A stretch of 64,000 bases of DNA from Colwellia sp. PAMC 20917 (GTDB lineage: Bacteria; Pseudomonadota; Gammaproteobacteria; Enterobacterales; Alteromonadaceae): the NCBI RefSeq assembly GCF_001767295.1, contig NZ_CP014944.1, positions 496,001 to 560,000 of the forward strand. Reading direction: 5' to 3'. Numbering within the stretch: position 1 is the stretch's first letter; each line of letters begins with the position of its first letter. Made by a program: the position numbers and the translations under genes. Below, piece after piece: positions 1 through 64,000 of this stretch. The notes beneath the pieces were generated by a model that was not told the DNA's origin, ran no database searches, and saw nothing but the letters and a program-made list of their open reading frames with translations.

Positions 1-7
1 CTGCAAG

Positions 8-2593
8 TTAATTATTTTCAATTAAAAAGCTTGCTAATTCTTTTGAATTAAACGGTTTTCTTAAAACAGGGTAATGCCATTTTTTATCTTCCTCAGCAAT
101 ATAACCACTAATTGAAAAGATTCGAATATTGGGAAACTTTGCTTTCACTAATTCCACAGCCTCTCGACCTGAAATATCGGGTAATATCATATCGGTAATA
201 AAAATATCAAAAGGTTGCGCAGTCGCTAAAATGTTGATTAAACCCATTTTATTGTTGGTATGTTCAGTTTTAACGCCTTCATTTTCTAAATACAAGGAAA
301 CAAACTCAGCAATACTTATCTCATCATCTAAAATAAGTACGCGCTTTCCCTTCATATTCAATTGGCTTTTAAGCGTTAAAGGAATTTTTTTCAGGGGATT
401 TTTTAAAATCTGGCACTTAAAGACTAAAGTAAAGTGCGCCCCACCCAAACTGCCATGTCCTGAAACTCGTATTTGACCATTATGTTTATATATTGTGCTA
501 TAAACATTAGCTAAACCAATACCGTTGCCCTTATTAACTGATTTACTGCTGTAAAAGGGATCAAACACTTTAGTCAAATTACTTTGCTCAATACCTACAC
601 CACTATCTTTGACATGAATTTCTAAATTTTGCTGTTCATTAATGTTGGCCGATATTTCTATCTGTCCAATTAAGCCTCTTTCGCGGATCGCATCCTGAGA
701 ATTTAACACTAAGTTAAGCAATATATTAATAAATTCACCTTGAGGAAACTTTATTTTACAACATAGCTCATTGGTATTAATGCTAAAGTCTATGGTAGGA
801 AGTAACAATTGCTTAAAAAGATATTGGTTATCAATAATATCTTGTATCGGGTCAAACCGAACCACTTTGATGGTAGGTTTACGCGTAAAAGCTAATAAAC
901 GCTCGGTAACGCTTTTACCTTTATCTATCGCATTCTTGACCCGCTCAATATACCTTGAAATATCACGTTCACCTTGGGCGAACTTAATCTCTAACATTTC
1001 GGTAGCACCTAAAGCAACGCCCAGTACATTATTGATGTCATGTGAAACATTACCAAAAGTATTACCCAGTAAAGCGAGTCGATTACTAATAAGTTGTTGT
1101 TGGTCTTTACGAAATTGCTCAGTAACGTTTTCAACAATCCAAATAAATATTCCTTCATCGGCTTCATAGGTTACCGATAAATCAAAAACACTATTGTATT
1201 GATCAAAACTAATATGAGTTTCTTTAAGTTGACCACACGCTTTTGCTTTTCGTTTAAACGCAAGATAGTCGGTAATACTGAAATTAATGTAATTAAAAAG
1301 CACGGCGCTACTGCGGGCAGTTTTTGGTGTTAGGTCTTGATAAACGACATTATCTTTGTCATCAATAAAGAAAACCGGTATCTTTATTGTATAATTGACC
1401 ATAGCAAGCAGTTTTAATTTTTCAAAAATAGTTTCTGATTGAGTAATATCTTTAAATACGCCAAAAACACCAACAACCTCACCCACCGTATTGAGTTCAA
1501 CCTCACCAAAACACTCCACTTTCACTTTGTTGCCCAGTTTATTTTTTATAGCACTTTTAAAATAGAAGTCTTGTTTATTGGCGATGGCATTATCTACATG
1601 ATTTCGTACCCTAACCTGTTCTTCTACCAGATAAAAGTCTAAGGCCGAAACAACCTTTGGTTGGTAATTAGTGGCGTCTACACCATGAATTTTATAAAGT
1701 TCGGTTGACCAATACAAGGTATTCTCGATGCAATCCAGGCGCCAATACCCTGATTTATTTAGACTTTCCGACAGCGATAGATAATTATTTTTTTCTTTTA
1801 ACTTCGCGACTAATTGGTGTTGCGCGGTAATATCTTTAACTGAGCCAAACATTTTATAAGCACGATCCGCCCTGTATTCGACAATTTTACCAAAAACAGT
1901 TACCCACTTCGTTGCGCCTTGCTCAGTAGTCATTAACAGCGTTAAATTTATATTGGGTATTTCACCAAGACAATGCGCTTTCACTTCTCGGTTAAGGCGG
2001 GCTAAATCTTCTTCTTTTAGCCATTTTTGACCAAAAGAGAGTGGGCCTAAGAATGCTTCTGCAGAGTAGTCCAACATAGCCATAAATTGTGCGGAATAAA
2101 GTAGCGTTCCTTCAATAATATTACACTCCCAAAAAGCTTCTTCTATGGTGTTTAATATTTTATGGGTGTGTGTTGATAACGCTGCAGATTCTATTTTATC
2201 TGCTAGATTTTCTTGCTCATTAATCGTTTTATCGTCAGAGCTATCCTTTAACAATGAATCCATAAGATAGACAGTATAACCGCCAGCAACTTCACTTGTT
2301 TTTATTGTACAATTGAGCATCTCATCTGACTTACTCAATAAAACAACATCTCTAACACCTGACATAACTCCTGATCTACCTTGGTAGTTATGACAAAACT
2401 TTAGATGCGAATTAGCAAGTTCCTTGGGCAAGAGCATTTCTAGCGGTTGCCCTTTAATTTCTGCTAAACAATAACCAGAAAAACTTTCTACCCAACGATT
2501 ACAACCGGTAATAATCCCTTGATGATCTAATTGAATAACCGAAAAAGGAATACTATTGATCGATACCGTTAAATCCTCAGAGGTCGTACTCAA
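8..2593 (-). CDS. PAS-rich hybrid sensor histidine kinase
   Basis: Cytoplasmic hybrid histidine kinase of 861 aa with no membrane segment. About four PAS-like domains fill residues 1-500. They are followed by a HisKA-type dimerisation domain with the HDINN motif (candidate phospho-His near residue 515), an HATPase domain (LVLNSQDA N-box, KDSGVGIE and GNGIGLANV G-boxes) and a C-terminal receiver whose likely phospho-Asp is D801 and conserved Lys K846. The HD[IF]NN box is typical of soluble PAS kinases that end in a receiver. The start is a TTG overlapping the TGA of the upstream receiver gene by 4 nt, with GAGGA upstream, so the two are translationally coupled. It is the last gene of the chemosensory operon. 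The signal is unknown; the PAS domains suggest an intracellular redox, gas or ligand cue. Confidence 0.85.
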   Translation of the reverse strand: MSTTSEDLTVSINSIPFSVIQLDHQGIITGCNRWVESFSGYCLAEIKGQPLEMLLPKELANSHLKFCHNYQGRSGVMSGVRDVVLLSKSDEMLNCTIKTSEVAGGYTVYLMDSLLKDSSDDKTINEQENLADKIESAALSTHTHKILNTIEEAFWECNIIEGTLLYSAQFMAMLDYSAEAFLGPLSFGQKWLKEEDLARLNREVKAHCLGEIPNINLTLLMTTEQGATKWVTVFGKIVEYRADRAYKMFGSVKDITAQHQLVAKLKEKNNYLSLSESLNKSGYWRLDCIENTLYWSTELYKIHGVDATNYQPKVVSALDFYLVEEQVRVRNHVDNAIANKQDFYFKSAIKNKLGNKVKVECFGEVELNTVGEVVGVFGVFKDITQSETIFEKLKLLAMVNYTIKIPVFFIDDKDNVVYQDLTPKTARSSAVLFNYINFSITDYLAFKRKAKACGQLKETHISFDQYNSVFDLSVTYEADEGIFIWIVENVTEQFRKDQQQLISNRLALLGNTFGNVSHDINNVLGVALGATEMLEIKFAQGERDISRYIERVKNAIDKGKSVTERLLAFTRKPTIKVVRFDPIQDIIDNQYLFKQLLLPTIDFSINTNELCCKIKFPQGEFINILLNLVLNSQDAIRERGLIGQIEISANINEQQNLEIHVKDSGVGIEQSNLTKVFDPFYSSKSVNKGNGIGLANVYSTIYKHNGQIRVSGHGSLGGAHFTLVFKCQILKNPLKKIPLTLKSQLNMKGKRVLILDDEISIAEFVSLYLENEGVKTEHTNNKMGLINILATAQPFDIFITDMILPDISGREAVELVKAKFPNIRIFSISGYIAEEDKKWHYPVLRKPFNSKELASFLIENN

Positions 2594-3750
2594 AATAGTT
2601 CATCCTCATCATCAAAATCAACTGTTTCCTCTTCTTGTTGTTGATTAAGGACTTCAAGTTCATCAACACTGGCTAAGGCGCCATCAAGTAAATCGGTAAC
2701 TTCAAGAAAATTTATATCATCTTGTGAGTGTTTTTTTAAGGCACCGTGAACCAAGTTGGTAAGATATTGTTCTTGTTCATCTGACATCTCTAAGACATGA
2801 AAGCTCATACCTATGTTGGTGACTATCTCATTCATCACTTCCTGTTGATGGTGCTTAGATATGGCAATCATGTTTTTGGTAGTAGAAACAGCTTGCTGAA
2901 TTTTGCTTTGTACCTCCACCAGTGAATTTTTATAAGTAATAAAAGCAATACGAGCACCTATGCATTCAATAACAGAGGCGAGTGCATCAATATATATATC
3001 AGTATCAATAGCGCCATCGACTAAATTTAAAATAAGGATTGAGCACAGTGGATGGTTAAAAATAGTTCTAGAACTAAAGCGATATAAACGAGGTTTAACC
3101 CTTAACAGTTTCATTACATCGATTTCTACAGGAGAACAAAAGCCATTTTTAGAACTAAAGAAAAGGGATTTTTCATTGATCGGGTAAAAAGCAATACAGC
3201 CATCTAAGTTCATTGTATAAAGAAATGAAAACACTTCATCTCTAATTTTTTCTAAAGTAAAACAATGATTAAGTCGAGATGTTAGCTGCATACAGCTGCC
3301 ATATTTAGCCGCTTGTGCCATTGAAATATTAATAACTCGATCTTTTGAACTAATTTCTGTTTCAAAGCTATGAATTTTATCTTGATAAGAGATAAGTTTT
3401 TTTAGCTTTTTATCCAAAGCTAATAAAGAAATAGGTTTTGCAAGGAAATCATCGGCTCCACACTCTAAACCTTTAAGTACAGCATCTTCGGTGGCTAGGC
3501 CAGAATACAAGACAAAAGAGGTTGCGACAGTATGTTGTTCAACGTTACGTTTTATCCATTGCGACCCTTTGTCAGCACCGATATTTTCATCAACTAAGGC
3601 GATGTCAAAAAGTTGATTGTCGCTGACTAACTTATCTGCATCTTTAATATTAGTCGCGCACGTTACTTCAAAACTTTCGGTTAGTGCTTCATGAAGCAGT
3701 TCAAGGTAATCTTTGTCATCATCAATAATTAACAAACGGGGTTTAGACAT
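2590..3750 (-). CDS. Response regulator with unclassified C-terminal half and ELF tail
   Basis: 386 aa. An N-terminal CheY-like receiver (residues 4-120; acidic pair D10/D11, likely phospho-Asp D54, Lys in AKPIS) is followed by a short coiled coil and a roughly 250-residue region I do not recognise; the central part could be a degenerate GAF-like fold. The C-terminus is strongly acidic and ends EDELF, resembling the EGDVELF ends of the small receptor and CheD of the same operon. The usual Pro after the phospho-Asp is absent (DENIGAD). ATG start with an AGGA ribosome site. It overlaps the downstream hybrid kinase by 4 nt, so it is a likely phosphorelay or chemosensory partner of that kinase. 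Confidence 0.75.
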   Translation of the reverse strand: MSKPRLLIIDDDKDYLELLHEALTESFEVTCATNIKDADKLVSDNQLFDIALVDENIGADKGSQWIKRNVEQHTVATSFVLYSGLATEDAVLKGLECGADDFLAKPISLLALDKKLKKLISYQDKIHSFETEISSKDRVINISMAQAAKYGSCMQLTSRLNHCFTLEKIRDEVFSFLYTMNLDGCIAFYPINEKSLFFSSKNGFCSPVEIDVMKLLRVKPRLYRFSSRTIFNHPLCSILILNLVDGAIDTDIYIDALASVIECIGARIAFITYKNSLVEVQSKIQQAVSTTKNMIAISKHHQQEVMNEIVTNIGMSFHVLEMSDEQEQYLTNLVHGALKKHSQDDINFLEVTDLLDGALASVDELEVLNQQQEEETVDFDDEDELF

Positions 3751-3797
3751 AATAATTCCTTTTTTTTATGAGATTTCAACCTTAGTAAAGGCAGTTG

Positions 3798-4721
3798 TTA
3801 AGCACTTTTTTGAAAAACACTAGAACGATTGCGCCCTTGGTCTTTTGCTTGATATAAAGCGATATCAGCTTGTTTTATTAATTCACTTGCATTGGCTACG
3901 TGATCGGCAGCATTTGTTGTTGCAATACCGATACTTACCGTCACATAAGGAAATATCGATGAATATTCGTGTTTTATTTTTTGACTTAATAGCGCTAAGC
4001 TTAATTCTTTTGCTTTAAATCTAGCGCCCTCGACCGGCGTAAAAGGCAGCACAACAATAAACTCCTCTCCCCCATAGCGAGCTAATGAGTCAGTGACTCG
4101 GTTAAGCGTTTCATTAAGTGTATTAGCAACCTGAACTAAACACTTATCACCTTGTGGGTGACCATAGTTATCGTTATAAGGCTTAAAAAAGTCAATATCT
4201 ATCATCAATATTGATAATTCCCCTTGTTGGCGCTCATTAATTTTCCAAGCACTAGCGAGGACTTCTTCTAACCCTCTTCGGTTAAGTATCTGCGTTAGCG
4301 GGTCAATACTACTGAGTATTTCTAGTTGTTTATTGGCGCGTTCAAGTGCCCCTTTCATTTTGGTAATACGTTCCATCGCTCTTAATTTTGCGCTTAAAAT
4401 AACTTGTTTTATCGGCTTTGTTAAGTAATCATCAGCACCCGCATCAATACCTTGAGTTAAATACTCTTCGCTGTCGTTGGAGCTAAGAAAGATAATAGGG
4501 AACCATTTGGGGTATTCTTTTCTCATCATTTTTGTTAGCGCAAAACCGTCAACCTCGGGCATTTCTATATCCATAAGCACTAAATCAATGTTTTCTTTCT
4601 TTAATGCCGCCATCGCCTGGACATGGCCATTAGCAACGACGGCAATATGGCCGCTGTCAATGATCATGGCACTAACAACTTCTCTGATAAACTTATTATC
4701 ATCCACAACTAGAATGTTCAC
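3798..4721 (-). CDS. Receiver-GGDEF diguanylate cyclase
   Basis: 307 aa, PleD/WspR-like layout with one receiver. Receiver at residues 1-120 (phospho-Asp D51, Lys in TKPIK), a helical linker, then a GGDEF domain at about 135-300. The active-site motif GGEEF is intact at 217-221 and an RVTD inhibitory I-site lies at 208-211, exactly five residues before it. The protein is therefore predicted to make c-di-GMP from GTP under phosphorylation control and to be product-inhibited. GTG start preceded by AAGGT. It lies inside the chemosensory operon, which suggests that CheA output or the adjoining hybrid kinase controls c-di-GMP level. Activity is inferred from motifs. Confidence 0.88.
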   Translation of the reverse strand: MNILVVDDNKFIREVVSAMIIDSGHIAVVANGHVQAMAALKKENIDLVLMDIEMPEVDGFALTKMMRKEYPKWFPIIFLSSNDSEEYLTQGIDAGADDYLTKPIKQVILSAKLRAMERITKMKGALERANKQLEILSSIDPLTQILNRRGLEEVLASAWKINERQQGELSILMIDIDFFKPYNDNYGHPQGDKCLVQVANTLNETLNRVTDSLARYGGEEFIVVLPFTPVEGARFKAKELSLALLSQKIKHEYSSIFPYVTVSIGIATTNAADHVANASELIKQADIALYQAKDQGRNRSSVFQKSA

Positions 4722-4764
4722 GTTAATACCTTATTAAATTGATCATAAATTAAAATATTGATGT

Positions 4765-6492
4765 CTACGATGCCCAAACATAAGATGCTTCGACCACACT
4801 ACCATTATCTTGGAAGTCTAAGCTGTCACACAGCTGCTCAACTAACTCAATACCACGACCGCTAAGCTCGAGTTTATTGGCTGGCTTGTTCACTCGTTGC
4901 TCATAGTATTTTTTTATATCAAATCCTTGACCACTGTCTTGTATTTTAATCATAATTCGTCCGCCATTTGGAAAGGGGTAATGGCATATTTGTAATTCAA
5001 TAAAGCCATGCGCTAAATTTTTCAAACGCAATTCTCGCTCTTTGTAATATTGAGAGAAACCATCTGCACTGGCTTTTAAATTGGAGCTCAAACCTAAGAC
5101 ACCATGGTCAAGTGAATTAACAAATAACTCAGTGAGTATGCTGTATAAACTTTGCCAATGCTCTGCATGACCTTCTATTTCATTTATTTGACTCATAGCC
5201 ATAGGAATTGGGTTTATAGAGGCTAAGCGCTTACCACTTAAGGTAAGTTGCCAATGCCATGCTGGCTCTGTTGCCAAATAGATATCGTCAAGTTGCTTAG
5301 CTGAAATATTGGTAATACCATGACTGGCAACCAGCACGTGTTCCCAACCTCCGCAAGGAATGTCAATCAATGAAATATCATCTTCTTGTGGCATAGTTTG
5401 GCAAAAGTCATTAACCGCATCAAGCACACACTCACTAACCTTATGCGTGATGACCCCCTGTTTTGCCGCCTGTTCGAATCGGTCAAAATCAAACATTTCC
5501 CCGTGTTCATTTCTCGCCTCAACAATACCATCGCTGATTAAGATCATCCGATCGGTTTCTTCAATACCAAATACGGTTAATTTACTCTCAGGTAAAAGCT
5601 TTGGAAGCACACCTATCGGGGGGTGACTTGACGATATTTGATGTTTTATTTCACCTTGTTCAGAAAACAAGTAAGCATCGGGTAAGCCCGCATTAAAAAT
5701 ATACACAGATTTATCATGGCTAGAGATACTGGCAAACCCAGCCGCGAGAAATAAATCTGCAGGCAGTAAATCATAAAGTTGATGGTTAATTTGATTAATA
5801 ATTTCAAATAACAAAAAACCTTTTTTGGTCATCGCTCTAAAGGTTTCCGCTAAGGGAATAGCACCAATAGATGAACGCAGTCCATGGCCAGTAAAATCTC
5901 CCAACATAACATTAACGTCGCCATTAGGAGATAGAGCGGTCAGTTGTATATCACCACTAAATAACGCAGCGGGTTTTTTAATAATGCCAATGCGGTCAAG
6001 CGAGAAGTTTCTTGCCTCAATAACGCCTGACATTAACTGTTCAGCAAGCTCGGCATCTTTTTGTTGTTCTTGTTGTAAAATCTTAACTTGTGCGTATAAA
6101 TCACTGATTCGTTGGATTGACTTTATTTTAGCTTTAAAAACTTCGGGTGAAAATGGCCTGACTAAGATACCGTCACCGCCAGCATCAACACACTCAATAA
6201 AAGCTTTATCTGTATCCATGCTAGTAATAAAAATCAGTGGGCACAAGCTATTATCTTGCGATAAACTTTTAATTTTTCTTGCAGCTTCATAGCCGTTCAT
6301 AATGGGCATATTAATGTCCATTAACACTAAGTCAGGCTTGTACTTAACATACATAGCCACACCACGAGCACCATCATTAGCTGTAAAAACACGATAACCT
6401 TGCTCTTTTAATAAGACACTTAAGACTTTGCATTGCATTGCAGAGTCGTCAACAACTAAAGCTAATTTAACATCATTTTTTTCATCTAACAC
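4765..6492 (-). CDS. Receiver-PP2C phosphatase-HATPase (RsbU/CrsR-like)
   Basis: 575 aa with three modules: receiver (1-125, phospho-Asp D59), SpoIIE/RsbU-type PP2C Ser/Thr phosphatase (about 165-390; metal-binding motifs GDFTGHG, ISDGIVEA and EDDISL) and a C-terminal RsbW-like HATPase (about 440-575; LFVNSLDHG, QDSGQGFD, GRGIELVEQ). Proteins of this build (CrsR in Shewanella, HsbR in Pseudomonas) act as both phosphatase and kinase for a STAS anti-sigma antagonist. The next gene upstream is such a STAS protein, ending 9 nt before this start, which supports the same partnership. GTG start. The receiver would let CheA or the hybrid kinase set the phosphatase state; that link is inferred. Confidence 0.88.
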   Translation of the reverse strand: MLDEKNDVKLALVVDDSAMQCKVLSVLLKEQGYRVFTANDGARGVAMYVKYKPDLVLMDINMPIMNGYEAARKIKSLSQDNSLCPLIFITSMDTDKAFIECVDAGGDGILVRPFSPEVFKAKIKSIQRISDLYAQVKILQQEQQKDAELAEQLMSGVIEARNFSLDRIGIIKKPAALFSGDIQLTALSPNGDVNVMLGDFTGHGLRSSIGAIPLAETFRAMTKKGFLLFEIINQINHQLYDLLPADLFLAAGFASISSHDKSVYIFNAGLPDAYLFSEQGEIKHQISSSHPPIGVLPKLLPESKLTVFGIEETDRMILISDGIVEARNEHGEMFDFDRFEQAAKQGVITHKVSECVLDAVNDFCQTMPQEDDISLIDIPCGGWEHVLVASHGITNISAKQLDDIYLATEPAWHWQLTLSGKRLASINPIPMAMSQINEIEGHAEHWQSLYSILTELFVNSLDHGVLGLSSNLKASADGFSQYYKERELRLKNLAHGFIELQICHYPFPNGGRIMIKIQDSGQGFDIKKYYEQRVNKPANKLELSGRGIELVEQLCDSLDFQDNGSVVEASYVWAS

Positions 6493-6501
6493 GGCTATAA
6501 C

Positions 6502-6810
6502 CTATAATTCTATGGTGAGCAAACGGTGAAATTGCGCAATTTCTAAAATTTTATTCACTGACTCGCTTGGTTTACTAATCACGACTTTTCCTGAATAGTT
6601 TTCAGCATGATCTTTAAGTAATAAAATCATCCCTAAAGCAGAGCTATCCATATAAGTCGTTTTTGATAAACAGATAGTAAACATCGAGTTTTTTTCTTTA
6701 CAGTTAACATAGGCATCTCGAAAGTGTTGATGCAGTGAGAAATCAAACCGACCTTCAATACTAATTTCTATATTTTTTTTATCTTCTGATACTTGCTTTA
6801 TAACATTCAT
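6502..6810 (-). CDS. STAS-domain anti-anti-sigma-like protein
   Basis: 102 aa, the size of a single SpoIIAA/RsbV-type STAS domain. The phosphorylation loop reads YMDSSALG, with candidate phospho-serines S56/S57 after the conserved Asp. I chose the ATG at 6810, which has AGGA upstream; an open frame extends 56 codons further into the preceding receptor gene, but that part is not STAS-like. It lies directly before the receiver-PP2C-HATPase gene, and the pair should form a partner-switching module in which the STAS protein is phosphorylated by the HATPase and dephosphorylated by the PP2C domain. The downstream target (sigma or anti-sigma factor, cyclase) is not evident in the window. Confidence 0.85.
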   Translation of the reverse strand: MNVIKQVSEDKKNIEISIEGRFDFSLHQHFRDAYVNCKEKNSMFTICLSKTTYMDSSALGMILLLKDHAENYSGKVVISKPSESVNKILEIAQFHRLLTIEL

Positions 6811-6832
6811 AGTCGTTCCTAATAATTTAGAA

Positions 6833-8032
6833 TTAAAACAACTCAACATCACCTTCATCCATAGATGACTGAGATACGCTGCGCTGCTCATTTTGGTGTT
6901 GAGATTGTTCGATGAGCGATTGACATTGATGCTGTAATTTTTGTAGTGCTTGTGGAGTATTACTATTATTGATTTCAAATTCCATTAAAACTTGATTGAG
7001 AGCCGTAATAGTTTCAGTATTATTTTTAAGTGTTGCAAGGGCTTGACACGTTAAGTCTTCAAATTGTAGCGAGCGAATGCCTGTAGCGACTGTTTCTGCA
7101 ATTTTTGGTGATAACCCAGCAAGTTCTTCAACAATGGCATTGGTTTGTGAAGTAGACTCACCCACATGCTCAACCATAAGACTGACTCGACTTTTAGCCT
7201 CAAGTGTTGTGGTCATATCAGCTGAAGCCATAGCTTGAACTGAGTTTCTTAGCTTTTCAATGATAATTTGTGCTAATGATATTTCTTCACGAATATTATC
7301 ATTGAGGTCGGTAGAATTAACCGATAACGCCCTGACTTCATTAGCCACTACAGCAAAACCTCTACCGGCATCTCCGGCTCTCGCTGCTTCTATAGCGGCA
7401 TTAAGGGCTAATAAATTAGTTTGGCTCGCTAAACTTTCTACTTGTCCCAATAAGCTAAAAATACCGTCGAGCTGTTTGCTCATTTCATCGCTAAATGACA
7501 CGGCAGCTAAACTTTGCTTGCTGGTGGTCATAATCACCTGTACAAAATCATCTAAAGTCTCACTGGAGTCGTGAACAAAAGACTCTATCGTGGTGCCGTT
7601 TTCATCAACAGCACCTCGATGATTACCAATAGCGGCATTAAGCATGACTTGTTGTTCATCTGTTAAGCTTTTTAAAAATTTAAAACTATCTGCAATTCCA
7701 GTTGTAGCCTCTTGAATTAAGATACTGGCCCGGTCAACTTCGGTATCAACGATGGCTATTTGCTGGCTAAGTAAGCTAACAATTTTTGTCAGGGTTATTT
7801 TTATTTCTTTGTTATTGTTATTTTCATTAAGCTCATTGCGCCCATCAGCATCACTTGCACTTGATAATGTCAGCAATGCATGATGATTTTTATATAAGAT
7901 AATCAAGACAAACGACAGTAATAATGTCAGCGCAATTGATAAGTATCTCAGTTGAAAAAATAAAAGGTCCATCAGTATTACGCCAACAATCACCAGTCCA
8001 GTTTTTAATAACAGCATGGCTTTATTTTTCAT
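6833..8032 (-). CDS. Small membrane methyl-accepting chemotaxis protein, ELF tail
   Basis: About 399 aa from the ATG at 8032 (AGAGGTG upstream), which overlaps the 3' end of cheB. Two hydrophobic segments (residues 7-25 and 29-47) are separated by only a few residues, so there is no periplasmic sensor domain. The rest is a cytoplasmic signalling coiled coil whose tip contains [19 protein letters not shown], the conserved CheA/CheW contact. No HAMP or PAS domain is visible. The protein ends DEGDVELF; the last seven residues are identical to the CheD C-terminus. A receptor without its own sensor may read membrane state or relay signals from partners such as the neighbouring soluble receptor. 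A comparable receptor sits in the Vibrio cholerae cluster III (recalled, not checked). Confidence 0.85.
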
Positions 8033-9107
8033 AAAACACCTCTTTTTTACTCTTTCGATCCACTGCAGCATGAGCTAAAATTTCCTTAGGTATAGTAACT
8101 AATGAGCACTCTTTTACCTGAGCATTTAATGCATGAGCACTGCCTGGCATTCCCCAAATTAAACTACTTGCCTTATCTTGGATAATAGTCATAGCGCCTG
8201 CATTTTTTAAATTTAATAAACCTTTGGCTCCATCTTGTCCCATGCCGGTTAATAATACCGCTTGAACATTATTAGCAAGTGGCAGTAAGGAATTAAACAA
8301 AACGTCAACGGCAGGCTTATGACGGTTAACATCAGATGAGTCTTCTAAAATACAAAAAAGTGCTCCGCCTTTACTTTCTACTTTTAGATGAAGATTACCT
8401 GGCGCAATATAAACATTACCCGCTTTAATCTTTTGGCCATGCCTTGCTTCTTGCACATCAACAGCACAATTTTCGTTCATCCGTTGTGCATATCTCGCAC
8501 TGAATATTTTTGGAATATGTAAGGTGATAACCACAGCGGGAGAATTACTTGGCAAAGCGGTAATAATTGCTTTAATTGCTTCGGTGCCTCCTGTTGAAGC
8601 GCCAATAGCCACTAAATGATTCGAGCGCTGGCAACCTTTAAAAAGCAGTAGACCAGCCACTAGAGGTTTTGATAGCGCGCTGTTAAGTCGAAAGTTTTTA
8701 TTATCAACCGTTGCGGCAAATTTTATTTTTCTCAATAAAGTCTCTTGAAAAGTAGACTTATTAGCAATCAAGGCTTCAAAACTAGGTTTTGCAATAAAAT
8801 CAACAGCCCCTATTTCTAAAGCTTGTAGGGTTATATCAGCCCCTTTGGTCGTTAATGTTGATAACATCACGACCGGCATAGGGTGCAGTCGCATTAAGTT
8901 TTTCAAAAAGGTAATACCATCCATCTTTGGCATTTCAATATCTAAAGTCAGTACGTCAGGATTTAGCTTTTTGATTTGCTCTCGCGCGATCATTGGGTCT
9001 TTAGCTTCGCCAACCACTTCAATTTCAGGGTCATCTTTTAAAACCTCATTAATAACCGCTCGGATAACCGAAGAATCATCAATAATTAATACTTTAATTG
9101 GTTTCAT
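8022..9107 (-). CDS. cheB: Chemotaxis glutamate methylesterase/deamidase CheB
   Basis: 361 aa, usual CheB length. Receiver at residues 1-125 (phospho-Asp D56) and C-terminal methylesterase with the catalytic triad Ser in GASTGG (S171), His in TLHIPK (H197) and Asp in GMGQDGA (D292). It removes methyl groups from receptor glutamates and is activated by phosphorylation from CheA. ATG start with AGGATG. It follows cheD, separated by about 107 bp that holds a relic of the cheD 3' end, and overlaps the small receptor gene downstream. Confidence 0.96.
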
Positions 9108-9142
9108 ATAACTAACATCCTAAGCTCGACTGTAACTATTAA

Positions 9143-9201
9143 ATAACGCTAAAAAATTCTACATCACACGCTCAGCAGGAACAGGTGTTTGGTCTATAAG
9201 G
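9143..9201 (-). repeat. Decayed tandem duplicate of the cheD 3' end
   Basis: This stretch resembles 9209-9260, the last codons of cheD. Both hold, on the plus strand, GCTAAAA, ATTCTACATCAC and ACAGGTGTTTGGTCTATA in the same order. The duplicate has lost the reading frame through small indels and no longer encodes an intact EGDVELF tail. It lies just downstream of the cheD stop, in the cheD-cheB gap, so it looks like a local duplication followed by decay. Confidence 0.75.
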
Positions 9202-9214
9202 ATTTCAATAATCG

Positions 9215-9880
9215 CTAAAATAATTCTACATCACCTTCTACAGGTGTTTGGTCTATACGGTTTCTGTAAGCACTTTCACGACGCGCAATAGTATCATTAT
9301 GTAAATTATCAATCGTTTTAACAAAAGCTCGGCCACTTAGCGGTTCAAACAAAACCTTGCGAGGGAAAAAAGAACCTAAATCTGAACCTTCAACGGGTAT
9401 CCCTTCATCAGCAAGATATTTCATCACAAAGCTAATATTTTTTTCACCAATATCAGACATGTGTTTTAAGACTTTACCGCCACCAAATACCTTAGCGCGT
9501 AAATTTACTTTTCGACCACCGTTTTTCAAGATCATATTAATGAGGTGTTCCATTGCAAAGTTGCCATAACGCGTCGCATCAGATGCCATACCGCGTTGTC
9601 CCCAATCAACTTCATGGGCTTCTTTATCGGTTAGCGGCAGCATAAAATGATTCATGCCACCTATACCGCTATGTTCATCCCAAATGCAGGCTGAAATACA
9701 AGACCCTAACGTGGTCGCTATAGCAACATTATCTCGAGTCATATAAAATTCACCAGGAAGAATTTTAGCGATAACTTGTTGTCTTTTTGCATCCCAATAA
9801 TGATTTATATGGGCAAACTCTGCTAAACATTGTTTTAAGCATTGCTTAACATAAATATTGTCTTGTCGATTTAAAACCAT
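9215..9880 (-). CDS. cheD: Chemoreceptor glutamine deamidase CheD
   Basis: 221 aa from the ATG at 9880. A longer TTG-started form (9949) would overlap cheR by about 40 bp and lacks a better ribosome site. The CheD active-site residues are present: Cys in TLGSCISAC and His in GGMNHFMLP, and the conserved FGGGKV region follows. CheD deamidates receptor glutamines to glutamate and in some species interacts with CheC. The C-terminus extends about 20 residues past the typical core and ends VEGDVELF, matching the small receptor two genes downstream. It lies between cheR and cheB, as in F7-type clusters. Confidence 0.93.
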   Translation of the reverse strand: MVLNRQDNIYVKQCLKQCLAEFAHINHYWDAKRQQVIAKILPGEFYMTRDNVAIATTLGSCISACIWDEHSGIGGMNHFMLPLTDKEAHEVDWGQRGMASDATRYGNFAMEHLINMILKNGGRKVNLRAKVFGGGKVLKHMSDIGEKNISFVMKYLADEGIPVEGSDLGSFFPRKVLFEPLSGRAFVKTIDNLHNDTIARRESAYRNRIDQTPVEGDVELF

Positions 9881-9908
9881 AATTATTTGTTCACTTATTA
9901 TAGAACGG

Positions 9909-10754
9909 CTAAAATGCTTTTCTAAAAATGGTGCGTCCGACACTTTCAAAATGTTGTTGATATTGACCTAAATTTTCACTATGCCCTAAAATAAGTAAAC
10001 CGCCCGGTGCTAACATTTCATAATAACGGGCAAATAATTCTTGCTGCGTTTTTTTATCAAAATATATAATCACATTTCGACAAAAAATGATGTCAAATGG
10101 CCCTTTCATTGGCCATTCATGTAATAGATTCAATTTTTTAAAGGTAATAAGTGCTTGTAACTGTTTACCTACCTTTACTTTACTTTCGTTAATGCCAATG
10201 CCTTTGGTAAAATATTTTTCCTTAAACTTCCTTGGAACATCTTCTATGCGGCGTTCATCATAAGTACCTTCTTTAGCAACAGCTAACACATTACTGTCAA
10301 TATCTGTTGCTAATATTTTTACATCCCATTGACTTAACTGGCTTTTTATTGCTTCGAGCACCGTAATAGCAATACTGTAAGGTTCTTCTCCAGTGGAGCT
10401 TGCAGACGACCAAATTCTCAGGCGTTTATCATGCGATAGGCGATTACCGAGTAATTTAGGTAGTTCATCTTGCGTCATATAATCAAAATGATGCTGCTCA
10501 CGAAAAAAACTGGTTAAATTCGTGGTAATCGCATTGATAAAGTAATCTTGCTCTTTTTCTGTATCTGCCTTTAATAAGTTGCAATAAGCCGTAAAGGAGG
10601 GAAGTTTACGCTCACGAATAATACGAGTAAGACGACGGTACACCATCTCTTTTTTACTGGCATTGAGTACAATACCAGCTGTGTCATAAACAAATTGACA
10701 AAGATAATTAAAGTTATCGCTACTTAATTGAAACGCTTTATCACGCTCTGTCAT
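9909..10754 (-). CDS. cheR: Chemotaxis protein methyltransferase CheR
   Basis: 281 aa. N-terminal CheR helical domain and C-terminal SAM-dependent methyltransferase with WSSASSTGEEPYS (SAM-binding) and DIIFCRNVIIYFD. It methylates receptor glutamates. The upstream receptor ends in a WEEF-type tail, the kind of C-terminal peptide that tethers CheR in the P. aeruginosa Aer2/CheR2 pair, so the two are probably matched. ATG start, 12 nt after the receptor stop. Confidence 0.96.
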   Translation of the reverse strand: MTERDKAFQLSSDNFNYLCQFVYDTAGIVLNASKKEMVYRRLTRIIRERKLPSFTAYCNLLKADTEKEQDYFINAITTNLTSFFREQHHFDYMTQDELPKLLGNRLSHDKRLRIWSSASSTGEEPYSIAITVLEAIKSQLSQWDVKILATDIDSNVLAVAKEGTYDERRIEDVPRKFKEKYFTKGIGINESKVKVGKQLQALITFKKLNLLHEWPMKGPFDIIFCRNVIIYFDKKTQQELFARYYEMLAPGGLLILGHSENLGQYQQHFESVGRTIFRKAF

Positions 10755-10766
10755 TAATCGTATGCC

Positions 10767-13490
10767 CTAGAACTCTTCCCACTCTTGATCCGATTCAGTT
10801 TTGGTTCGAGTCACCTTTGCCCTGGGCGCTGGTCTGGTTGGTTGTCTGCTCGCGGCTCTTGTTGGTTGTCTACTTGCCGGCTGTCTACTTGCCGGCTGTC
10901 TAGTTGCCGGCTGTCTAGTTGCCGGCTGTCTAGTTGCCGGTCTTCTACTTGTTTGTTGTGAGCGACGAACAGGGGTTTGAATCTCTTGTTCATCATCTTC
11001 GCCATTATTAAAGAAAGCAACTTGATCAAGAAGTGCTTGTGACTGTTCTTCCATTGACTTACTCGATGCTGCTGCTTCTTCAACTAATGCGGCATTTTGT
11101 TGAGTCATTTCATCCATTTGGCTAACGGCGGCACTGACTTCGCCAATACCTGCCGATTGCTCTTTACCCGCACTGTCAATATCGCTGATCATTTTACTGA
11201 CTTCTTCAATAGCATTAACCAGTTCAGTAAAAGTTTGACCGGTTTCATCAACTAACTTAGTCCCTTGACCTACCGCTTCAACACTGTCGTTTATTAAACC
11301 TTTAATCTCTTTAGCGGCACCGGCTGAACGTTGCGCTAAGTTGCGAACTTCTGCAGCAACCACCGCAAAACCACGACCTTGTTCACCCGCTCTTGCCGCT
11401 TCAACTGCAGCATTTAAAGCCAACAAGTTGGTTTGAAAGGCAATTTCATCAATAACACTGATGATGTCAGCAATTTTTTTACTCGACTTATTAATATCAC
11501 TCATCGCCGTGATAGCATTTTTTACTACTGCGCCACCATTACTTGCTTTGTCCATAACCGATGCTGACAACTTACTCGCTTCAGATGTGTTTTCTGCATT
11601 CTGCTGCACGGTACTGGTTAGTTCTTCCATAGCAGAAGCTGTTTCTTCAAGGCTAGAGGCTTGAGATTCTGTTCTGTGGCTAAGTTCGTTGTTTCCTTCA
11701 GCAAGTTCACGAGCTGAATCAAAAACATTGGTTGACGCGCTGCGAATATCACCAACCATATTACTCAACACATCAATAAATTCATTAATAGAAGTGCCAA
11801 TAATATTAAATTCACCTACCAACTCTGTTTCAATATATTGCGTTAAGTCACCGTCAGATAAGGTCATTAACGTTTCTTTAATTTGAGCAATAGCTTGCTT
11901 TCTTCCGGTGATATCTGCGGCATATTTAACGACTTTCATGGTCTTGCCGTTTAAATCTAAAATAGGGTTGTAAGACGCTTGTATCCAAACTTCTTTCCCG
12001 CCTTTGCCTATGCGTTTATATTCGCCACTGTCGAATTCACCGCGATTAAGTTTTTGCCAAAATTGTTGATATTCAATAGTCGACTTATGAGCAGGATCAA
12101 CAAATAAGCTATGGTGTTGCCCCTGTATTTCACTAAGTGTATAACCTAACGCCGATAAAAAATTGTCATTGGCGGTAATAATAGTACCGTCCATATTAAA
12201 TTCAATCACCGCTTGTGATTTGCTTATCGCGGCAATTTGTCCAGAATAATCAGCACTTATTAATTTTTGTTTGGTGACGTCTGAGGCGAATTTTACCACT
12301 TTAAAAGGTTTATCATTTAAGTCTAATATAGGATTGTAAGAAGCTTGTATCCAAACTTCTTTACCACCTTTACCGATGCGTTTATATTCTTTTGAGTCGT
12401 ATTCACCGCGATTTAAGCTTTCCCAAAAGAGTTTATATTCAACACTATTTTTGAGTTCTGGCTCAATAAACATGCTGTGGTGCTGGCCTTTTACTTCTTC
12501 TAGGGTATAACCGAGCGTTGATAAAAAGTTTTCATTCGCGGTGATAATAGTGCCGTCCATATTAAATTCAATCACAGCTTGCGCTTTACTTATCGCTTCA
12601 ATCTGACCTAAAAAGTTTACGTGGGCTAATTTTTGTTCAGTAATGTCCGTTGCAAATTTCATCACTTTATAAGGAACCCCCTCTGTATTAAGGATAGGGT
12701 TATAAGACGCCTGTATCCAAACTTCTCTGCCGCCTTTAGCAATGCGTTTATAAGTTTTTGATTCAAACTCACCACGATTCAAGCTTTCCCAAAAATTTTG
12801 ATATTCTTCACTTATTTTAAAACTATGTTCGACAAACATACTGTGATGCTTACCTTGCACTTCTTCTAAGCTATAACCTAAGGTCGATAAGAAGTTTTCA
12901 TTGGCGGTAATAATAGTACCGTCCATATTAAACTCAATTAGCGCTTGAACTTTATTCAGCGCTTCTATCTGAGCTAACATGTCTGAAAATTGCAATTCTT
13001 TAGCCTGCTCAACTGAAATTTCGGTCTCTTTATCCATGGTAGTATTCTTCCCTATCGATTGAATGTTATCTTTTATTTTTATAGGATTAAGCACTAACTC
13101 AATAACAATGCTTCCTACTAAACGTTTAATTGTCGAGATCCAAGCTCTTTTGAGCGCAATTTTTAACTCTTTATCTAGTATCATTGTTAATGCTAGCAAC
13201 AAGGCATTTTCAACATCTGCTTGATAATTTTTAACATCATTAGTAGTGACTGATGTATTAACTTTTTCTTCAGTCAGTTCAATTGGCTGTAATAAATTTA
13301 TTTCTTGGCTTAATAAACAGATAAAGTCTTTATTAGCCCGGATTTTATCTTGCTTATCATTTTTTAATAATGTCGCTAATTCCGGTCTTAATACAAATAA
13401 TTGTTGATAAAACAAATCGCCAACATCGGGTGAAAGTATCAGTACTTTTTGCCAACTTTGCTGAACTAAATTAATCTGTTTAGCTGTCAT
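10767..13490 (-). CDS. Soluble chemoreceptor: globin-like + 3 PAS + signalling domain
   Basis: 907 aa with no membrane segment. Residues 1-135 read as a globin fold: an A-helix with a conserved Trp (QSWQKVL), a B/C region [16 protein letters not shown] and a final helix [10 protein letters not shown]. There is no histidine before about residue 210, so no proximal heme ligand. Three near-identical PAS domains follow (NMDG motif at 188, 310 and 432; period 122 residues), each with [20 protein letters not shown]. A HAMP-like stretch and an MCP coiled coil with the tip [18 protein letters not shown] come next. The tail has tandem RQPA[TS] units and ends QEWEEF, a CheR/CheB-tether type pentapeptide. 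It corresponds in position to Aer2 (P. aeruginosa) and VCA1092 (V. cholerae). A gas or redox cue via the PAS domains is inferred. Confidence 0.9.
10855..10950 (-). repeat. 15-bp tandem repeats encoding RQPA[TS]
   Basis: Within the receptor 3' end the 15-bp unit GTTGCCGGCTGTCTA (plus strand) is repeated about five times with one or two changes, with looser copies on both sides. In frame it gives [10 protein letters not shown], a basic, proline-rich, disordered linker between the signalling coiled coil and the terminal WEEF peptide. Linkers before such pentapeptides set the reach of the tethered methyltransferase. Units of this kind change number by slippage. Confidence 0.9.
11900..13000 (-). 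repeat. 366-bp in-frame triplication of a PAS-coding unit
   Basis: The codons for the NMDG motif recur at exactly 366-bp steps (CCGTCCAT starting at 12187, 12553 and 12919). Each unit codes for one whole PAS domain plus its linker. The three proteins are very similar in the N-cap, core and [16 protein letters not shown] strand and diverge mainly in the F-helix region. This indicates duplication of a whole domain and subsequent drift. Confidence 0.92.
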
Positions 13491-13557
13491 TATATTAATG
13501 CTCTTATTTATCTATATTGTCGCTTATTCAATAACGATCAACACTGCTTGCTATGTA

Positions 13558-14040
13558 TCATTGCAGTGAACTGTTTAGGTGGTTTTCTACGTCGTAGAGT
13601 TCGTCCTGATCTAATAAACTATGACTATCCAGTAAAATAATAAGCCTGTCGTCAATTGACACTAAGCCCTGTAAAAAACAACGATCTATTTTATTACCAA
13701 AAGTAGGAGGGATCCGTATTGATTTTTTGTCAAACTTGTAAACTTCTGATACGGCGTCGACCACAACACCGACTACCATGTTTTTTTGACTATTTGGCTT
13801 TCGTAAAATAATGATCACTGTTTGTTCATTATATGCGAGCGGTTGTTGACCAAAACGCTGGCGTAAATCTATGATAGGTACAATAATGCCACGTAAGTTA
13901 ATGACCCCTTTGATATAATTTGGCTTGTTCGGTAACTCGGTAACTGAACTCCACACGCGTATTTCTTGTACGCATAAAATATCAACACCATACTCTTCGC
14001 CATTTAACATAAAGGTGAGATATTCTTGCTCTTGTTCCAT
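13558..14040 (-). CDS. cheW: Chemotaxis adaptor CheW (second copy)
   Basis: 160 aa, a single CheW SH3-like domain: EYLTFMLNGEEYGVDILCVQEIR at the N-terminus, IKGVINLRGIIVPIIDLRQRFG in the centre and VVGVVVDAVSEV near the end. It couples receptors to CheA. ATG start with GGAAG. It follows the other cheW by 15 bp and is clearly related to it, so the pair probably arose by duplication. Two adaptors in one operon are also found in V. cholerae cluster III. Confidence 0.95.
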   Translation of the reverse strand: MEQEQEYLTFMLNGEEYGVDILCVQEIRVWSSVTELPNKPNYIKGVINLRGIIVPIIDLRQRFGQQPLAYNEQTVIIILRKPNSQKNMVVGVVVDAVSEVYKFDKKSIRIPPTFGNKIDRCFLQGLVSIDDRLIILLDSHSLLDQDELYDVENHLNSSLQ

Positions 14041-14055
14041 GGTATCTTCCTTTAT

Positions 14056-14580
14056 TTATATTAACTGATGTTTTTCAATTTCTTGTAAAACGTTAACATT
14101 GAGTAAAGTGACAACATTTTCGCCAACATTTACTAAACCTTGTAAGTAATTTTGTGGTACACAGCCACCAAATGCTGGCGCAGGTTTTATATCGCTTGCT
14201 TCTACATTGAGCACATCTGATACGGCGTCAACCACAAAACCTATAGTGCGGGTTTTATCTTCGGTTTCCACAGTTAAAACAATCACGACCGTTGTTTCAC
14301 AATAAATAGCACTACTGATATTAAATTTCATTCGTAGATCAACTATAGGTACAATAATGCCGCGCATATTTATAACCCCTTTAATATAACAAGGTGAATT
14401 AGGGATGCGGGTTGGGTTTTCCCAACTACGTATTTCTTCGACACATAAAATATCAACAGCGTATTGTTCATCTGCTAATAAAAAAGTGAGGTACTGGTCA
14501 CCACTGGTAATAAAGTCGATGCCCTCTAAGGAATGCTCTCCTTCAACTGGCACCTCTGCTGCTAACATTTGAATATCCAT
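14056..14580 (-). CDS. cheW: Chemotaxis adaptor CheW (first copy)
   Basis: 174 aa, a CheW domain with an N-terminal extension of about 25 residues. Hallmarks are QYLTFLLADEQYAVDILCVEEIR, IKGVINMRGIIVPIVDLRMKF and GFVVDAVSDV. The ATG overlaps the cheA stop (TAATG), so translation is coupled. It binds CheA domain P5 and the receptor tip. Confidence 0.95.
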   Translation of the reverse strand: MDIQMLAAEVPVEGEHSLEGIDFITSGDQYLTFLLADEQYAVDILCVEEIRSWENPTRIPNSPCYIKGVINMRGIIVPIVDLRMKFNISSAIYCETTVVIVLTVETEDKTRTIGFVVDAVSDVLNVEASDIKPAPAFGGCVPQNYLQGLVNVGENVVTLLNVNVLQEIEKHQLI

Positions 14581-16706
14581 TAAGTGTTCACTCCTGTCGA
14601 TATTGACTGGGTAATTTGAGATTGAACACTTGACTGGTGTTGTTGATTTATTTGTGCTTTTGTTAACGCCATTTCAATAATACCAGGTACATCAAGAATC
14701 ATAGCCACAGAACCATCACCCAGGATAGTGGCTCCTGAGACACCTTGAACTTGTTGATAATTATCATTTAAGCTCTTAATGACGACTTGCTGCTGGGCAA
14801 GTAAATCATCAACCATTAAACCAATTTTTTGTCCGTCTGCTTCAACCACAACCAACAAACAACTTTCGATATGTTCAAATTCACAAGGGATATTAAATAA
14901 CTGATAAATAGGGATAACCGGTACATTATCTTCCCTGAGCCGATAAAGCAGCATGTCACCTGAAACACGATTAATAAGCTCTTTTTGTGGCTGAAGAGAT
15001 TCAACAATAGTAATTAAAGGAATAATATAAACTTCCTTACCCACCCGAACTAACTGACCATCAAGTATTGCTAAAGTAAGAGGTAGGTTTATCCGAAAGG
15101 TACTCCCCTTGCCTTGTTCAGACTCGACTTGTATTCGTCCACCTAATGATTGAATATTCTTTTTTACCACATCCATACCGACGCCACGGCCAGAAATATC
15201 ACTGACCTCTTTAGCTGTAGAAAATCCAGGTTCAAAAAGTAAATCAAAAACTTGGCTATCAGATAAAGTGGTTTTTTCATCAACGAGGCCTTTTTCAAGT
15301 GCCTTATTAAAAACAGCTTGGCGGTCAATGCCGCCACCATCATCACTAATTTCAATACAAATACTGCCACCTTGATGATAGGCATCAAGCACAATAGAAC
15401 CCTTTTCAGGCTTACCATTAGCGAGTCTAACGTGTGCAGACTCAATACCATGATCAACGGCATTACGCACTAAATGTACCAGCGGATCGCCAATTTGTTC
15501 CATAACAGTTTTATCGAGTTCTGTTTGCTCACCTTTAAGAATAAGCTCAATTTCTTTTCCTGTTTTTTTAGACAGGTCATGTACTAATCTTGGAAAACGA
15601 TTAAAAACAAAACTAATCGGTAGCATGCGAATTCGCATAACACTTTCTTGTAATTCTTTAGTATTTTGTAGTAACTGCTCCAACCCCGCATTTAGGCGCT
15701 CAACTTTTGACAAGTCAAAATCATTGCCTAACTCAGACAGCATAGATTGAGTAATAACTAATTCACCAACCAAGTTAATTAAACTGTCAACTTTATCAAC
15801 GCCGACTCGAATAGAACCGAGATCATTTTTAGACTTACCTGCTGGTTTATCTGGGATGTTTTTTGGCGTAGGCTCAGGAAAGCTAGATTCGATTGGCGTT
15901 GTTATATTAGTCGCTTCATCTTGGCTTGACTGATCAATAGTATTGACTTCAATCCCCTCTTTAACTTCAACTTCAACAGCTAAGAGGTGTTCTTCTTTGG
16001 TAATAATTAATTCACATTCATCTTCAACCCATTCAAAGACTTCTTTTATTTCCGCTTCACTGGCATTTGAGCACAATGTTAACTGCCAACTTAAATAGAG
16101 TTCTTCGGCATCAATATCATTTAATGCTGGTAGGTCTTTAGCATCAGCTTCTAAAGAAATTTCTCCTAAATCAGCCAAGGCATTAAAGAGGAGTAGAGGG
16201 TCATTACCCGTTTGCACTAAATGATGCTCTGGTATAAATTTTATCTGCCACCTTGTTATATCATTGTTATTGTCCGTAGTGTCATCAACGTTTATGAGTA
16301 GTGCTTCAGTATTCACATTGCCACTTGAGGCTAATGTTTCCTCTAAGCGCGTTGAGTTTTCAGCTATTTTTTCACTATCACACTCTTGTTCATCTCTTAT
16401 TGCCTCAATTAACAAGCGCATACAGTCAACAGACTCTAATAATAATTCAACGTCATCTTGTTCAATATTACGCCTGCCATCACGCATTTCATCAAGAAGT
16501 GTTTCAACCAAATGAGTGAACTCTGTGACATGATTAAAGCCAAAAGTACCAGCTCCTCCTTTAATGGAATGGGCAGCACGAAATATTGAATTAATCGTTT
16601 CATCATCACCTTGCTCTAAATTTAGCAAGCTCGACTCCATTAATTCGAGACCTTCAAAACTTTCTTCTAAAAAGCTTGGAATAAACTGTGTGAGATCTAC
16701 GCTCAT
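14580..16706 (-). CDS. cheA: Chemotaxis histidine kinase CheA
   Basis: 708 aa, full-length CheA. P1/Hpt domain with phospho-His H46 in AAHSIKGGAGTFG; a P2-like response-regulator-binding region around 150-240; P3 dimerisation with DSLINLVGELVITQSML; P4 ATPase with HLVRNAVDHGIE, DDGGGID and GRGVGMDVV; and a C-terminal P5 CheW-like domain beginning near LDGQLVRVG. It phosphorylates the CheY encoded immediately upstream and probably CheB, and could also serve the receivers of the phosphatase and cyclase genes in the operon; the last point is inference. Confidence 0.97.
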   Translation of the reverse strand: MSVDLTQFIPSFLEESFEGLELMESSLLNLEQGDDETINSIFRAAHSIKGGAGTFGFNHVTEFTHLVETLLDEMRDGRRNIEQDDVELLLESVDCMRLLIEAIRDEQECDSEKIAENSTRLEETLASSGNVNTEALLINVDDTTDNNNDITRWQIKFIPEHHLVQTGNDPLLLFNALADLGEISLEADAKDLPALNDIDAEELYLSWQLTLCSNASEAEIKEVFEWVEDECELIITKEEHLLAVEVEVKEGIEVNTIDQSSQDEATNITTPIESSFPEPTPKNIPDKPAGKSKNDLGSIRVGVDKVDSLINLVGELVITQSMLSELGNDFDLSKVERLNAGLEQLLQNTKELQESVMRIRMLPISFVFNRFPRLVHDLSKKTGKEIELILKGEQTELDKTVMEQIGDPLVHLVRNAVDHGIESAHVRLANGKPEKGSIVLDAYHQGGSICIEISDDGGGIDRQAVFNKALEKGLVDEKTTLSDSQVFDLLFEPGFSTAKEVSDISGRGVGMDVVKKNIQSLGGRIQVESEQGKGSTFRINLPLTLAILDGQLVRVGKEVYIIPLITIVESLQPQKELINRVSGDMLLYRLREDNVPVIPIYQLFNIPCEFEHIESCLLVVVEADGQKIGLMVDDLLAQQQVVIKSLNDNYQQVQGVSGATILGDGSVAMILDVPGIIEMALTKAQINQQHQSSVQSQITQSISTGVNT

Positions 16707-16711
16707 AATAG

Positions 16712-17074
16712 CTACCTAACAACCCGCTTAATGGTTGCTAATAATTTTTCAGGGTTAAAAGGTTTAACTAACCATCCGGTAGCACCAGCTGCTTTGCCAC
16801 GCATTTTCATATCACCAGAACTTTCGGTCGTTAGCATTAAAATAGGAGTAAACTTAAAAGGGGGTAACTTACGTAACTCTTCGCATAAAGTAATACCGTC
16901 CATAATCGGCATATTTACGTCTGAGATCACTAAGTCAAAAGCCCCACCCTGAGCTTTACTCAAACCTTCTTGTCCGTCTCTTGCTTCAACGGTTTCATAA
17001 CCGGCACTTTTTAATGTAAAACTAACCATATCGCGAATAGAGTTAGAATCATCAACAACCAAAATTTTGGTCAT
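16712..17074 (-). CDS. cheY: Chemotaxis response regulator CheY
   Basis: 120 aa single receiver domain. Acidic pocket D8/D9, phospho-Asp D52 in ISDVNMP, Thr in LMLTTES and Lys in VKPF. No output domain. It lies 5 nt upstream of cheA. Because the system is F7-like, the target need not be the flagellar motor; the cluster holds no flagellar gene. Confidence 0.95.
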   Translation of the reverse strand: MTKILVVDDSNSIRDMVSFTLKSAGYETVEARDGQEGLSKAQGGAFDLVISDVNMPIMDGITLCEELRKLPPFKFTPILMLTTESSGDMKMRGKAAGATGWLVKPFNPEKLLATIKRVVR

Positions 17075-17147
17075 AGGTATTTCCTTTTTAAGGTAAATAT
17101 AAACAGCAAAAGCTTAATAATATTTAGATGATATCTCAAAATTGATT

Positions 17148-17423
17148 CTAAGCATTTAGATATTGATTTAAAATGGCTTCATTAAGCCCTAATTGCTTAA
17201 CGCTTTCTTGAATAACACGGGAGTTGGAATTCCAATTGAGTACTTTATTTTGTGCCGCGATGTAGGTGACCGCCGCTAATAATAATTGCACACCAACGGT
17301 ATCTATATGGGTAACAGCACTGTCATCAAATGTTATAACATCATTTTTAGCAATTTCATCGAGTAGTTGATTTTTACAGTCATCCACTTGAGCAATGGTT
17401 AACAGAGCCGGTAATATGAACAT
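17148..17423 (-). CDS. STAS-domain protein heading the chemosensory operon
   Basis: 91 aa, compact STAS fold. The loop that carries the phospho-Ser in RsbV proteins reads HIDTVGVQLL, with Thr42 in place of Ser. It is the first gene of the operon, about 70 bp before cheY. It is similar in size to, but distinct from, the STAS protein next to the PP2C phosphatase. It may be a second substrate of that enzyme or a structural part of the array; the sequence does not decide. Confidence 0.82.
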   Translation of the reverse strand: MFILPALLTIAQVDDCKNQLLDEIAKNDVITFDDSAVTHIDTVGVQLLLAAVTYIAAQNKVLNWNSNSRVIQESVKQLGLNEAILNQYLNA

Positions 17424-17643
17424 TTAATCCCTTATAAATTCGCATAAAAATAGAATACTTAGCAACAAAGATAAACCATAAAAAATTAACTGCAAGTTTA
17501 TTTTAATAGAAACCCGCCATTTTTTAGGTGTTTAGCATAAATTCATTACTTTTTTTTAAAATAAACATAAATAAAGTAAGCTTTCGTAATGAATATATTG
17601 CTTTCCCTGTTTACAATTATTATGGTTAAAAAAAGGATATGTT
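17424..17643. promoter_or_regulatory. Divergent control region with a 9-bp inverted repeat
   Basis: This 220-bp, very AT-rich gap separates the chemosensory operon (minus) from the Sel1 gene (plus). A perfect inverted repeat, ATTCATTAC at 17541-17549 and GTAATGAAT at 17586-17594, has 36 bp between its arms. For the minus-strand operon a weak sigma-70-like pair TTGCAG-16-TATCTT can be read about 50-80 bp before the STAS start. None of these sites is proven. Confidence 0.35.
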
Positions 17644-18471
17644 TTGAGAACAGCTATGCCAGAAGATAATCAAAAAGTGCCCAGCCAAATATTTCGTTGG
17701 TTTGAAAAAATGAAAACTAACTACGAGCAGAGTGTTCAAGGTGTATTAGAGCGGTTTGAAAAATATAGTCATAGCCAACAATTAAGAATTGATCTCGCTA
17801 ATCAATCAAACATTGATAACTTAAAGCAGTCTCATCAAAAACATCTTGACCAACAAAATGCTCATATCAAACAATTAACTGAAGATGCGAGCTATTACAA
17901 AAAACAAATCAGTAAACAGCAACAAACCATTGAGCAACTCAATGGCCGCTATGATGCAGTGATGAGTTGTTTGTTAACTGAAAAAAGAAAAGATATAGAC
18001 ATTAAAGATATATTTTCTGATAACGAAGATGAAAACAGCGAGCTTATTGAAGACTTATACTTAGAAACTCACCATAACAAAGTTGTTGATAGCCCCTTTA
18101 AACACCAAGGGCAAAGTGAGTTAAATAATGAGCCAGATATAACGACTTCGCCCTTAAGCGAAAGAGGTAACGACTTGTTCGATAACGCTCTCTTAAAAAG
18201 GCAGTCTGGCGATATTGAACAAGCGTTTCAATTGTTTGAACAAGCGGCAAAGCTTGGTCATGTAAAAGCGATGGGCGCGATGGGCCGTGCTTTTTTCTTA
18301 GCTGAAGGCACAGAAGAAGATCATGGCCTTGGACTTGCCTGGCTTATTCATGCGGCAAATCAAGATCTACCGCAAGCGGTCGCCCGGGTTAAATTTTTTC
18401 AAGACAATAACCCTGAACTTTACCTGCAGGCACTTAATCTATCAGCAGACCCAATATTCCTTAAATATTAA
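17644..18471 (+). CDS. Coiled-coil protein with Sel1-type repeats
   Basis: 275 aa. The N-terminal third (about 10-115) is a Gln/Lys-rich coiled coil, then comes an acidic spacer. The C-terminal part (about 170-255) has two Sel1/TPR-like repeats (DNALLKRQSGDIEQAFQLF, AAKLGHVKAMGAMGRAFFLA). No signal peptide is seen. The TTG start at 17644 is favoured by AGG seven bases upstream; an ATG four codons later is the alternative. Divergently transcribed from the chemosensory operon, which makes a role in scaffolding or localisation possible but unproven. Confidence 0.75.
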   Translation: MRTAMPEDNQKVPSQIFRWFEKMKTNYEQSVQGVLERFEKYSHSQQLRIDLANQSNIDNLKQSHQKHLDQQNAHIKQLTEDASYYKKQISKQQQTIEQLNGRYDAVMSCLLTEKRKDIDIKDIFSDNEDENSELIEDLYLETHHNKVVDSPFKHQGQSELNNEPDITTSPLSERGNDLFDNALLKRQSGDIEQAFQLFEQAAKLGHVKAMGAMGRAFFLAEGTEEDHGLGLAWLIHAANQDLPQAVARVKFFQDNNPELYLQALNLSADPIFLKY

Positions 18472-18590
18472 TGGCGCGATAACTTGGCTTTTATCACATG
18501 TAAAAATAGCTTCTTCAGTAATGTATATTGTATAAAATAAATAGTTCATGTCATAATAACGAAATAATATACATTATTTTTGGGACGCTA

Positions 18591-19835
18591 ATGACACAAA
18601 CAATGACTATAGGTGTAGGAGGCTCTGATGCACAAACAGAGCTAGCCAAACTTAACAATATGACTGGCGATGTTGAGCCTATTTCTTCAAACGAGTTTGA
18701 GTTACGTATCGCTAAAGCTCAGCAATTAATGAAAGACAATAATATTGAGGCAACTTACTTAGATGCTGGCACTAACCTCTATTATTTTACGGGCACAAAA
18801 TGGTATGCCAGTGAACGTATGGTTGGAGCAATAATCCCACAGCAAGGCGACATTCAATACATTACCCCATTCTTTGAGGTAAATACCTTACGTCAGTATA
18901 TGACCATTAAAGGTAAAGTTAATGGTTGGCAAGAACATGAAAACCCTTATCAATTATTTATTGAAACCTTAAAAAACATGGGGATTGACTCAGGCAATAT
19001 TGCGCTTGACGAGTCAACCGCATTCTTCATTGCTGATGGTATTAAACAATGTGCCGACAGTAGCCTAAACCATTACCAACTGATCAATGCAAAAGCAATT
19101 ACGGCTGGTTGTCGTAGTGAAAAATCGTTAGCTGAAATAGCTTTGCTACAACAGGCTAAAAATATGACGATGGCAGTACATCAAGCCGTCGCTAAAATAT
19201 TATATCAGGGGATCAGTACGCAAGAAGTTACTGACTTTATCAATCAAGCCCACATAAAGGTTGGCGCCGCTGCAGGATCTTACTTTTGTATTGTGCTCTT
19301 TGGTGAAGATTCATCTTTTCCACACGGGGTAAAAAATCCAAAAACTTTAGACATTAACGATATAGTGCTTATTGATACCGGTTGTCAGTTAGAAGGATAC
19401 AATTCAGATATCACCAGAACTTATGTTTTTGGTGAAGCTAACCCACGTCAGCGTCAAATGTGGCTGATTGAAAAAAATGCCCAAGCAAGTGCATTTAACG
19501 CAGCAATACTTGGCGTACCTTGTGGTGATGTTGATATTGCCGCTCGTGATTATTTAGCCAGCCAAGCAATGGGACCTGATTATCAAACACCGGGTTGTCC
19601 CCACAGAACCGGCCACGGCATAGGTTTAGACATTCATGAATGGCCTTATCTAGTTCGCAGTGATAAAACACCCCTGTCGGTAGGAATGTGTTTCTCTAAT
19701 GAGCCAATGTTAGTGGTACCAGACGAATTTGGTGTTCGCCTAGAAGATCATTTTTATATGAGTGAGCATGGGGCAAAATGGTTTACTGAACCATCATATT
19801 CTATCGATGACCCGTTTGGACTAATAAAGGGCTAG
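18591..19835 (+). CDS. M24-family metallopeptidase (Xaa-Pro aminopeptidase-like)
   Basis: 414 aa from the ATG at 18591; a TTG 21 codons upstream is less likely. N-terminal creatinase-like domain followed by a pita-bread M24 fold. The five metal ligands are recognisable: Asp in IDTGCQ, Asp in NSDITRTYVF, His in GHGIGLDIHE, Glu in SNEPMLV and Glu in RLEDHF. It resembles bacterial Xaa-Pro dipeptidases/aminopeptidases that split X-Pro bonds; exact specificity is not evident. Intracellular, monocistronic, followed by a long hairpin. Confidence 0.88.
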   Translation: MTQTMTIGVGGSDAQTELAKLNNMTGDVEPISSNEFELRIAKAQQLMKDNNIEATYLDAGTNLYYFTGTKWYASERMVGAIIPQQGDIQYITPFFEVNTLRQYMTIKGKVNGWQEHENPYQLFIETLKNMGIDSGNIALDESTAFFIADGIKQCADSSLNHYQLINAKAITAGCRSEKSLAEIALLQQAKNMTMAVHQAVAKILYQGISTQEVTDFINQAHIKVGAAAGSYFCIVLFGEDSSFPHGVKNPKTLDINDIVLIDTGCQLEGYNSDITRTYVFGEANPRQRQMWLIEKNAQASAFNAAILGVPCGDVDIAARDYLASQAMGPDYQTPGCPHRTGHGIGLDIHEWPYLVRSDKTPLSVGMCFSNEPMLVVPDEFGVRLEDHFYMSEHGAKWFTEPSYSIDDPFGLIKG

Positions 19836-19914
19836 TTAATTTTAATTAAAAAAAGTTAATCCTTTCAGTTAATAATTTGTAACGTTTTCGCTCATGTTTC
19901 ACGTTATTAGTTCA

Positions 19915-19942
19915 CATTAGCCAAATAATTGTTTGGCTAATG
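19915..19942 (+). terminator. 11-bp perfect hairpin after the M24 peptidase gene
   Basis: CATTAGCCAAA / TTTGGCTAATG around a 6-nt loop (TAATTG), 80 bp after the peptidase stop. A second palindrome, AATGCTTAAGCATT, overlaps its right edge at 19939-19952. No T-tract follows, so it may be a weak terminator or an operator for yciB rather than a classical intrinsic terminator. Confidence 0.45.
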
Positions 19943-19998
19943 CTTAAGCATTGAGTAGAATTAACTCATAAACGAAGGTTGGTTGGAGATTTAATACT

Positions 19999-20565
19999 AT
20001 GCACGCTCTGTTTGAATATCTCCCCCTCGTTGTTTTTTTTATTGTTTATAAATTTGTTGATATATATTGGGCAACCGGCGCTTTAATTATTCTTGGCGCT
20101 GCGCAAATAATTTACTATCTTTTCAAAAAAGAACCCATCCCTAAACGTACCTTAATATTTTTTGTCCTTATTGCGGTGTTTGGTGGGCTGACAATATTTT
20201 TACATGATGATAATTTTCTCAAATGGAAAGTCACCATCATCAATTTATTCTTTGCAATCGCACTTATGGTCAGTGATAAAATTTTTAATAAAAACATCAT
20301 CAAAGACTTCCTCGATGAGTCATTAACTTTACCTGAGGATATTTGGCGTAAGTTAAACTTAGCTTGGGCGCTCTTTTTCACATTTTGCGCGATATTAAAT
20401 TTATACGTCGCTTTTAATTTTGACCAAGACACTTGGGTAAACTTTAAAGTATTCGGTTTAACCGGCTTAATGTTTGTTTTTTCAATCGTCTCAATTTTAT
20501 TATTATCAAAACATTTACCCGATGATGATGAAGAAAGTGACAGATCAATTGAAGAAAAGAAGTAA
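19999..20565 (+). CDS. yciB: Septation/intermembrane protein YciB (IspZ family)
   Basis: 188 aa polytopic inner-membrane protein with about five or six hydrophobic segments (for example 8-25, 47-65, 72-90, 118-140, 150-170). Family features include the N-terminal LFEYLPLVVFFIVYKF and the central FLKWKVTIINLFFAIAL, plus DESLTLPEDIWRKLNLAW. The C-terminus is acidic. YciB homologues affect cell-envelope biosynthesis and division. It is followed by yciI, a common pairing. Confidence 0.93.
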   Translation: MHALFEYLPLVVFFIVYKFVDIYWATGALIILGAAQIIYYLFKKEPIPKRTLIFFVLIAVFGGLTIFLHDDNFLKWKVTIINLFFAIALMVSDKIFNKNIIKDFLDESLTLPEDIWRKLNLAWALFFTFCAILNLYVAFNFDQDTWVNFKVFGLTGLMFVFSIVSILLLSKHLPDDDEESDRSIEEKK

Positions 20566-20606
20566 TCACTTAACCTAAATATAACCTCAACCTTTATGGA
20601 AACGAC

Positions 20607-20909
20607 ATGTTTTATCTTATTTATTCAGAAGACGTAGAAAATAGTTTAGCTTTAAGAATGTCAGTACGTGAGCAACATTTAGCACGTTTACGAGAATTAC
20701 AAGACCAAGGGCGATTATTAGTTGCGGGTCCTTGTCCGGCAATCGATAATGAAAATCCTGGTGATGCAGGTTTTACTGGTTCACTTATCGTTGCTGAATT
20801 TGATAGTTTAACCCAAGCCCAAGTATGGGCAGATAAAGACCCTTATATTGGCGCGGGTGTTTATAAAAAAGTGACCGTAAAACCTTATAAAAAAGTACTA
20901 CCCGCATAA
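20607..20909 (+). CDS. yciI: YciI-like protein
   Basis: 100 aa, full length for the YciI family (dimeric alpha/beta-barrel related to muconolactone isomerase). It starts FYLIYSEDV and contains [21 protein letters not shown] with the conserved His and the Asp/Gly-rich turn, then the [16 protein letters not shown] segment. The biochemical function is unknown. Probably co-transcribed with yciB, 41 bp upstream. Confidence 0.93.
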
Positions 20910-20980
20910 AGTTGAGCTATTATTACTTTACCTATGATCCGATGATTAACCATAAACTTATAAATATAATGAAAAGTATC

Positions 20981-21382
20981 ATGAGCAAAAATTCTTTCTA
21001 CTGTTTAGCCTTAGCCCTTTGTTTTTTATCCAATGTTAGCTACGCAAAAAAGTCTATTGATGAATGTGAGCTGACCCAAAAAACAACCTCTGGCTTATCA
21101 GGCTGTCTAGACATAGTTAAACATGCGGTAGATAGAGAGTTACAAACATGGATAAACAATCAAGTGTTCATCCTTGAAGAGTTTGCCTCTGTAACCGGAA
21201 GAAAAGCGGCATTAAACATGTTTAAACGCTCACAACGTAATTTCATTACCTTTAGAGAAAATGACTGTCGATGGCAGTACCTTGCTATTTCACCGGGAAC
21301 GGGTGCGGCTTCTGCCTACAAGAAGTGTTATATTTTAGTGAGTCAAAGCCGTATTAAAGAATTAGAATCAATTAACCCCTAG
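20981..21382 (+). CDS. Secreted LprI/DUF1311-like small protein
   Basis: 133 aa from the ATG at 20981, giving a clean signal peptide (SKNSFYCLALALCFLSNVSYA). The mature part has four spaced cysteines (CELTQ, GCLDI, DCRWQY, KKCYIL) and the LprI/DUF1311-like FRENDCRWQY motif. Such proteins are periplasmic; LprI itself is a lysozyme inhibitor, but function here is not established. Earlier in-frame starts (20912 TTG, 20969 ATG) lie before the signal peptide and look less natural. Confidence 0.72.
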   Translation: MSKNSFYCLALALCFLSNVSYAKKSIDECELTQKTTSGLSGCLDIVKHAVDRELQTWINNQVFILEEFASVTGRKAALNMFKRSQRNFITFRENDCRWQYLAISPGTGAASAYKKCYILVSQSRIKELESINP

Positions 21383-21389
21383 CACTACT

Positions 21390-21435
21390 ATTTCAGCCCA
21401 GTACACTGTTATATAAACAGTTGCTTGGCTGAAAT
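21390..21435. terminator. Hairpin between convergent genes
   Basis: ATTTCAGCC (21390-21398) pairs with GGCTGAAAT (21427-21435), and an inner ACTGTT/AACAGT stem lies inside. It sits right after the LprI-like gene and before the end of the convergent membrane-protein operon, so it could stop transcription from either side. Confidence 0.55.
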
Positions 21436-21542
21436 ATAACTCGACTTTCCACCCGCGGTAATGGTCTGAACATTGATGATTTCATGCTCGCCAAAACTTG
21501 CTTTTAGTTGCTGACTTTCAAACAATTCACTTCAATGCTCAT
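21409..21542 (-). pseudogene. Possible degenerate small ORF
   Basis: On the minus strand an open stretch encodes an ending with ASFGEHEIINVQTITAGG and AKQLFI before a stop at 21409. An ATG at 21542 (MSIEVN) would join it after one frameshift. Codon use looks protein-like, but there is no clear ribosome site and I do not recognise the family. It overlaps the hairpin. It may be a remnant or chance. Confidence 0.2.
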
Positions 21543-21588
21543 GATAATTTATTACGTATACAAGATGTCAACGCACTGACGAACACGA

Positions 21589-22332
21589 TTAGCTGCTAAA
21601 GATTTTTGTCATTAATAATCGATAAATTAACATATAAATCCCCGCTGCGATAACACTGAGCGACAATGCTATTGCAGCAAATAAGTCGGGTGCTTTCATT
21701 AGGCTACTCATTAGTGACTCTTGATAATAAAAAAACCATTGATGATTATCAGGAAAGACCACCGTATGCAGATAGTAAAAGACATCGGTAAAACCAAACA
21801 GTGAAAACACAGCTATAAATAAAACAGTGGGAATAATTACCGCCATATAGCGCTCTTTTTTAGCTGGCTTTGGCTGTTTGAAACGAGATACGCCAGCAAT
21901 CGTAATCAGTAGTAATAAGACATTAATCACTGATATCGTACGTAATTGGTTAATTAAAACACTGACATCTTGTAAATGTACGACCTCAGGTTTGGTCAGT
22001 AAAGCGCGACGCTGGTTATCGTTATTGAGATAACTTAACCTTGCCAGACCCTCGCCGTTATTATGAATTTCATCAACTATTTCACCAAAGCTTTGTAAAT
22101 GTTGCTCGCGGCTTGTCTGGGCAAAGTCCTGTTTACCTTGTGTATTCTGTGGTGCATAAGTTTTTATCGTTTGTTCAATATTTAATGGTGAGTACCAAAA
22201 CTTATAAAAAAAATTAACACTTTTATTGACTTGCCAACTTAGCCCTAGCGAAAAAAGTAATAAAAAACAACAACAACATAGCCATAAGAAGGTCGCTGCG
22301 TGGCGTCTATTTAGTGGTAAAATGCGGTTCAT
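21589..22332 (-). CDS. DUF1461-like integral membrane protein
   Basis: 247 aa. One hydrophobic segment near the N-terminus (14-34, including four consecutive Cys) is followed by an extracytoplasmic region of about 100 residues and three further membrane segments (about 130-148, 166-190, 215-240). The motifs VVHLQDVSVLINQLR and FPDNHQWFFYYQESLM fit the DUF1461 family, whose function is unknown. It is the last gene of the six-gene operon; its start overlaps the previous stop (TAATG). Confidence 0.65.
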   Translation of the reverse strand: MNRILPLNRRHAATFLWLCCCCFLLLFSLGLSWQVNKSVNFFYKFWYSPLNIEQTIKTYAPQNTQGKQDFAQTSREQHLQSFGEIVDEIHNNGEGLARLSYLNNDNQRRALLTKPEVVHLQDVSVLINQLRTISVINVLLLLITIAGVSRFKQPKPAKKERYMAVIIPTVLFIAVFSLFGFTDVFYYLHTVVFPDNHQWFFYYQESLMSSLMKAPDLFAAIALSLSVIAAGIYMLIYRLLMTKIFSS

Positions 22333-23036
22333 TAAAATTCAAACTCAATAGCCGCGCGCAAAATATGATCTTTGCTTTCGCCATTCAGTCCAGTGATGAA
22401 GGCGAGTTCCCATTTCAACTGTTTTTGTCGATCAAAGCGTTGAATTCCCATGAAAGCTGGACCAATACCGACATAATCTTCACCTGAATATAACTCAATT
22501 GCGGGTTGAAATTGCGGTAGCCAGCGATAACGATACTGAGCGCGAAACTCCATTTCTATTTCATTTTTGATGTCATTGCCCCACTCGTAAATCAAAAATG
22601 CATTAATACTTAAACTGGTCCGCCCTATTTCTTTCTCAAACAACAAGCCTGAAGTCACTTCCCAACTGTCTTTATCATGTTCTTTTTCAAATTCAAAAAG
22701 CATGCCCCAATCAGCCCAATACTGACCTTGCTCCGTTAGCATCCAACGGGTTTCTATCTCGTAAGCAGATAAACCAAAATTTCCATCGCTATCGCGTTCG
22801 CCAACGATATAAAGTTCTACCATCAGATTGTCAAGTACAGACTGCCCGTAAGCAAAGCGCTGCGCTAAGTCATTGGTCTTTTCCGTTTGGTGAGACAGTA
22901 AACGCCATTCAACTTCTTTTTCATTGGGTAACACGTACGGATGATACACTTTATCAACCACTACCCCATCAGCAAAAGCAAGAACGCTGTAAAGGTTGTA
23001 CAAGAGTAACGTTAAAACATAAAATATTTTTTTCAT
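22332..23036 (-). CDS. Predicted outer-membrane beta-barrel protein
   Basis: 234 aa with a signal peptide (cleavage near LAFA-DG). The mature part alternates aromatic/hydrophobic and polar residues in amphipathic strands (WADWGMLFEFE, SINAFLIYEWG, AQYRYRW, WELAFITGLNG) and ends in EFEF, i.e. a C-terminal Phe as in outer-membrane barrels. About 10-12 strands are likely. It overlaps the permease gene by 4 nt (ATGA). It may be the outer-membrane partner of the cupredoxin/permease pair; no specific family recognised. Confidence 0.65.
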   Translation of the reverse strand: MKKIFYVLTLLLYNLYSVLAFADGVVVDKVYHPYVLPNEKEVEWRLLSHQTEKTNDLAQRFAYGQSVLDNLMVELYIVGERDSDGNFGLSAYEIETRWMLTEQGQYWADWGMLFEFEKEHDKDSWEVTSGLLFEKEIGRTSLSINAFLIYEWGNDIKNEIEMEFRAQYRYRWLPQFQPAIELYSGEDYVGIGPAFMGIQRFDRQKQLKWELAFITGLNGESKDHILRAAIEFEF

Positions 23037-23830
23037 GATACAACCTGCTTAAAGAGAGGGATCCGCCAAGGTTTATGAGGAAACTGACACCAATAAAGTG
23101 CGATAAATAAAGCGCCAAAGTAAAGTCCAATTTGTAATAGCGTTGGGCTTGCATCGTAACCAAATAAAGCTTTCAAAAAATGTCCTAATTCAGACTTTTC
23201 TCTAACAATAAAATTAACATCAAAAATCATACGACTACTGGGTAAAAAATCAATTTGTAGTAATAAATCGCTGGTTTTATTAAATAATCCACAAGCAAAT
23301 AAAATAAAAATAACTTCTGTGCTTCGACCATACAAACGTTCATTGAGAAACAAGCAAAAAAAGTACAATAGTATACTGATACTAATACAAATTCCTGTAC
23401 CTAAAACAACGCCAATAAAAAGTGAATTAACCATATCGGTTTGCGACCAATATCCAATAAAGTAAATGAGGAAGTTAGTACCTTGTAGCATAATAACGAA
23501 CGCGAGTATTACGCCAGCATACCAAGATAGCTGACTGTTATTGGCGGTGCTAACGCTGATATGTGAACGATGAATAAAATGTAAAATGAGAATGTAAACA
23601 AGAATATGTATACTCGCATAGAACCATTCAAGCCCGGTATCATCAAACATTTGGCTGATCACATCGATATAAATCCAAAGCAATAACATAAACAAAATAC
23701 CCAATAGCGCACCACTTATAAGGGTAAGACCACAGAGTTGAAACTTATTTTTAATCGATAACAACAAGGCTAACACCATAAAAATAACTAAACTGTTACT
23801 CAAAAACAAAAGCACGGTATTAATTAACAT
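23033..23830 (-). CDS. FTR1-like permease lacking REXXE motifs
   Basis: 265 aa, about seven membrane segments. Overall topology and the C-terminal GYDASPTLLQIGLYFGALF resemble FTR1/EfeU iron permeases, and a cupredoxin gene lies just upstream as in FTR-type systems. However, the two REXXE iron-binding motifs are missing: the TM1 site reads LSNSLVIFM and the TM4 site LQGTNFLIY. Iron transport by the usual mechanism is therefore doubtful. Strong GGAGGT ribosome site; ATG overlaps the cupredoxin stop. Confidence 0.55.
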   Translation of the reverse strand: MLINTVLLFLSNSLVIFMVLALLLSIKNKFQLCGLTLISGALLGILFMLLLWIYIDVISQMFDDTGLEWFYASIHILVYILILHFIHRSHISVSTANNSQLSWYAGVILAFVIMLQGTNFLIYFIGYWSQTDMVNSLFIGVVLGTGICISISILLYFFCLFLNERLYGRSTEVIFILFACGLFNKTSDLLLQIDFLPSSRMIFDVNFIVREKSELGHFLKALFGYDASPTLLQIGLYFGALFIALYWCQFPHKPWRIPLFKQVVS

Positions 23831-24240
23831 TAAGCACCTCCTATTATGTTTTGAACAGTAGCGTTAATTGCTTTTTTGCGCTCAGGCAACGGGGTAACGA
23901 TAATGGTCCCTTTGGCACTATTAGGATTAAACTCACCAAAAAAGTTATATTTACCCTCGGGTAATGGGCCAATAAAAATAACCGCTCTTTTATGGGGGAA
24001 AATAACTTTTTCTCGATTTAAATCAAAACTGTCAAACTCTTCAGGGGTTGAATCTCGATTATAAATAACAAGTTTAACTTTTTTGTTTGGTGGAATTTTT
24101 ATAACCGATGGAAAAAACAAATGATCTTTCAATTCTACGACATACTCAGCTCGTTCAGCCCAGACACTTGGGCTAAAGATTAAAGAGATAAAGAGGCTAA
24201 TAATGCTGGTTTTTTTCATAAAAATAGCAGGTGCTTTCAC
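23830..24240 (-). CDS. Exported cupredoxin-domain protein
   Basis: 136 aa from a GTG that overlaps the kinase stop (GTGA) and has GGAGG seven bases upstream, inside the kinase gene. An ATG seven codons later would give a neater signal peptide (KKTSIISLFISLIF..VWA). The mature domain is a single cupredoxin fold (LKDHLFFPSVIKIPPNKKVKLVIYN) of the EfeO/FtrB type. The conserved EFDSFD segment, ligand-containing in relatives, is present, but the Cys/Met copper ligands of blue-copper proteins are not obvious. Periplasmic. Confidence 0.75.
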   Translation of the reverse strand: MKAPAIFMKKTSIISLFISLIFSPSVWAERAEYVVELKDHLFFPSVIKIPPNKKVKLVIYNRDSTPEEFDSFDLNREKVIFPHKRAVIFIGPLPEGKYNFFGEFNPNSAKGTIIVTPLPERKKAINATVQNIIGGA

Positions 24241-25652
24241 TTATTATCCTCCCATTCTTGTTCAAACTGATGTAAATGTAAGTCAATCGCTTGAGTCTTT
24301 TGTGGAAACGTAACTGACACGCTAAGGCCACCTAATTTCGTCGATTTTGCTAAAATAATACTCGCATGATGTAATTTAACAATATGCTGAACAATCGCTA
24401 AACCTAAGCCACATCCTACCACAGTAGAGTGATGGCTATCTCCACCCACACGATAAAAACGATCGAAAACTCGCTGGTATTCGCTGGAGTCAATACCGGG
24501 GCCAGAATCTTCAACAGTCAGGGTAAAACTGTCTTCATCAATCAACGTTCTTACCAAAATATGTCCGCCTTTAGGAGTATATTTACAGGCATTACCAATT
24601 AAATTTTTCACTAAGGTCAATAAAGCAAATTCATTAGCATAAATAATTGTGGCTTCACTTTCTAACGAAATATCATGCTGATGCTGCAATATTTCAGGGT
24701 ATAAGTCGCTGATCACTTGTTGCAACAATCCTTGTAATTCAAGCTTAGTGACTGCCATGGTGAGTTGATCAGGATTAGTACGATTTAATGTTAATATTTG
24801 ATCGACAACATGAGCCATTCGGTCAACACTTTGACCCAATTGCATTAACGAAGCCTGCCCGGTGCTGTCAAGGTTTTCACTTTGGGTTATTTGTAAATTG
24901 TGAACATTAATTTTGAGCACACTTAACGGCGTTCTTAATTCATGAGCGGCGTCAGAAGCAAAATAACGTTCCCTTGAAAATGCCGCCGATAAGCGCTCAA
25001 ATAACAGATTTAGTGTCTGAATAACCGGTTGTAGCTCTTTTGTTGATGTCTCACTTGAAAGCTGTGATAAATCATTGATTTTCTTTTCTGACAATTCTCG
25101 GCGCAAAACAGTTAACGGTTTTAATCCTTGACGAATCGCCATAAAAATAAATAAGGCAATCAAGGGGATAACTAAAACAATAGGAGTCACAGCAGACAAT
25201 ATAACTTGTTCAGCCAGTGAAAATCTTTGTTCAAGCGGTTGAGCAACCAGCACTGTTAATTGACTTCTTGGGGTTTGTTCGTTTGCTGATGTTTCTATAT
25301 AGACTCGCCAACGCTGTCCAATAAAATTAAGGTCGGTAAACCCTGCAGGTAGATCAGTAATTAACTGTTCTGGAGCATTATCTGTGCGTAATAATAAAGT
25401 ATTATTGCTAAAGACTTGATAAGCAATATGGTTAGAAGGGACCACTGTTGCTGCACTTAATCTATTTTCCTCACTCTTATCAGAAAGAGTAGCAGAGGTC
25501 GCTAACAAGGTTTTACCGACAATAACTAATTGCTCATCAAATAGACTAGTTGCTTGTTCCATACTGGCTTTATAGCCCTGTATGGCAGCAAAAAATGTCA
25601 TCAAAGTGATGATTGATAGTAAAACAAGCACTAAGTAGCGACGAATCGACAT
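24237..25652 (-). CDS. Membrane sensor histidine kinase (QseC-like)
   Basis: 471 aa. Two membrane segments (5-25 and about 150-173) enclose a periplasmic sensor of about 120 residues. HAMP-like linker; HisKA with H237 in SDAAHELRTPLSVL; HATPase with NLIGNACKYTPKG, EDSGPGIDSSEY and GCGLGLAIV. It pairs with the OmpR-type regulator upstream (1-nt overlap). It probably controls the downstream cupredoxin-permease genes in response to metal or envelope cues, judged by linkage alone. Confidence 0.92.
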   Translation of the reverse strand: MSIRRYLVLVLLSIITLMTFFAAIQGYKASMEQATSLFDEQLVIVGKTLLATSATLSDKSEENRLSAATVVPSNHIAYQVFSNNTLLLRTDNAPEQLITDLPAGFTDLNFIGQRWRVYIETSANEQTPRSQLTVLVAQPLEQRFSLAEQVILSAVTPIVLVIPLIALFIFMAIRQGLKPLTVLRRELSEKKINDLSQLSSETSTKELQPVIQTLNLLFERLSAAFSRERYFASDAAHELRTPLSVLKINVHNLQITQSENLDSTGQASLMQLGQSVDRMAHVVDQILTLNRTNPDQLTMAVTKLELQGLLQQVISDLYPEILQHQHDISLESEATIIYANEFALLTLVKNLIGNACKYTPKGGHILVRTLIDEDSFTLTVEDSGPGIDSSEYQRVFDRFYRVGGDSHHSTVVGCGLGLAIVQHIVKLHHASIILAKSTKLGGLSVSVTFPQKTQAIDLHLHQFEQEWEDNK

Positions 25653-26311
25653 TAAGTTTTATTAACCGTATAACCAACGCCTCTGACTGTTTTTATAAAT
25701 TGTTCAGGCAATTTTTTTCTTAAGTTGTGTATATGTACCTCAACAGCATTACTGGCGACTTCTTCTCCCCATTCATATAAACGCGATTCAATTTGTTCTC
25801 GAGATTGGATTCGACCGGCATTTTCCATCAATGCTTTTAATACCATGTACTCTTTTTTTGACGTTTTTAATTCTTCATCTTTAATAAGGATTTTATGCGC
25901 TGCAGTATCAATTGCCACGTCTGAGCAAATAATCAATGCCGACTTTGCCGTGCCTAAACGCCGTTCAATGACACGAAGGCGCGCTAACAATTCGCTAATT
26001 TCAAAAGGCTTTACCAGGTAATCATCTGCACCAAAGTCTAAGCCTTTAACTTTATCTTCAAGAGAATCTCTTGCAGTTAAAATAATAACAGGAATACCTA
26101 GCTTACGATCACGAGTGCGTTTAAGCACTGCCAATCCATCAATATCAGGTAAACCCAGATCAAGAATAACTAAGTCTTGATCTGGCACAGACAATGCTAA
26201 AATTGCCGCCTTACCATTATCAACATGATTAACAACGAAGCCTTCATGACGAAGTGACTGCTGTAATCCCAAAGCCAAGGGTATGTCGTCTTCAACTAAC
26301 AATATACGCAT
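25652..26311 (-). CDS. OmpR/PhoB-family response regulator
   Basis: 219 aa. Receiver with acidic residues E7/D8/D9, phospho-Asp D51 (ILDLGLPDIDG) and Lys in LVKPF; C-terminal winged-helix DNA-binding domain with SKKEYMVLKALMENAGRI and AVEVHIHNLRKKLP. QseB/PmrA-like. First gene of the operon that runs to 21589; ATG with AGGAAA. It probably autoregulates the operon from the upstream gap. Confidence 0.95.
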   Translation of the reverse strand: MRILLVEDDIPLALGLQQSLRHEGFVVNHVDNGKAAILALSVPDQDLVILDLGLPDIDGLAVLKRTRDRKLGIPVIILTARDSLEDKVKGLDFGADDYLVKPFEISELLARLRVIERRLGTAKSALIICSDVAIDTAAHKILIKDEELKTSKKEYMVLKALMENAGRIQSREQIESRLYEWGEEVASNAVEVHIHNLRKKLPEQFIKTVRGVGYTVNKT

Positions 26312-26838
26312 GATTTTCCTATAACAATTTAAAATGACTATTGATGATTTTTATATTATCTAGCCTTTTCTAAACCAGCTTATGAATACTTTACGGTCGA
26401 AAACTATCAACAGTGAACAGAAGACTAACCATGCCATAGTTGTGAACGACTCAAGGTGTTTTATCTCACCACTATTGTCGGTTATTACAGAAATATTCGC
26501 CATAAAATAATGAAGGTTAATAGCGTTTATTCACAAAATCACCTGTTTATTCATAGGGAGGTATTTACCTTGAATATTTGGCTAATGAAAATAACAAACT
26601 TTTATTAAGGAAAGCTTAAGCGTTAACAATGGTCTGTCGCTAAAATACCCAAGCACAGCATTGGGCCAATCAATAGTGCGGGTATCTTCAATACTGTTGG
26701 CACTACTTTCGTGCATTTACTGACGTTTATTGCATTAGATCCTTCAGTAGGATCAATTAATATTAATTATAAAAAGTGCTTGAATAAACACCAAAAACGA
26801 TATACTGTACACATATACAGTATATCGAGGTTTTAAGA
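26312..26838. other. Intergenic region upstream of two divergent units
   Basis: This 527-bp gap lies between the OmpR-type regulator (minus) and sulA (plus). Near 26559 a strong ribosome-site-like AGGGAGGT precedes a 12-codon TTG-started frame that ends soon. From about 26632 a plus-strand frame is open to 26838 (about 70 codons, hydrophobic) without a convincing start; I treat it as chance or a decayed gene. The right end carries the SOS box. No other gene is supported. Confidence 0.5.
26803..26822 (+). promoter_or_regulatory. LexA (SOS) box
   Basis: TACTGTACACATATACAGTA is a near-perfect gammaproteobacterial LexA operator: CTG-N10-CAG with TA on both flanks. It ends 16 bp before the sulA-like start codon, where it would block transcription until DNA damage. 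Confidence 0.92.
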
Positions 26839-27330
26839 ATGAATTCAATAAATCACATTAATACCAACGCTTTAGCGTTAGAAACTACAAATGTGGCTAT
26901 CACAAAACACAATTGGTGTGATGTTAGAAGTATTGCTAATACCATTGAACTATCTCAGCAGTATACTGAAATTTTCAAAAATCATGATTTAGATAACAAA
27001 TGGATCCTGATGATAAACCCTGAAGAGAAGCCACTTCAGCAATTGTCTGATCAAGGAAAAATAGACCCTAAAAAAATCTTAAAAGTTAATCTTCATCACC
27101 GTAATATCTCACTAAATACCATTAAAGATGCTTTAGAAAAAGGTCACTGTTCGGCTGTTATTTTGTGTAATGCCACCTTAGATAAATCACAATTAAACCA
27201 ACTCACTCAATTCGCAGAAAAAGGACAAACTCAATGCATTATTTTAACCAAGCAAACTCAAAAACGTTTAAACCAGCAACGACTAAAAAATTACGTCACT
27301 CTTTCGGATTCTTCTTTATTGTTACATTAA
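26839..27330 (+). CDS. sulA: SulA-like SOS cell-division inhibitor
   Basis: 163 aa, close to E. coli SulA in length. Similar blocks are WILMINPEEKPLQQLSDQGKI (compare WQLWLTPQQKL), the HHRNISLNTIKDALEKGHCSAVIL region that includes the FtsZ-binding surface in SulA, and a C-terminal CIILTKQT strand. The N-terminus is divergent. The LexA box directly upstream strongly supports the call. SulA binds FtsZ and halts septation during the SOS response; Lon, its usual protease, is not in the window. A neighbouring lexA is not present. Confidence 0.85.
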   Translation: MNSINHINTNALALETTNVAITKHNWCDVRSIANTIELSQQYTEIFKNHDLDNKWILMINPEEKPLQQLSDQGKIDPKKILKVNLHHRNISLNTIKDALEKGHCSAVILCNATLDKSQLNQLTQFAEKGQTQCIILTKQTQKRLNQQRLKNYVTLSDSSLLLH

Positions 27331-27425
27331 TTGAGTTTGAAGCGATTTTGCCGTTATTAAAACAGAAAATAAAATTTTGCTCTGCTAAAATAGATCAACT
27401 ACTTTTCTAAAATAATGTCGACTTT

Positions 27426-27935
27426 ATGCAATGCCCATGTGGTTCAAATATTAGTTTTCAGCAATGCTGCTGCTTATTAATAAACCAAGAGACCTGTGCA
27501 CAATCACCAGAGCAATTGATGCGCTCTCGCTATAGCGCCTATGCAACAGAGGCAGCTGATTATATTTATCAGACTTATGCTCAAGCTAGCAGAGCTTTAC
27601 AATCAATCGCTGATATATCAGCATGGGCCAAAGAAACCAAATGGTTAAAACTAACCATTAATGCTGCCAGTGATTATACCGAGCTTGATGATCAAAATGC
27701 TGTAAACGCTGACAATGAAGAGCAACACTTACCAACGGTTTGCTTTTCGGCTTACTACCAACATCAAGGTGAGTATTTTCTGATGAAGGAAACATCACGC
27801 TTTGTTGTGGAAAAGGGGCAATGGCGATATTTAGATGGTGAGGTCAGTAACAATGAAGCGCTGATAGCGCCAAAAAGAAACCAAGCTTGCTTTTGCGATA
27901 GTAATAAAAAATTTAAACAATGTTGTGGCCGGTAA
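27426..27935 (+). CDS. ychJ: YchJ-family protein with two SEC-C motifs
   Basis: 169 aa, typical of the UPF0225/YchJ family. An N-terminal zinc-binding SEC-C motif (CPCGSNISFQQCCC), a central NTF2-like domain (MRSRYSAYATEAADYIYQTY), and a C-terminal SEC-C motif (CFCDSNKKFKQCCGR). The two metal sites cap both ends of the chain. Function unknown. The 3' end, which carries the second SEC-C motif, has been copied several times just downstream. Confidence 0.93.
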   Translation: MQCPCGSNISFQQCCCLLINQETCAQSPEQLMRSRYSAYATEAADYIYQTYAQASRALQSIADISAWAKETKWLKLTINAASDYTELDDQNAVNADNEEQHLPTVCFSAYYQHQGEYFLMKETSRFVVEKGQWRYLDGEVSNNEALIAPKRNQACFCDSNKKFKQCCGR

Positions 27936-28250
27936 ATTCGACAATTAACAATCAAGTTTTCCCAAAAGAAACCAGCGAGGCTTTTATCATAGCAATAAAA
28001 ATTTAGACAATTCTGTGTTTGGTAAACTCAACAATTAACAATCATATCTCCTGCAAAATAAACCAGCGAGGCTTTTGTCATCGTAATAAAAAATGTAGAC
28101 AATGCTGTAGCCAGTTAACTCAACAATTAACAATCAAGTCTCCTGTAAAGGAAACCAGCGAGGCTTTTGTCATCGTAATAAAAAATGTAGACAATGCTGT
28201 AGCCAGCTAACTCAACAATTAACAATCAAGTTTAAACAATGATCAGGCCA
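27880..28250 (+). repeat. 91-bp tandem array derived from the ychJ 3' end
   Basis: The core ACCAGCGAGGCTTTTGTCAT recurs at 27971, 28062 and 28154; the parent copy is ychJ itself at 27880 (ACCAAGCTTGCTTTTGCGAT). Each unit then has TAATAAAAA, ACAAT.CTGT and AACTCAACAATTAACAATCA. The last two full copies are nearly identical and so recent, and a partial copy follows. The period is 91-92 bp, so the SEC-C codons shift frame with each unit; remnants such as FCHRNKKCRQCC can still be read. Confidence 0.9.
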
Positions 28251-28270
28251 GTAAACTGAAAAAGTTAACC

Positions 28271-28816
28271 TTATGCTATAGCATCAAGTAACGGCGCTTT
28301 AACGATAGTGTTATGCACGGCGTTAAGCCAACCTTTAGTATCAAATGCTAACCTTGAACTGTCGATTTCTTGTAGCGTATTATTCTTTTGTTGATTAAAT
28401 TTTTTCTGGCAATACAGCGAGGTATTATTTAATACTTCTTGTCTGATATGCTTTTTATCATCTCGAAAAGCAAGCGGTTTAGGCAACAAAGCATTTGATA
28501 AACGTAATTCTGCTAGGTTATTCTGCTGAATAAGTTCTGCTTGATCAAATATTGCCGTGCTGTGATTTTCATTCAGCGATAAAGGTGCTTTATCAGGAAG
28601 GTCAAACGCTTTACGTAAGCTTGCATCATTAGTCGTTTTAGTATCAACGACAGTTTTTGGCAAAGAAAATTGACTATGGCTAGGTACGTCATCACTTAAC
28701 ATTGCCAATAAGAGTGAAAAGTCAGCTCGTCGAGCACTGTGCACACTTACATTAAGTTGTTCACCTAATTGTAATTCGTGTACCAGAATTTGACTGTCAA
28801 CTGACTCTGTAAGCAA
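28271..28816 (-). CDS. VC2046/SO_2500-like hypothetical protein
   Basis: 181 aa. The N-terminal block HELQLGEQLNVSVHSARRADFSLLLAMLSDDV recalls a conserved family of uncharacterised proteins in Vibrio and Shewanella; the rest is less conserved and polar. No signal peptide or membrane segment. The start is a TTG because no ATG is available before an upstream in-frame stop. The convergent ychJ repeat array ends just beyond its stop codon. Function unknown. Confidence 0.6.
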   Translation of the reverse strand: MLTESVDSQILVHELQLGEQLNVSVHSARRADFSLLLAMLSDDVPSHSQFSLPKTVVDTKTTNDASLRKAFDLPDKAPLSLNENHSTAIFDQAELIQQNNLAELRLSNALLPKPLAFRDDKKHIRQEVLNNTSLYCQKKFNQQKNNTLQEIDSSRLAFDTKGWLNAVHNTIVKAPLLDAIA

Positions 28817-29020
28817 TGTACTTCAACTTTATTATTTTCTCTAAAGCTTATATCGGCAATCCTTTAATTTAGTTGAGTTTAATTTTTATTTATTTACACA
28901 TTTACCTATCTATTAAAAAGTTGAAGTTAATAAGTACCTAATTCACTTCACTAGCAATTAATAATAACCTTCTCTGATAACTTCTGGTAGCATGTGGAAA
29001 AAATCAATATCGAGTCTTTT

Positions 29021-29827
29021 ATGAAAATCATTAGCTTTAACATTAACGGCCTTCGCGCGCGTTTACACCAACTTCAAGCCATCATTGATAAGCACCAGCC
29101 TGATATTATTGGCTTACAAGAAATCAAAGTTCATAATGATGCTTTTCCCGTTGAAGCTGTTGAAGCTATGGGTTATCACGTTTATTTCCATGGTCAAAAA
29201 GCACATTATGGTGTGGCTATGTTATGTAAAAAAGCAGCCAACGTTGTTAAAATGGGCTTTGCTAGCGATACTGAAGAGTCTCAAAAACGTATGGTGATGA
29301 TTGAGACTACCAATGAACAAGGTGAAAAAGTAACGGTATTAAACGGTTATTTCCCGCAAGGCGATAACATCGCGCATGAAACAAAATATCCCTATAAGCG
29401 TCAATTTTATAAAGACTTGATGACCTATTTAAATGATAACCATACCCCAGATGAGCATGTTGTCATTATCGGAGATATTAATATTTCACCCGCTGATTTA
29501 GATATTGGTATTGGAGAGCCTAACCAAAAGCGTTGGTTAAAGACCGGCAAGTGTAGCTTTCAACCCGAAGAAAGAGAATGGCTTGCAACTTTAATGGCTT
29601 GGGGATTTAAAGATACGTTTAGAGAATTGCATCCAACAAAAGCGGAACGTTATTCTTGGTTTGACTATCGTTCTAAAGGTTTTGTTGATAATCGTGGTTT
29701 ACGCATTGATGTTGTTTTGGCAACGCACAAGATGGCGGCAACGTGTATCGAAGCCGATATTGATTACGAACTACGTGCTATTGAAAAACCTTCAGATCAC
29801 GCGCCGATTTGGTCTACTTTTAAGTAG
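29021..29827 (+). CDS. xthA: Exodeoxyribonuclease III
   Basis: 268 aa from the ATG at 29021, the same length as E. coli XthA; an earlier GTG would add nine unrelated residues. AP-endonuclease motifs are intact: [19 protein letters not shown] (metal-binding Glu), [13 protein letters not shown] and SDHAPIW with the catalytic Asp-His. It removes abasic sites and 3' blocks in base-excision repair. rlmA follows after 16 bp. Confidence 0.96.
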
Positions 29828-29843
29828 CTGTTGAGTAAATACT

Positions 29844-30659
29844 ATGTTCCTTGCTCAATACGTTTGCCCCATTTGTAAAAAATCATTAGTGTTAGCTAAC
29901 CAAAGCTATCGTTGTCAGAACAACCATAGCTTTGATGAAGCAAAAGAAGGTTATGTAAATTTATTGCCCGTTCAACATAAACATTCAAAAGACCCTGGTG
30001 ATAACAAAGCCATGGTTAACGCACGTCGTCAATTTCTAGATAAAGGCTTTTATCAACCGCTTGCTGATGAATTACAATCTCTATATCAACAATATGGTGA
30101 TTTAACAAAGCCTGTATTTGATGCTGGCTGTGGTGAAGGTTTTTACACTCAACAGTATGTAAAGCCTACCAACTGTGTATATGGTGTTGATATTGCAAAA
30201 AATGCGGTTAAAAATGCCGCTAAAAAATATAAAGATTGTCAATTTAGCGTTGCCACCTTGTCACAGTTGCCTTTTAGTGAAAACTACTTTTCTTGGATCA
30301 ACTCTATTTACGCACCAATTCTTGAAGAAGAATTCACTCGGGTATTAGCTATTAATGGCTATTTAGTTACAGTAACGCCGGCAAAAAATCATTTAATAGA
30401 ACTAAAAGCATTAATATACCGAACAGCGCAACAACATGATATGACTAAAAGTCCTATTGAAAATTTAACATTGATTGCACAAAAAGAAGTGAACTATGAG
30501 ATGAAATTTGCTGAAGGTGAAGATATTATTAACTTATTAGCAATGACCCCTTTTGCCTTTAAAACGACTGAAGCCTTACTTAACGATTTAAAAACAAGAA
30601 ATAATTTCACTTGCCAAGCTGATTTTTTGATACGTCTTTATAAAAAAACGGTCAATTAA
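29844..30659 (+). CDS. rlmA: 23S rRNA (guanine-N1)-methyltransferase RlmA
   Basis: 271 aa. The N-terminal zinc site is formed by CPIC and the Cys/His pair in YRCQNNHSFD; then KEGYVNLLPVQHK and DPGDNKAMVNARRQFLDKGFY, which are diagnostic for RlmA(I). The SAM-binding motif is FDAGCGEGFYT. It methylates G745 of 23S rRNA in E. coli. The 3' end overlaps a bidirectional hairpin. Confidence 0.93.
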   Translation: MFLAQYVCPICKKSLVLANQSYRCQNNHSFDEAKEGYVNLLPVQHKHSKDPGDNKAMVNARRQFLDKGFYQPLADELQSLYQQYGDLTKPVFDAGCGEGFYTQQYVKPTNCVYGVDIAKNAVKNAAKKYKDCQFSVATLSQLPFSENYFSWINSIYAPILEEEFTRVLAINGYLVTVTPAKNHLIELKALIYRTAQQHDMTKSPIENLTLIAQKEVNYEMKFAEGEDIINLLAMTPFAFKTTEALLNDLKTRNNFTCQADFLIRLYKKTVN

Positions 30660-30683
30660 CGTTTAACTCAACCGTTAAACGTT
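30658..30683. terminator. Bidirectional hairpin between rlmA and yfbV
   Basis: AACGTTTAAC / GTTAAACGTT, a perfect 10-bp stem with a 6-nt loop, lies across the two convergent stop codons and is followed by an A/T-rich run on both sides. Confidence 0.65.
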
Positions 30684-31114
30684 TAAAATTTAGAATTTTG
30701 TGACTGATGACTGATGTTAAGCAGTTTAGCTAAATCAATAAAACGTGGTTTGTGCAGTGATAACTTTATCGAACCACCCGCTTCGTTGACTCTAGCAACA
30801 CTTTCTTTGTACCACGAGGCGAGTGCCAGCGGTAAAAACTTATCGGCTTTGACGCCAAGCATTAACAATGCCTGTAGCGGAATACTTAAAATAAATAAGC
30901 TATAAACTAACGCTTGTGGTAATAATGTCATCGATCCTAGGTAAAGTTGCATAATAAAAGAAAACAACGCAATACCCGGTAAATAGCGAAAAGCCAAACG
31001 GCAAATTTGAACAGCTTGGTACTCGGCAAAATAATTACCTAACTCTGCTCGCTGCGGCCAAAGTCGCATATACTCTCGACCTAGCTTAATTAGTTCTACT
31101 AAACTCATATTCAT
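30683..31114 (-). CDS. yfbV: UPF0208 membrane protein YfbV
   Basis: About 143 aa from the ATG at 31114 (another ATG two codons later). Two hydrophobic segments (about 40-85) match YfbV topology, with the preceding LGREYMRLWPQRAEL and the following WYKESVARVNEAG. YfbV is an inner-membrane protein; its absence affects the Ter macrodomain in E. coli. Its divergent position beside ackA is the same as in E. coli. Confidence 0.85.
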   Translation of the reverse strand: MNMSLVELIKLGREYMRLWPQRAELGNYFAEYQAVQICRLAFRYLPGIALFSFIMQLYLGSMTLLPQALVYSLFILSIPLQALLMLGVKADKFLPLALASWYKESVARVNEAGGSIKLSLHKPRFIDLAKLLNISHQSQNSKF

Positions 31115-31235
31115 AAACGACACACTATAACAACGGTTATTTAAAAGATAGCACAAAGTTGTAACTAGTTTTAATCAAGTCTACCTAAAGTTAACTTCCT
31201 TAGTTCATATCAATATTTTAACGCTATATTTGGTC

Positions 31236-31241
31236 TATAAT
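31236..31241 (+). promoter_or_regulatory. Candidate -10 box for ackA-pta
   Basis: A consensus TATAAT lies 65 bp before the ackA start codon. No good -35 hexamer is visible at 16-18 bp spacing, so it could be activator-dependent. Supported by motif and position only. Confidence 0.35.
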
Positions 31242-31305
31242 CATTTCAATTAACGTATTGTAATAAAACAATTAACCACCTAATAAATGAGCATTAAATA
31301 AAACC

Positions 31306-32520
31306 ATGAAAAAAAATCTAATTTTAGTGTTAAATTGCGGTAGTTCATCCTTAAAATTTTCTTTAATTAAACCAGAAAACGGCGAAACATTACTATCAGG
31401 ACTCGCTGAGCGCTTATTATCCGAACAAGCAAGTATCAAGATTAACGTTAAGGGACAAAAAAAGCACACGGCTATACCTCATCCATTTGATCATCGAACA
31501 GCGATAATGGCTTTAGTTGACAGCTTGGTTTCACAACAATTAAATTTACAAATATGTGCCATAGGCCACCGCGTTGTCCATGGTGGTGAACACTATTGTA
31601 TGCCAACGTTAATTACTGATGAAGTAAAAAACACCATCAGTAACTTGTCTCAGCTTGCCCCATTACACAACCCAGCAAATTTGATGGGTATTAACGCCGC
31701 GGAAGCTGTTTTTACTGATGTGCCGCAAGTTGCCGTTTTTGACACAGCTTTTCACCAAACGATGCCAGAAAAAGCTTATATTTATGGTATTCCCTACGCT
31801 CTCTATCAAGAGCATGGTATTCGACGCTATGGTTTTCATGGTACAAGCCATTATTTTGTTGCACAACAAGCGACTAAAACCCTCGATAAAAGCATTAATG
31901 AAAGTAATTTTATCAGTGCTCACTTAGGCAATGGTTGCAGTGTTACAGCGATTAAAAATGGTAAGAGTGTCGATACTAGCTTAGGTTTAACACCGCTTGA
32001 AGGAGTGATGATGGGCACACGTAGCGGCGATGTTGATGCGGGTATTATTTTTCACCTAATCAATCAACTTGGTTATACCACAGCGCAAGTGAGCCATTTG
32101 TTACATAAAGAAAGCGGCCTATTAGGGGTTTCGGGGTTAAGCAACGATTGTCGTGAAATAGAAGAAGCTTGGTTAAAGGATAAAAATCCGCGAGCAAAGT
32201 TAGCATTAGATATATTTTGCTACCGTGTTGCAAAGTCAATTGCTTCTTTTACTGCCAGCTTAACATCAATCGATGCCTTAATATTTACCGGCGGTATTGG
32301 CGAAAATTCGACGCTAATTAGAGCCAATATAATTGACCAATTGAGCCTACTTAATTTCTTTGTTGCAACTGATAAGAATAATGCCTGCTGCTTTGGCAAG
32401 GCGGGTAATATCGGTACAGAAAACTCTCGTCCTATTTTAGTTATTCCAACAAATGAAGAGTGGGTTATTGCCGAGCAAACCTCACAACTTTTATTTAATA
32501 ACAGCTCAACTAAGGAATAA
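31306..32520 (+). CDS. ackA: Acetate kinase
   Basis: 404 aa. Motifs of the acetokinase family: NCGSSSLKFSL at the N-terminus, HRVVHGGE, FDTAFHQTMP, GFHGTSH and the glycine-rich HLGNGCSVTAI; FTGGIGENS near the C-terminus. It interconverts acetyl phosphate + ADP and acetate + ATP. pta follows after 4 bp, so the two form the overflow/acetate operon. Confidence 0.98.
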   Translation: MKKNLILVLNCGSSSLKFSLIKPENGETLLSGLAERLLSEQASIKINVKGQKKHTAIPHPFDHRTAIMALVDSLVSQQLNLQICAIGHRVVHGGEHYCMPTLITDEVKNTISNLSQLAPLHNPANLMGINAAEAVFTDVPQVAVFDTAFHQTMPEKAYIYGIPYALYQEHGIRRYGFHGTSHYFVAQQATKTLDKSINESNFISAHLGNGCSVTAIKNGKSVDTSLGLTPLEGVMMGTRSGDVDAGIIFHLINQLGYTTAQVSHLLHKESGLLGVSGLSNDCREIEEAWLKDKNPRAKLALDIFCYRVAKSIASFTASLTSIDALIFTGGIGENSTLIRANIIDQLSLLNFFVATDKNNACCFGKAGNIGTENSRPILVIPTNEEWVIAEQTSQLLFNNSSTKE

Positions 32521-32524
32521 AGTC

Positions 32525-34648
32525 ATGTCACATAGAATCATGTTGATCCCAGTAGGTTTTGGCGTTGGACTTAGCAGTGTTGTGCAAGGCTTACTTCATG
32601 CGTGTCAGCAAAAAGGTATAAATGTCGGCCATTTTAAACCAATAAGTCAACCCGCTCGTCGTTTATTAGCTCACAAAAATAATACGGTTCAAAGTAAGCT
32701 CAATACTCCAAATTTAGGGACTTCGGTATCATTAGCTTATGTTGAACAACAAATGGGCGATGGCAAGCATGATATTGTTTTAGAAAAGATTGTTGGAGAT
32801 TTTAATCAATTTGAAAAACAACATGATGTGGTGATTATTGAAGGACTGATACCAACGACACGCCAACCTTACGCGGGCAGAATCAACCGAGATGTTGCTC
32901 AAGCCCTGTCAGCAGATATTGTCTTGGTGGCAGCGCCCGATAACGATAGCGCTGAAGAGTTTGAGGACCGTTTAGAAGTTAGTGCGGAAACTTTTGGCGG
33001 AATAAAAAACAAACGCCTTATTGGTTGTATTATTAATAAGATTAATAGTCCCGACAAAGATGAGTATGGATTACTGCCTCGTGAAAGTGATTTTAATAGT
33101 GAGTTCGATCTTGCTACGCTAATTAATTTATCGATATTTAAAAATCGTCATTTTGACTTGTTAGGTACTGTCTTATGGGAAATGGACTTAATCGCGCCAC
33201 GGGTCATGGATATTTGCAATTATCTCAATGCTGAAGTGTTAAATGCAGGTGATATGTCGCATCGCCGTATCCGCAGTATCAGTTTTTGTGCACGCAGCGT
33301 TGGCAATTTAATGAGCCATTTGCAACCAAGTCGATTAATTGTTACTCCTGGGGACCGAACCGACATTATTATCGCCACTTGTTTGTCGGCCTTAAATGGT
33401 ACAAAAGTGGGGGCATTATTATTGACTAATGGCTATAAACCCAACGAACAAGTAATGACACTTTGTCAACAAGCTTTAGACGCTGGCCTACCCGTTCTTT
33501 CTGTGCCTTGGGATACTTGGCAAACGTCTCGTCATTTAATGAACTACAACCCAGAAACCCCTGCCGATGATATTCAACGTCATGAAAAAGTAAGAGAATA
33601 TATCGCTGATAACTTGTCTGCGAATTGGTTACAGCAACTGTCTGAAAATGTCGCACAAAGTAGCCAAATGTCTCCACCAGCATTTAGGCATAAGCTCACG
33701 GAACTTGCTCGTAGTGCAAATAAACTGATTGTTTTACCAGAAGGCACAGATATTAGAACCATTAAGGCTGCTGCAATATGTGTTGAACGTGGCATTGCTC
33801 GTTGTCAGTTACTGGGCGATAAAGAAAGTATTTTATTGATTGCAGAGCAACAAGGTATTCAATTACCAAGAGGACTATTAATTACCGACCCCAACTTAAT
33901 TCGAGACCACTACATTGCTCCTTTAGTTGAGTTGAGAAAACATAAAGGATTAACCGAAGTGGTCGCAAAACAAGAACTACAAGACAACGTGGTCTTAGCA
34001 ACAATGATGTTGCAACTCGGTGAAGTGGACGGTTTAGTCTCTGGGGCTATTAATACCACTGCAAATACGATTCGCCCTGCCCTGCAATTAATTAAAACGG
34101 CTGAAGGAAGTTCATTAGTTTCATCTGTTTTCTTTATGTTATTACCTGAGCAAGTTCTAGTATATGGTGATTGTGCAATAAACCCTGAGCCCACTGCGGA
34201 ACAACTCTCTGAGATAGCGATACAATCTGCCGACTCAGCAATAAAGTTTGGCATTGACCCTAAGGTAGCCATGATAAGTTACAGCACGGGCAGTTCGGGG
34301 GTTGGTGCCGATGTAGAAAAAGTAGCAAAAGCAACCAAACTCGCGCAAGCAAAACGACCTGATTTGATCATCGATGGACCGCTGCAATATGATGCCGCCA
34401 TTATGGAAAATGTTGCCAAGAAAAAAGCGCCTAACAGCCCTGTTGCGGGTAAAGCCAATGTCTTCATCTTTCCTGATTTAAATACCGGTAATACCACCTA
34501 CAAAGCGGTACAACGTTCTGCACACTTAGTCAGTATTGGGCCAATGTTACAAGGCATGCGAAAACCGGTTAACGACCTTTCCCGTGGTGCTTTAGTCGAT
34601 GATATCGTCTATACAATTGCCTTAACAGCCATTCAGGCAAAAGTATAG
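32525..34648 (+). CDS. pta: Phosphate acetyltransferase
   Basis: 707 aa, the long gammaproteobacterial form. N-terminal P-loop-like regulatory domain (LIPVGFGVGLSSVVQGL), a central DRTGG domain (about 215-330) and C-terminal PTA_PTB catalytic domain beginning near residue 385 (VLPEGTDIRTIKAA, GLVSGAINTTANT, SYSTGSSG). It converts acetyl-CoA and phosphate to acetyl phosphate. The ATG at 32525 is used; an upstream in-frame extension would overlap ackA. Confidence 0.98.
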   Translation: MSHRIMLIPVGFGVGLSSVVQGLLHACQQKGINVGHFKPISQPARRLLAHKNNTVQSKLNTPNLGTSVSLAYVEQQMGDGKHDIVLEKIVGDFNQFEKQHDVVIIEGLIPTTRQPYAGRINRDVAQALSADIVLVAAPDNDSAEEFEDRLEVSAETFGGIKNKRLIGCIINKINSPDKDEYGLLPRESDFNSEFDLATLINLSIFKNRHFDLLGTVLWEMDLIAPRVMDICNYLNAEVLNAGDMSHRRIRSISFCARSVGNLMSHLQPSRLIVTPGDRTDIIIATCLSALNGTKVGALLLTNGYKPNEQVMTLCQQALDAGLPVLSVPWDTWQTSRHLMNYNPETPADDIQRHEKVREYIADNLSANWLQQLSENVAQSSQMSPPAFRHKLTELARSANKLIVLPEGTDIRTIKAAAICVERGIARCQLLGDKESILLIAEQQGIQLPRGLLITDPNLIRDHYIAPLVELRKHKGLTEVVAKQELQDNVVLATMMLQLGEVDGLVSGAINTTANTIRPALQLIKTAEGSSLVSSVFFMLLPEQVLVYGDCAINPEPTAEQLSEIAIQSADSAIKFGIDPKVAMISYSTGSSGVGADVEKVAKATKLAQAKRPDLIIDGPLQYDAAIMENVAKKKAPNSPVAGKANVFIFPDLNTGNTTYKAVQRSAHLVSIGPMLQGMRKPVNDLSRGALVDDIVYTIALTAIQAKV

Positions 34649-34655
34649 TTTACTC

Positions 34656-34695
34656 AGCTAAAAGGTTAGTTTATTAACCTTTTAGCTTATATTTT
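34656..34695 (+). terminator. Intrinsic terminator of ackA-pta
   Basis: AGCTAAAAGGTTA pairs with TAACCTTTTAGCT (13 bp, 6-nt loop), followed by TATATTTTTATT. It begins 8 bp after the pta stop codon. Confidence 0.85.
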
Positions 34696-34829
34696 TATTG
34701 GCTTGAGACTGCTTTTATATACAGTTGACTATTTTAATAACTATTTATAATTCAATCAATTTTTAGCCACTAGACAAAAAACAACCAGCTAAAATTAACC
34801 TTTAAAAACATAAAGATAACCATTAAAGC

Positions 34830-34883
34830 AATAGTTACCCACAATGATACCCACAGCTTTTGTGGATATCATTAATAACTATT
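34830..34883. promoter_or_regulatory. Long imperfect hairpin with DnaA-box-like nonamers
   Basis: Nested inverted repeats AATAGTT/AACTATT, AATGATA/TATCATT and CCACA/TGTGG close on a 5-nt loop. The same DNA contains TTACCCACA (34835), ATACCCACA (34847) and, on the other strand, ATATCCACA (34861-34869), each close to the DnaA box TTATNCACA. It could be a DnaA-binding cluster or an RNA structure. It is about 315 bp before the ACT-domain gene. Confidence 0.4.
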
Positions 34884-35195
34884 GATGAGGATTTAACAGG
34901 TTAACCAGCAAGAATACATTAACTTTTCCACGTTTGATGCTGTTTTTATAAATAACAAGTTATTATTGCCATAAAATACAATAAAATCTAAATAAACATC
35001 ATATTATTTATCTATTATCAAACGAGGGGGGAGTCGCGAGACAAGATCAAGTAAACTTTCGTTATCTTATTAATATCTGCTGTTTACTGCTAAAGAAAAG
35101 CATTGACGATACTTAATCTCTTTAAGATAACTATCCTTGCTTTAACAATTAGCCAGTAAACGCTATAGTGACCTTTTTCCTAATGGTCACGTTCA

Positions 35196-35576
35196 ATGAG
35201 CACTCTTACCCTCAAATTACTTGAAGAAACGTTTGCTATTCATAGTTTAGCCAGCGATATCGAAATACCAAAAGCGGTGTTTGATGCACCAATCTTTTTT
35301 ATTGCAAAAACCTATGAAGAAACATCCATTGTATTACCTCAAAGTATCAACATTGTTAGTGATGAAGTTGAAAAAGACTGGCAAGCACTTGAAGTTGTCG
35401 GCCCATTGGATTTTACGCTAACGGGTATTTTATCAAAAATATCAACAATTTTAGCCAATGAAAAAATCAGTATTTTTGCTATATCTACTTTTGATACTGA
35501 TTATATTTTAGTAAAATCAAATAATGTATCTCTAGCAACCACTGCATTGATATCTAATGATTACCAAATAATTTAG
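35196..35576 (+). CDS. ACT-domain protein
   Basis: 126 aa. The C-terminal half is an ACT domain of the CASTOR-like type (VVGPLDFTLTGILSKISTILANEKISIFAISTFDTDYILVK shortened here to its core features: the small-molecule-binding loop and the DTDY strand). The N-terminal half is a related beta-alpha unit. Such proteins bind amino acids or other small effectors. It lies 14 bp before the yffB-dapE pair, which fits a sensor of an amino acid such as lysine, but that is inference. Confidence 0.8.
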   Translation: MSTLTLKLLEETFAIHSLASDIEIPKAVFDAPIFFIAKTYEETSIVLPQSINIVSDEVEKDWQALEVVGPLDFTLTGILSKISTILANEKISIFAISTFDTDYILVKSNNVSLATTALISNDYQII

Positions 35577-35590
35577 TTTAAGGGATTTTC

Positions 35591-35938
35591 ATGACCACTA
35601 TTTACGGCATAAATAATTGCGATAGTACTGTAAAAGCGACAAAATGGCTTGATAAGCAAGATATTGAGTACACTTTTTTTGATTTTAAGAAACAACCATT
35701 AACGCCTGAGTTACTCAATGAATTTCTCAGCAACAGCTCTTGGGAAGTTTTACTCAATAAACGTAGTACCACTTTTAGAAACCTACCCGAAGCGATTAAG
35801 AGCAATTTAACTGATGATGTTATTTTCCAAGCAGTTTTGGCTCAACCGACCTTACTCAAAAGACCTTTAATCGCTCACAACAACGCTTTTGAAGTGGGTT
35901 TTAAAGAGCCAGTATATAAAACACTATTTTTATCATGA
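35591..35938 (+). CDS. yffB: ArsC/Spx-family reductase-like protein YffB
   Basis: 115 aa, thioredoxin-fold ArsC-like protein. The N-terminal [17 protein letters not shown] carries the single conserved Cys; [14 protein letters not shown] and the late [10 protein letters not shown] follow. E. coli YffB binds glutathione and lies next to dapE, as here: the stop and the dapE start overlap (ATGA). Real arsenate reduction is unlikely. Confidence 0.92.
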
Positions 35939-37098
35939 GTAACTTAAAGACAGAACATGACGTTATCATGTTAGCGAAAGATTTAATTGCCCGCCCGTCA
36001 GTAACCCCTGAAGATTTTGGTTGTCAAAAAATGATGTCAGAGCGTCTAGGCGTTTTGGGATTTAACAATGAAACTATGGTTTTCGAAGATACGACCAATC
36101 TCTGGTCAAGACGCGGCACGACTGAGCCAGTATTTTGCTTTGCCGGTCATACTGATGTTGTTCCTGCAGGTAACTTAGCGCTTTGGCATACTCCCCCTTT
36201 TGAGCCAACCATTATTGATGGCATGTTGTACGGGCGTGGTGCTGCAGATATGAAAGGCAGTTTAGCCGCAATGCTAATTGCTACAGCACGCTTTGTAAAT
36301 GATCATCCCGACCATAAGGGCTCAATAGCTTACCTTATTACTAGTGATGAAGAAGGGCCTTTTATCAATGGCACCACGCGTGTTATCGATACCCTTGAAG
36401 CTCGTCATGAGAAAATTAACTATTGTATTGTTGGTGAGCCAACCAGCTCAGATAGGGTCGGTGATATCGTTAAAAATGGTCGCCGCGGCTCTATCTCTGG
36501 TGAACTAATCATTCACGGTAAACAAGGCCATGTTGCCTACCCTGATCATGTAAAAAACCCTATCCATTTAGCTATGCCTGCTTTAGCCGAACTTAGTCAA
36601 ATGCACTGGGATAACGGTAATGCTTATTTTCCTAAAACGAGTTTTCAGTTATCAAACATCGAGTCGGGAACTGGCGCAACTAATGTTGTACCTGGCCATT
36701 TAACCGCATGGTTTAATTTACGTTTTAGTACCGAATTAAATTTTCAAAATATCATCGATAAAATTGATGCTGTCCTTATTAAACATCAATTAACCTATGA
36801 AATTAAATGGACATTTAATGGTAAGCCGTTTATTACTGAACCTGGCACTTTGCTTGACTCTGCGGTAAAAGCTATAAAGACAGTCACCAATATTGATGCT
36901 GAATTATCAACGTCTGGTGGCACTTCAGATGGCCGTTTTATTGCCCCTACAGGTGCACAAGTGATTGAACTTGGACCGTGCAATGCCACAATTCATCAAG
37001 TCAACGAGAGTGTCAGCTGTAATGATTTAATTTTACTTACTGATATTTATTATCATACACTGGTTAATGCACTCACTGACCCAACAACCACAGCTTAA
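35935..37098 (+). CDS. dapE: Succinyl-diaminopimelate desuccinylase
   Basis: 387 aa M20 di-zinc hydrolase. Metal ligands are recognisable in [11 protein letters not shown] (His, Asp), GRGAADMKG (Asp), [11 protein letters not shown] (Glu-Glu), VGEPTSSD and the C-terminal IHQVNES (His). It cleaves N-succinyl-LL-diaminopimelate in lysine and peptidoglycan biosynthesis. The N-terminus has about ten residues more than E. coli DapE. Coupled to yffB upstream and 5 bp from the M15 peptidase gene. Confidence 0.97.
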
Positions 37099-37103
37099 CT
37101 TTA

Positions 37104-37796
37104 ATGACTGAAATATTAACTAACAGACAATTAACTGGCCACGACAATAGCCATATTACTTGGTTAGATGAGCAGACAGGAATTCATCACCAAGCGTTAA
37201 CTGCATGGCAAGCTATGTCTGATGAAGCAAAGTTGGCCGGCTTTGATCTGAAAATCGCCAGTGGATATAGAAACTTCACTCGACAATTAACTATTTGGAA
37301 CCGAAAGTTTTCAGGTCAGCTCGCGATTAAAGATAAGCAAGGGGCAACCCTAGATATTAATAAAATAACGGAACAAGCAATTGTTCAGGGTATTTTATAC
37401 TTTTCGGCACTTCCTGGGGCAAGCCGTCATCATTGGGGATGCGACATCGATATCTATGCTAAAAATTTATTAGCTGACGATGAAAAGCTACAGTTAGAGC
37501 CATGGGAGTTTGCTGTTGGGGGGCCTTTTTATCCATTAAACCAATGGCTAACTCAACATGCTAGTCGCTTTGGCTTTTACTTTCCTTATGATAAATTTCG
37601 CGGTGGTGTCGCTGTAGAGCCTTGGCATTTATCTTATTGGCCAATAGCGCAACATGGAGAAAGGTTATTAACTGAGAACCTGCTTAATTCGGTTCTTTTA
37701 AGCTCAGATATCTTGGGGAAAGAAGAGATTCTTCAGAACCTATCAACTATTTATCAGCAATATATTCAAAATATTGGGAGTATTCACTATGGATAA
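37104..37796 (+). CDS. M15-family D-Ala-D-Ala carboxypeptidase
   Basis: 230 aa. Zinc-peptidase motifs of the VanY/M15B type: SGYRN, LPGASRHHWGCDIDIY (the SxHxxGxAxD site with Asp) and EPWHLSYW (third ligand His with the catalytic Glu/Trp). No signal peptide is apparent, so export or a cytoplasmic role is open. It probably trims peptidoglycan peptides, which suits its position after dapE. Confidence 0.85.
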   Translation: MTEILTNRQLTGHDNSHITWLDEQTGIHHQALTAWQAMSDEAKLAGFDLKIASGYRNFTRQLTIWNRKFSGQLAIKDKQGATLDINKITEQAIVQGILYFSALPGASRHHWGCDIDIYAKNLLADDEKLQLEPWEFAVGGPFYPLNQWLTQHASRFGFYFPYDKFRGGVAVEPWHLSYWPIAQHGERLLTENLLNSVLLSSDILGKEEILQNLSTIYQQYIQNIGSIHYG

Positions 37797-38019
37797 TTGG
37801 TTAGTCATCGTTATTATTATTGCAGCTTTCGCCTTAATAATTGGTAATTTTAGTGTTGTTCAACAAAATGCTAATACACCGTTACGAAAGCAAGGCTTAA
37901 ATGATTTACAAGAAACACTGCCGCGCAGTCATAACAAAGCCCATAAAATGCCAACTATCGTCTCAGCTGAACCGATAGAGTCAAAAGAAAAAAAGCGAAC
38001 TAGCTATTTAAATCGATGA
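37789..38019 (+). CDS. DUF2897-like small membrane protein
   Basis: 76 aa from the ATG at 37789, overlapping the previous stop by 8 bp and preceded by GGGAG. One N-terminal membrane anchor (WLVIVIIIAAFALIIGNF) with a short cytoplasmic Lys/Gln-rich tail. Similar in form to DUF2897 proteins. Function unknown. Confidence 0.7.
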   Translation: MDNWLVIVIIIAAFALIIGNFSVVQQNANTPLRKQGLNDLQETLPRSHNKAHKMPTIVSAEPIESKEKKRTSYLNR

Positions 38020-38149
38020 AATAGCCAAACAGTCTGTTTTAAAAAAGAGTAAATATTGATAAAAATAGGCTGACTTCAACAACTACCTTTAAAATTTCAA
38101 ATACCGTTAAGATGTTAAGATACACTGTAGATAATTTACTTGTAAAAAA

Positions 38150-38178
38150 AACGCCGCTAAAAAATTTAGCGGCGTTTT
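38150..38178. terminator. Strong bidirectional terminator
   Basis: AACGCCGCTAAA and TTTAGCGGCGTT form a perfect 12-bp stem with A-rich DNA on the left and TTTTATTTT on the right, so it can end transcription of both the dapE operon (plus) and bamC (minus). Confidence 0.92.
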
Positions 38179-38205
38179 ATTTTAAATAAGCACTATTAAA
38201 GCACC

Positions 38206-39291
38206 TTAAAAAGCATCTCTAAAAGATAAGCCTCTTTCCATGACTGGAAAAATACGCTCTAGTACTTCAACGGGTAAAGGATTACCATCAGCATCATAGA
38301 TAGTTACCGAGGTTTTACCTTGTTCATCGTTAAGTACAAATTGGTACTTAGCTGGCTCAAGATCAATAACAGGGACGTCATCACCCCATATAACTGACCA
38401 AAAGCTATTTTCAGGCTTCACAAAATCAACAAAGTATATTTTCTTACTTTCATTAAGATCTGTTATCTCAAAGCCATAATCTGTAAAAAACAATGGCATA
38501 TTTGACCAAAGCATTTCAATATCAATTTCAGCAATATATGCAGGCTCTGCTTGAGCGTTTTCACCAATAGTGACAAACTTTTGATTAGCTCGCATTAAAC
38601 GGTTTTCACGTTGCTGCAATCGATATTTAAAATCAACCTGAGCAACAACTTCATTAAGCATTGCCATTTCTGCGCGTTGTTTGTCAATGATGTCCATTGT
38701 TTTACTTGCGCCTTTCTTGTCGGTGCGCATGTAATCAATTAATTTAACACTTAAAGCGACACTTCGACCATGAGGTTTACTTTCAAACTGGTAGGTAAAG
38801 CGCATGCTCTCACTGCTATCTACCGTTTTAAATAACCAGTAACCAGAAACGTCTTCTTCATGGTACCAAGCCGACTCAAATACGTTGTTATCATTACCGA
38901 TAGCCGTTAACTCTACACCATCACTGGCGAGTTGTTCACGCAGTGCTTCAGTGATGAAGTCTTTCAAATCAGTATCTTCTAATATTTGGTCAAACCAAAT
39001 TTTAGCGTTCATTGTACCTGGAACAACACGTGAAGATGAAGCGACAGGAAGAACCAATGAAGGTGCTCTGACATCAACATCTTGGCCAATTGGCCCTTTA
39101 TTATTGATGGCGTCTGAGATAAAAAACTTTGCATTGACTTCAGGCTTATTCAAACCTGTCGGAACACCTATTTGTTTAGCTTCTTTGACTTTGGCGTATT
39201 CAAAATCGCCCATAGCGCTTTTGTTATTAACACTGCCACAACCTGTTACTGCAAGACTTAACAAGGAAAAATAAAATATACGACGATTCAT
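38206..39291 (-). CDS. bamC: Outer-membrane assembly lipoprotein BamC
   Basis: 361 aa from the ATG at 39291 (AGGAG five bases upstream); a GTG two codons earlier is less likely. Lipoprotein signal with lipobox LAVTGC. Two helix-grip domains of the NlpB/DUF domain follow (WFDQILEDTDLKDFI, then FKYRLQQRENRLMRA and the C-terminal domain). BamC is part of the BAM complex that inserts outer-membrane proteins. In relatives dapA lies immediately upstream; here the upstream neighbour is gcvR, divergent, and dapA is absent. Confidence 0.9.
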   Translation of the reverse strand: MNRRIFYFSLLSLAVTGCGSVNNKSAMGDFEYAKVKEAKQIGVPTGLNKPEVNAKFFISDAINNKGPIGQDVDVRAPSLVLPVASSSRVVPGTMNAKIWFDQILEDTDLKDFITEALREQLASDGVELTAIGNDNNVFESAWYHEEDVSGYWLFKTVDSSESMRFTYQFESKPHGRSVALSVKLIDYMRTDKKGASKTMDIIDKQRAEMAMLNEVVAQVDFKYRLQQRENRLMRANQKFVTIGENAQAEPAYIAEIDIEMLWSNMPLFFTDYGFEITDLNESKKIYFVDFVKPENSFWSVIWGDDVPVIDLEPAKYQFVLNDEQGKTSVTIYDADGNPLPVEVLERIFPVMERGLSFRDAF

Positions 39292-39647
39292 TAACACTCC
39301 TGAGGATACAATCTGAATCTTTAAAAGTTGGTTCTTATATCGAACTGACCATAAAAGTTAACTTTGAAACCATTAAATGTAGATTAAATATAGACAACGA
39401 AAACTTTAATCTGCTCTTTGAGTAAATTATCTGTATTAAGTTCCAATATTATCTATAGATTTTACTGATCAGCATATACAAGTATACTATCAGACAAATT
39501 AATGGGCACCATGGTACTTGGCTGTTTTTACAAACACAAGAATTCAACTCGAAAAATAACAAATAAATATATTCTCGCTTTAATAGCGGTTTTTATCTGC
39601 TTTAAATACGTTACAATAGCGACTTTTTTAAACTACTTAGGCTAACT
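39292..39647. promoter_or_regulatory. Divergent bamC/gcvR control region (no gene)
   Basis: This 356-bp AT-rich region has no open frame with a start. Where E. coli-type gene order would place dapA beside bamC, no dapA remnant is visible. A TACAAT hexamer about 35 bp before gcvR is a candidate -10, and ACCATGGT (about 39510) is a small palindrome. Confidence 0.4.
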
Positions 39648-40175
39648 ATGTCTCAATATTTAGTACTCACAGCAATGGGTGCAGACAGAACAGGAAGTGT
39701 TAGTGAGCTTACGAAGCTAGCGAGTAAATGTGGCTGTAATATTATTGACAGTAGAATGGCGATATTTGGCCTAGAGTTTTCTTTGATTATGTTATTAAGT
39801 GGCAGTGCGAAAGCGATTAATCAAATTGAAAATAAGTTACCTGGCGTAGCAGTCAAGCTTGAATTAACCACCATGATGAAAAGAACCTCTGGTTATAAAA
39901 AAAGAGAGTTCACCCATCATTATCAAGTTGATTATGCCGGTATCGACCAACCTGGTTTATTAAAAGCGGTGACCGCATTTTTTGCCACTCGCAATATTGA
40001 CTTATCATCGTTAAAATCAGAAATTGACCCCGTCACTAATCAAATGCGCGCGACCATATTAATAGCTTTAACCGAAGACACAAGTATTGCACAGCTAGAA
40101 AGCGACTACTTTGAACTCTGCGAACAAGTTGATGTGCAAGGCTGCATTAAAAAAGTGAATTCAAACCTTATATAA
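39648..40175 (+). CDS. gcvR: Glycine cleavage regulator GcvR
   Basis: 175 aa with two ACT domains: VLTAMGADRTGSVSELTKLASKCGCNIIDSRMA at the N-terminus and VDYAGIDQPGLLKAVTAFFATRNIDLSSL in the second half. GcvR represses the glycine cleavage operon through GcvA in response to glycine. gcvR followed by bcp is the E. coli arrangement. Not DNA-binding by itself. Confidence 0.93.
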   Translation: MSQYLVLTAMGADRTGSVSELTKLASKCGCNIIDSRMAIFGLEFSLIMLLSGSAKAINQIENKLPGVAVKLELTTMMKRTSGYKKREFTHHYQVDYAGIDQPGLLKAVTAFFATRNIDLSSLKSEIDPVTNQMRATILIALTEDTSIAQLESDYFELCEQVDVQGCIKKVNSNLI

Positions 40176-40197
40176 ACTACATACAAGCAGGATACCC

Positions 40198-40677
40198 ATG
40201 AAAACAATAACTGTTGGCGAAACCGCACCACTATTTACTTTACTTGATGAAAATAGCGATAAAGTCGCTTTAGCTGATTATATTGGTAAAAAACAAGTAC
40301 TGGTCTATTTTTATCCTAAAGCCATGACCCCAGGCTGTACTGTGCAAGCACAGGGGCTAAGAGACAGTAAAAGCGAACTTGAACAATTAAATACAATAGT
40401 CTTTGGCATTAGTCCCGACGAACCGAAGAAGTTAATTAAGTTTTGTCAGCGCGATGCATTAAACTTCACGTTATTGTCAGATGTTGATCACAGTGTTGCT
40501 GACGCCTTTGGCGTATGGGGATTGAAAAAATTTATGGGTAAAGAATACGACGGCATCCATCGTTTAAGTTTTTTAATTGGCTTAAATGGCAAAATTAGTC
40601 ACGTATTTAATAAATTCAAGACAAAAAACCACCATGAAGTTGTTTTAGACGTTTTAACCCTAACGACTAAAAATTAA
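40198..40677 (+). CDS. bcp: Thioredoxin-dependent peroxiredoxin Bcp
   Basis: 159 aa, AhpC/TSA family. Peroxidatic Cys is C47 in KAMTPGCTVQAQG. E. coli Bcp has a resolving Cys five residues later (VQACG); here that position is Gln52, so the enzyme should work as a 1-Cys type or use an external thiol. The remaining sequence (VWGLKKFMGKEYDGIHRLSFLI) is clearly Bcp. Followed by a hairpin. Confidence 0.94.
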   Translation: MKTITVGETAPLFTLLDENSDKVALADYIGKKQVLVYFYPKAMTPGCTVQAQGLRDSKSELEQLNTIVFGISPDEPKKLIKFCQRDALNFTLLSDVDHSVADAFGVWGLKKFMGKEYDGIHRLSFLIGLNGKISHVFNKFKTKNHHEVVLDVLTLTTKN

Positions 40678-40683
40678 CCGTAA

Positions 40684-40712
40684 CGGCTAGCTTATTTGTT
40701 TTAGGCTAGCCG
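40684..40712 (+). terminator. Hairpin after bcp
   Basis: CGGCTAGC / GCTAGCCG, an 8-bp perfect stem with a 13-nt loop, right after the bcp stop. No T-run follows, so termination may be weak. A TATAAT overlaps the next start codon. Confidence 0.5.
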
Positions 40713-40730
40713 CATAAATAGAATGCTATA

Positions 40731-41240
40731 ATGCCTGCTCCTTTAAAATACCTTTCAGCCTATTCTTTAGATATTCAACATAAAGTACAAGCAATGATAA
40801 CGGCTAAGAAGTTATCTGCGTATTTGTTAGCAAAATACCCAGTTACCCATCAAATATATAACGATAAAGCCCTGCGCAGCTATGTGATGGATATTAAAAA
40901 TCAGTACTTAAAAAAATCTGAACCATTAAGCCAAATAAAGTACGACGATAAAATTCATGTTATTAATAACGCATTAGGCTTGCACACTTATGTATCAAGG
41001 GTTCAAGGCAGTAAGCTGAAAAGTAAAAATGAAATACGCATTGGCGCTTTATTTAAAAAAACGCCTGAAACATTTTTGCAAATGATCGTAGTTCACGAAC
41101 TTGCCCATTTAAAAGAAAAAGATCATAACAAAAATTTCTATAAACTTTGTCAGCATATGCAAGCAGATTATCACCAAGTAGAGCTAGATTTACGCATTTA
41201 CTTGACCCAAGTAGAGTTATTTGGCGATATTTACAATTAA
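40731..41240 (+). CDS. YgjP-type metallopeptidase-domain protein
   Basis: 169 aa. Metal-binding motif HELAHLKEKDH with H122, E123, H126 and H132, typical of the YgjP/WLM (DUF45) group of minigluzincin-like proteins. The preceding LGLHTYVSRVQGSKLKSKNEIRIG strand also fits this group. Cytoplasmic, no signal peptide. Substrate unknown. Confidence 0.82.
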   Translation: MPAPLKYLSAYSLDIQHKVQAMITAKKLSAYLLAKYPVTHQIYNDKALRSYVMDIKNQYLKKSEPLSQIKYDDKIHVINNALGLHTYVSRVQGSKLKSKNEIRIGALFKKTPETFLQMIVVHELAHLKEKDHNKNFYKLCQHMQADYHQVELDLRIYLTQVELFGDIYN

Positions 41241-41293
41241 GCTTGAAGCCTATTTTAACGCAAGCTACAGTAATGAAAATATCCTTATAATAA

Positions 41294-41902
41294 ATGCTGA
41301 TGAATATTACTCATGTAAAAAAACGTATCGTTCTTACTGGCGGCCCTGGCGGCGGTAAAACCACCGCGATTGATCTTATTCGCCGTGAATTTTCAGGAAA
41401 AATAGCGACCGTCCCCGAAGCAGCAACGATGATTTTCAGTGGCGGCATTGCTCGTTCAAATAATAATCATGTACTAAAAACACAACAAACTGCTATTTTT
41501 AATTTGCAAAAACATTTAGAAGATATTCAACGAGCGACTTTTGAGCACAGTATTATTTTATGTGACCGAGGCTCTTTAGACGGCCTAGCTTATTGGCCAG
41601 GCAATGATGATGAGTTTTTCCAAGCGATGGATAGCACACTTACTGATGAGTTAGCACGTTACGATGCGGTCATTTTTTTTGAAAGTGCAGCAAAGTCAGG
41701 TGAAAGTATCAAAAGTAATAATCCCATTCGTAATGAATCAGAAAAAGCGGCTATCATTCTTGACGATAAGCTACAGACTATTTGGTCACAACATCCTAAT
41801 TTTAACTTAATTCACAGTGCTGAATCTTTTATCAATAAAGTTATGTTTGGTATCACGACCATTGAAAAAATTATCGAGCAGTATCAAAAAGACTCAGGGT
41901 AA
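41294..41902 (+). CDS. AAA-family predicted ATPase (AAA_28)
   Basis: 202 aa. P-loop GGPGGGKTT at residues 13-21, preceded by VKKRIVLT; Walker-B-like ILCDRGSLDGLAYW, of the NadR-like kinase/ATPase type (AAA_28). It may be a nucleotide- or cofactor-kinase-like protein; substrate not evident. Two ATGs (41294 and 41300) are equally possible as the start. Confidence 0.75.
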   Translation: MLMNITHVKKRIVLTGGPGGGKTTAIDLIRREFSGKIATVPEAATMIFSGGIARSNNNHVLKTQQTAIFNLQKHLEDIQRATFEHSIILCDRGSLDGLAYWPGNDDEFFQAMDSTLTDELARYDAVIFFESAAKSGESIKSNNPIRNESEKAAIILDDKLQTIWSQHPNFNLIHSAESFINKVMFGITTIEKIIEQYQKDSG

Positions 41903-41923
41903 AGTTTACCTTAAAGGACCTCT

Positions 41924-42997
41924 TTAGACGGTACCCTGTTCAGGATAATCACTATTTGATGGCCAAGCATTTAAAACGGCTTTAACTAAGGTTGCCAGGG
42001 GAATAGCAAAGAATATTCCCCAGAAACCCCACATGCCGCCAAATAAAATAACAGCAACAATAATCGTTACTGGATGGAGATTTACCGCCTCTGAAAATAA
42101 TAATGGCACAATAATATTGCCATCAATAGCTTGAATAATACCGTAAGCTATCATTACATAACCGAATTCGCTACCGGTGCCAAATTGAAATAAAGCCACC
42201 AACAAGACAGGAAAAGTGACGATGGTAGCGCCTACATACGGCACAAGTACCGACAACCCCACTAAAACACCAAGTAATACCGCATAATTTAGACCCAGGA
42301 CGATAAAAGCTATGGTCGATGCAGCACCCACAATAAGGATTTCAATCACCTTACCACGAATATAATTCATAATTTGTTGATACATCTCATCGCCTACTTT
42401 CGTCGCCATTAAACGTTCTTTGGGAAGAAATGAGGTGAAATTTGAAATTAATACTTTTTTATCTTTTAGAAAGAAGAACACCATTAACGGCACTAAAATT
42501 AAGTAAATCATCAAAGCAACAATATCAGAAATAGAATTAAGAGAAGCTTTTAAGGCAACTTGTCCCCATTCAATTAACTTATCATTGACGGCAGAAATTA
42601 ATGTTTCTATTTGTCCGGCATTAATTAAATCAGGATATAACTCGGGAAGCGTTAACAAATAGGTTTGTCCCTGAGACACCATTTGCGGTACTTCTTGTAA
42701 TAAATTACTACTTTGTTGCCAAATAACCGGCATTAGCCCAAGAATACCGACTAAAGAAATGCCGATAAACCCCGCTACAACAATACCCACGGCAAATGTT
42801 CTTGATAAGCCAAGACGAACTAGACGATGGACAGGTAAATCTAATAAAAAAGCGATCGCAATAGCAACAAAGACCGGCATAAGTAAGTTATTAAATAAAA
42901 AGACAAAAAGAAAGGCACACAAAAGAATAACCAATAAAGTTACTGCATTTGGATCAGAAAACTTACGCTTATACCATTGAGAAAATAATGAAACCAT
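41924..42997 (-). CDS. perM: AI-2E-family permease PerM
   Basis: 357 aa with about seven or eight membrane segments. It carries the family's LVPLMVFFFLKDKKVL stretch, the MNYIRGKVIEILIVGAAS helix and LSVLVPYVGATIVTFPV. PerM/YhhT-like proteins are predicted exporters or permeases; the autoinducer name is historical. In E. coli perM lies near bepA-yfgD, as here. Convergent with the ATPase gene. Confidence 0.9.
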   Translation of the reverse strand: MVSLFSQWYKRKFSDPNAVTLLVILLCAFLFVFLFNNLLMPVFVAIAIAFLLDLPVHRLVRLGLSRTFAVGIVVAGFIGISLVGILGLMPVIWQQSSNLLQEVPQMVSQGQTYLLTLPELYPDLINAGQIETLISAVNDKLIEWGQVALKASLNSISDIVALMIYLILVPLMVFFFLKDKKVLISNFTSFLPKERLMATKVGDEMYQQIMNYIRGKVIEILIVGAASTIAFIVLGLNYAVLLGVLVGLSVLVPYVGATIVTFPVLLVALFQFGTGSEFGYVMIAYGIIQAIDGNIIVPLLFSEAVNLHPVTIIVAVILFGGMWGFWGIFFAIPLATLVKAVLNAWPSNSDYPEQGTV

Positions 42998-43006
42998 TTA
43001 TATAAC

Positions 43007-43252
43007 TTACCTGTTGGATGAAAGGGGTTGAGGGGCTTTACTAATAAAAAGTTCAAGGGTGTTTTTTTCAAGCCAAGACTCTTTATAGTGGTAACCTTGT
43101 TTCGTTAATAGTTTAGGAATATCTTTGATAGAGCCTTGGTCAGATATTCTCAGTAAACAAAAATCAGCATTCGACATTTTTTTTAACAATAATCGCAATT
43201 GTACTAATGGCACAGGACATTTTTCTGAACTGGCATCATATTCATAGATCAT
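43007..43252 (-). CDS. TusA/SirA-like sulfurtransferase-family protein
   Basis: 81 aa from the ATG at 43252 (a GTG precedes it). It keeps the SirA/TusA signature CPVPLVQLRLLLKKM with the active Cys at residue 12 of the short form, and the beta-alpha-beta-alpha-beta fold. TusA relays sulfur for tRNA thiolation, but short divergent copies often have other roles. Nine bp upstream of perM, so probably co-transcribed with it. Confidence 0.85.
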   Translation of the reverse strand: MIYEYDASSEKCPVPLVQLRLLLKKMSNADFCLLRISDQGSIKDIPKLLTKQGYHYKESWLEKNTLELFISKAPQPLSSNR

Positions 43253-43405
43253 CACTACATACCACTTAAAAAATCATCAGATAACAACAATTGTCACCAA
43301 TAACAGTAAACAAACCTTTTGTTTGATTATCTAATTTGCGACAATTGATTACAATGTTATTGTATTATTTATTTTGATTTGATGGCAAATAAGTACTGAG
43401 GTGAA

Positions 43406-44041
43406 ATGAAAGAGTTACCGATAACAGCTAGTTTAAAAGAAATTACTGCCCATAAAAAGAAACTTAATTGGGGTGATGTACCTGCTATTTATCATATGGC
43501 GGCATCTTCAATTAGTGATATGGACGGGATTTTAACGCATGGTTTTGATAGTGCCTATAAACAATTATTTGATAAAAGTAATTGGAACTATGCCTTTTTA
43601 GAGGCGACTGCTGATAACGATAGCAGTGTAAAGGTTAGCCAAAAGCCAAAAATAGCGTTACGTCATTGCTATGATGAACAAAATTATGAACTTCACTGTT
43701 ATCCGATAGTCAAAGGTGAACGACTCTATACACCATTATCACAAAGTGCCTTATGTCCATTTGTGCAATGGTCACCCGAAAACATGCAAATGCTATTTAG
43801 GATCAATAGTTTAATTTCCTTTATCGTTTTTACTTTTAAAAGTGGTGATCCTGCAGATTTAGCGTTAATAAAGTACTCACATAAACGTGTGCAAGAGCTA
43901 ATAGCTCAACTGAGTCAATCATTTGAAATAGTCGATGTAGTGGGTTATTCCATTGCAGATTTTTGTAAAGAGTTATATCGAGGAAAACCAAACTTCACGA
44001 TAGCTGATTTACTTGATACACCGGATCTAAACACGGAATAA
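43406..44041 (+). CDS. Hypothetical protein
   Basis: 211 aa, good ribosome site (GAGGTG). No signal peptide or membrane segment. The sequence has a central region with YELHCYPIVKGERLYTPLS and a C-terminal VVGYSIADFCKELYRGKP. I do not recognise a family. It starts 150 bp after the divergent TusA-like gene and ends 5 bp before bepA, so it may be co-transcribed with bepA. Confidence 0.7.
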   Translation: MKELPITASLKEITAHKKKLNWGDVPAIYHMAASSISDMDGILTHGFDSAYKQLFDKSNWNYAFLEATADNDSSVKVSQKPKIALRHCYDEQNYELHCYPIVKGERLYTPLSQSALCPFVQWSPENMQMLFRINSLISFIVFTFKSGDPADLALIKYSHKRVQELIAQLSQSFEIVDVVGYSIADFCKELYRGKPNFTIADLLDTPDLNTE

Positions 44042-44046
44042 TTAAT

Positions 44047-45516
44047 TTGCCTTATAAACGTAAGCTTAAAATAAAATCATTATTATTTACCTGCGCATTA
44101 ACAACATTAGTTGCTAGCCCGTACGGCTTTTCCCAAGAAAATAATAAAAACAAACTTCCTGAAATTGGCACGGCTGGATTTAGCGTTCTATCTGTTGATA
44201 AAGAACGCCAGATAGGTAACGCGATGATGCGTCATATTCGCGCTTCTCAGCCGTTGGTCAATGACCCTGTTTTAATTGAATATATTAACGATTTAGGCAA
44301 CCGTTTAGTCAAGAATGCCCAAGATGTTAATTACAGCTTCGAATTTTTTATCATTAGAAATAAAGAAATCAATGCCTTTGCCTTTTTTGGGGGGCATGTT
44401 GGCATTCATAGTGGCTTAATTACCCTCGCTGATACCGAGAGCGAATTAGCCTCGGTAATCGGTCATGAAATATCTCATGTAACCCAACGTCACTTAGCCC
44501 GTAGGCTTGAGGCTCAAAGTAGAAATCAACCGCTAACCACTGCAGCGATGATTTCAGGGGTATTACTGGCATTAGTTAATCCATCTATTGGTATGGCTGC
44601 ATTAACCACAACAATGGCGGCGTCAAAGCAATCAAGTATTAATTTTACCCGTGGCAATGAGCAAGAAGCCGACCGTGTTGGCATTACCCTACTCGCACAA
44701 AGCGGTTTTGATCCGCAAGGTGCCCCCGATTTTTTTGGAAAAATGGCAGTAAAATATCGTTATACTTCAAAGCCACCAGCAATGCTATTAACTCATCCGG
44801 TGCCTGAATCTCGCATTGCCGAAGCCCGTGTACGTGCTCATGGTTTAGAAAGTCGTCCTTCAGCTCCTAGTTTAAACTTTGCGCTCGCAAAAGCGCGTAT
44901 TCAAGCACGTTACGAATCAACGGCCTTAGAAAACATTGCAACTTTTGAAGATAGTATAAAAAAACAAAACTACACTTACAGAGCCGCGGCCGACTATGGC
45001 TTAGCCTTATCATTATTTGAAAATAAAGAGTATCAAGCGGCTAAAAAAATACTTGAAAGATTACTCAGCGAAGACAAAAACAATCTATTCTATGCAGATG
45101 CACTAACCGATGTTTATATTAAAACAAAAGAAGTAAATAAAGCGCTTACTATGCTCAGTGCCCTTAATTTATTGATGCCAAATAACCAAGTTGTTACCTT
45201 AAACTTTGCCAACGCTCTCGTTGAAAACAGTCAATATTCAGAAGCTGAAGTACTTTTACAAGACTACCTGTTAGTTAAACCAGGTAATTTTATCGCTTAT
45301 GATATATTAACGACGGTCTATGAAAAACAAGATAAAAAAGCACTGATGCATGCGACAAAAGGCGAGATATTTGCACTTTTAGGGGCATACTCTCGTGCGG
45401 TCGACGAATTACAAACGGGCTACAATTTTACAGATAATCAACCGTTAGTCGAAAAACGTATCAAAGCACGAATATTGCAATTTCAAGATCAAGAACAAAA
45501 ACTTAAAAGACTATAG
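44047..45516 (+). CDS. bepA: Beta-barrel assembly-enhancing protease BepA
   Basis: 489 aa from a TTG start. Signal peptide to about residue 28; M48 protease domain with zinc motif H140-E-I-S-H144 (VIGHEISHVTQRHLARR) and the downstream Glu in EQEADRVG; C-terminal TPR array (about 300-470). BepA degrades or helps fold outer-membrane proteins such as LptD in the periplasm. No in-frame ATG is found before the mature domain, which supports the TTG. The next gene is the YfgD homologue, as in E. coli. Confidence 0.93.
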   Translation: MPYKRKLKIKSLLFTCALTTLVASPYGFSQENNKNKLPEIGTAGFSVLSVDKERQIGNAMMRHIRASQPLVNDPVLIEYINDLGNRLVKNAQDVNYSFEFFIIRNKEINAFAFFGGHVGIHSGLITLADTESELASVIGHEISHVTQRHLARRLEAQSRNQPLTTAAMISGVLLALVNPSIGMAALTTTMAASKQSSINFTRGNEQEADRVGITLLAQSGFDPQGAPDFFGKMAVKYRYTSKPPAMLLTHPVPESRIAEARVRAHGLESRPSAPSLNFALAKARIQARYESTALENIATFEDSIKKQNYTYRAAADYGLALSLFENKEYQAAKKILERLLSEDKNNLFYADALTDVYIKTKEVNKALTMLSALNLLMPNNQVVTLNFANALVENSQYSEAEVLLQDYLLVKPGNFIAYDILTTVYEKQDKKALMHATKGEIFALLGAYSRAVDELQTGYNFTDNQPLVEKRIKARILQFQDQEQKLKRL

Positions 45517-45535
45517 TCCATATTACAGAAACGTT

Positions 45536-45564
45536 TAGAATAGGTACTATAACGGCCTATTCTA
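45536..45564 (+). terminator. Hairpin after bepA
   Basis: TAGAATAGG / CCTATTCTA, a perfect 9-bp stem with an 11-nt loop, 19 bp after the bepA stop. Not followed by a T-tract, so strength is uncertain. Confidence 0.5.
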
Positions 45565-45614
45565 TCGATTAACCCTTAAAATCATTTAATTTTAGCACCC
45601 ATTGAGATCTAGCC

Positions 45615-45953
45615 ATGTTAACGATTTATCACAACCCTCGCTGTTCTAAAAGCCGCCAAACCTTGGCGTTGATTGAAGAAAACAACCAAGAGGTTTGCAT
45701 TGTAGAATATTTAAAAAAACCACTGGATGAAAGCACTATCCAGTCACTTTTATCACGTTTAAATGTTTCCCCTATTCAAATGATGCGCACTAAAGAAAGT
45801 GAATTTAAAGAACAAGCATTAGCGCAAGCAACCGACAAACAACTCATTGAAGCTATGGTGAACACCCCAAAACTTATTGAGCGACCAATTGTTACTACGC
45901 AAACGAAAGCCATCATTGGTCGACCTCCTGAAAACGTTCTAACACTCTTTTAA
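45615..45953 (+). CDS. ArsC-family reductase (YfgD-like)
   Basis: 112 aa. HNPRCSKSRQTL with the active Cys, MMRTKESEFKE, PKLIERPIV and the last GRPPENVLTLF are all arsenate-reductase-family motifs, including the RPIV region. Position after bepA marks it as YfgD, whose arsenate activity is unproven. Uses glutaredoxin in true ArsC proteins. Confidence 0.9.
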   Translation: MLTIYHNPRCSKSRQTLALIEENNQEVCIVEYLKKPLDESTIQSLLSRLNVSPIQMMRTKESEFKEQALAQATDKQLIEAMVNTPKLIERPIVTTQTKAIIGRPPENVLTLF

Positions 45954-46017
45954 TTTCAATATAAAATTTAATTCAACAAGTTAGTGAAACAATTTGCTAA
46001 CCAACAGGATAGCTTTC

Positions 46018-46416
46018 ATGACTAAGACACAAAGATTTTCAACACCAACATTTAAAAAGATAACCTTAATTGGCTATTTTTCTTTATTATTTTTTATGCC
46101 GCTTTGGCTACTCTATTTAAACCCTTCACAAGGTTTGTCGCCGATATTAAGTTTATGCTTATTCACTGTGCCACTGTTATTTCCTCTAAAGGGTTTGCTG
46201 GCAGGTAATCCTTATACCTATGCTTGGTCGAGCTTTGTCGTTATGATTTATTTCCTACACAGTTTAACCACGCTGTGGGTCTCTCCAGCAGATATAGTTT
46301 GGGCATCATTAGAGCTTATATTTGCCACGATGATGTTTATTGGTGGTAGTTATTACGCGAAATACAGGGGTCAAGAGCTAGGCTTGAGTATAAGAAAAGC
46401 TAAAGATAAAGCGTAA
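46018..46416 (+). CDS. DUF2069 membrane protein
   Basis: 132 aa from the ATG at 46018, which has AGGA at the right distance; an earlier ATG is eight codons upstream. Four hydrophobic segments match the DUF2069 family, with the conserved YTYAWSSFVVMIYFLHSLTTLW. Function unknown; often beside arsC/wrbA-type genes. Confidence 0.85.
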   Translation: MTKTQRFSTPTFKKITLIGYFSLLFFMPLWLLYLNPSQGLSPILSLCLFTVPLLFPLKGLLAGNPYTYAWSSFVVMIYFLHSLTTLWVSPADIVWASLELIFATMMFIGGSYYAKYRGQELGLSIRKAKDKA

Positions 46417-46468
46417 CGCTTTAATAAAAGTTTTATAACCTAACCACCATTATAGTTAAGGGCTGAAA

Positions 46469-48319
46469 ATGAAAAATATTCTGCGTATATTACTGCTAAT
46501 ACCTATTTTATTTGCTTGTAGAAATAATGGTGAGGTCACTAAAATCTTCACCGTCGACGATGAAGTGAAAATTGCTCAGGCGGTCGAATTAGTTTTACTC
46601 GCCCCCTCTAATAAGGTGACTAACATTGTTTGGACGCAGACGGCTGGCGAACCCGTGGTGTTTTTAGCCTACACCAGCAAGGTAATCGCTTTCACACCTA
46701 ACACCGCAGGCACATATAGTTTTAATGTTTCATTTACACAAGAAGATGGTAGCAGAGAGTCCCTTAGCCACTCGATTAGTGTAACCAATGAACAAGGAGA
46801 GATATCTGCGCGTCTGGGTCATGCTGCGCTAGAAGGTAGTAAAGTTTCATTGCGTGCTTCGTTAACAAGTAAGCTGTTAAGCGATAGTTTAGTTTGGCAA
46901 CAAACTGCCGGTCCAGAGGTCAATTTTACGGCTGAAAATACCCAGGGTGATTATGCAGTATTCTTTAATGCGCCGGAAGTTACGAGGGATACTGTAGTAG
47001 AATTCACCGTATCCTCAGGAAGCTATTCTGATAAAGTAGCGGTACTTGTTGAAAATGCTGAACCTGTCTCGACATCAGATAATACTGCTTATACTGAGCG
47101 TTTGGCTCGGGTATTCCCCTTTGTTGCAAGCTCGTCTTATGCCGATGTACTCGTCGATTGTGTTTATAGTAATAAAATTAACTTTGCGCGAACATGTGCA
47201 TTTAATACCTTACCATTAATTGCACATGATACGACCACACCAACGGTTGATGACATAATGGACCGAGTGATCGTTTCTCATTATTGGATGGGAGAAAGGT
47301 TTCGAGAATTTCTTGAAAATTACGACCCCTACAATGATTTCAAAAATTTACTAAGAGCAAATACTGCCATTGTCATTTCTTATGACATCAGACCCTCATA
47401 TTACTGGGTGGTTAGTGGCGCTATTCACTTGGATGCTAATTATTTTTGGTTGACCCCTGATGAGCGAGATACCATAAATCAAGCACCTGACTATAGAGCG
47501 TCCTTTGGTGGTGATCTTAATTTTGCCATGCCTTGGCGTTATGTAAAAAATAATAATTACACCACTACTTTTATATCTGAAAATGACAGGGTTACTCGAC
47601 AACCTAGCGATGTTTTATACAGTTTAACGTCTTTGATGTACCACGAACTTGCCCATGCCAACGATATTTTCCCGAGCACTAGTTGGTCAGCTTTAAACCG
47701 AGACCAAACAATATTATCAGCCGCACAACAAATAGCAGATAATAGTGGCTTTAAATCTGATCAACTAAACAACACCCTTCCCTTACTGGGTGAGGAAATG
47801 TACGCCTTAGCTCAGGTACGTTTTCAGGGGGTTGACGCATCAAATACACAAAACGCTTATCAACCCAACGATATTAAAACGTTTTTTAGTGGCGAAGCTG
47901 CGCCTCAGTTTTATAATTACTCAAGTATTCGCGAAGATTACGCTATGCTTTTTGATGGTTTTATGATGAAAACTCGCTTTGATATTAGTCGAGATGTCGC
48001 TATAACTAACGCTCCTAAAATTGCGAATGAAAATTATATCGTTAATTGGGGACAGCGCGGCCGTATTGGCGATGAAAAGATTAAACCTCGGGTATTATAT
48101 GCCGTAAGTCATATATTGCCGGAAGTAAGTGATATTGAAAACTTAGTGAATAATTTACCAAGTCCAATCATGATGAACGCAGGAGAAAGTTGGGCTAACA
48201 ATTTAAATATAAGCCCAATTAATAAAGAACAATCAGGGTTGCAAAACGTTTCTGCTCAACCCAAAGATAGACGCTTTGTTCAGTATGAATTTTATGAAAA
48301 GCCCAGCCCTTTAAAATAA
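46469..48319 (+). CDS. Predicted metalloprotease lipoprotein with Ig/PKD-like repeats
   Basis: 616 aa. Lipoprotein signal peptide with Cys17 in LFACRN. Two PKD/Ig-like modules follow (about 25-105 and 110-195), each with a WxQTAGxxVxF core. The C-terminal part (about 210-616) is of unknown family and holds a zinc-protease-like HELAH at 392-396 (SLMYHELAHANDIFP). Candidate third ligands are E442 (GEEMYAL) or E489 (REDYAMLF). It should sit on the cell envelope, probably degrading or processing proteins. The 3' end overlaps hda by 9 bp (convergent). Confidence 0.7.
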   Translation: MKNILRILLLIPILFACRNNGEVTKIFTVDDEVKIAQAVELVLLAPSNKVTNIVWTQTAGEPVVFLAYTSKVIAFTPNTAGTYSFNVSFTQEDGSRESLSHSISVTNEQGEISARLGHAALEGSKVSLRASLTSKLLSDSLVWQQTAGPEVNFTAENTQGDYAVFFNAPEVTRDTVVEFTVSSGSYSDKVAVLVENAEPVSTSDNTAYTERLARVFPFVASSSYADVLVDCVYSNKINFARTCAFNTLPLIAHDTTTPTVDDIMDRVIVSHYWMGERFREFLENYDPYNDFKNLLRANTAIVISYDIRPSYYWVVSGAIHLDANYFWLTPDERDTINQAPDYRASFGGDLNFAMPWRYVKNNNYTTTFISENDRVTRQPSDVLYSLTSLMYHELAHANDIFPSTSWSALNRDQTILSAAQQIADNSGFKSDQLNNTLPLLGEEMYALAQVRFQGVDASNTQNAYQPNDIKTFFSGEAAPQFYNYSSIREDYAMLFDGFMMKTRFDISRDVAITNAPKIANENYIVNWGQRGRIGDEKIKPRVLYAVSHILPEVSDIENLVNNLPSPIMMNAGESWANNLNISPINKEQSGLQNVSAQPKDRRFVQYEFYEKPSPLK

Positions 48320-49027
48320 AATAGCTTTAATAAATGGGATGGTGATTTTGCGTTGTTCTCTTATTGATGCTTCGTCAAGCTCGGCTAAAGCTAAGATCAA
48401 GTGACTCATTTCACGTGATAAGTGACTCAGTAAATATTTAGCCACTTCATCACTTAATAATAAACCTCGTTGTTGCGCTCTAAATTTTAACGCAATTAAC
48501 TTTTCTTCATCATCTAGGGGTTTGATTTGCTCTGTCATTCCCCAAGATAATCGAGAAACTAAATCGGCTAGGCCAAGTTTCAGTTGTGAAACACTTTGAT
48601 CTCCAGTAATAATCAAGCGTTTATTATGCTCAATAACACGGTTAAATAAATCAAAGACCGCTTGTTGCCAAAGCTTGTCTCCAGCAATTAATTGCACATC
48701 ATCTAAGCAAATCAAATCAATATTTTCTAAACCATCAAGTACTTCAACCGACAATTGTTTTAATTCAGAAAAAGATAAACAAACGGATGATAGACCTAAT
48801 TTCTCAGCAAAAGTACAACTGGCATGAAGCAAATGTGATTTACCAACACCTGACAAGCCGAATAAGTAAAAACTATTGACGTGCGCAGACTCTACCAAAT
48901 GTTGACTGGCTTTAATAAACGACTTTAACTGCTCAGTTGCCGAATAATTAGCAATACTTTGGAAACTTGAAAACGTTTCATCATCGGGTAATTGAACTGA
49001 CAAGGTTAATTGAGAAGTGACTTTCAC
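48311..49027 (-). CDS. hda: DnaA inactivator Hda
   Basis: 238 aa from a GTG in the overlap TAGTG with the preceding gene; a TTG four codons earlier is possible. AAA+ domain homologous to DnaA domain III: Walker A FGLSGVGKSHLL, Walker B LICLDDVQLIAGD, sensor and arginine-finger region ADLVSRLSWGM. The N-terminal QLTLSVQLPDDETF includes the clamp-binding QLxL type motif. Hda with the sliding clamp hydrolyses DnaA-ATP and prevents re-initiation. Confidence 0.95.
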   Translation of the reverse strand: MKVTSQLTLSVQLPDDETFSSFQSIANYSATEQLKSFIKASQHLVESAHVNSFYLFGLSGVGKSHLLHASCTFAEKLGLSSVCLSFSELKQLSVEVLDGLENIDLICLDDVQLIAGDKLWQQAVFDLFNRVIEHNKRLIITGDQSVSQLKLGLADLVSRLSWGMTEQIKPLDDEEKLIALKFRAQQRGLLLSDEVAKYLLSHLSREMSHLILALAELDEASIREQRKITIPFIKAILF

Positions 49028-50199
49028 TAGGGTTTCCAATAAAAAACAGGGACAGCACCGACCACTTTTTCGGCAAGTGGGTCAACAAAAAGGTCTAATT
49101 GCTTATTCAGCTTTAATGAAGCGAGAAAGGCTTGTCCTGAACTCTTTAAAACCAATTCAAAACGGCGATTCTCCCCCGAAGCGCTGAGTAATTTCACCGA
49201 TTTAACTGATGATAATTGTTCAAGAAATCGCTCTAATTCAATAAAGCTTTTTAGTGATGATATATTGGCAACATCAATAATATAATTATTATCAATATCA
49301 CTATTTAAAGCATATTTTTGATAAATTATATCACTAATAAGAGAAAGCGCAGTTTTTAATAACTGGTCAGGAGCGTCACCGTAGCTGATTTCACCAAAGA
49401 TTTGTCCGGTGATTGTATCACGATTGTAGCCTTGGGCATCGGCGATAAAACTCCAGTCTAGTGCGTATTGTTGGCGTTCTTTTTGGCATAAAAAGCAATC
49501 ATCAACCTGTTCATCACTTTCTTGTTGAGGTAATAAACTACTGTTTGATAAACGAATTATTATAATAGATTCTGGGTTGTAGCGCAGTGATGCCATTTGT
49601 ACTTGTTTGGCAAAGCGTCCCCAAACATCAAAAGTAGAGATGGTATTTACATCGGTTAAGTCCATTAACGGCATTAAAATAGGTAAGCCCCTTAACGCTG
49701 AAAATTGTTCGACACTATTAGGTAAATTGTAACTCTCTTGTGGTGTTGCATTATTGGAAAAAGACGAGTGGCTTGCATTAGAAATAGTCGTGCGGCGTAA
49801 ACCATTCTCTTCAACGAGCCACAATAAAATTTGTGGTCGTAAACTTCCCCAAATAGGGGCGTTGGCATCTTCAAACAACTGATTAATTTTGCTTTCGTCA
49901 AAAGTAACTAAAAGTTCAGTCTGCTCTGCATTACGTTGATAACGGTATTTTACAACATAGCCACTGACATTTCTAAGGCCACTTTTGATGGTCGAGTTGG
50001 ACAACAGCGCTTGTTGTCCCCCCACTTTTAACACGACCGCGCTCATTGCTTGTTGCAAGGCGAGTTTTCGCTCTGAGTCGGTTTGTGAGTTAACGATAAC
50101 CTTTGCGTTGTATAAGTTTTTAACTTCAACAGCCAAAGCGGTTATTGAAGCAAAGAAATGACTTAAAACAACAACTAATACAATAAGATATCTAAGCAT
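49027..50199 (-). CDS. Secreted DUF2066 protein
   Basis: 390 aa with N-terminal signal peptide (YLIVLVVVLSHFFASITALA). The start of the mature part (VNSQTDSERKLALQQAMSAVVLKVGGQQALL) is characteristic of DUF2066 proteins, which precede hda in many marine gammaproteobacteria. Periplasmic, function unknown. Its stop overlaps the hda start, indicating co-translation. Confidence 0.85.
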   Translation of the reverse strand: MLRYLIVLVVVLSHFFASITALAVEVKNLYNAKVIVNSQTDSERKLALQQAMSAVVLKVGGQQALLSNSTIKSGLRNVSGYVVKYRYQRNAEQTELLVTFDESKINQLFEDANAPIWGSLRPQILLWLVEENGLRRTTISNASHSSFSNNATPQESYNLPNSVEQFSALRGLPILMPLMDLTDVNTISTFDVWGRFAKQVQMASLRYNPESIIIIRLSNSSLLPQQESDEQVDDCFLCQKERQQYALDWSFIADAQGYNRDTITGQIFGEISYGDAPDQLLKTALSLISDIIYQKYALNSDIDNNYIIDVANISSLKSFIELERFLEQLSSVKSVKLLSASGENRRFELVLKSSGQAFLASLKLNKQLDLFVDPLAEKVVGAVPVFYWKP

Positions 50200-50288
50200 A
50201 TTTTTTAAGTTGATTATTTTTATGTATAAGATCTTATCATAGTGTTAATCATTTTAAACACTAATAAAAAATAATTTATTATAAAGAT

Positions 50289-50316
50289 TTTCACCACGCC
50301 GTTGCGCTGGTAGAAT
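50289..50316 (+). promoter_or_regulatory. Candidate sigma-70 promoter for purM
   Basis: TTTCAC, 16 bp, TAGAAT: four of six and five of six matches to the consensus hexamers. It ends 42 bp before the purM start. No clear PurR operator was recognised. Confidence 0.5.
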
Positions 50317-50358
50317 GCGCCATTAAAGTTCTTATGCTAATTAATTGAGGTTTCCCCC

Positions 50359-51405
50359 GTGAGCGAACAAAAACAGTCTCTAAGCTATAAAGATGCTGGC
50401 GTTGATATAGATGCAGGTAACGCCCTAGTAGAAAACATTAAAGGTGCAGTAAAACGTACAACTCGTCCTGAAGTGATGAGTGGCTTAGGTGGTTTTGGCT
50501 CAGTATGCCAATTACCAACCGGTTATAAAGAACCTGTAATGGTTGCGGGAACAGATGGCGTAGGTACAAAACTACGCTTAGCAATTGATTTAAACAAGCA
50601 CGATACCGTGGGTATTGATTTAGTAGCTATGTGTGTCAATGATTTAATCGTTCAGGGCGCTGAACCTTTGTTCTTTTTGGATTATTACGCGACAGACAAA
50701 CTTGATGTAGATGTTGCTTCGGCAGTTGTTGCTGGTATTGCTGATGGTTGTGTATTGTCAAACTGTGCTTTAGTTGGCGGTGAAACCGCTGAAATGCCAG
50801 GTATGTATCATAAGGGTGATTACGACATCGCTGGTTTTTGTGTCGGTATCGCTGAAAAATCACGTTTGATTGACGGTACAAAAGTAGCATCAGGCGACCA
50901 ATTAATTGCTTTAGCTTCTTCTGGCGCGCATTCAAACGGCTTTTCATTAATTCGTAAAGTATTAGAAGTTAATAAGACTGATACCAACGAATTATTAAAT
51001 GGTAAGTCAATCGGTGATCATTTAATTGAGCCAACTAAAATTTATGTTAAATCTGTTTTAGAATTACATAAGCAAGTTGACATCCATGCCTTATCACATA
51101 TCACAGGTGGTGGTTTTTGGGAAAATATTCCTCGTGTATTACCCGAAAGTGCTCAAGCCATTATTGACGGTAACAGCTGGGAGTGGCCAGCGATCTTTAA
51201 CTGGTTGCAAGATAATGGCAACATTACTACCCACGAAATGTACCGTACCTTCAACTGTGGTGTTGGGATGATCATTGTTGTACCTGCTGCTGACCTAGCA
51301 AAAAGTATTGAAATTTTATCGGCTCACGGTGAGAATGCATGGCACATTGGTGAAATCGCTGATATGCAAGCAGGCGCTGAACAAGTTGTGATTAATAAAG
51401 GTTAA
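50359..51405 (+). CDS. purM: Phosphoribosylformylglycinamidine cyclo-ligase
   Basis: 348 aa, GTG start after TTGAGG. AIR-synthetase motifs: [55 protein letters not shown] and THITGGG-like [13 protein letters not shown]. It closes the imidazole ring in purine synthesis. purN follows after 4 bp, the usual pair. Confidence 0.98.
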
Positions 51406-51409
51406 TTCT

Positions 51410-52081
51410 ATGCCATCAAGTAACATGCAAGACAATAATTTAACCAGCAATATTGTTGTGCTAATCTCTGGTGGCGGCACTAATTTACAGGCGATAATAG
51501 ACGCCTGTAAAGCTGCAGATTATCCAGGAAAAGTGGTTGGGGTTATTTCAAATAAAGCCGATGTATTTGGCTTAACTCGCGCTAAAAACGCTGGCATAGC
51601 CCATTGCGTTCTTTCTCATAAAGACTTTAGCAGTAGAGAAATTTACGACCAAGCGCTGATCAAGAAAATTGATTTATACCAAGCTGATGTTGTTGTTCTG
51701 GCTGGTTTTATGAGAATATTAACACCTGAGTTTGTGCAACACTACCAAGGTAAGTTAATCAATATTCATCCCTCTTTATTACCTAAGTATCAAGGTCTCC
51801 ATACCCATCAACGGGCGATTGATGCCGGTGACACTGACCATGGTGTTAGTGTACATTATGTTACAGAAGAACTTGATGGTGGCCCAGTGATATTACAAGC
51901 GAAAGTACCTATTTTTGCCGGTGATACCGCTGAAGAACTTGCGCTTAGAGTTCACGAACAGGAACATAGAATTTACCCCTTAGTGGTAAAATGGTGTTGT
52001 AATCAGCGCATTTCTATGCACAATGATACAGTACTTTTTGAAGGTAAAGCGCTCCCTGCTTCTGGCTATGCGAGTGAATAA
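51410..52081 (+). CDS. purN: Phosphoribosylglycinamide formyltransferase
   Basis: 223 aa. VLISGGGTNLQAIIDAC at the N-terminus, LAGFMRILTPEFV, INIHPSLLPKYQG (catalytic Asn-His pair) and HGVSVHYVTEELDGGPVI with the catalytic Asp further upstream in GDTDHG. Transfers a formyl group from 10-formyl-THF to GAR. The N-terminal 10 residues extend beyond E. coli PurN. Confidence 0.97.
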   Translation: MPSSNMQDNNLTSNIVVLISGGGTNLQAIIDACKAADYPGKVVGVISNKADVFGLTRAKNAGIAHCVLSHKDFSSREIYDQALIKKIDLYQADVVVLAGFMRILTPEFVQHYQGKLINIHPSLLPKYQGLHTHQRAIDAGDTDHGVSVHYVTEELDGGPVILQAKVPIFAGDTAEELALRVHEQEHRIYPLVVKWCCNQRISMHNDTVLFEGKALPASGYASE

Positions 52082-52108
52082 ATAAAATATTAAATGATAG
52101 GTAATTAA

Positions 52109-52849
52109 ATGCTGAATAAATTATGTTGTATTGCTCTAGTATTAGCCTCACAGAGTAGTTTAGTTTTCGCCAATGAAGCAAAGACCGCTCAAGCAGAGCA
52201 ACATGTTATTCAGCCTTTTACTGCTAAATATAATTTGATACGTTCTGCTGATATTTTAGGTAGTGCGACAAGAACGTTAGAATACTTAACACCTGAACAA
52301 GCTAAATATAGTTATAAAACAGATATTGAATGGTTAATATTTTCAGATAACCGTCAAGAAGTATCGCTCGTAAAACTCGATCACCATAAGGTGACACCTC
52401 AGCAATATAATTTTCAACGAGACGGCACCGGACCTGATAAAGAATATGCTTGGCAGTTCAATATTGAGAATAATATTGCGAAAAACCTCAAAGACAATTC
52501 AGAGCTTAATATTGATTTTCCTGTCAATATTCAAGACTCACTCAGCTATCACTTGCAGAATCGTTTAAATTTAATTAAAAATCCAGAGCAAAAACTTTTT
52601 GTGTATCCGGTGATGAATCATTCGGGTAAAATTAAAAATTATGTTTACCAGTATGATGGTCAAGATGAATTAATGCTGCCTTTTGGTATGATAAAAGCGG
52701 TTAGATTAAAAAGAGAAGTCATTGAAAAGAAAAAAATCACCTACGCTTGGTTCGCCCCAGAGTTAAATTACTTGCTGGTTAAAATACAACAAATAAAATC
52801 TGACGTTGAACAGTTTGATGCACAATTGACTTCACTTGAAGAACATTAA
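52109..52849 (+). CDS. Periplasmic DUF3108 protein
   Basis: 246 aa with a signal peptide ending near VFA-NE. Mature region has the DUF3108 pattern FTAKYNLIRSADILGSATRTLEY and ends with YAWFAPELNYLLVKIQQ. The family is associated with purN in Vibrio/Shewanella genomes; function unknown. Convergent with yafJ, overlapping it by 4 bp. Confidence 0.85.
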   Translation: MLNKLCCIALVLASQSSLVFANEAKTAQAEQHVIQPFTAKYNLIRSADILGSATRTLEYLTPEQAKYSYKTDIEWLIFSDNRQEVSLVKLDHHKVTPQQYNFQRDGTGPDKEYAWQFNIENNIAKNLKDNSELNIDFPVNIQDSLSYHLQNRLNLIKNPEQKLFVYPVMNHSGKIKNYVYQYDGQDELMLPFGMIKAVRLKREVIEKKKITYAWFAPELNYLLVKIQQIKSDVEQFDAQLTSLEEH

Positions 52850-53646
52850 TGTTCAATCTTCAACACTTCTTGCCCTGAAGCAATAGACTCACCCAGACAA
52901 AATAAGTGCCACTGCCCTTTGGTCATTTTGTGCCAAGTTTCATTATCCGTTAATGGCTGAGTGGCAATAACCGTAACTACATCATTTTCTGTGGTTTCTT
53001 CGGTGAAATTAATAACTACCTCAGCATCAATCAAACTGGCTTTACCAAATGGCGCCCTGCGTGTTATCCAGTGTAGGTTATTTGCACAATAAGCAAATAA
53101 ATACTGGCCATTGGTGATATTGACATTAAAAACACCCAACGCATTTATTTTGACACTCAACTCGGCGATAAATTTAAACAGCACCGTTGCTGCTGGTTCT
53201 TTATCCGCATACTTAAAATGAAGTTGGTCTAAGATCCAACAGAATGCGTGTTCGCTGTCGGTAGCCCCAACAGGAATGTGTAATTTAACAGGCAGTTCAA
53301 CCTGGACATTCTTCAATTGTCCATTATGTGCATAAGTCCAATTTCTTCCCCACATTTGACGGGTAAAAGGATGAGTATTCTCCAAAGAAATACCGCCAGA
53401 GTTTGCTTGTCGAATATGACAAATAACCGCTTCACTTTTTATCGGATAATTGGTGACTAACTCGGCAATCGGTGATTGTGAACTTGGTAAAGGGTCTTTA
53501 AAACTTCGACAGCCTTTACCCTCATAAAAAGTAATGCCCCAACCATCCTTATGCGGCCCAGTATTTCCACCACGCTGCATTAAACCACTAAAGCTAAAGC
53601 AAATGTCAGTGGGGACGTTCGCACTCATTGCCAGTAATTCACACAT
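52846..53646 (-). CDS. yafJ: Class II glutamine amidotransferase YafJ
   Basis: 266 aa. Cys2 is the N-terminal nucleophile (MCELLAMSAN), with RGGNTGPHKDGWG, HIRQANSGG and NWTYAHNGQL of the Ntn-hydrolase GATase fold. Stand-alone proteins of this type (YafJ; related to the EgtC/DUG3 type) lack a synthase domain. Substrate unknown. Confidence 0.92.
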   Translation of the reverse strand: MCELLAMSANVPTDICFSFSGLMQRGGNTGPHKDGWGITFYEGKGCRSFKDPLPSSQSPIAELVTNYPIKSEAVICHIRQANSGGISLENTHPFTRQMWGRNWTYAHNGQLKNVQVELPVKLHIPVGATDSEHAFCWILDQLHFKYADKEPAATVLFKFIAELSVKINALGVFNVNITNGQYLFAYCANNLHWITRRAPFGKASLIDAEVVINFTEETTENDVVTVIATQPLTDNETWHKMTKGQWHLFCLGESIASGQEVLKIEH

Positions 53647-53745
53647 AAATTAATTTCCGAATAGATAATTAACGTTATTATCCTATAAATAAGGTTACAA
53701 CGATAAATATATTTGTAATTTATTGTACATAGATTTAAGCTAAAT

Positions 53746-53762
53746 ACATGGTCAGACCTCTT
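53746..53762 (+). promoter_or_regulatory. FadR-type operator upstream of fadE
   Basis: ACATGGTCAGACCTCTT keeps the FadR core TGGTCnGACC. It ends 42 bp before the fadE start codon. GntR-family FadR represses beta-oxidation genes until acyl-CoA is present. fadR itself is not in the window. Confidence 0.75.
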
Positions 53763-53803
53763 TATTTTTATCTTTAGGTTTTTATTTTTTAAAAGGAAAA
53801 TTA

Positions 53804-56233
53804 ATGGAACAATTTACATGGTTCATTTATGCCGTTATTTTAACCGGCTTCATGGCATACACCCGTGCTGCGCTCTCAACTTTCACCTTAAGTTTTGCCG
53901 CGTTAATGGCGGTAGGTACTATCTTTGATGCACTGTCATTTTTCAGTTGGATAATATTTGCAATCATTGCATTGCCCTTGAATATATCTGACTTTAGAAA
54001 GCAGTATATTACTCACCCTTTACTAAAAATGTTCAGATCTATCATGCCGCAAATGTCGAGAACTGAGCAAGAGGCTATCGACGCTGGTACGACATGGTTT
54101 GAAGCAGAGCTATTTCGTGGTAACCCTGATTGGAAAAAACTACATAACTATGAAACACCCCGCTTAAGCGTTGAAGAGCAAAGTTTTTTAAATGGTCCCG
54201 TAGAAGAAGTTTGTAAGATGACCGATGATTGGCAAACGACTCATGTCGATGCTGATTTATCACCAGAAGTTTGGCAGTTTTTGAAAGATAATAAATTCTT
54301 TGCAATGATTATCAAAAAGAAATATGGCGGCTTAGAGTTTTGTGCCTATGCACAGTCACGAGTTTTACAAAAATTATCAGGGGTGAGTGCCGTACTAGCA
54401 AGCACCGTTGGAGTTCCTAATTCTTTAGGCCCAGGTGAATTATTACAACTTTACGGCACAAAAGAGCAGCAAGACCATTACCTTCCTCGTTTAGCGGTTG
54501 GTGATGAAATTCCCTGCTTTGCGTTGACTAGTCCGGAAGCCGGTTCAGATGCTGGTGCGATCCCCGATGAAGGCATTATTTGTCACGGTGAGTTTGAAGG
54601 TAAAGAAGTGCTTGGTATGAGATTAACTTGGGACAAACGTTACATTACGCTAGCGCCCATTGCCACAGTACTAGGTTTGGCTTTTAAACTAAAAGACCCT
54701 GACCATTTACTGGGTGAAACGGTTGATTTAGGCATTACCTGTGCATTGATCCCTACAGACTTAGAGGGTGTTATCACTGGCCGTCGTCATTTCCCACTTA
54801 ATGTTCCTTTTCAAAATGGTCCAACACAAGGTAATGGTGTCTTTGTGCCGCTTGACTATATTATTGGTGGCGCAGAAATGGCAGGTCAAGGCTGGCGCAT
54901 GCTTATGGAGTGTTTGTCTGTTGGCCGTGCGATCACACTTCCTTCTAATAGTGCTGGTGGTATAAAGTCACTTGCACTTGCTACAGGTGCTTACAGTAGA
55001 ATTCGTCGTCAGTTCAAGATCCCTATCGGTAAAATGGAAGGTATTGAAGAACCCCTCGCTCGCATTGGTGGCAATGCTTATTTAATGGATGCGGTAACTA
55101 CCATGTCTACAGGTGCTATCGATTTAGGTGAGAAACCTTCGGTAATTTCAGCCATTATAAAATATCATTTAACTGAAAAGATGCGTATTTGTGTTAACGA
55201 TGCAATGGACATTCACGGCGGTAAAGGTATTTGTATGGGCGAAGGTAACTACCTTGCTCGTGCCTATCAAGGTGCTCCGATTGCAATAACCGTTGAAGGC
55301 GCAAATATTCTGACACGTAGTTTAATTATTTACGGACAGGGAGCTATTCGTTGTCATCCTTACGTTTTAGCGGAGTTAGCCGCAGCAAACCAAACTGATG
55401 ATGTTATTGCATTAAAAGAATTCGATCACGCCTTGTTTGGCCATATTGGCTTTGCCATTAGCAATGTTGTCCGCAGCCTTTGGTTTTCATTAACGGGCGC
55501 TAGAATTTTAAAGGCACCTTTTCGAGACGAAACCTCTCGTTACTATCAGTTGCTCACTCGCTTTAGTAGTAACTTAGCTATGCTATCAGACATATCGATG
55601 CTGACACTGGGTGGCGATTTGAAGCGCAAAGAGAGAATTTCGGCGCGTTTAGGTGATGTACTTAGCCATTTGTATTTGTCTTCGGCAACCTTAAAGCGTT
55701 TTAACGACGAAGGTCGTCAGCAAGATGACCTACCGCTTGTACAATGGGCACTTGAAGATAGCTTGTATGAAACACAGCAAGCTATTGACGCGTTGATCAG
55801 TAACTTTCCTAATAAGATAGTGGCACTGTTCCTAAGAGCTATGATCTTTCCAGTGGGCAAATGGTTGAAAAAACCTTCTGATATTACCGACCATAAAGTT
55901 GCACAGATATTACAAACACCTGGTAAAGCTCGAGAACGCTTAGGACAAGGTCAATATTTAAGCCGAGATCCAGAAAATGTTTTAGGTCAACTTGAGCAAA
56001 CGTTAGATGACATTATTGCTTGTGAACCAATATTTAAGAAGATTTGTCAGGCTATTGGTGAAGATCTGCCTTTTTATGCCCTCGATGAAGTTGCTAAAAA
56101 AGGCTTAGCCGTTAATGTTATTAACGCTGTAGAAGCCGAGTTGTTATGCAAGGCTGAATTGGGCAGAAAAGCCGCTATCAATGTAGATGACTTTGACTCT
56201 GACGAATTAAGAGCACAGTCCGCTAGTCATTAA
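53804..56233 (+). CDS. fadE: Acyl-CoA dehydrogenase FadE
   Basis: 809 aa, near the 814 aa of E. coli FadE. Two hydrophobic N-terminal segments anchor it in the membrane; acyl-CoA dehydrogenase core follows, with [33 protein letters not shown] and [15 protein letters not shown]; a C-terminal extension of about 200 residues is typical of FadE. It catalyses the first oxidation step of fatty acyl-CoA. AAGGAA ribosome site; FadR-type operator upstream; terminator downstream. Confidence 0.97.
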
Positions 56234-56306
56234 TTTATCAACACGCCATAGAAATCGCCTACAAGGATGTAGGTTTCAATGTGTTTAAAACCGTATTATC
56301 ATCATA

Positions 56307-56343
56307 AATGAGCCCAGCAACCGTGTTGGACTCATTTTTTTTT
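56307..56343 (+). terminator. Intrinsic terminator of fadE
   Basis: ATGAGCCCAGCA pairs with TGTTGGACTCAT (two mismatches, 4-nt loop) and is followed at once by eight T. It lies 75 bp after the fadE stop. Confidence 0.9.
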
Positions 56344-56448
56344 CGTTAATGTCTTCACAAACTTTATAATTCTAGCGCTCACCTATTACTTTTTGTAACA
56401 AAAAATGCTGAAAATTTTCCTGCCTAGATTGAAATACCATTAAAAATA

Positions 56449-56467
56449 AGTTAACTTTATGTTAACT
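56449..56467 (+). promoter_or_regulatory. Inverted repeat over the TetR-gene start
   Basis: AGTTAAC-TTTAT-GTTAACT is a perfect 7-bp inverted repeat that includes the ATG at 56459. The position is what an autorepressor operator would have. If so, the true start may be the later in-frame ATG at 56489. Confidence 0.5.
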
Positions 56468-57172
56468 AAAATTATACGACAAAATAATATGTTTTCGACT
56501 AAGGAAAGCCCCACTGTAAAAAGACGGAGCAAAGGTGAACAAACACGTTTACTGATATTACAATCAGCCATTGAAGTATTAGCAAAAAATGGAATAAAAG
56601 GCACGACTCATCGAGCCATCGCTAGTCATGCTAATATTCAACTCTCTCTTACCACCTATTATTTTAAAGATATACAAGAGTTAGTTCATCAAGCATTTAC
56701 CTTGTGTTCTTCACAAATCACCACAAAAACAAGCTTAGCTTGGCAGCCTGCCGTTGAACTACTCGCCAATGTAAATAAAACAAGTTTACGTAAAATAAGT
56801 GAAAAAGAAAATTTACGTAATAAACTTGCCATAATGGCGACCCAATACTTAGTAAAAAGAATAATAGACTCACCCGTAGAGCTCGCTGTTCAACAATTAC
56901 TCTTTACCGAAGTACGCGTAAACCGTAAATTAGCCCCTTTAGCTGAGATACACCGTGCGGCCTCGTTAAAACCCATTATTAAGTTATGCGAATTTTTTAA
57001 TGCTCATGACCCACATATCGATGCTGATATTATTGCGACGGTCTTTACACAAATAGAATACCGCAATATCAATGTGCCTGTTGAGCAATTAGATACCGAT
57101 AACATTCAAGCCATCGTTAGCCGAGTCATTGGTTATGCGATGAACTTAAAAAGTTTAGCACTTACCTCTTAA
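56459..57172 (+). CDS. TetR-family transcriptional regulator
   Basis: 237 aa. HTH at about 25-70: KGEQTRLLILQSAIEVLAKNG then GTTHRAIASHANIQLSLTTYYFKDI, the standard TetR DNA-binding helices. The C-terminal ligand-binding region is unspecific. The ATG at 56459 lies within a palindrome; the ATG at 56489 is an alternative. It lies between fadE and the aldehyde dehydrogenase, which it may control. Confidence 0.87.
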   Translation: MLTKIIRQNNMFSTKESPTVKRRSKGEQTRLLILQSAIEVLAKNGIKGTTHRAIASHANIQLSLTTYYFKDIQELVHQAFTLCSSQITTKTSLAWQPAVELLANVNKTSLRKISEKENLRNKLAIMATQYLVKRIIDSPVELAVQQLLFTEVRVNRKLAPLAEIHRAASLKPIIKLCEFFNAHDPHIDADIIATVFTQIEYRNINVPVEQLDTDNIQAIVSRVIGYAMNLKSLALTS

Positions 57173-57230
57173 CAGATAATTATCTGATTGTTTTGTAGAT
57201 GAGCTGTAAATGTTGTAAATTTGTTTCTAT

Positions 57231-57247
57231 ATCTGGTCGTACCAATA
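57231..57247 (+). promoter_or_regulatory. FadR-type operator upstream of the aldehyde dehydrogenase
   Basis: On the minus strand TATTGGTACGACCAGAT; its last 13 bases, GGTACGACCAGAT, agree with the E. coli FadR sites of the fadL/fadBA type. It ends 37 bp before the start codon. Together with the fadE site it defines a small putative FadR regulon. Confidence 0.75.
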
Positions 57248-57284
57248 AAGCTATAAGACTCAATAACAACAATAAGGTTTAAAT

Positions 57285-58652
57285 ATGCCATACCAAGCAT
57301 TACTCACAAAACACAGTCAGTATTTTGATACTAATGTCACTCGAGATATTTCATGGCGTAAACAGCAACTACAAGCCATAAAAAAACTTGTTATTGAAAA
57401 CGAAAAAGATATTTTACAGGCTTTACAAGATGACCTTGCAAAACCGACTCTAGAAGCTTGGATCACTGAAATATCATACATAACCAGTGATGTTGACCAC
57501 ACGTGCAAACACCTCAATAAATGGGCTAAACCAAGGGGCGTTAGTACCCCCATAGTGGTACAACCGGGGAAATCATTTATTAAACCCGAGCCACAAGGCA
57601 CTGTATTAATTATTGGCGCGTGGAATTATCCTTTACAATTAGTATTGGCCCCTTTAATTGCCGTTATTGCTGCCGGTAATTGTGCCATCATCAAGCCTTC
57701 AGAGCTTGCTCCTGCTATTTCTGCACTTATTGGCCAACTTATTCCTAAGTATTTAGATAATAACGCCGTTAGTGTGGTTGAAGGCGGTGTTACAGAAACA
57801 ACCGCATTACTTACCTTAAACTTTGATCACATTATGTATACTGGCAATGGTCAAGTCGCTCGTATTGTCATGGCCGCAGCAGCAAAGCACTTAACGCCGG
57901 TGACATTAGAGCTTGGCGGCAAAAGTCCTGTTTACGTCGATGAAAGTGCCGATTTAACAATAACAGCACAGCGTATTGCTTGGGGCAAGTGGATGAATGC
58001 AGGGCAAACCTGTATAGCGCCTGACTATTTATTAGTAAAAGAAAACCTAGTTGAGCCATTAACACTAGCGTTGAAAGCTCAAATAACCGCTATGTTTGGT
58101 GAAAACCCAAAAAATAGTGATAGCTATGGCCGTATAATTAACCAACGTCATTGTCAGCGTATAGCCGATTATTTTAATGATGGTAAAATTTTGGTTGGCG
58201 GTGAAAGCGATATTGAAAGCTGCTATATCGCGCCAACTATTATCATTAATCCTGCTTTAGATAGTCCTTTAATGACAGAAGAGATTTTTGGCGCCATTTT
58301 ACCTATTGTCACTATTGAAAATTTTGATCAAGCAAAATCATTTGTCAAACAAAGAGAAAAACCACTTTCTGCTTATATCTTTAGCCGTAACAACGAGCAA
58401 GTAGCACAATGGGTAAATGAAATAAGTTCGGGGAGTCAATGTATTAACGATGTCATCATGTTTAATGCTGTACCTGATTTACCTTTTGGTGGCACTGGCC
58501 CTAGCGGTATTGGCCAATATAGTGGCAAAGCCGGTTTTGATAATTTTAGTCATCTAAAGTCAGTACTCAAACGCCCTTTTATTAAAGATATCCCGGTACG
58601 CTTCGCACCTTATTCAAAATGGAAACTTAAATTCTTACGTTTCATCCGATAA
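57285..58652 (+). CDS. Class-3 fatty aldehyde dehydrogenase
   Basis: 455 aa, short ALDH3-type (FALDH/coniferyl-aldehyde type). Catalytic Cys243 in NAGQTCIAPDYLL and Glu209 in TLELGGKSP sit at the same numbers as in animal ALDH3 enzymes. NAD(P)-binding region IIGAWNYPLQL and LIKPSE-like AIIKPSELAP are present. C-terminal hydrophobic patch FIKDIPVRFAPYSKWKLKFLR may aid membrane contact. It would oxidise long-chain aldehydes to acids, fitting its FadR-type operator and the neighbouring fadE. Confidence 0.93.
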   Translation: MPYQALLTKHSQYFDTNVTRDISWRKQQLQAIKKLVIENEKDILQALQDDLAKPTLEAWITEISYITSDVDHTCKHLNKWAKPRGVSTPIVVQPGKSFIKPEPQGTVLIIGAWNYPLQLVLAPLIAVIAAGNCAIIKPSELAPAISALIGQLIPKYLDNNAVSVVEGGVTETTALLTLNFDHIMYTGNGQVARIVMAAAAKHLTPVTLELGGKSPVYVDESADLTITAQRIAWGKWMNAGQTCIAPDYLLVKENLVEPLTLALKAQITAMFGENPKNSDSYGRIINQRHCQRIADYFNDGKILVGGESDIESCYIAPTIIINPALDSPLMTEEIFGAILPIVTIENFDQAKSFVKQREKPLSAYIFSRNNEQVAQWVNEISSGSQCINDVIMFNAVPDLPFGGTGPSGIGQYSGKAGFDNFSHLKSVLKRPFIKDIPVRFAPYSKWKLKFLRFIR

Positions 58653-58672
58653 AAATCTACCTAAATGTTTCT

Positions 58673-58700
58673 CAGAGGATGAAAAATCTTACATCCTCTG
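58673..58700 (+). terminator. Terminator-like hairpin after the aldehyde dehydrogenase
   Basis: CAGAGGATG / CATCCTCTG, a perfect 9-bp stem with a 10-nt loop, 20 bp after the stop; a short T-run (ATTTTTAAT) follows 6 bp on. Confidence 0.65.
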
Positions 58701-58771
58701 CCACCATTTTTAATCTATCTACTCACTAAAGATAATAAAAACAAAAACGCTTTTATCTGCTCGTATCTAGT

Positions 58772-58972
58772 CTAGCTAGCTGGTTTAATTGCCCCAGTTA
58801 GATGATAGTGTGAATAGACATGACTAATTAGATTTTCAGACACTAAATGAGATTGAAGAATTTTTCTTATATTCACTAATGCCACACTGAAGACACTAGG
58901 CTTCAAAGCGCTAACGTCAGCTTCACTAATAAAGCGGTCATTAGCATCGAAGATAACCTTGTGACTTCTGTT
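58772..58972 (-). pseudogene. 3' part of a small gene broken by the insertion sequence
   Basis: Open minus-strand frame of 66 codons up to the element's left end. It reads NRSHKVIFDANDRF then ISEADVSALKPSVF and ends HYHLTGAIKPAS. The other flank of the insertion (60744-60821) continues it in the same frame upstream (LPFLTQKLMSGN), so both parts join once the element is removed. One TGA stop lies in the 5' part. Family not recognised. Confidence 0.5.
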
Positions 58973-58973
58973 A

Positions 58974-60742
58974 GCCCAGCCTGTGTGAAAACTAATTATT
59001 GTAAGTTTTCATTATTGAGGGTTTATATCAGCTATTTAGAAGGCTTCGCGTAGCGAAGCCGATATTTATGAATATCCATGCTTTATATTTTTTATTCGTT
59101 CAAAATTGCTGATATTGGCTCCTATTTGAAACATATTTGGGTCTTTTAAGGAAAGAGTTACCTCTTACGGCAACATCACTTCCTTCATCAACTTTTCTAT
59201 TCCAAATATATTGAGCATTCTTTTTAAATTATACGCCAATACATGCAGGTTCAATTCTGTACTGACATTTTTAAACCCTCTTGTTAAAAGGTGCGTGGCT
59301 CCTGCCCACAACTTAATCGTACCAAAGGGATGTTCAACCGTTTGTTTTCGTTGAAGCATCGCATCAGGCGTTGCTTTGAGCAAGGCTTCCATTTTTTCCA
59401 TATCAGCTTCATGGATCCAACGTCTCATTCTTCTTGGGTCTTTTTTAGAACGGGTACATTGGCTTCGGATAGTGCAATTTTTACAAGCCATACCATTGAA
59501 GTAAATTTTGATATCTAACCCTCCTTCTATCGCATTGAATCGATGTTGAAGCTCATTGCCCGCAGGGCAAATATAAACATCATTATCTTGATTATATTCA
59601 AACAGTGACTTGTTAAAAATTCCCTTCTTTTCTGAGCCTGATGTATCGGTTTTTGGTACAAGCGTCGATACACCTAAATCTTGAGTATCTTTAATATCTT
59701 GTCGGCTGTAATAACCCTTATCTGCCAATATTGTTGTAACACTTTTCCCTAACGCTTTAAGTGTCAGTTTGGTCATATTGCACAACTGCCCCCTATCTGT
59801 TGTATTGGTGACTTCGTGAGCAACAATTAAATGATGTTTAGTATCGACAGCGCTTTGTATGTTATAGCAAATCGCTCGTGTCATGCCCTGTGTTTTCATC
59901 AAGCGAGAATCAGGATCGACTGTTGATACTTGTTTATCAGGATGATTATTGACGGCTAATTCCATCTCTTTTAGTTCAACGAGGTGTTGTTTTAAGAAAT
60001 CTAATTTAGATTCAATATTAGCAATGTATTGTGATGTGTTCTCTTGTGAATCTGACTGTTCAAGCTTCAAAAAATAATTATTAATATGCTTTTCTACTCG
60101 CTCAATATGAGACTTCATTTTACTTGGAGTGTAGTTTTTATCTTTGTTGTTGGATGCCTTAAACTTACTACCATCTATAGCAACAGTCGCTTCACTAAAC
60201 ATATTGAATTTATGGCACATTTGAACGAAGGTTTTACAGGTGTTTTTAATTCCACTGTGGTTATCTTTTCTAAAGTCAGCAATCGTTTTAAAGTCTGGGG
60301 ATAAACGCTCCGTGAGCCACATAAGTTCAACATTACGTTGTGTTTCTCGCTCTAGACAGCGTGATGACTGAATTCGGTTTAAATAACCATAGATATAAAT
60401 TTTGAGTAATATGGCGGGGTGATAACCAGGTCGGCCAGTTGCTTTAGATTGAACACCTTTGAAACCAAGGTTTTCTAAATCTAAACCATCGACAAATACA
60501 TCAATTACTCTAACAGGATTTTCTTTAGCGACAAAATCTTCAAGCATTTCTGGAAAGAGGGTTGCTTGGGAGCGAGATAAACCTTTAATATGACGTGACA
60601 TACAGCCAACATATAATCAATTAACCTAATGAATATTATAGCAAATATTGAGTGATATATTATCTTGTTTTGAGATTGATTGATCATAAGTATCCGGTGC
60701 TTATTCGAAAAAGTGATCAAAACGTTTTCACACAGGCTGAGC
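58974..60742 (-). mobile_element. IS1182-family insertion sequence (about 1.77 kb)
   Basis: Terminal inverted repeats: GCCCAGCCTGTGTGAAAAC at 58974-58992 and, on the minus strand of the right end, GCTCAGCCTGTGTGAAAAC at 60742-60724; 18 of 19 match. They enclose one transposase gene. The flanks show a short TAA (minus-strand sense) on both sides, a possible 3-bp target duplication. Both ends and the gene seem intact, so it may still be mobile. Confidence 0.85.
59165..60601 (-). CDS. IS1182-family transposase
   Basis: 478 aa DDE transposase. N-terminal domain KENPVRVIDVFVDGLDLENLGF and the TGRPGYHPAILLKIYIYGY block are typical of the family. DDE candidates: Asp in ATVAIDGSKF, Asp in ILADKGYYS and Glu in TVEHPFGTIK. 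A Cys-rich zinc-ribbon-like insert (YICPAG, MACKNCTIRSQC) lies before the last part. Full length, without frameshift. Confidence 0.93.
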   Translation of the reverse strand: MSRHIKGLSRSQATLFPEMLEDFVAKENPVRVIDVFVDGLDLENLGFKGVQSKATGRPGYHPAILLKIYIYGYLNRIQSSRCLERETQRNVELMWLTERLSPDFKTIADFRKDNHSGIKNTCKTFVQMCHKFNMFSEATVAIDGSKFKASNNKDKNYTPSKMKSHIERVEKHINNYFLKLEQSDSQENTSQYIANIESKLDFLKQHLVELKEMELAVNNHPDKQVSTVDPDSRLMKTQGMTRAICYNIQSAVDTKHHLIVAHEVTNTTDRGQLCNMTKLTLKALGKSVTTILADKGYYSRQDIKDTQDLGVSTLVPKTDTSGSEKKGIFNKSLFEYNQDNDVYICPAGNELQHRFNAIEGGLDIKIYFNGMACKNCTIRSQCTRSKKDPRRMRRWIHEADMEKMEALLKATPDAMLQRKQTVEHPFGTIKLWAGATHLLTRGFKNVSTELNLHVLAYNLKRMLNIFGIEKLMKEVMLP

Positions 60743-61204
60743 CATTACCTGACATTAGCTTTTGAGTTAAAAACGGCAGTTCAGAGATTCTAAAGCTTCA
60801 TTTTCCACTTAAAGAATCCATCTATGCACAACAGAATTTATACCTAAAATTTTTACATGGCGTTAGATCTAAAATCTCCAAAGCGGACATTATAATTATT
60901 CAAGTTTCAAACGAATTTAGAGTATTAAATCTAAGGCGGTTTCGCCCCCTTTGTGCCATAGAATCCTCTAATCAGGTGGTCAGTTAACAATGCATATTCT
61001 TCATCGTCTATGCTGCCATTTAAAACCAACAACTAACAAAGTGATTCATAGATAATTTATTAAACTAAGTCAGAGTTTATTATCCCTGCTCTATTATTAA
61101 ACAGCGCTCACCCAATGTTTAGATACTGAACATGTATTAACGAGAAGAATTTTTCGTTACCTAAATATAATTACAGATCAGTAAACCCACACCCAATTCA
61201 TTCG
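60743..61204. other. Gene-poor region right of the insertion sequence
   Basis: The first 80 bp (60744-60821, minus) hold the 5' part of the interrupted small gene. A 33-codon minus frame at 60931-61032 (ending IRGFYGTKGAKPP) looks protein-like but has no good ribosome site and may be a decayed gene. The CGGTTTCGCC patch near 60937 is the only GC-rich stretch. Nothing else is supported. Confidence 0.5.
60744..60821 (-). pseudogene. 5' part of the small gene broken by the insertion sequence
   Basis: From an ATG at 60821 the frame reads MDSLSGK, a TGA stop (60798-60800), then SFRISELPFLTQKLMSGN up to the element end. This frame matches that of the 3' part at 58772-58972. A TGG-to-TGA change would account for the stop. 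No ribosome site is obvious, so the true start may differ. Confidence 0.4.
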
Positions 61205-61771
61205 TTAATTTACGCTAACTGAAGTTACCATTTCATGGGCGAGTTCTTTAATTGAGTAGCCCTTTATGGCTATCCCAGCTTGTATCACAGCCTGAGGTAA
61301 TGTTGAGTCTTCGCAACTACTAGGGCTTTGCACTAAAACACGTCCACCCCTGTCTTTAATCGCCTTCAAGCCTTGTACGCCGTCATGACCTCCCCCCGTC
61401 AATATAATACCTAATGCCTGCTCCCCATAGTTATCAGCACCTGACTCCATAAGCACATCAATAGAAGGGCGAGCATGTTCAATTGCAAAATCTGTTGATA
61501 GTGCAAAATGCGCGTCTTCTACGAGTAAATGATAATCTGCTGGAGCAATAGTCACGGTTGAATGTTTGATCGGTTGTTTATCTAATGCTTCATGTACGGT
61601 CAATGACGTATGTTTTTGAAGGCTCTCAACTAGGTAGTCAAATTCAATAGATGATCGGTGAATAACAACAGCAATGGGTATCGAAAAATTATCAGGTAGT
61701 TGCGAAAAAAGCTGACCTAAAGCTTTTAAGCCGCCTAAACTTGTGCCAATAAAAATCATTTTTATTGGCAT
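61205..61771 (-). CDS. Stand-alone CheB-type methylesterase domain
   Basis: 188 aa, CheB catalytic domain without a receiver. Active-site Ser in GTSLGGLKAL (GASTGG in classical CheB), His in AVVIHRS and Asp in TGGGHDGVQGL are retained. Without a receiver it is either constitutively active or controlled by the accompanying multi-receiver protein. ATG overlaps the stop of the cheR-type gene (TAATG). Last gene of the operon. Confidence 0.88.
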   Translation of the reverse strand: MPIKMIFIGTSLGGLKALGQLFSQLPDNFSIPIAVVIHRSSIEFDYLVESLQKHTSLTVHEALDKQPIKHSTVTIAPADYHLLVEDAHFALSTDFAIEHARPSIDVLMESGADNYGEQALGIILTGGGHDGVQGLKAIKDRGGRVLVQSPSSCEDSTLPQAVIQAGIAIKGYSIKELAHEMVTSVSVN

Positions 61772-62643
61772 TAATCTATCCTTTGATAAATTCTGTTAGG
61801 CCCGTCTAACTCTTTATATTTATGTTCTAATGGCGTAAATTGTAAGGTTTCTTTATTGCCTAAAATTAAAATCCCAAAACGGCATAAACTGTTATGTAAT
61901 AAAAGAAGTACTCTATCACGTAGCGCTTCATTAAAATAAATCATCACATTACGGCACATAATCACGTTGAACTCGTTAAATGAACCATCAATTGTAAGGT
62001 TATGCCTTGAATAGACAATAGATTCACGTAGATGAGTCGCCAAAATAACGCTATCTTGCTGAGCGCTATAGTACTCAGAGAAAGACTTTAAACCACCTGC
62101 CTTTTGATAATTATCAGTGTACTCTTGCATAACACTTAATGGAAAAATACCCGCTTTAGCTTTTTTAATAATGGATTCATTGAAATCAGTAGCATAAATT
62201 TTACTGCGTTTCGTTAGCCCTTCTTCTTCCAACAAAATACTCATTGAAAGCGGCTCTTCGCCTGAAGAACAGCCTGCATGCCAAACACGAACACTAGGAT
62301 AGGTATGAAGTAAAGGGATCACTTTTTTCCTGAATACTTGATACATCTTAGGATCGCGAAACATCGCAGTTACATTGATAGACAGGTTAAGCAGGAAGCG
62401 CTCCATCATCAGTCGATCATATAATATTCTTTCTTGCAGTGCGCTAATCGACGGTAAGCTTTCTAAATTAACCAAGTTTCTAATGCGGCGTTTTAAAGAT
62501 GCACGAGCGTATTGTCGAAAATCAAAACCGTAATAGCGATAAACCCCCTCACAGAGCAGATCAATTTCTATCTCCTCCAAGAGGGCAAGCCGCGCTTGCT
62601 TAGTCGTTAACTGAGCAGCGCTTAAAGATTTATCATCTGTCAC
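61771..62643 (-). CDS. CheR-type methyltransferase
   Basis: 290 aa. CheR N-terminal domain (FRQYARASLKRRIRNLVN) and SAM-binding domain (WHAGCSSGEEPLSMSILLEEEG, NVIMCRNVMIYFNEAL). GTG start directly after the previous stop, with AGAGGAA. A cheR-cheB pair behind a hybrid kinase is a recurrent orphan arrangement without CheA; here it is distinct from the cheR of the main chemosensory operon. Confidence 0.9.
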   Translation of the reverse strand: MTDDKSLSAAQLTTKQARLALLEEIEIDLLCEGVYRYYGFDFRQYARASLKRRIRNLVNLESLPSISALQERILYDRLMMERFLLNLSINVTAMFRDPKMYQVFRKKVIPLLHTYPSVRVWHAGCSSGEEPLSMSILLEEEGLTKRSKIYATDFNESIIKKAKAGIFPLSVMQEYTDNYQKAGGLKSFSEYYSAQQDSVILATHLRESIVYSRHNLTIDGSFNEFNVIMCRNVMIYFNEALRDRVLLLLHNSLCRFGILILGNKETLQFTPLEHKYKELDGPNRIYQRID

Positions 62644-64000
62644 TTAGTTCCTCTCTTTATAAAGCCAAACACGCACTAAAGACAAGAGCTGCTCGGTATC
62701 AATAGGCTTAACAATATAATCAGATGCACCAGCATCCAAACATTTTTGCCTATCCTCCATCATCGCTTTTGCCGTAACGGCAATAATAGGTAGTGACTTA
62801 AACTTATCTATTTCCCGGATAGCTTGCATGGTTTGGTAACCGTCCATTTCGGGCATCATAATGTCCATTAACACGATTTCTATTTCAGGATGATTTTTAA
62901 GTTTTTCTATCGCCTCTTTACCACTTTCAGCATAAAGAGTAACGCAGTCATGCGCTTCAAATACAGAGGTAAGCGTAAAGATATTACGTACATCGTCATC
63001 AACAATAAGTAACGTTCGCCCCCAAAGCTGCGGGTCGTTTTCGTGCACTTGTTGTAACATCTGACGTTTAGATTCGGGCAAATTAGACTCAACTCTATGC
63101 AAAAACAAAGCAGTTTCATCAAGTAATCTCTCAGGAGACTTAACATTTTTAATGATTATGGTCTCAGCAACAGAATTTAGCTTAGTTTCTTCTTCTTCCG
63201 TTAGCTCTTTACCCGTATAAATAATAATAGGTAGACTGATGAGTTCAGGGTCTTTCTTGATCGTTTCAATCAATGATAAGCCACTTTCATCGGGCAATAT
63301 TAAGTCTAATACCATACAATGGAATTTTTGCTTTTTAAGCGCTTCTCTAGCCTCTTTAACTGTGGCTACAGCAGTTATATGTACATCACCATTACCAATT
63401 AAATCTATAATAGCAGCTCGTTGTTTCTCGTTATCTTCTACCACTAATAGCTGTTTATGCTTTTGTTTCTGAAAAGAGTCAATGTGTAAAAAAATATCTT
63501 GCATCGAGCTATCGTTTAGCGGCTTTTGTAAAAAGGAAATGGCCCCTTGCTTAAGACTACGTTGAGTAACATCATCAACAGAGACTACATGTACCGGAAT
63601 ATGACGTATTTTTACATCATGCTTAATACGATCAAGTACTGTCCAGCCATTCATTATAGGTAGTTTAATATCAAGAATAATAGCATCAGGGCGATATTCT
63701 TGGGCGCACAACAAGCCGGCATCGCCTGTTGTTGCTACAACACCTTTAAAGCCTTTTTCGCGAGCGTTATCTAATAATATTTTAGCAAAACTAATGTCAT
63801 CTTCAATAATCAATACAACTCGATCACCCGAAGAAATCAGAATACGATCATCCTCAACTTCTGCCATGGCATCTGACACGTATCTTGGTTTCATTTCAAC
63901 CGAAGTGGCATGAGTGCCATCCCCCTCATTAACCGATAAACGGGCTAAAGGGTTTTCAATCATTTTAGGTATAAGCGGTTTTTCGGTAGTACTTGGCCCG
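62644..64000 (-). CDS. Hybrid sensor kinase C-terminus with three receivers (partial)
   Basis: The frame is open to the right edge (continuing upstream of the ATG at 63963 with KPLIPK), so the gene is truncated by the window and that ATG is probably internal. The visible 450 codons hold three receiver domains: VVLIIEDDISF.. with LDIKLPIMNGW, KQLLVVEDNEKQ.. with LDLILPDESGL, and TLLIVDDDVRN.. with MDIMMPEMDGY and VKPID. Three C-terminal receivers are usual in large HAMP/GAF hybrid kinases; a kinase core is expected beyond the edge. First visible gene of the cheR-cheB-type operon. Confidence 0.85.
   Translation of the reverse strand, partial: GPSTTEKPLIPKMIENPLARLSVNEGDGTHATSVEMKPRYVSDAMAEVEDDRILISSGDRVVLIIEDDISFAKILLDNAREKGFKGVVATTGDAGLLCAQEYRPDAIILDIKLPIMNGWTVLDRIKHDVKIRHIPVHVVSVDDVTQRSLKQGAISFLQKPLNDSSMQDIFLHIDSFQKQKHKQLLVVEDNEKQRAAIIDLIGNGDVHITAVATVKEAREALKKQKFHCMVLDLILPDESGLSLIETIKKDPELISLPIIIYTGKELTEEEETKLNSVAETIIIKNVKSPERLLDETALFLHRVESNLPESKRQMLQQVHENDPQLWGRTLLIVDDDVRNIFTLTSVFEAHDCVTLYAESGKEAIEKLKNHPEIEIVLMDIMMPEMDGYQTMQAIREIDKFKSLPIIAVTAKAMMEDRQKCLDAGASDYIVKPIDTEQLLSLVRVWLYKERN

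Follow-up and report, generated by a model that had tools for sequence, protein, structure and literature searches.

A histidine-free globin domain on an F7-type chemoreceptor of Colwellia sp. PAMC 20917 with predicted flavin-type PAS domains

An F7-type chemoreceptor of Colwellia sp. PAMC 20917 bears at its N-terminus a domain (residues 1-130) that, by profile homology, is a true globin of the single-domain/flavohaemoglobin lineage, apart from those of HemAT and RsbR, and that appears to have lost its heme. Its sequence relates it to the globins capping Aer2-type receptors in the stage 1 F7 arrays of the host's bacterial family. The explanation that accounts best for the data overall, and that we consider probable, is an oxygen-receptor globin that shed its heme, is joined to PAS domains that would read redox or energy state through flavin, and was kept as a cap. 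The stretch of DNA analysed (the window) comprises 64,000 nt, namely positions 496,001 to 560,000 of the forward strand of NZ_CP014944.1.

The receptor gene (10767-13490; like all features given below, on the minus strand of the window) encodes 907 amino acids. The globin domain, putatively heme-less, occupies 13101..13490 and is alignable by homology up to residue 145 (13056); it is followed by three PAS domains (12591..12974, 12225..12608, and 11859..12242), a HAMP domain (residues 536-576; 11763..11885) that matches Pfam HAMP_2 in part (24.5 bits; cut-off, 24.3), the MCP signalling domain (residues 641-796; 11103..11570), and a C-terminal EWEEF pentapeptide (10770..10784). The original prediction, which had drawn the globin-like region from residue 1 to 135 (13086-13490), was thus correct within a few residues, and it rightly recognised an F7-type receptor in a cluster with RsbU/RsbV-like proteins. 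Around the receptor lie genes for a STAS protein (anti-sigma antagonist, RsbV-like; 17148..17423), a single-receiver CheY (16712..17074), a CheA with Hpt, H-kinase_dim, HATPase_c, and CheW domains (14580..16706), two CheW proteins (CheW 2, 14056..14580; CheW 1, 13558..14040), CheR (9909..10754), CheD (9215..9949), CheB (8022..9107), a second receptor that is McpA-like by position (6833..8071), a second STAS protein (6502..6978), the protein formerly termed RsbU-like, which combines receiver, SpoIIE phosphatase, and HATPase_c_2 domains (4765..6492), and a receiver-GGDEF diguanylate cyclase (3798..4721). This arrangement agrees with the published order of stage 1 F7 systems, STAS-cheY-cheA-2 cheW-aer2-like-cheR-cheD-cheB-mcpA-STAS-serine phosphatase (PMC7184735). 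The RsbU-like protein and its STAS partner share the architecture of the CrsR-CrsA partner switch, in which a receiver-PP2C phosphatase-GHKL kinase protein acts with a STAS protein (PMC6482189); a link to RpoS is putative here.

With the single sequence, a search of the PDB retrieved 3wfw, the HGbRL globin of Methylacidiphilum, over residues 1-125 at E 1.1e-5. A seven-row profile placed the same chain at the top (E 3.5e-13), followed by two 'hemoglobin-like flavoprotein' chains (4e-10) and, among the best 60 of 78 matches, by single-domain haemoglobin, plant haemoglobins, flavohaemoproteins, and neuroglobins, so that the similarity to solved globins extends over the whole domain and the globin-like character first proposed for it is confirmed. 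Compared with a profile of 11 heme-type receptor globins, the window profile scored a probability of 99.8 (E 1.5e-29). Pfam gave a mixed answer: residues 1-150 of the window receptor matched none of its families, Globin included, while Globin was found in two of the seven profile rows (best 2.9e-5) and PF00042 in all 11 heme-type relatives. An AlphaFold2 model built from a two-row alignment (window and L032) reached a mean pLDDT of 42.9 and was set aside; the globin fold is assigned by sequence homology.

The domain had also been likened to the non-heme globins of RsbR. No RsbR model in Pfam matched the window domain or any of the seven profile rows at E up to 1, and the part C-terminal to the globin is PAS-HAMP-MCP, where STAS would be expected; RsbR of the Bacillus subtilis stressosome differs by its STAS fusion and its stressosome membership. 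Protoglobin, the HemAT-type family, was not found in the window domain and in just one of the seven rows, at E 0.14. Together with the Pfam Globin lineage, this leaves the comparison standing as an analogy but not as kinship, and we take the likeness, as far as sequence goes, to be convergent. HemAT resembles the window receptor in joining a globin to an MCP signalling domain; however, its heme domain is of Protoglobin type according to the survey passages on such receptors (PMC6194562), while the window domain has Pfam Globin homology and is separated from the MCP part by PAS repeats and HAMP. HGbRL, the closest solved globin among the best 60 of 78 matches, is likewise N-terminal on a signalling protein, but it binds heme, keeps its proximal histidine, and is fused to Roadblock/LC7 instead of PAS-MCP. 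Aer2 (NCBIfam NF041847; Vibrio, Shewanella, Pseudomonas) shares the cluster position and the soluble PAS-HAMP-MCP build; it has, however, heme-type PAS, in contrast to the flavin-type PAS and additional N-terminal globin of the window receptor. The latter remains below the NF041847 cut-off of 1200 with 395.9 bits over profile positions 459-780 only (the HAMP-MCP part). A second F7 cluster in the same genome encodes a heme-type receptor (L049) that passes the model with 1386 bits.

For comparison, we counted the 44 clusters whose CheA is at least 56% identical to that of the window; 31 receptors that belong to other F7 systems (CheA 43-52%) and in which no globin was found stand outside the counts. 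From 40 loci, L059, L061, L062, L063, and L065 were dropped as single-domain globins of 147-152 aa with no adjoining CheA match, and the CheA-bearing contigs G076 and G048, which end inside CheA, were left out. L054 and L066 end before the MCP part of the receptor and are included among the 44 by their N-terminal parts, the L060 receptor was read as two pieces flanking an assembly gap, and L082 has no receptor.

At the same cluster position, 25 of 44 receptors combine Aer2-type (heme) PAS with a complete pocket signature, all 25 keeping CD1 Phe, E7 Gln, E10 Lys, F8 His, and F11 Tyr. Among the seven globins next to flavin-type PAS, the E7, E10, and F11 residues are kept in none, CD1 in one, and F8 in two, while A12 Trp, B9 Phe, B10 Tyr, B13 Leu, and the Ala-Trp of the H-helix are retained throughout. 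In the window globin, the F8 register holds Val, the other four pocket positions are all substituted, and no histidine occurs anywhere in the domain, the first one of the receptor being residue 215; both the missing proximal ligand and the histidine-free first 200 residues had been stated in the original prediction. Homologues with an aligned heme-ligating histidine, which the original prediction had named as evidence against itself, do exist (the 25 just mentioned), and we read them as a sign of heme loss from a heme-binding ancestor rather than as a refutation. Absence of the proximal histidine from all flavin-PAS receptors was considered and dropped, as L047 and L064 retain histidine in the F8 register; the variant as a whole is thus not strictly free of it. 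Moreover, seven receptors combine a decayed globin with heme-type PAS (four of them retaining the F8-register histidine) and two further ones have heme-type PAS and no globin, so that the change of PAS is not the sole route to decay or loss of the globin. The full pocket is kept in 0/10 flavin-PAS and 25/34 heme-PAS receptors (Fisher p 3.7e-5, in a test that ignores kinship). Five independent pairs pointed in the same direction (mean 3.9 for, 0 against; median sign-test p 0.125, where 0.05 is beyond reach at n=5).

The type change extends beyond the globin. All three PAS domains of the window receptor are predicted to be of the Aer/MmoS/NifL (flavin) type, in contrast to the Aer2-type (heme) domains of the heme-type relatives. 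The flavin type is found in 10 of 44 receptors, none with a full globin pocket and three (L074, L076, and L077) without a globin. FAD-type PAS domains are marked by a Trp on F-alpha and by conserved His and Asn (PMC10468136). In an AlphaFold2 model of the PAS domain, Trp62 lies within helix 56-66, ahead of strand 71-78; it aligns with the Trp of Aer (8DIK) and MmoS (3EWK) and is invariant in 65/65 domains of flavin type, which also share an invariant AN.NF and, in at least 85%, HH. These residues agree with the FAD-type pattern and mark the domains as putative flavin binders.

By the HAMP-MCP tree, the flavin-PAS receptor is a variant of single origin; it sits in several otherwise heme-type clusters, including that of the window. 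The ten receptors, defined as a group by annotation before any tree was made, form one clade in the HAMP-MCP tree (support 100/100). A single clade of their host clusters, whose tree was already known when this was tested, is rejected (p 5.5e-110), which means that the receptor variant has changed its host cluster. A clade uniting the window group and its congener L055 is rejected for HAMP-MCP (p 2e-7) and for the signalling tip alone (p 0.011), which leaves the ten as one clade neither supported nor rejected (p 0.13); L050 and L057, lacking the anchor motif, are absent from the tip tree. The flavin-PAS globins form one clade weakly (81/31), with long branches. Repeated vertical co-origin of flavin-type PAS and heme loss was dropped, as the HAMP-MCP and host-cluster tests favour one moved variant.

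Globins of the window group evolve faster than heme-type globins and are still under purifying selection: their NG86 omega values are 0.29, 0.46, and 0.34 (upper bounds 0.54, 0.73, and 0.55), as compared to 0.02-0.12 in four heme-type pairs. A further flavin-PAS pair, L052/L053, gave 0.17 with an interval (0.06-0.30) that overlaps that of the heme-type pair L050/L057 (0.05-0.22). For decayed globins with heme-type PAS, omega is 0.11 (L068/L070) and 0.56 (L072/L094, with few changes). YN00 returned no usable rates for many pairs and exceeded NG86 for some (L052/L053, 0.56 vs 0.17; heme-type L040/L045, 0.26 vs 0.13); intervals for parts of the domain are too wide to tell helices apart. That omega is several-fold above the heme-type level, that window and L034 share 57% identity in the globin as compared to 94% in HAMP-MCP, and that three receptors of the same variant lack the domain would all suit a pure relic, disused, drifting, and soon lost. 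We nevertheless regard this as unlikely, as the upper bounds stay below 1 in all four flavin-PAS pairs, the seven sampled frames are open, and the core residues of helices A, B, and H are kept.

Purifying selection is also compatible with a new sensor, the vacated pocket of which might take up, for example, a small ligand of hydrophobic or alcohol-like nature, and heme-independent ethanol sensing has been described for the globin chemoreceptor HemAT (PMC7542364). This reading is quite doubtful, however: in the five flavin-PAS rows without proximal histidine, the residues at E7, E10, F8, and F11 differ from row to row, and no new conserved set has replaced the lost pocket. Heme binding through another ligand or a partner subunit could invoke the B10 Tyr kept in all seven globins, the F8-register histidine of L047 and L064, and HGbRL, which is reported to allow distal Lys ligation and a site swap between subunits, though with a proximal histidine (PMC4476040), but is very improbable for a domain that lacks any histidine and has other residues in place of CD1 Phe, E7 Gln, E10 Lys, and F11 Tyr.

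As the present role of the globin, a structural cap is favoured over a new sensor. In the preferred reading, an ancestral receptor globin would have bound heme; the window receptor would have given up gas reading by heme, and flavin in its PAS domains may instead read redox or energy state. From PAS, the signal would pass HAMP and the MCP tip and reach CheA/CheY as well as a CrsR-like partner switch, the counterpart of which controls RpoS in Shewanella. The globin presumably persists under weak selection, with loss in some lineages, as a folded, heme-free cap that would help the distal end of the receptor to pack or dimerise. With three of the ten flavin-PAS receptors lacking the globin, any such role is dispensable.

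The cap may even be optional within one gene, as translation probably also begins at an internal start and then gives a product without the globin. An in-frame ATG (Met152; 13035..13037) at the border of globin and PAS1, preceded by a Shine-Dalgarno-like GGGAAG (13047..13052), is a candidate start for a form of 756 aa. Near this border, an in-frame ATG is present in every one of the 39 globin receptors, often with a ribosome-site-like motif; picking the best of several Met per receptor, however, favours the hypothesis. Under a single rule (the first Met within the last 30 residues before PAS1), fixed after the pattern was known, 5/39 rows rank 0.38 or worse in their own linker (L056, L042, L043, L045, and L069, the last being worst at 0.96); 20/39 reach -5 kcal/mol or better and 13/39 are weaker than -3, including L049 (-2.1). 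A literature search on internal starts in chemoreceptors found nothing relevant among 10 of its 212 papers. Overall, the pattern suggests a globin-free short receptor.

An in-silico survey of 8,075 genomes (PMC6194562) found seven proteins that combine PAS, Bac_globin, and MCP, with Colwellia sp. MT41 and Glaciecola nitratireducens among their hosts, and took the combination for a double oxygen sensor; its passages on the subject do not name a heme-less form, a PAS switch, or a second start. Likewise, our literature search, which covered mostly titles and the beginnings of abstracts, met no paper in which a description of a globin-capped Aer2 or a heme-less form of it could be recognised. As a tentative, wider scenario, the globin may have been fused in frame onto Aer2 with the Aer2 ribosome site kept, so that capped and uncapped receptors would mix in one F7 array and the globin would be an accessory oxygen cap, open to tuning, loss of heme, or removal with the core untouched. 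In the window lineage, heme would then have been lost and the core heme PAS exchanged for flavin PAS, turning an oxygen array into a redox array, with an intact oxygen version in the second cluster. One gene position offers a nearly stepwise series of heme loss, from intact globin with heme PAS through an eroded pocket with histidine left and then gone to loss of the domain, and since one genome has both the heme-type and the heme-less version, what heme loss does to an F7 array can be tested directly. If the candidate second start is real, it would account for the gain of an entire sensor domain by an array receptor and for the subsequent loss of that domain.

The chemoreceptor (907 aa; 10767-13490, minus strand) comprises a globin-like region (residues 1-130), three PAS domains (residues 173-300, 295-422, and 417-544), and, according to Pfam, a partial HAMP match (residues 536-576) and an MCP signaling domain (residues 641-796). 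Its top 19-residue hydrophobicity mean of 1.49 is below the level of a membrane span, so that the protein should be soluble. The receptors at the equivalent position of two related clusters (L073 and L075) have no globin and look membrane-bound, judging from a hydrophobic segment around residue 320 (19-residue means of 2.93 and 3.35). The window receptor ends in EWEEF (10770-10784, minus strand), preceded by a repetitive RQPATRQPA-like tail; a WEEF C-terminus is found in 37 of 42 receptors from the window and related loci and resembles the CheR-tethering pentapeptide of known receptors.

The original prediction of a globin-like N-terminus is well supported by profile searches, although Pfam returns no family within residues 1-150. 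The window domain matches the HGbRL globin 3wfw at 1.1e-5 (phmmer against the PDB), while a seven-row profile of related receptor N-termini ranks the same structure first (3.5e-13), ahead of further bacterial single-domain globins, haemoglobins of plants, flavohaemoproteins, and neuroglobins. Against a profile of 11 heme-type receptor globins, i. e., those with a full pocket signature, it scores a probability of 99.8 (E 1.5e-29), which together shows the domain to be a globin by homology. All 11 of these relatives match Pfam Globin (best 4.6e-20), and five match Protoglobin (best E 0.001). The lineage is thus that of single-domain globins and flavohaemoglobins and not that of HemAT or RsbR, and the comparison with the latter holds only by analogy.

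Within the same family, the globin domain found matches in 55 of 196 genomes and CheA (E 1e-150) in 77 of 196. Across the order, a profile search matched 113 of 394 genomes; among the best 10 candidates per genome, open frames above 700 aa occurred only in the window's own family, and the longest matching frame outside it measured 465 aa, these being single-domain globins or flavohaemoglobin-sized proteins. From 80 neighborhoods, in which the receptor downstream of CheA was annotated, 44 clusters with at least 56 % CheA identity to the window (the window's included) form the basis for the class counts. Classes were set first by eye (F8 and H90 columns, overall likeness) and then checked on a pocket profile: 25 clusters combine a heme-type globin with Aer2-type PAS domains, seven a decayed globin with Aer2-type PAS (four still with His in the F8 register), and seven a globin without pocket signature with the PAS type of the window; three clusters with the latter PAS type and two with a single Aer2-type PAS have no globin. 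In the genus, three of six genomes (the window's, G069, and G130) encode the heme-less receptor and four the heme-type receptor, the window's genome having both. It is also the only one of the 77 CheA-positive genomes with two CheA matches (best 5 candidates per genome). Its second F7 cluster (L049; G000:C1, about 4655000-4674000) carries a heme-type globin-Aer2 receptor and was likely acquired, as its Che proteins group with those of another genus (L050 and L057; 100 %).

Pocket positions were read from a profile built on 22 heme-type globins, with helix letters B10, E7, E10, and F8 after HGbRL and HGbI as used in PMC4476040 and the remaining letters in our own numbering. All 25 heme-type rows carry CD1 Phe, E7 Gln, E10 Lys, F8 His, and F11 Tyr; 22 of these rows make up the profile, and F8, but not the other four positions, was part of the class definition. 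None of the seven globins that accompany the window's PAS type retains E7, E10, or F11; CD1 persists only in L034 and F8 only in L047 and L064. The proximal His is thus absent from the receptors of the window, L033, L034, L052, and L053, with L047 and L064 as intermediates. All seven retain the core positions A12 Trp, B9 Phe, B10 Tyr, B13 Leu, and the H-helix Ala-Trp. The first His of the window receptor is residue 215, in line with the claims that the first 200 residues are free of His and that normal proximal ligation is lost. Homologues with an aligned heme-ligating His, named beforehand as evidence against this view, do exist in the heme-type rows; they are taken here to indicate that a heme-binding ancestor lost its heme, and not to contradict a heme-free domain. 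Globin decay despite heme-type PAS domains is seen in L056, L066, L068, L070, L072, L078, and L094, with substitutions differing between genera.

The PAS domains differ in type as well. Those of L049 match Aer2 structures from Vibrio (6ceq, 3.3e-19) and Pseudomonas (4hi4, 1.5e-11). The alignment runs through an FHKNPxHQR motif, in which the heme-binding His of Aer2 lies, and this receptor exceeds the NCBIfam Aer2 cut-off (1386 vs 1200 bits). PAS1 of the window receptor matches Aer (8dik, 2e-10) and MmoS (3ewk, 2.7e-9), both described as FAD redox sensors. The PDB matches of its predicted model (mean pLDDT 84.5) have MmoS at rank 1, Aer at rank 2, and NifL at rank 7, but TodS, LOV domains, and, at rank 9, a heme PAS are near neighbors, so that the fold alone leaves the cofactor unfixed. 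The F-alpha helix Trp, which together with conserved His and Asn is required for FAD according to PMC10468136, is invariant in 65/65 PAS domains of this type, and the His and Asn motifs are conserved. BdlA and McpS, whose PAS domains are predicted FAD binders in PMC8694187, place them within a comparable MCP architecture. The 42 receptors read contain one to seven PAS domains, and none mixes both types; L055, from the same genus as the window, is a 1438-aa receptor with seven heme-type PAS domains in tandem. A full globin pocket occurs in 0/10 flavin-type versus 25/34 heme-type PAS receptors (Fisher p 3.7e-5), yet kinship leaves five independent pairs on the cluster tree (mean 3.9 in the expected direction, 0 against), with which this association cannot reach significance.

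In that tree, built from six concatenated Che proteins (44 rows, 43 in the pair test), the window, L033, and L034 fall inside their genus, and their successive relatives are the heme-type L054, L055, and L060 (99, 100, and 98 %). L064 is placed beside L042, a heme-type member of its genus (100 %), and a single clade of flavin-type clusters is rejected (p 5.5e-110). The HAMP-MCP regions of all ten flavin-type receptors, in contrast, form one clade (100/100), and placing the window group beside L055 (p 2e-7) or L064 beside L042 (p 2e-8) is rejected. PAS trees group by position, with the last PAS of all ten together (99 %), and the seven flavin-PAS globins group weakly (81/31). The signaling tip by itself neither supports nor rejects one clade of the ten (p 0.13). 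The flavin-type receptor hence has a single origin, at least for the stretch between the first PAS domain and HAMP, and was exchanged between clusters.

Judged by NG86 omega, selection on the window-group globin is relaxed, yet not free: 0.29 (0.17-0.54) for window/L033, 0.46 (0.28-0.73) for window/L034, and 0.34 (0.21-0.55) for L033/L034, as compared to 0.02-0.12 (upper bounds up to 0.22) in four heme-type pairs and 0.11 in the decayed pair L068/L070. For L052/L053 (0.17; 0.06-0.30), relaxation is not clear. We favor, with some reserve, a globin that would persist without heme as a packing or dimerizing cap. A drifting relic would suit the relaxed ratios, sits uneasily with the remaining constraint, and appears unlikely; a sensor of a new ligand would accommodate this constraint, although the five globins without proximal His share no alternative conserved residues at the lost pocket positions, and seems slightly less likely again. 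Hidden heme binding, for which the retained B10 Tyr might speak, is highly improbable beside the missing F8 His.

The putative cap may moreover be optional. A candidate in-frame ATG (13035-13037, minus strand) lies in the globin/PAS1 linker downstream of a GGGAAG motif (13047-13052, minus strand; ribosome complementarity -5.9 kcal/mol). Such an ATG is present in 39/39 globin receptors, whereas the frequency of Met would predict it in 61 %. Taking the first Met in the last 30 residues before PAS1, upstream complementarity exceeds that at the remaining Mets of each gene (paired p 1.2e-6); its median lies at the 8th percentile of the codon positions in the respective linker, and the median rank is better than 0.5 in 18/20 genus-and-class groups. 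Median values are -5.6 kcal/mol for the best site per linker, -1.8 for 904 other internal Mets, and -4.8 for the 39 first ATGs. The rarer GGA/GGG glycine codons are used at 15/23 positions of the site versus 437/1921 elsewhere (p 2e-5), the predicted start of globin-less L074 is the Met matching the linker Met, and the site is weak in 13/39 rows, including L049. This suggests that the gene yields a globin-free form of 756 aa next to the full-length receptor, for which the CheA short form provides a precedent.

The gene order from 17423 down to 4765 (STAS, CheY, CheA, CheW, CheW, receptor, CheR, CheD, CheB, second receptor, STAS, receiver-phosphatase-kinase) is, gene for gene, that of 'stage 1 F7' in PMC7184735, the main text of which does not contain the word 'globin'. 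The assignment to an F7-type receptor with RsbU/RsbV-like neighbors is thereby upheld, the latter being STAS and receiver-SpoIIE-HATPase proteins with the same architecture as Shewanella CrsA and CrsR, which control RpoS via partner switching (PMC9855816, PMC6482189). Taken together, flavin bound in the PAS domains would report on redox or energy state, the signal passing via HAMP to CheA, with output via CheY and the CrsR-like protein, and, by analogy to CrsR/CrsA, we infer that RpoS may be controlled by partner switching in this Colwellia as well.
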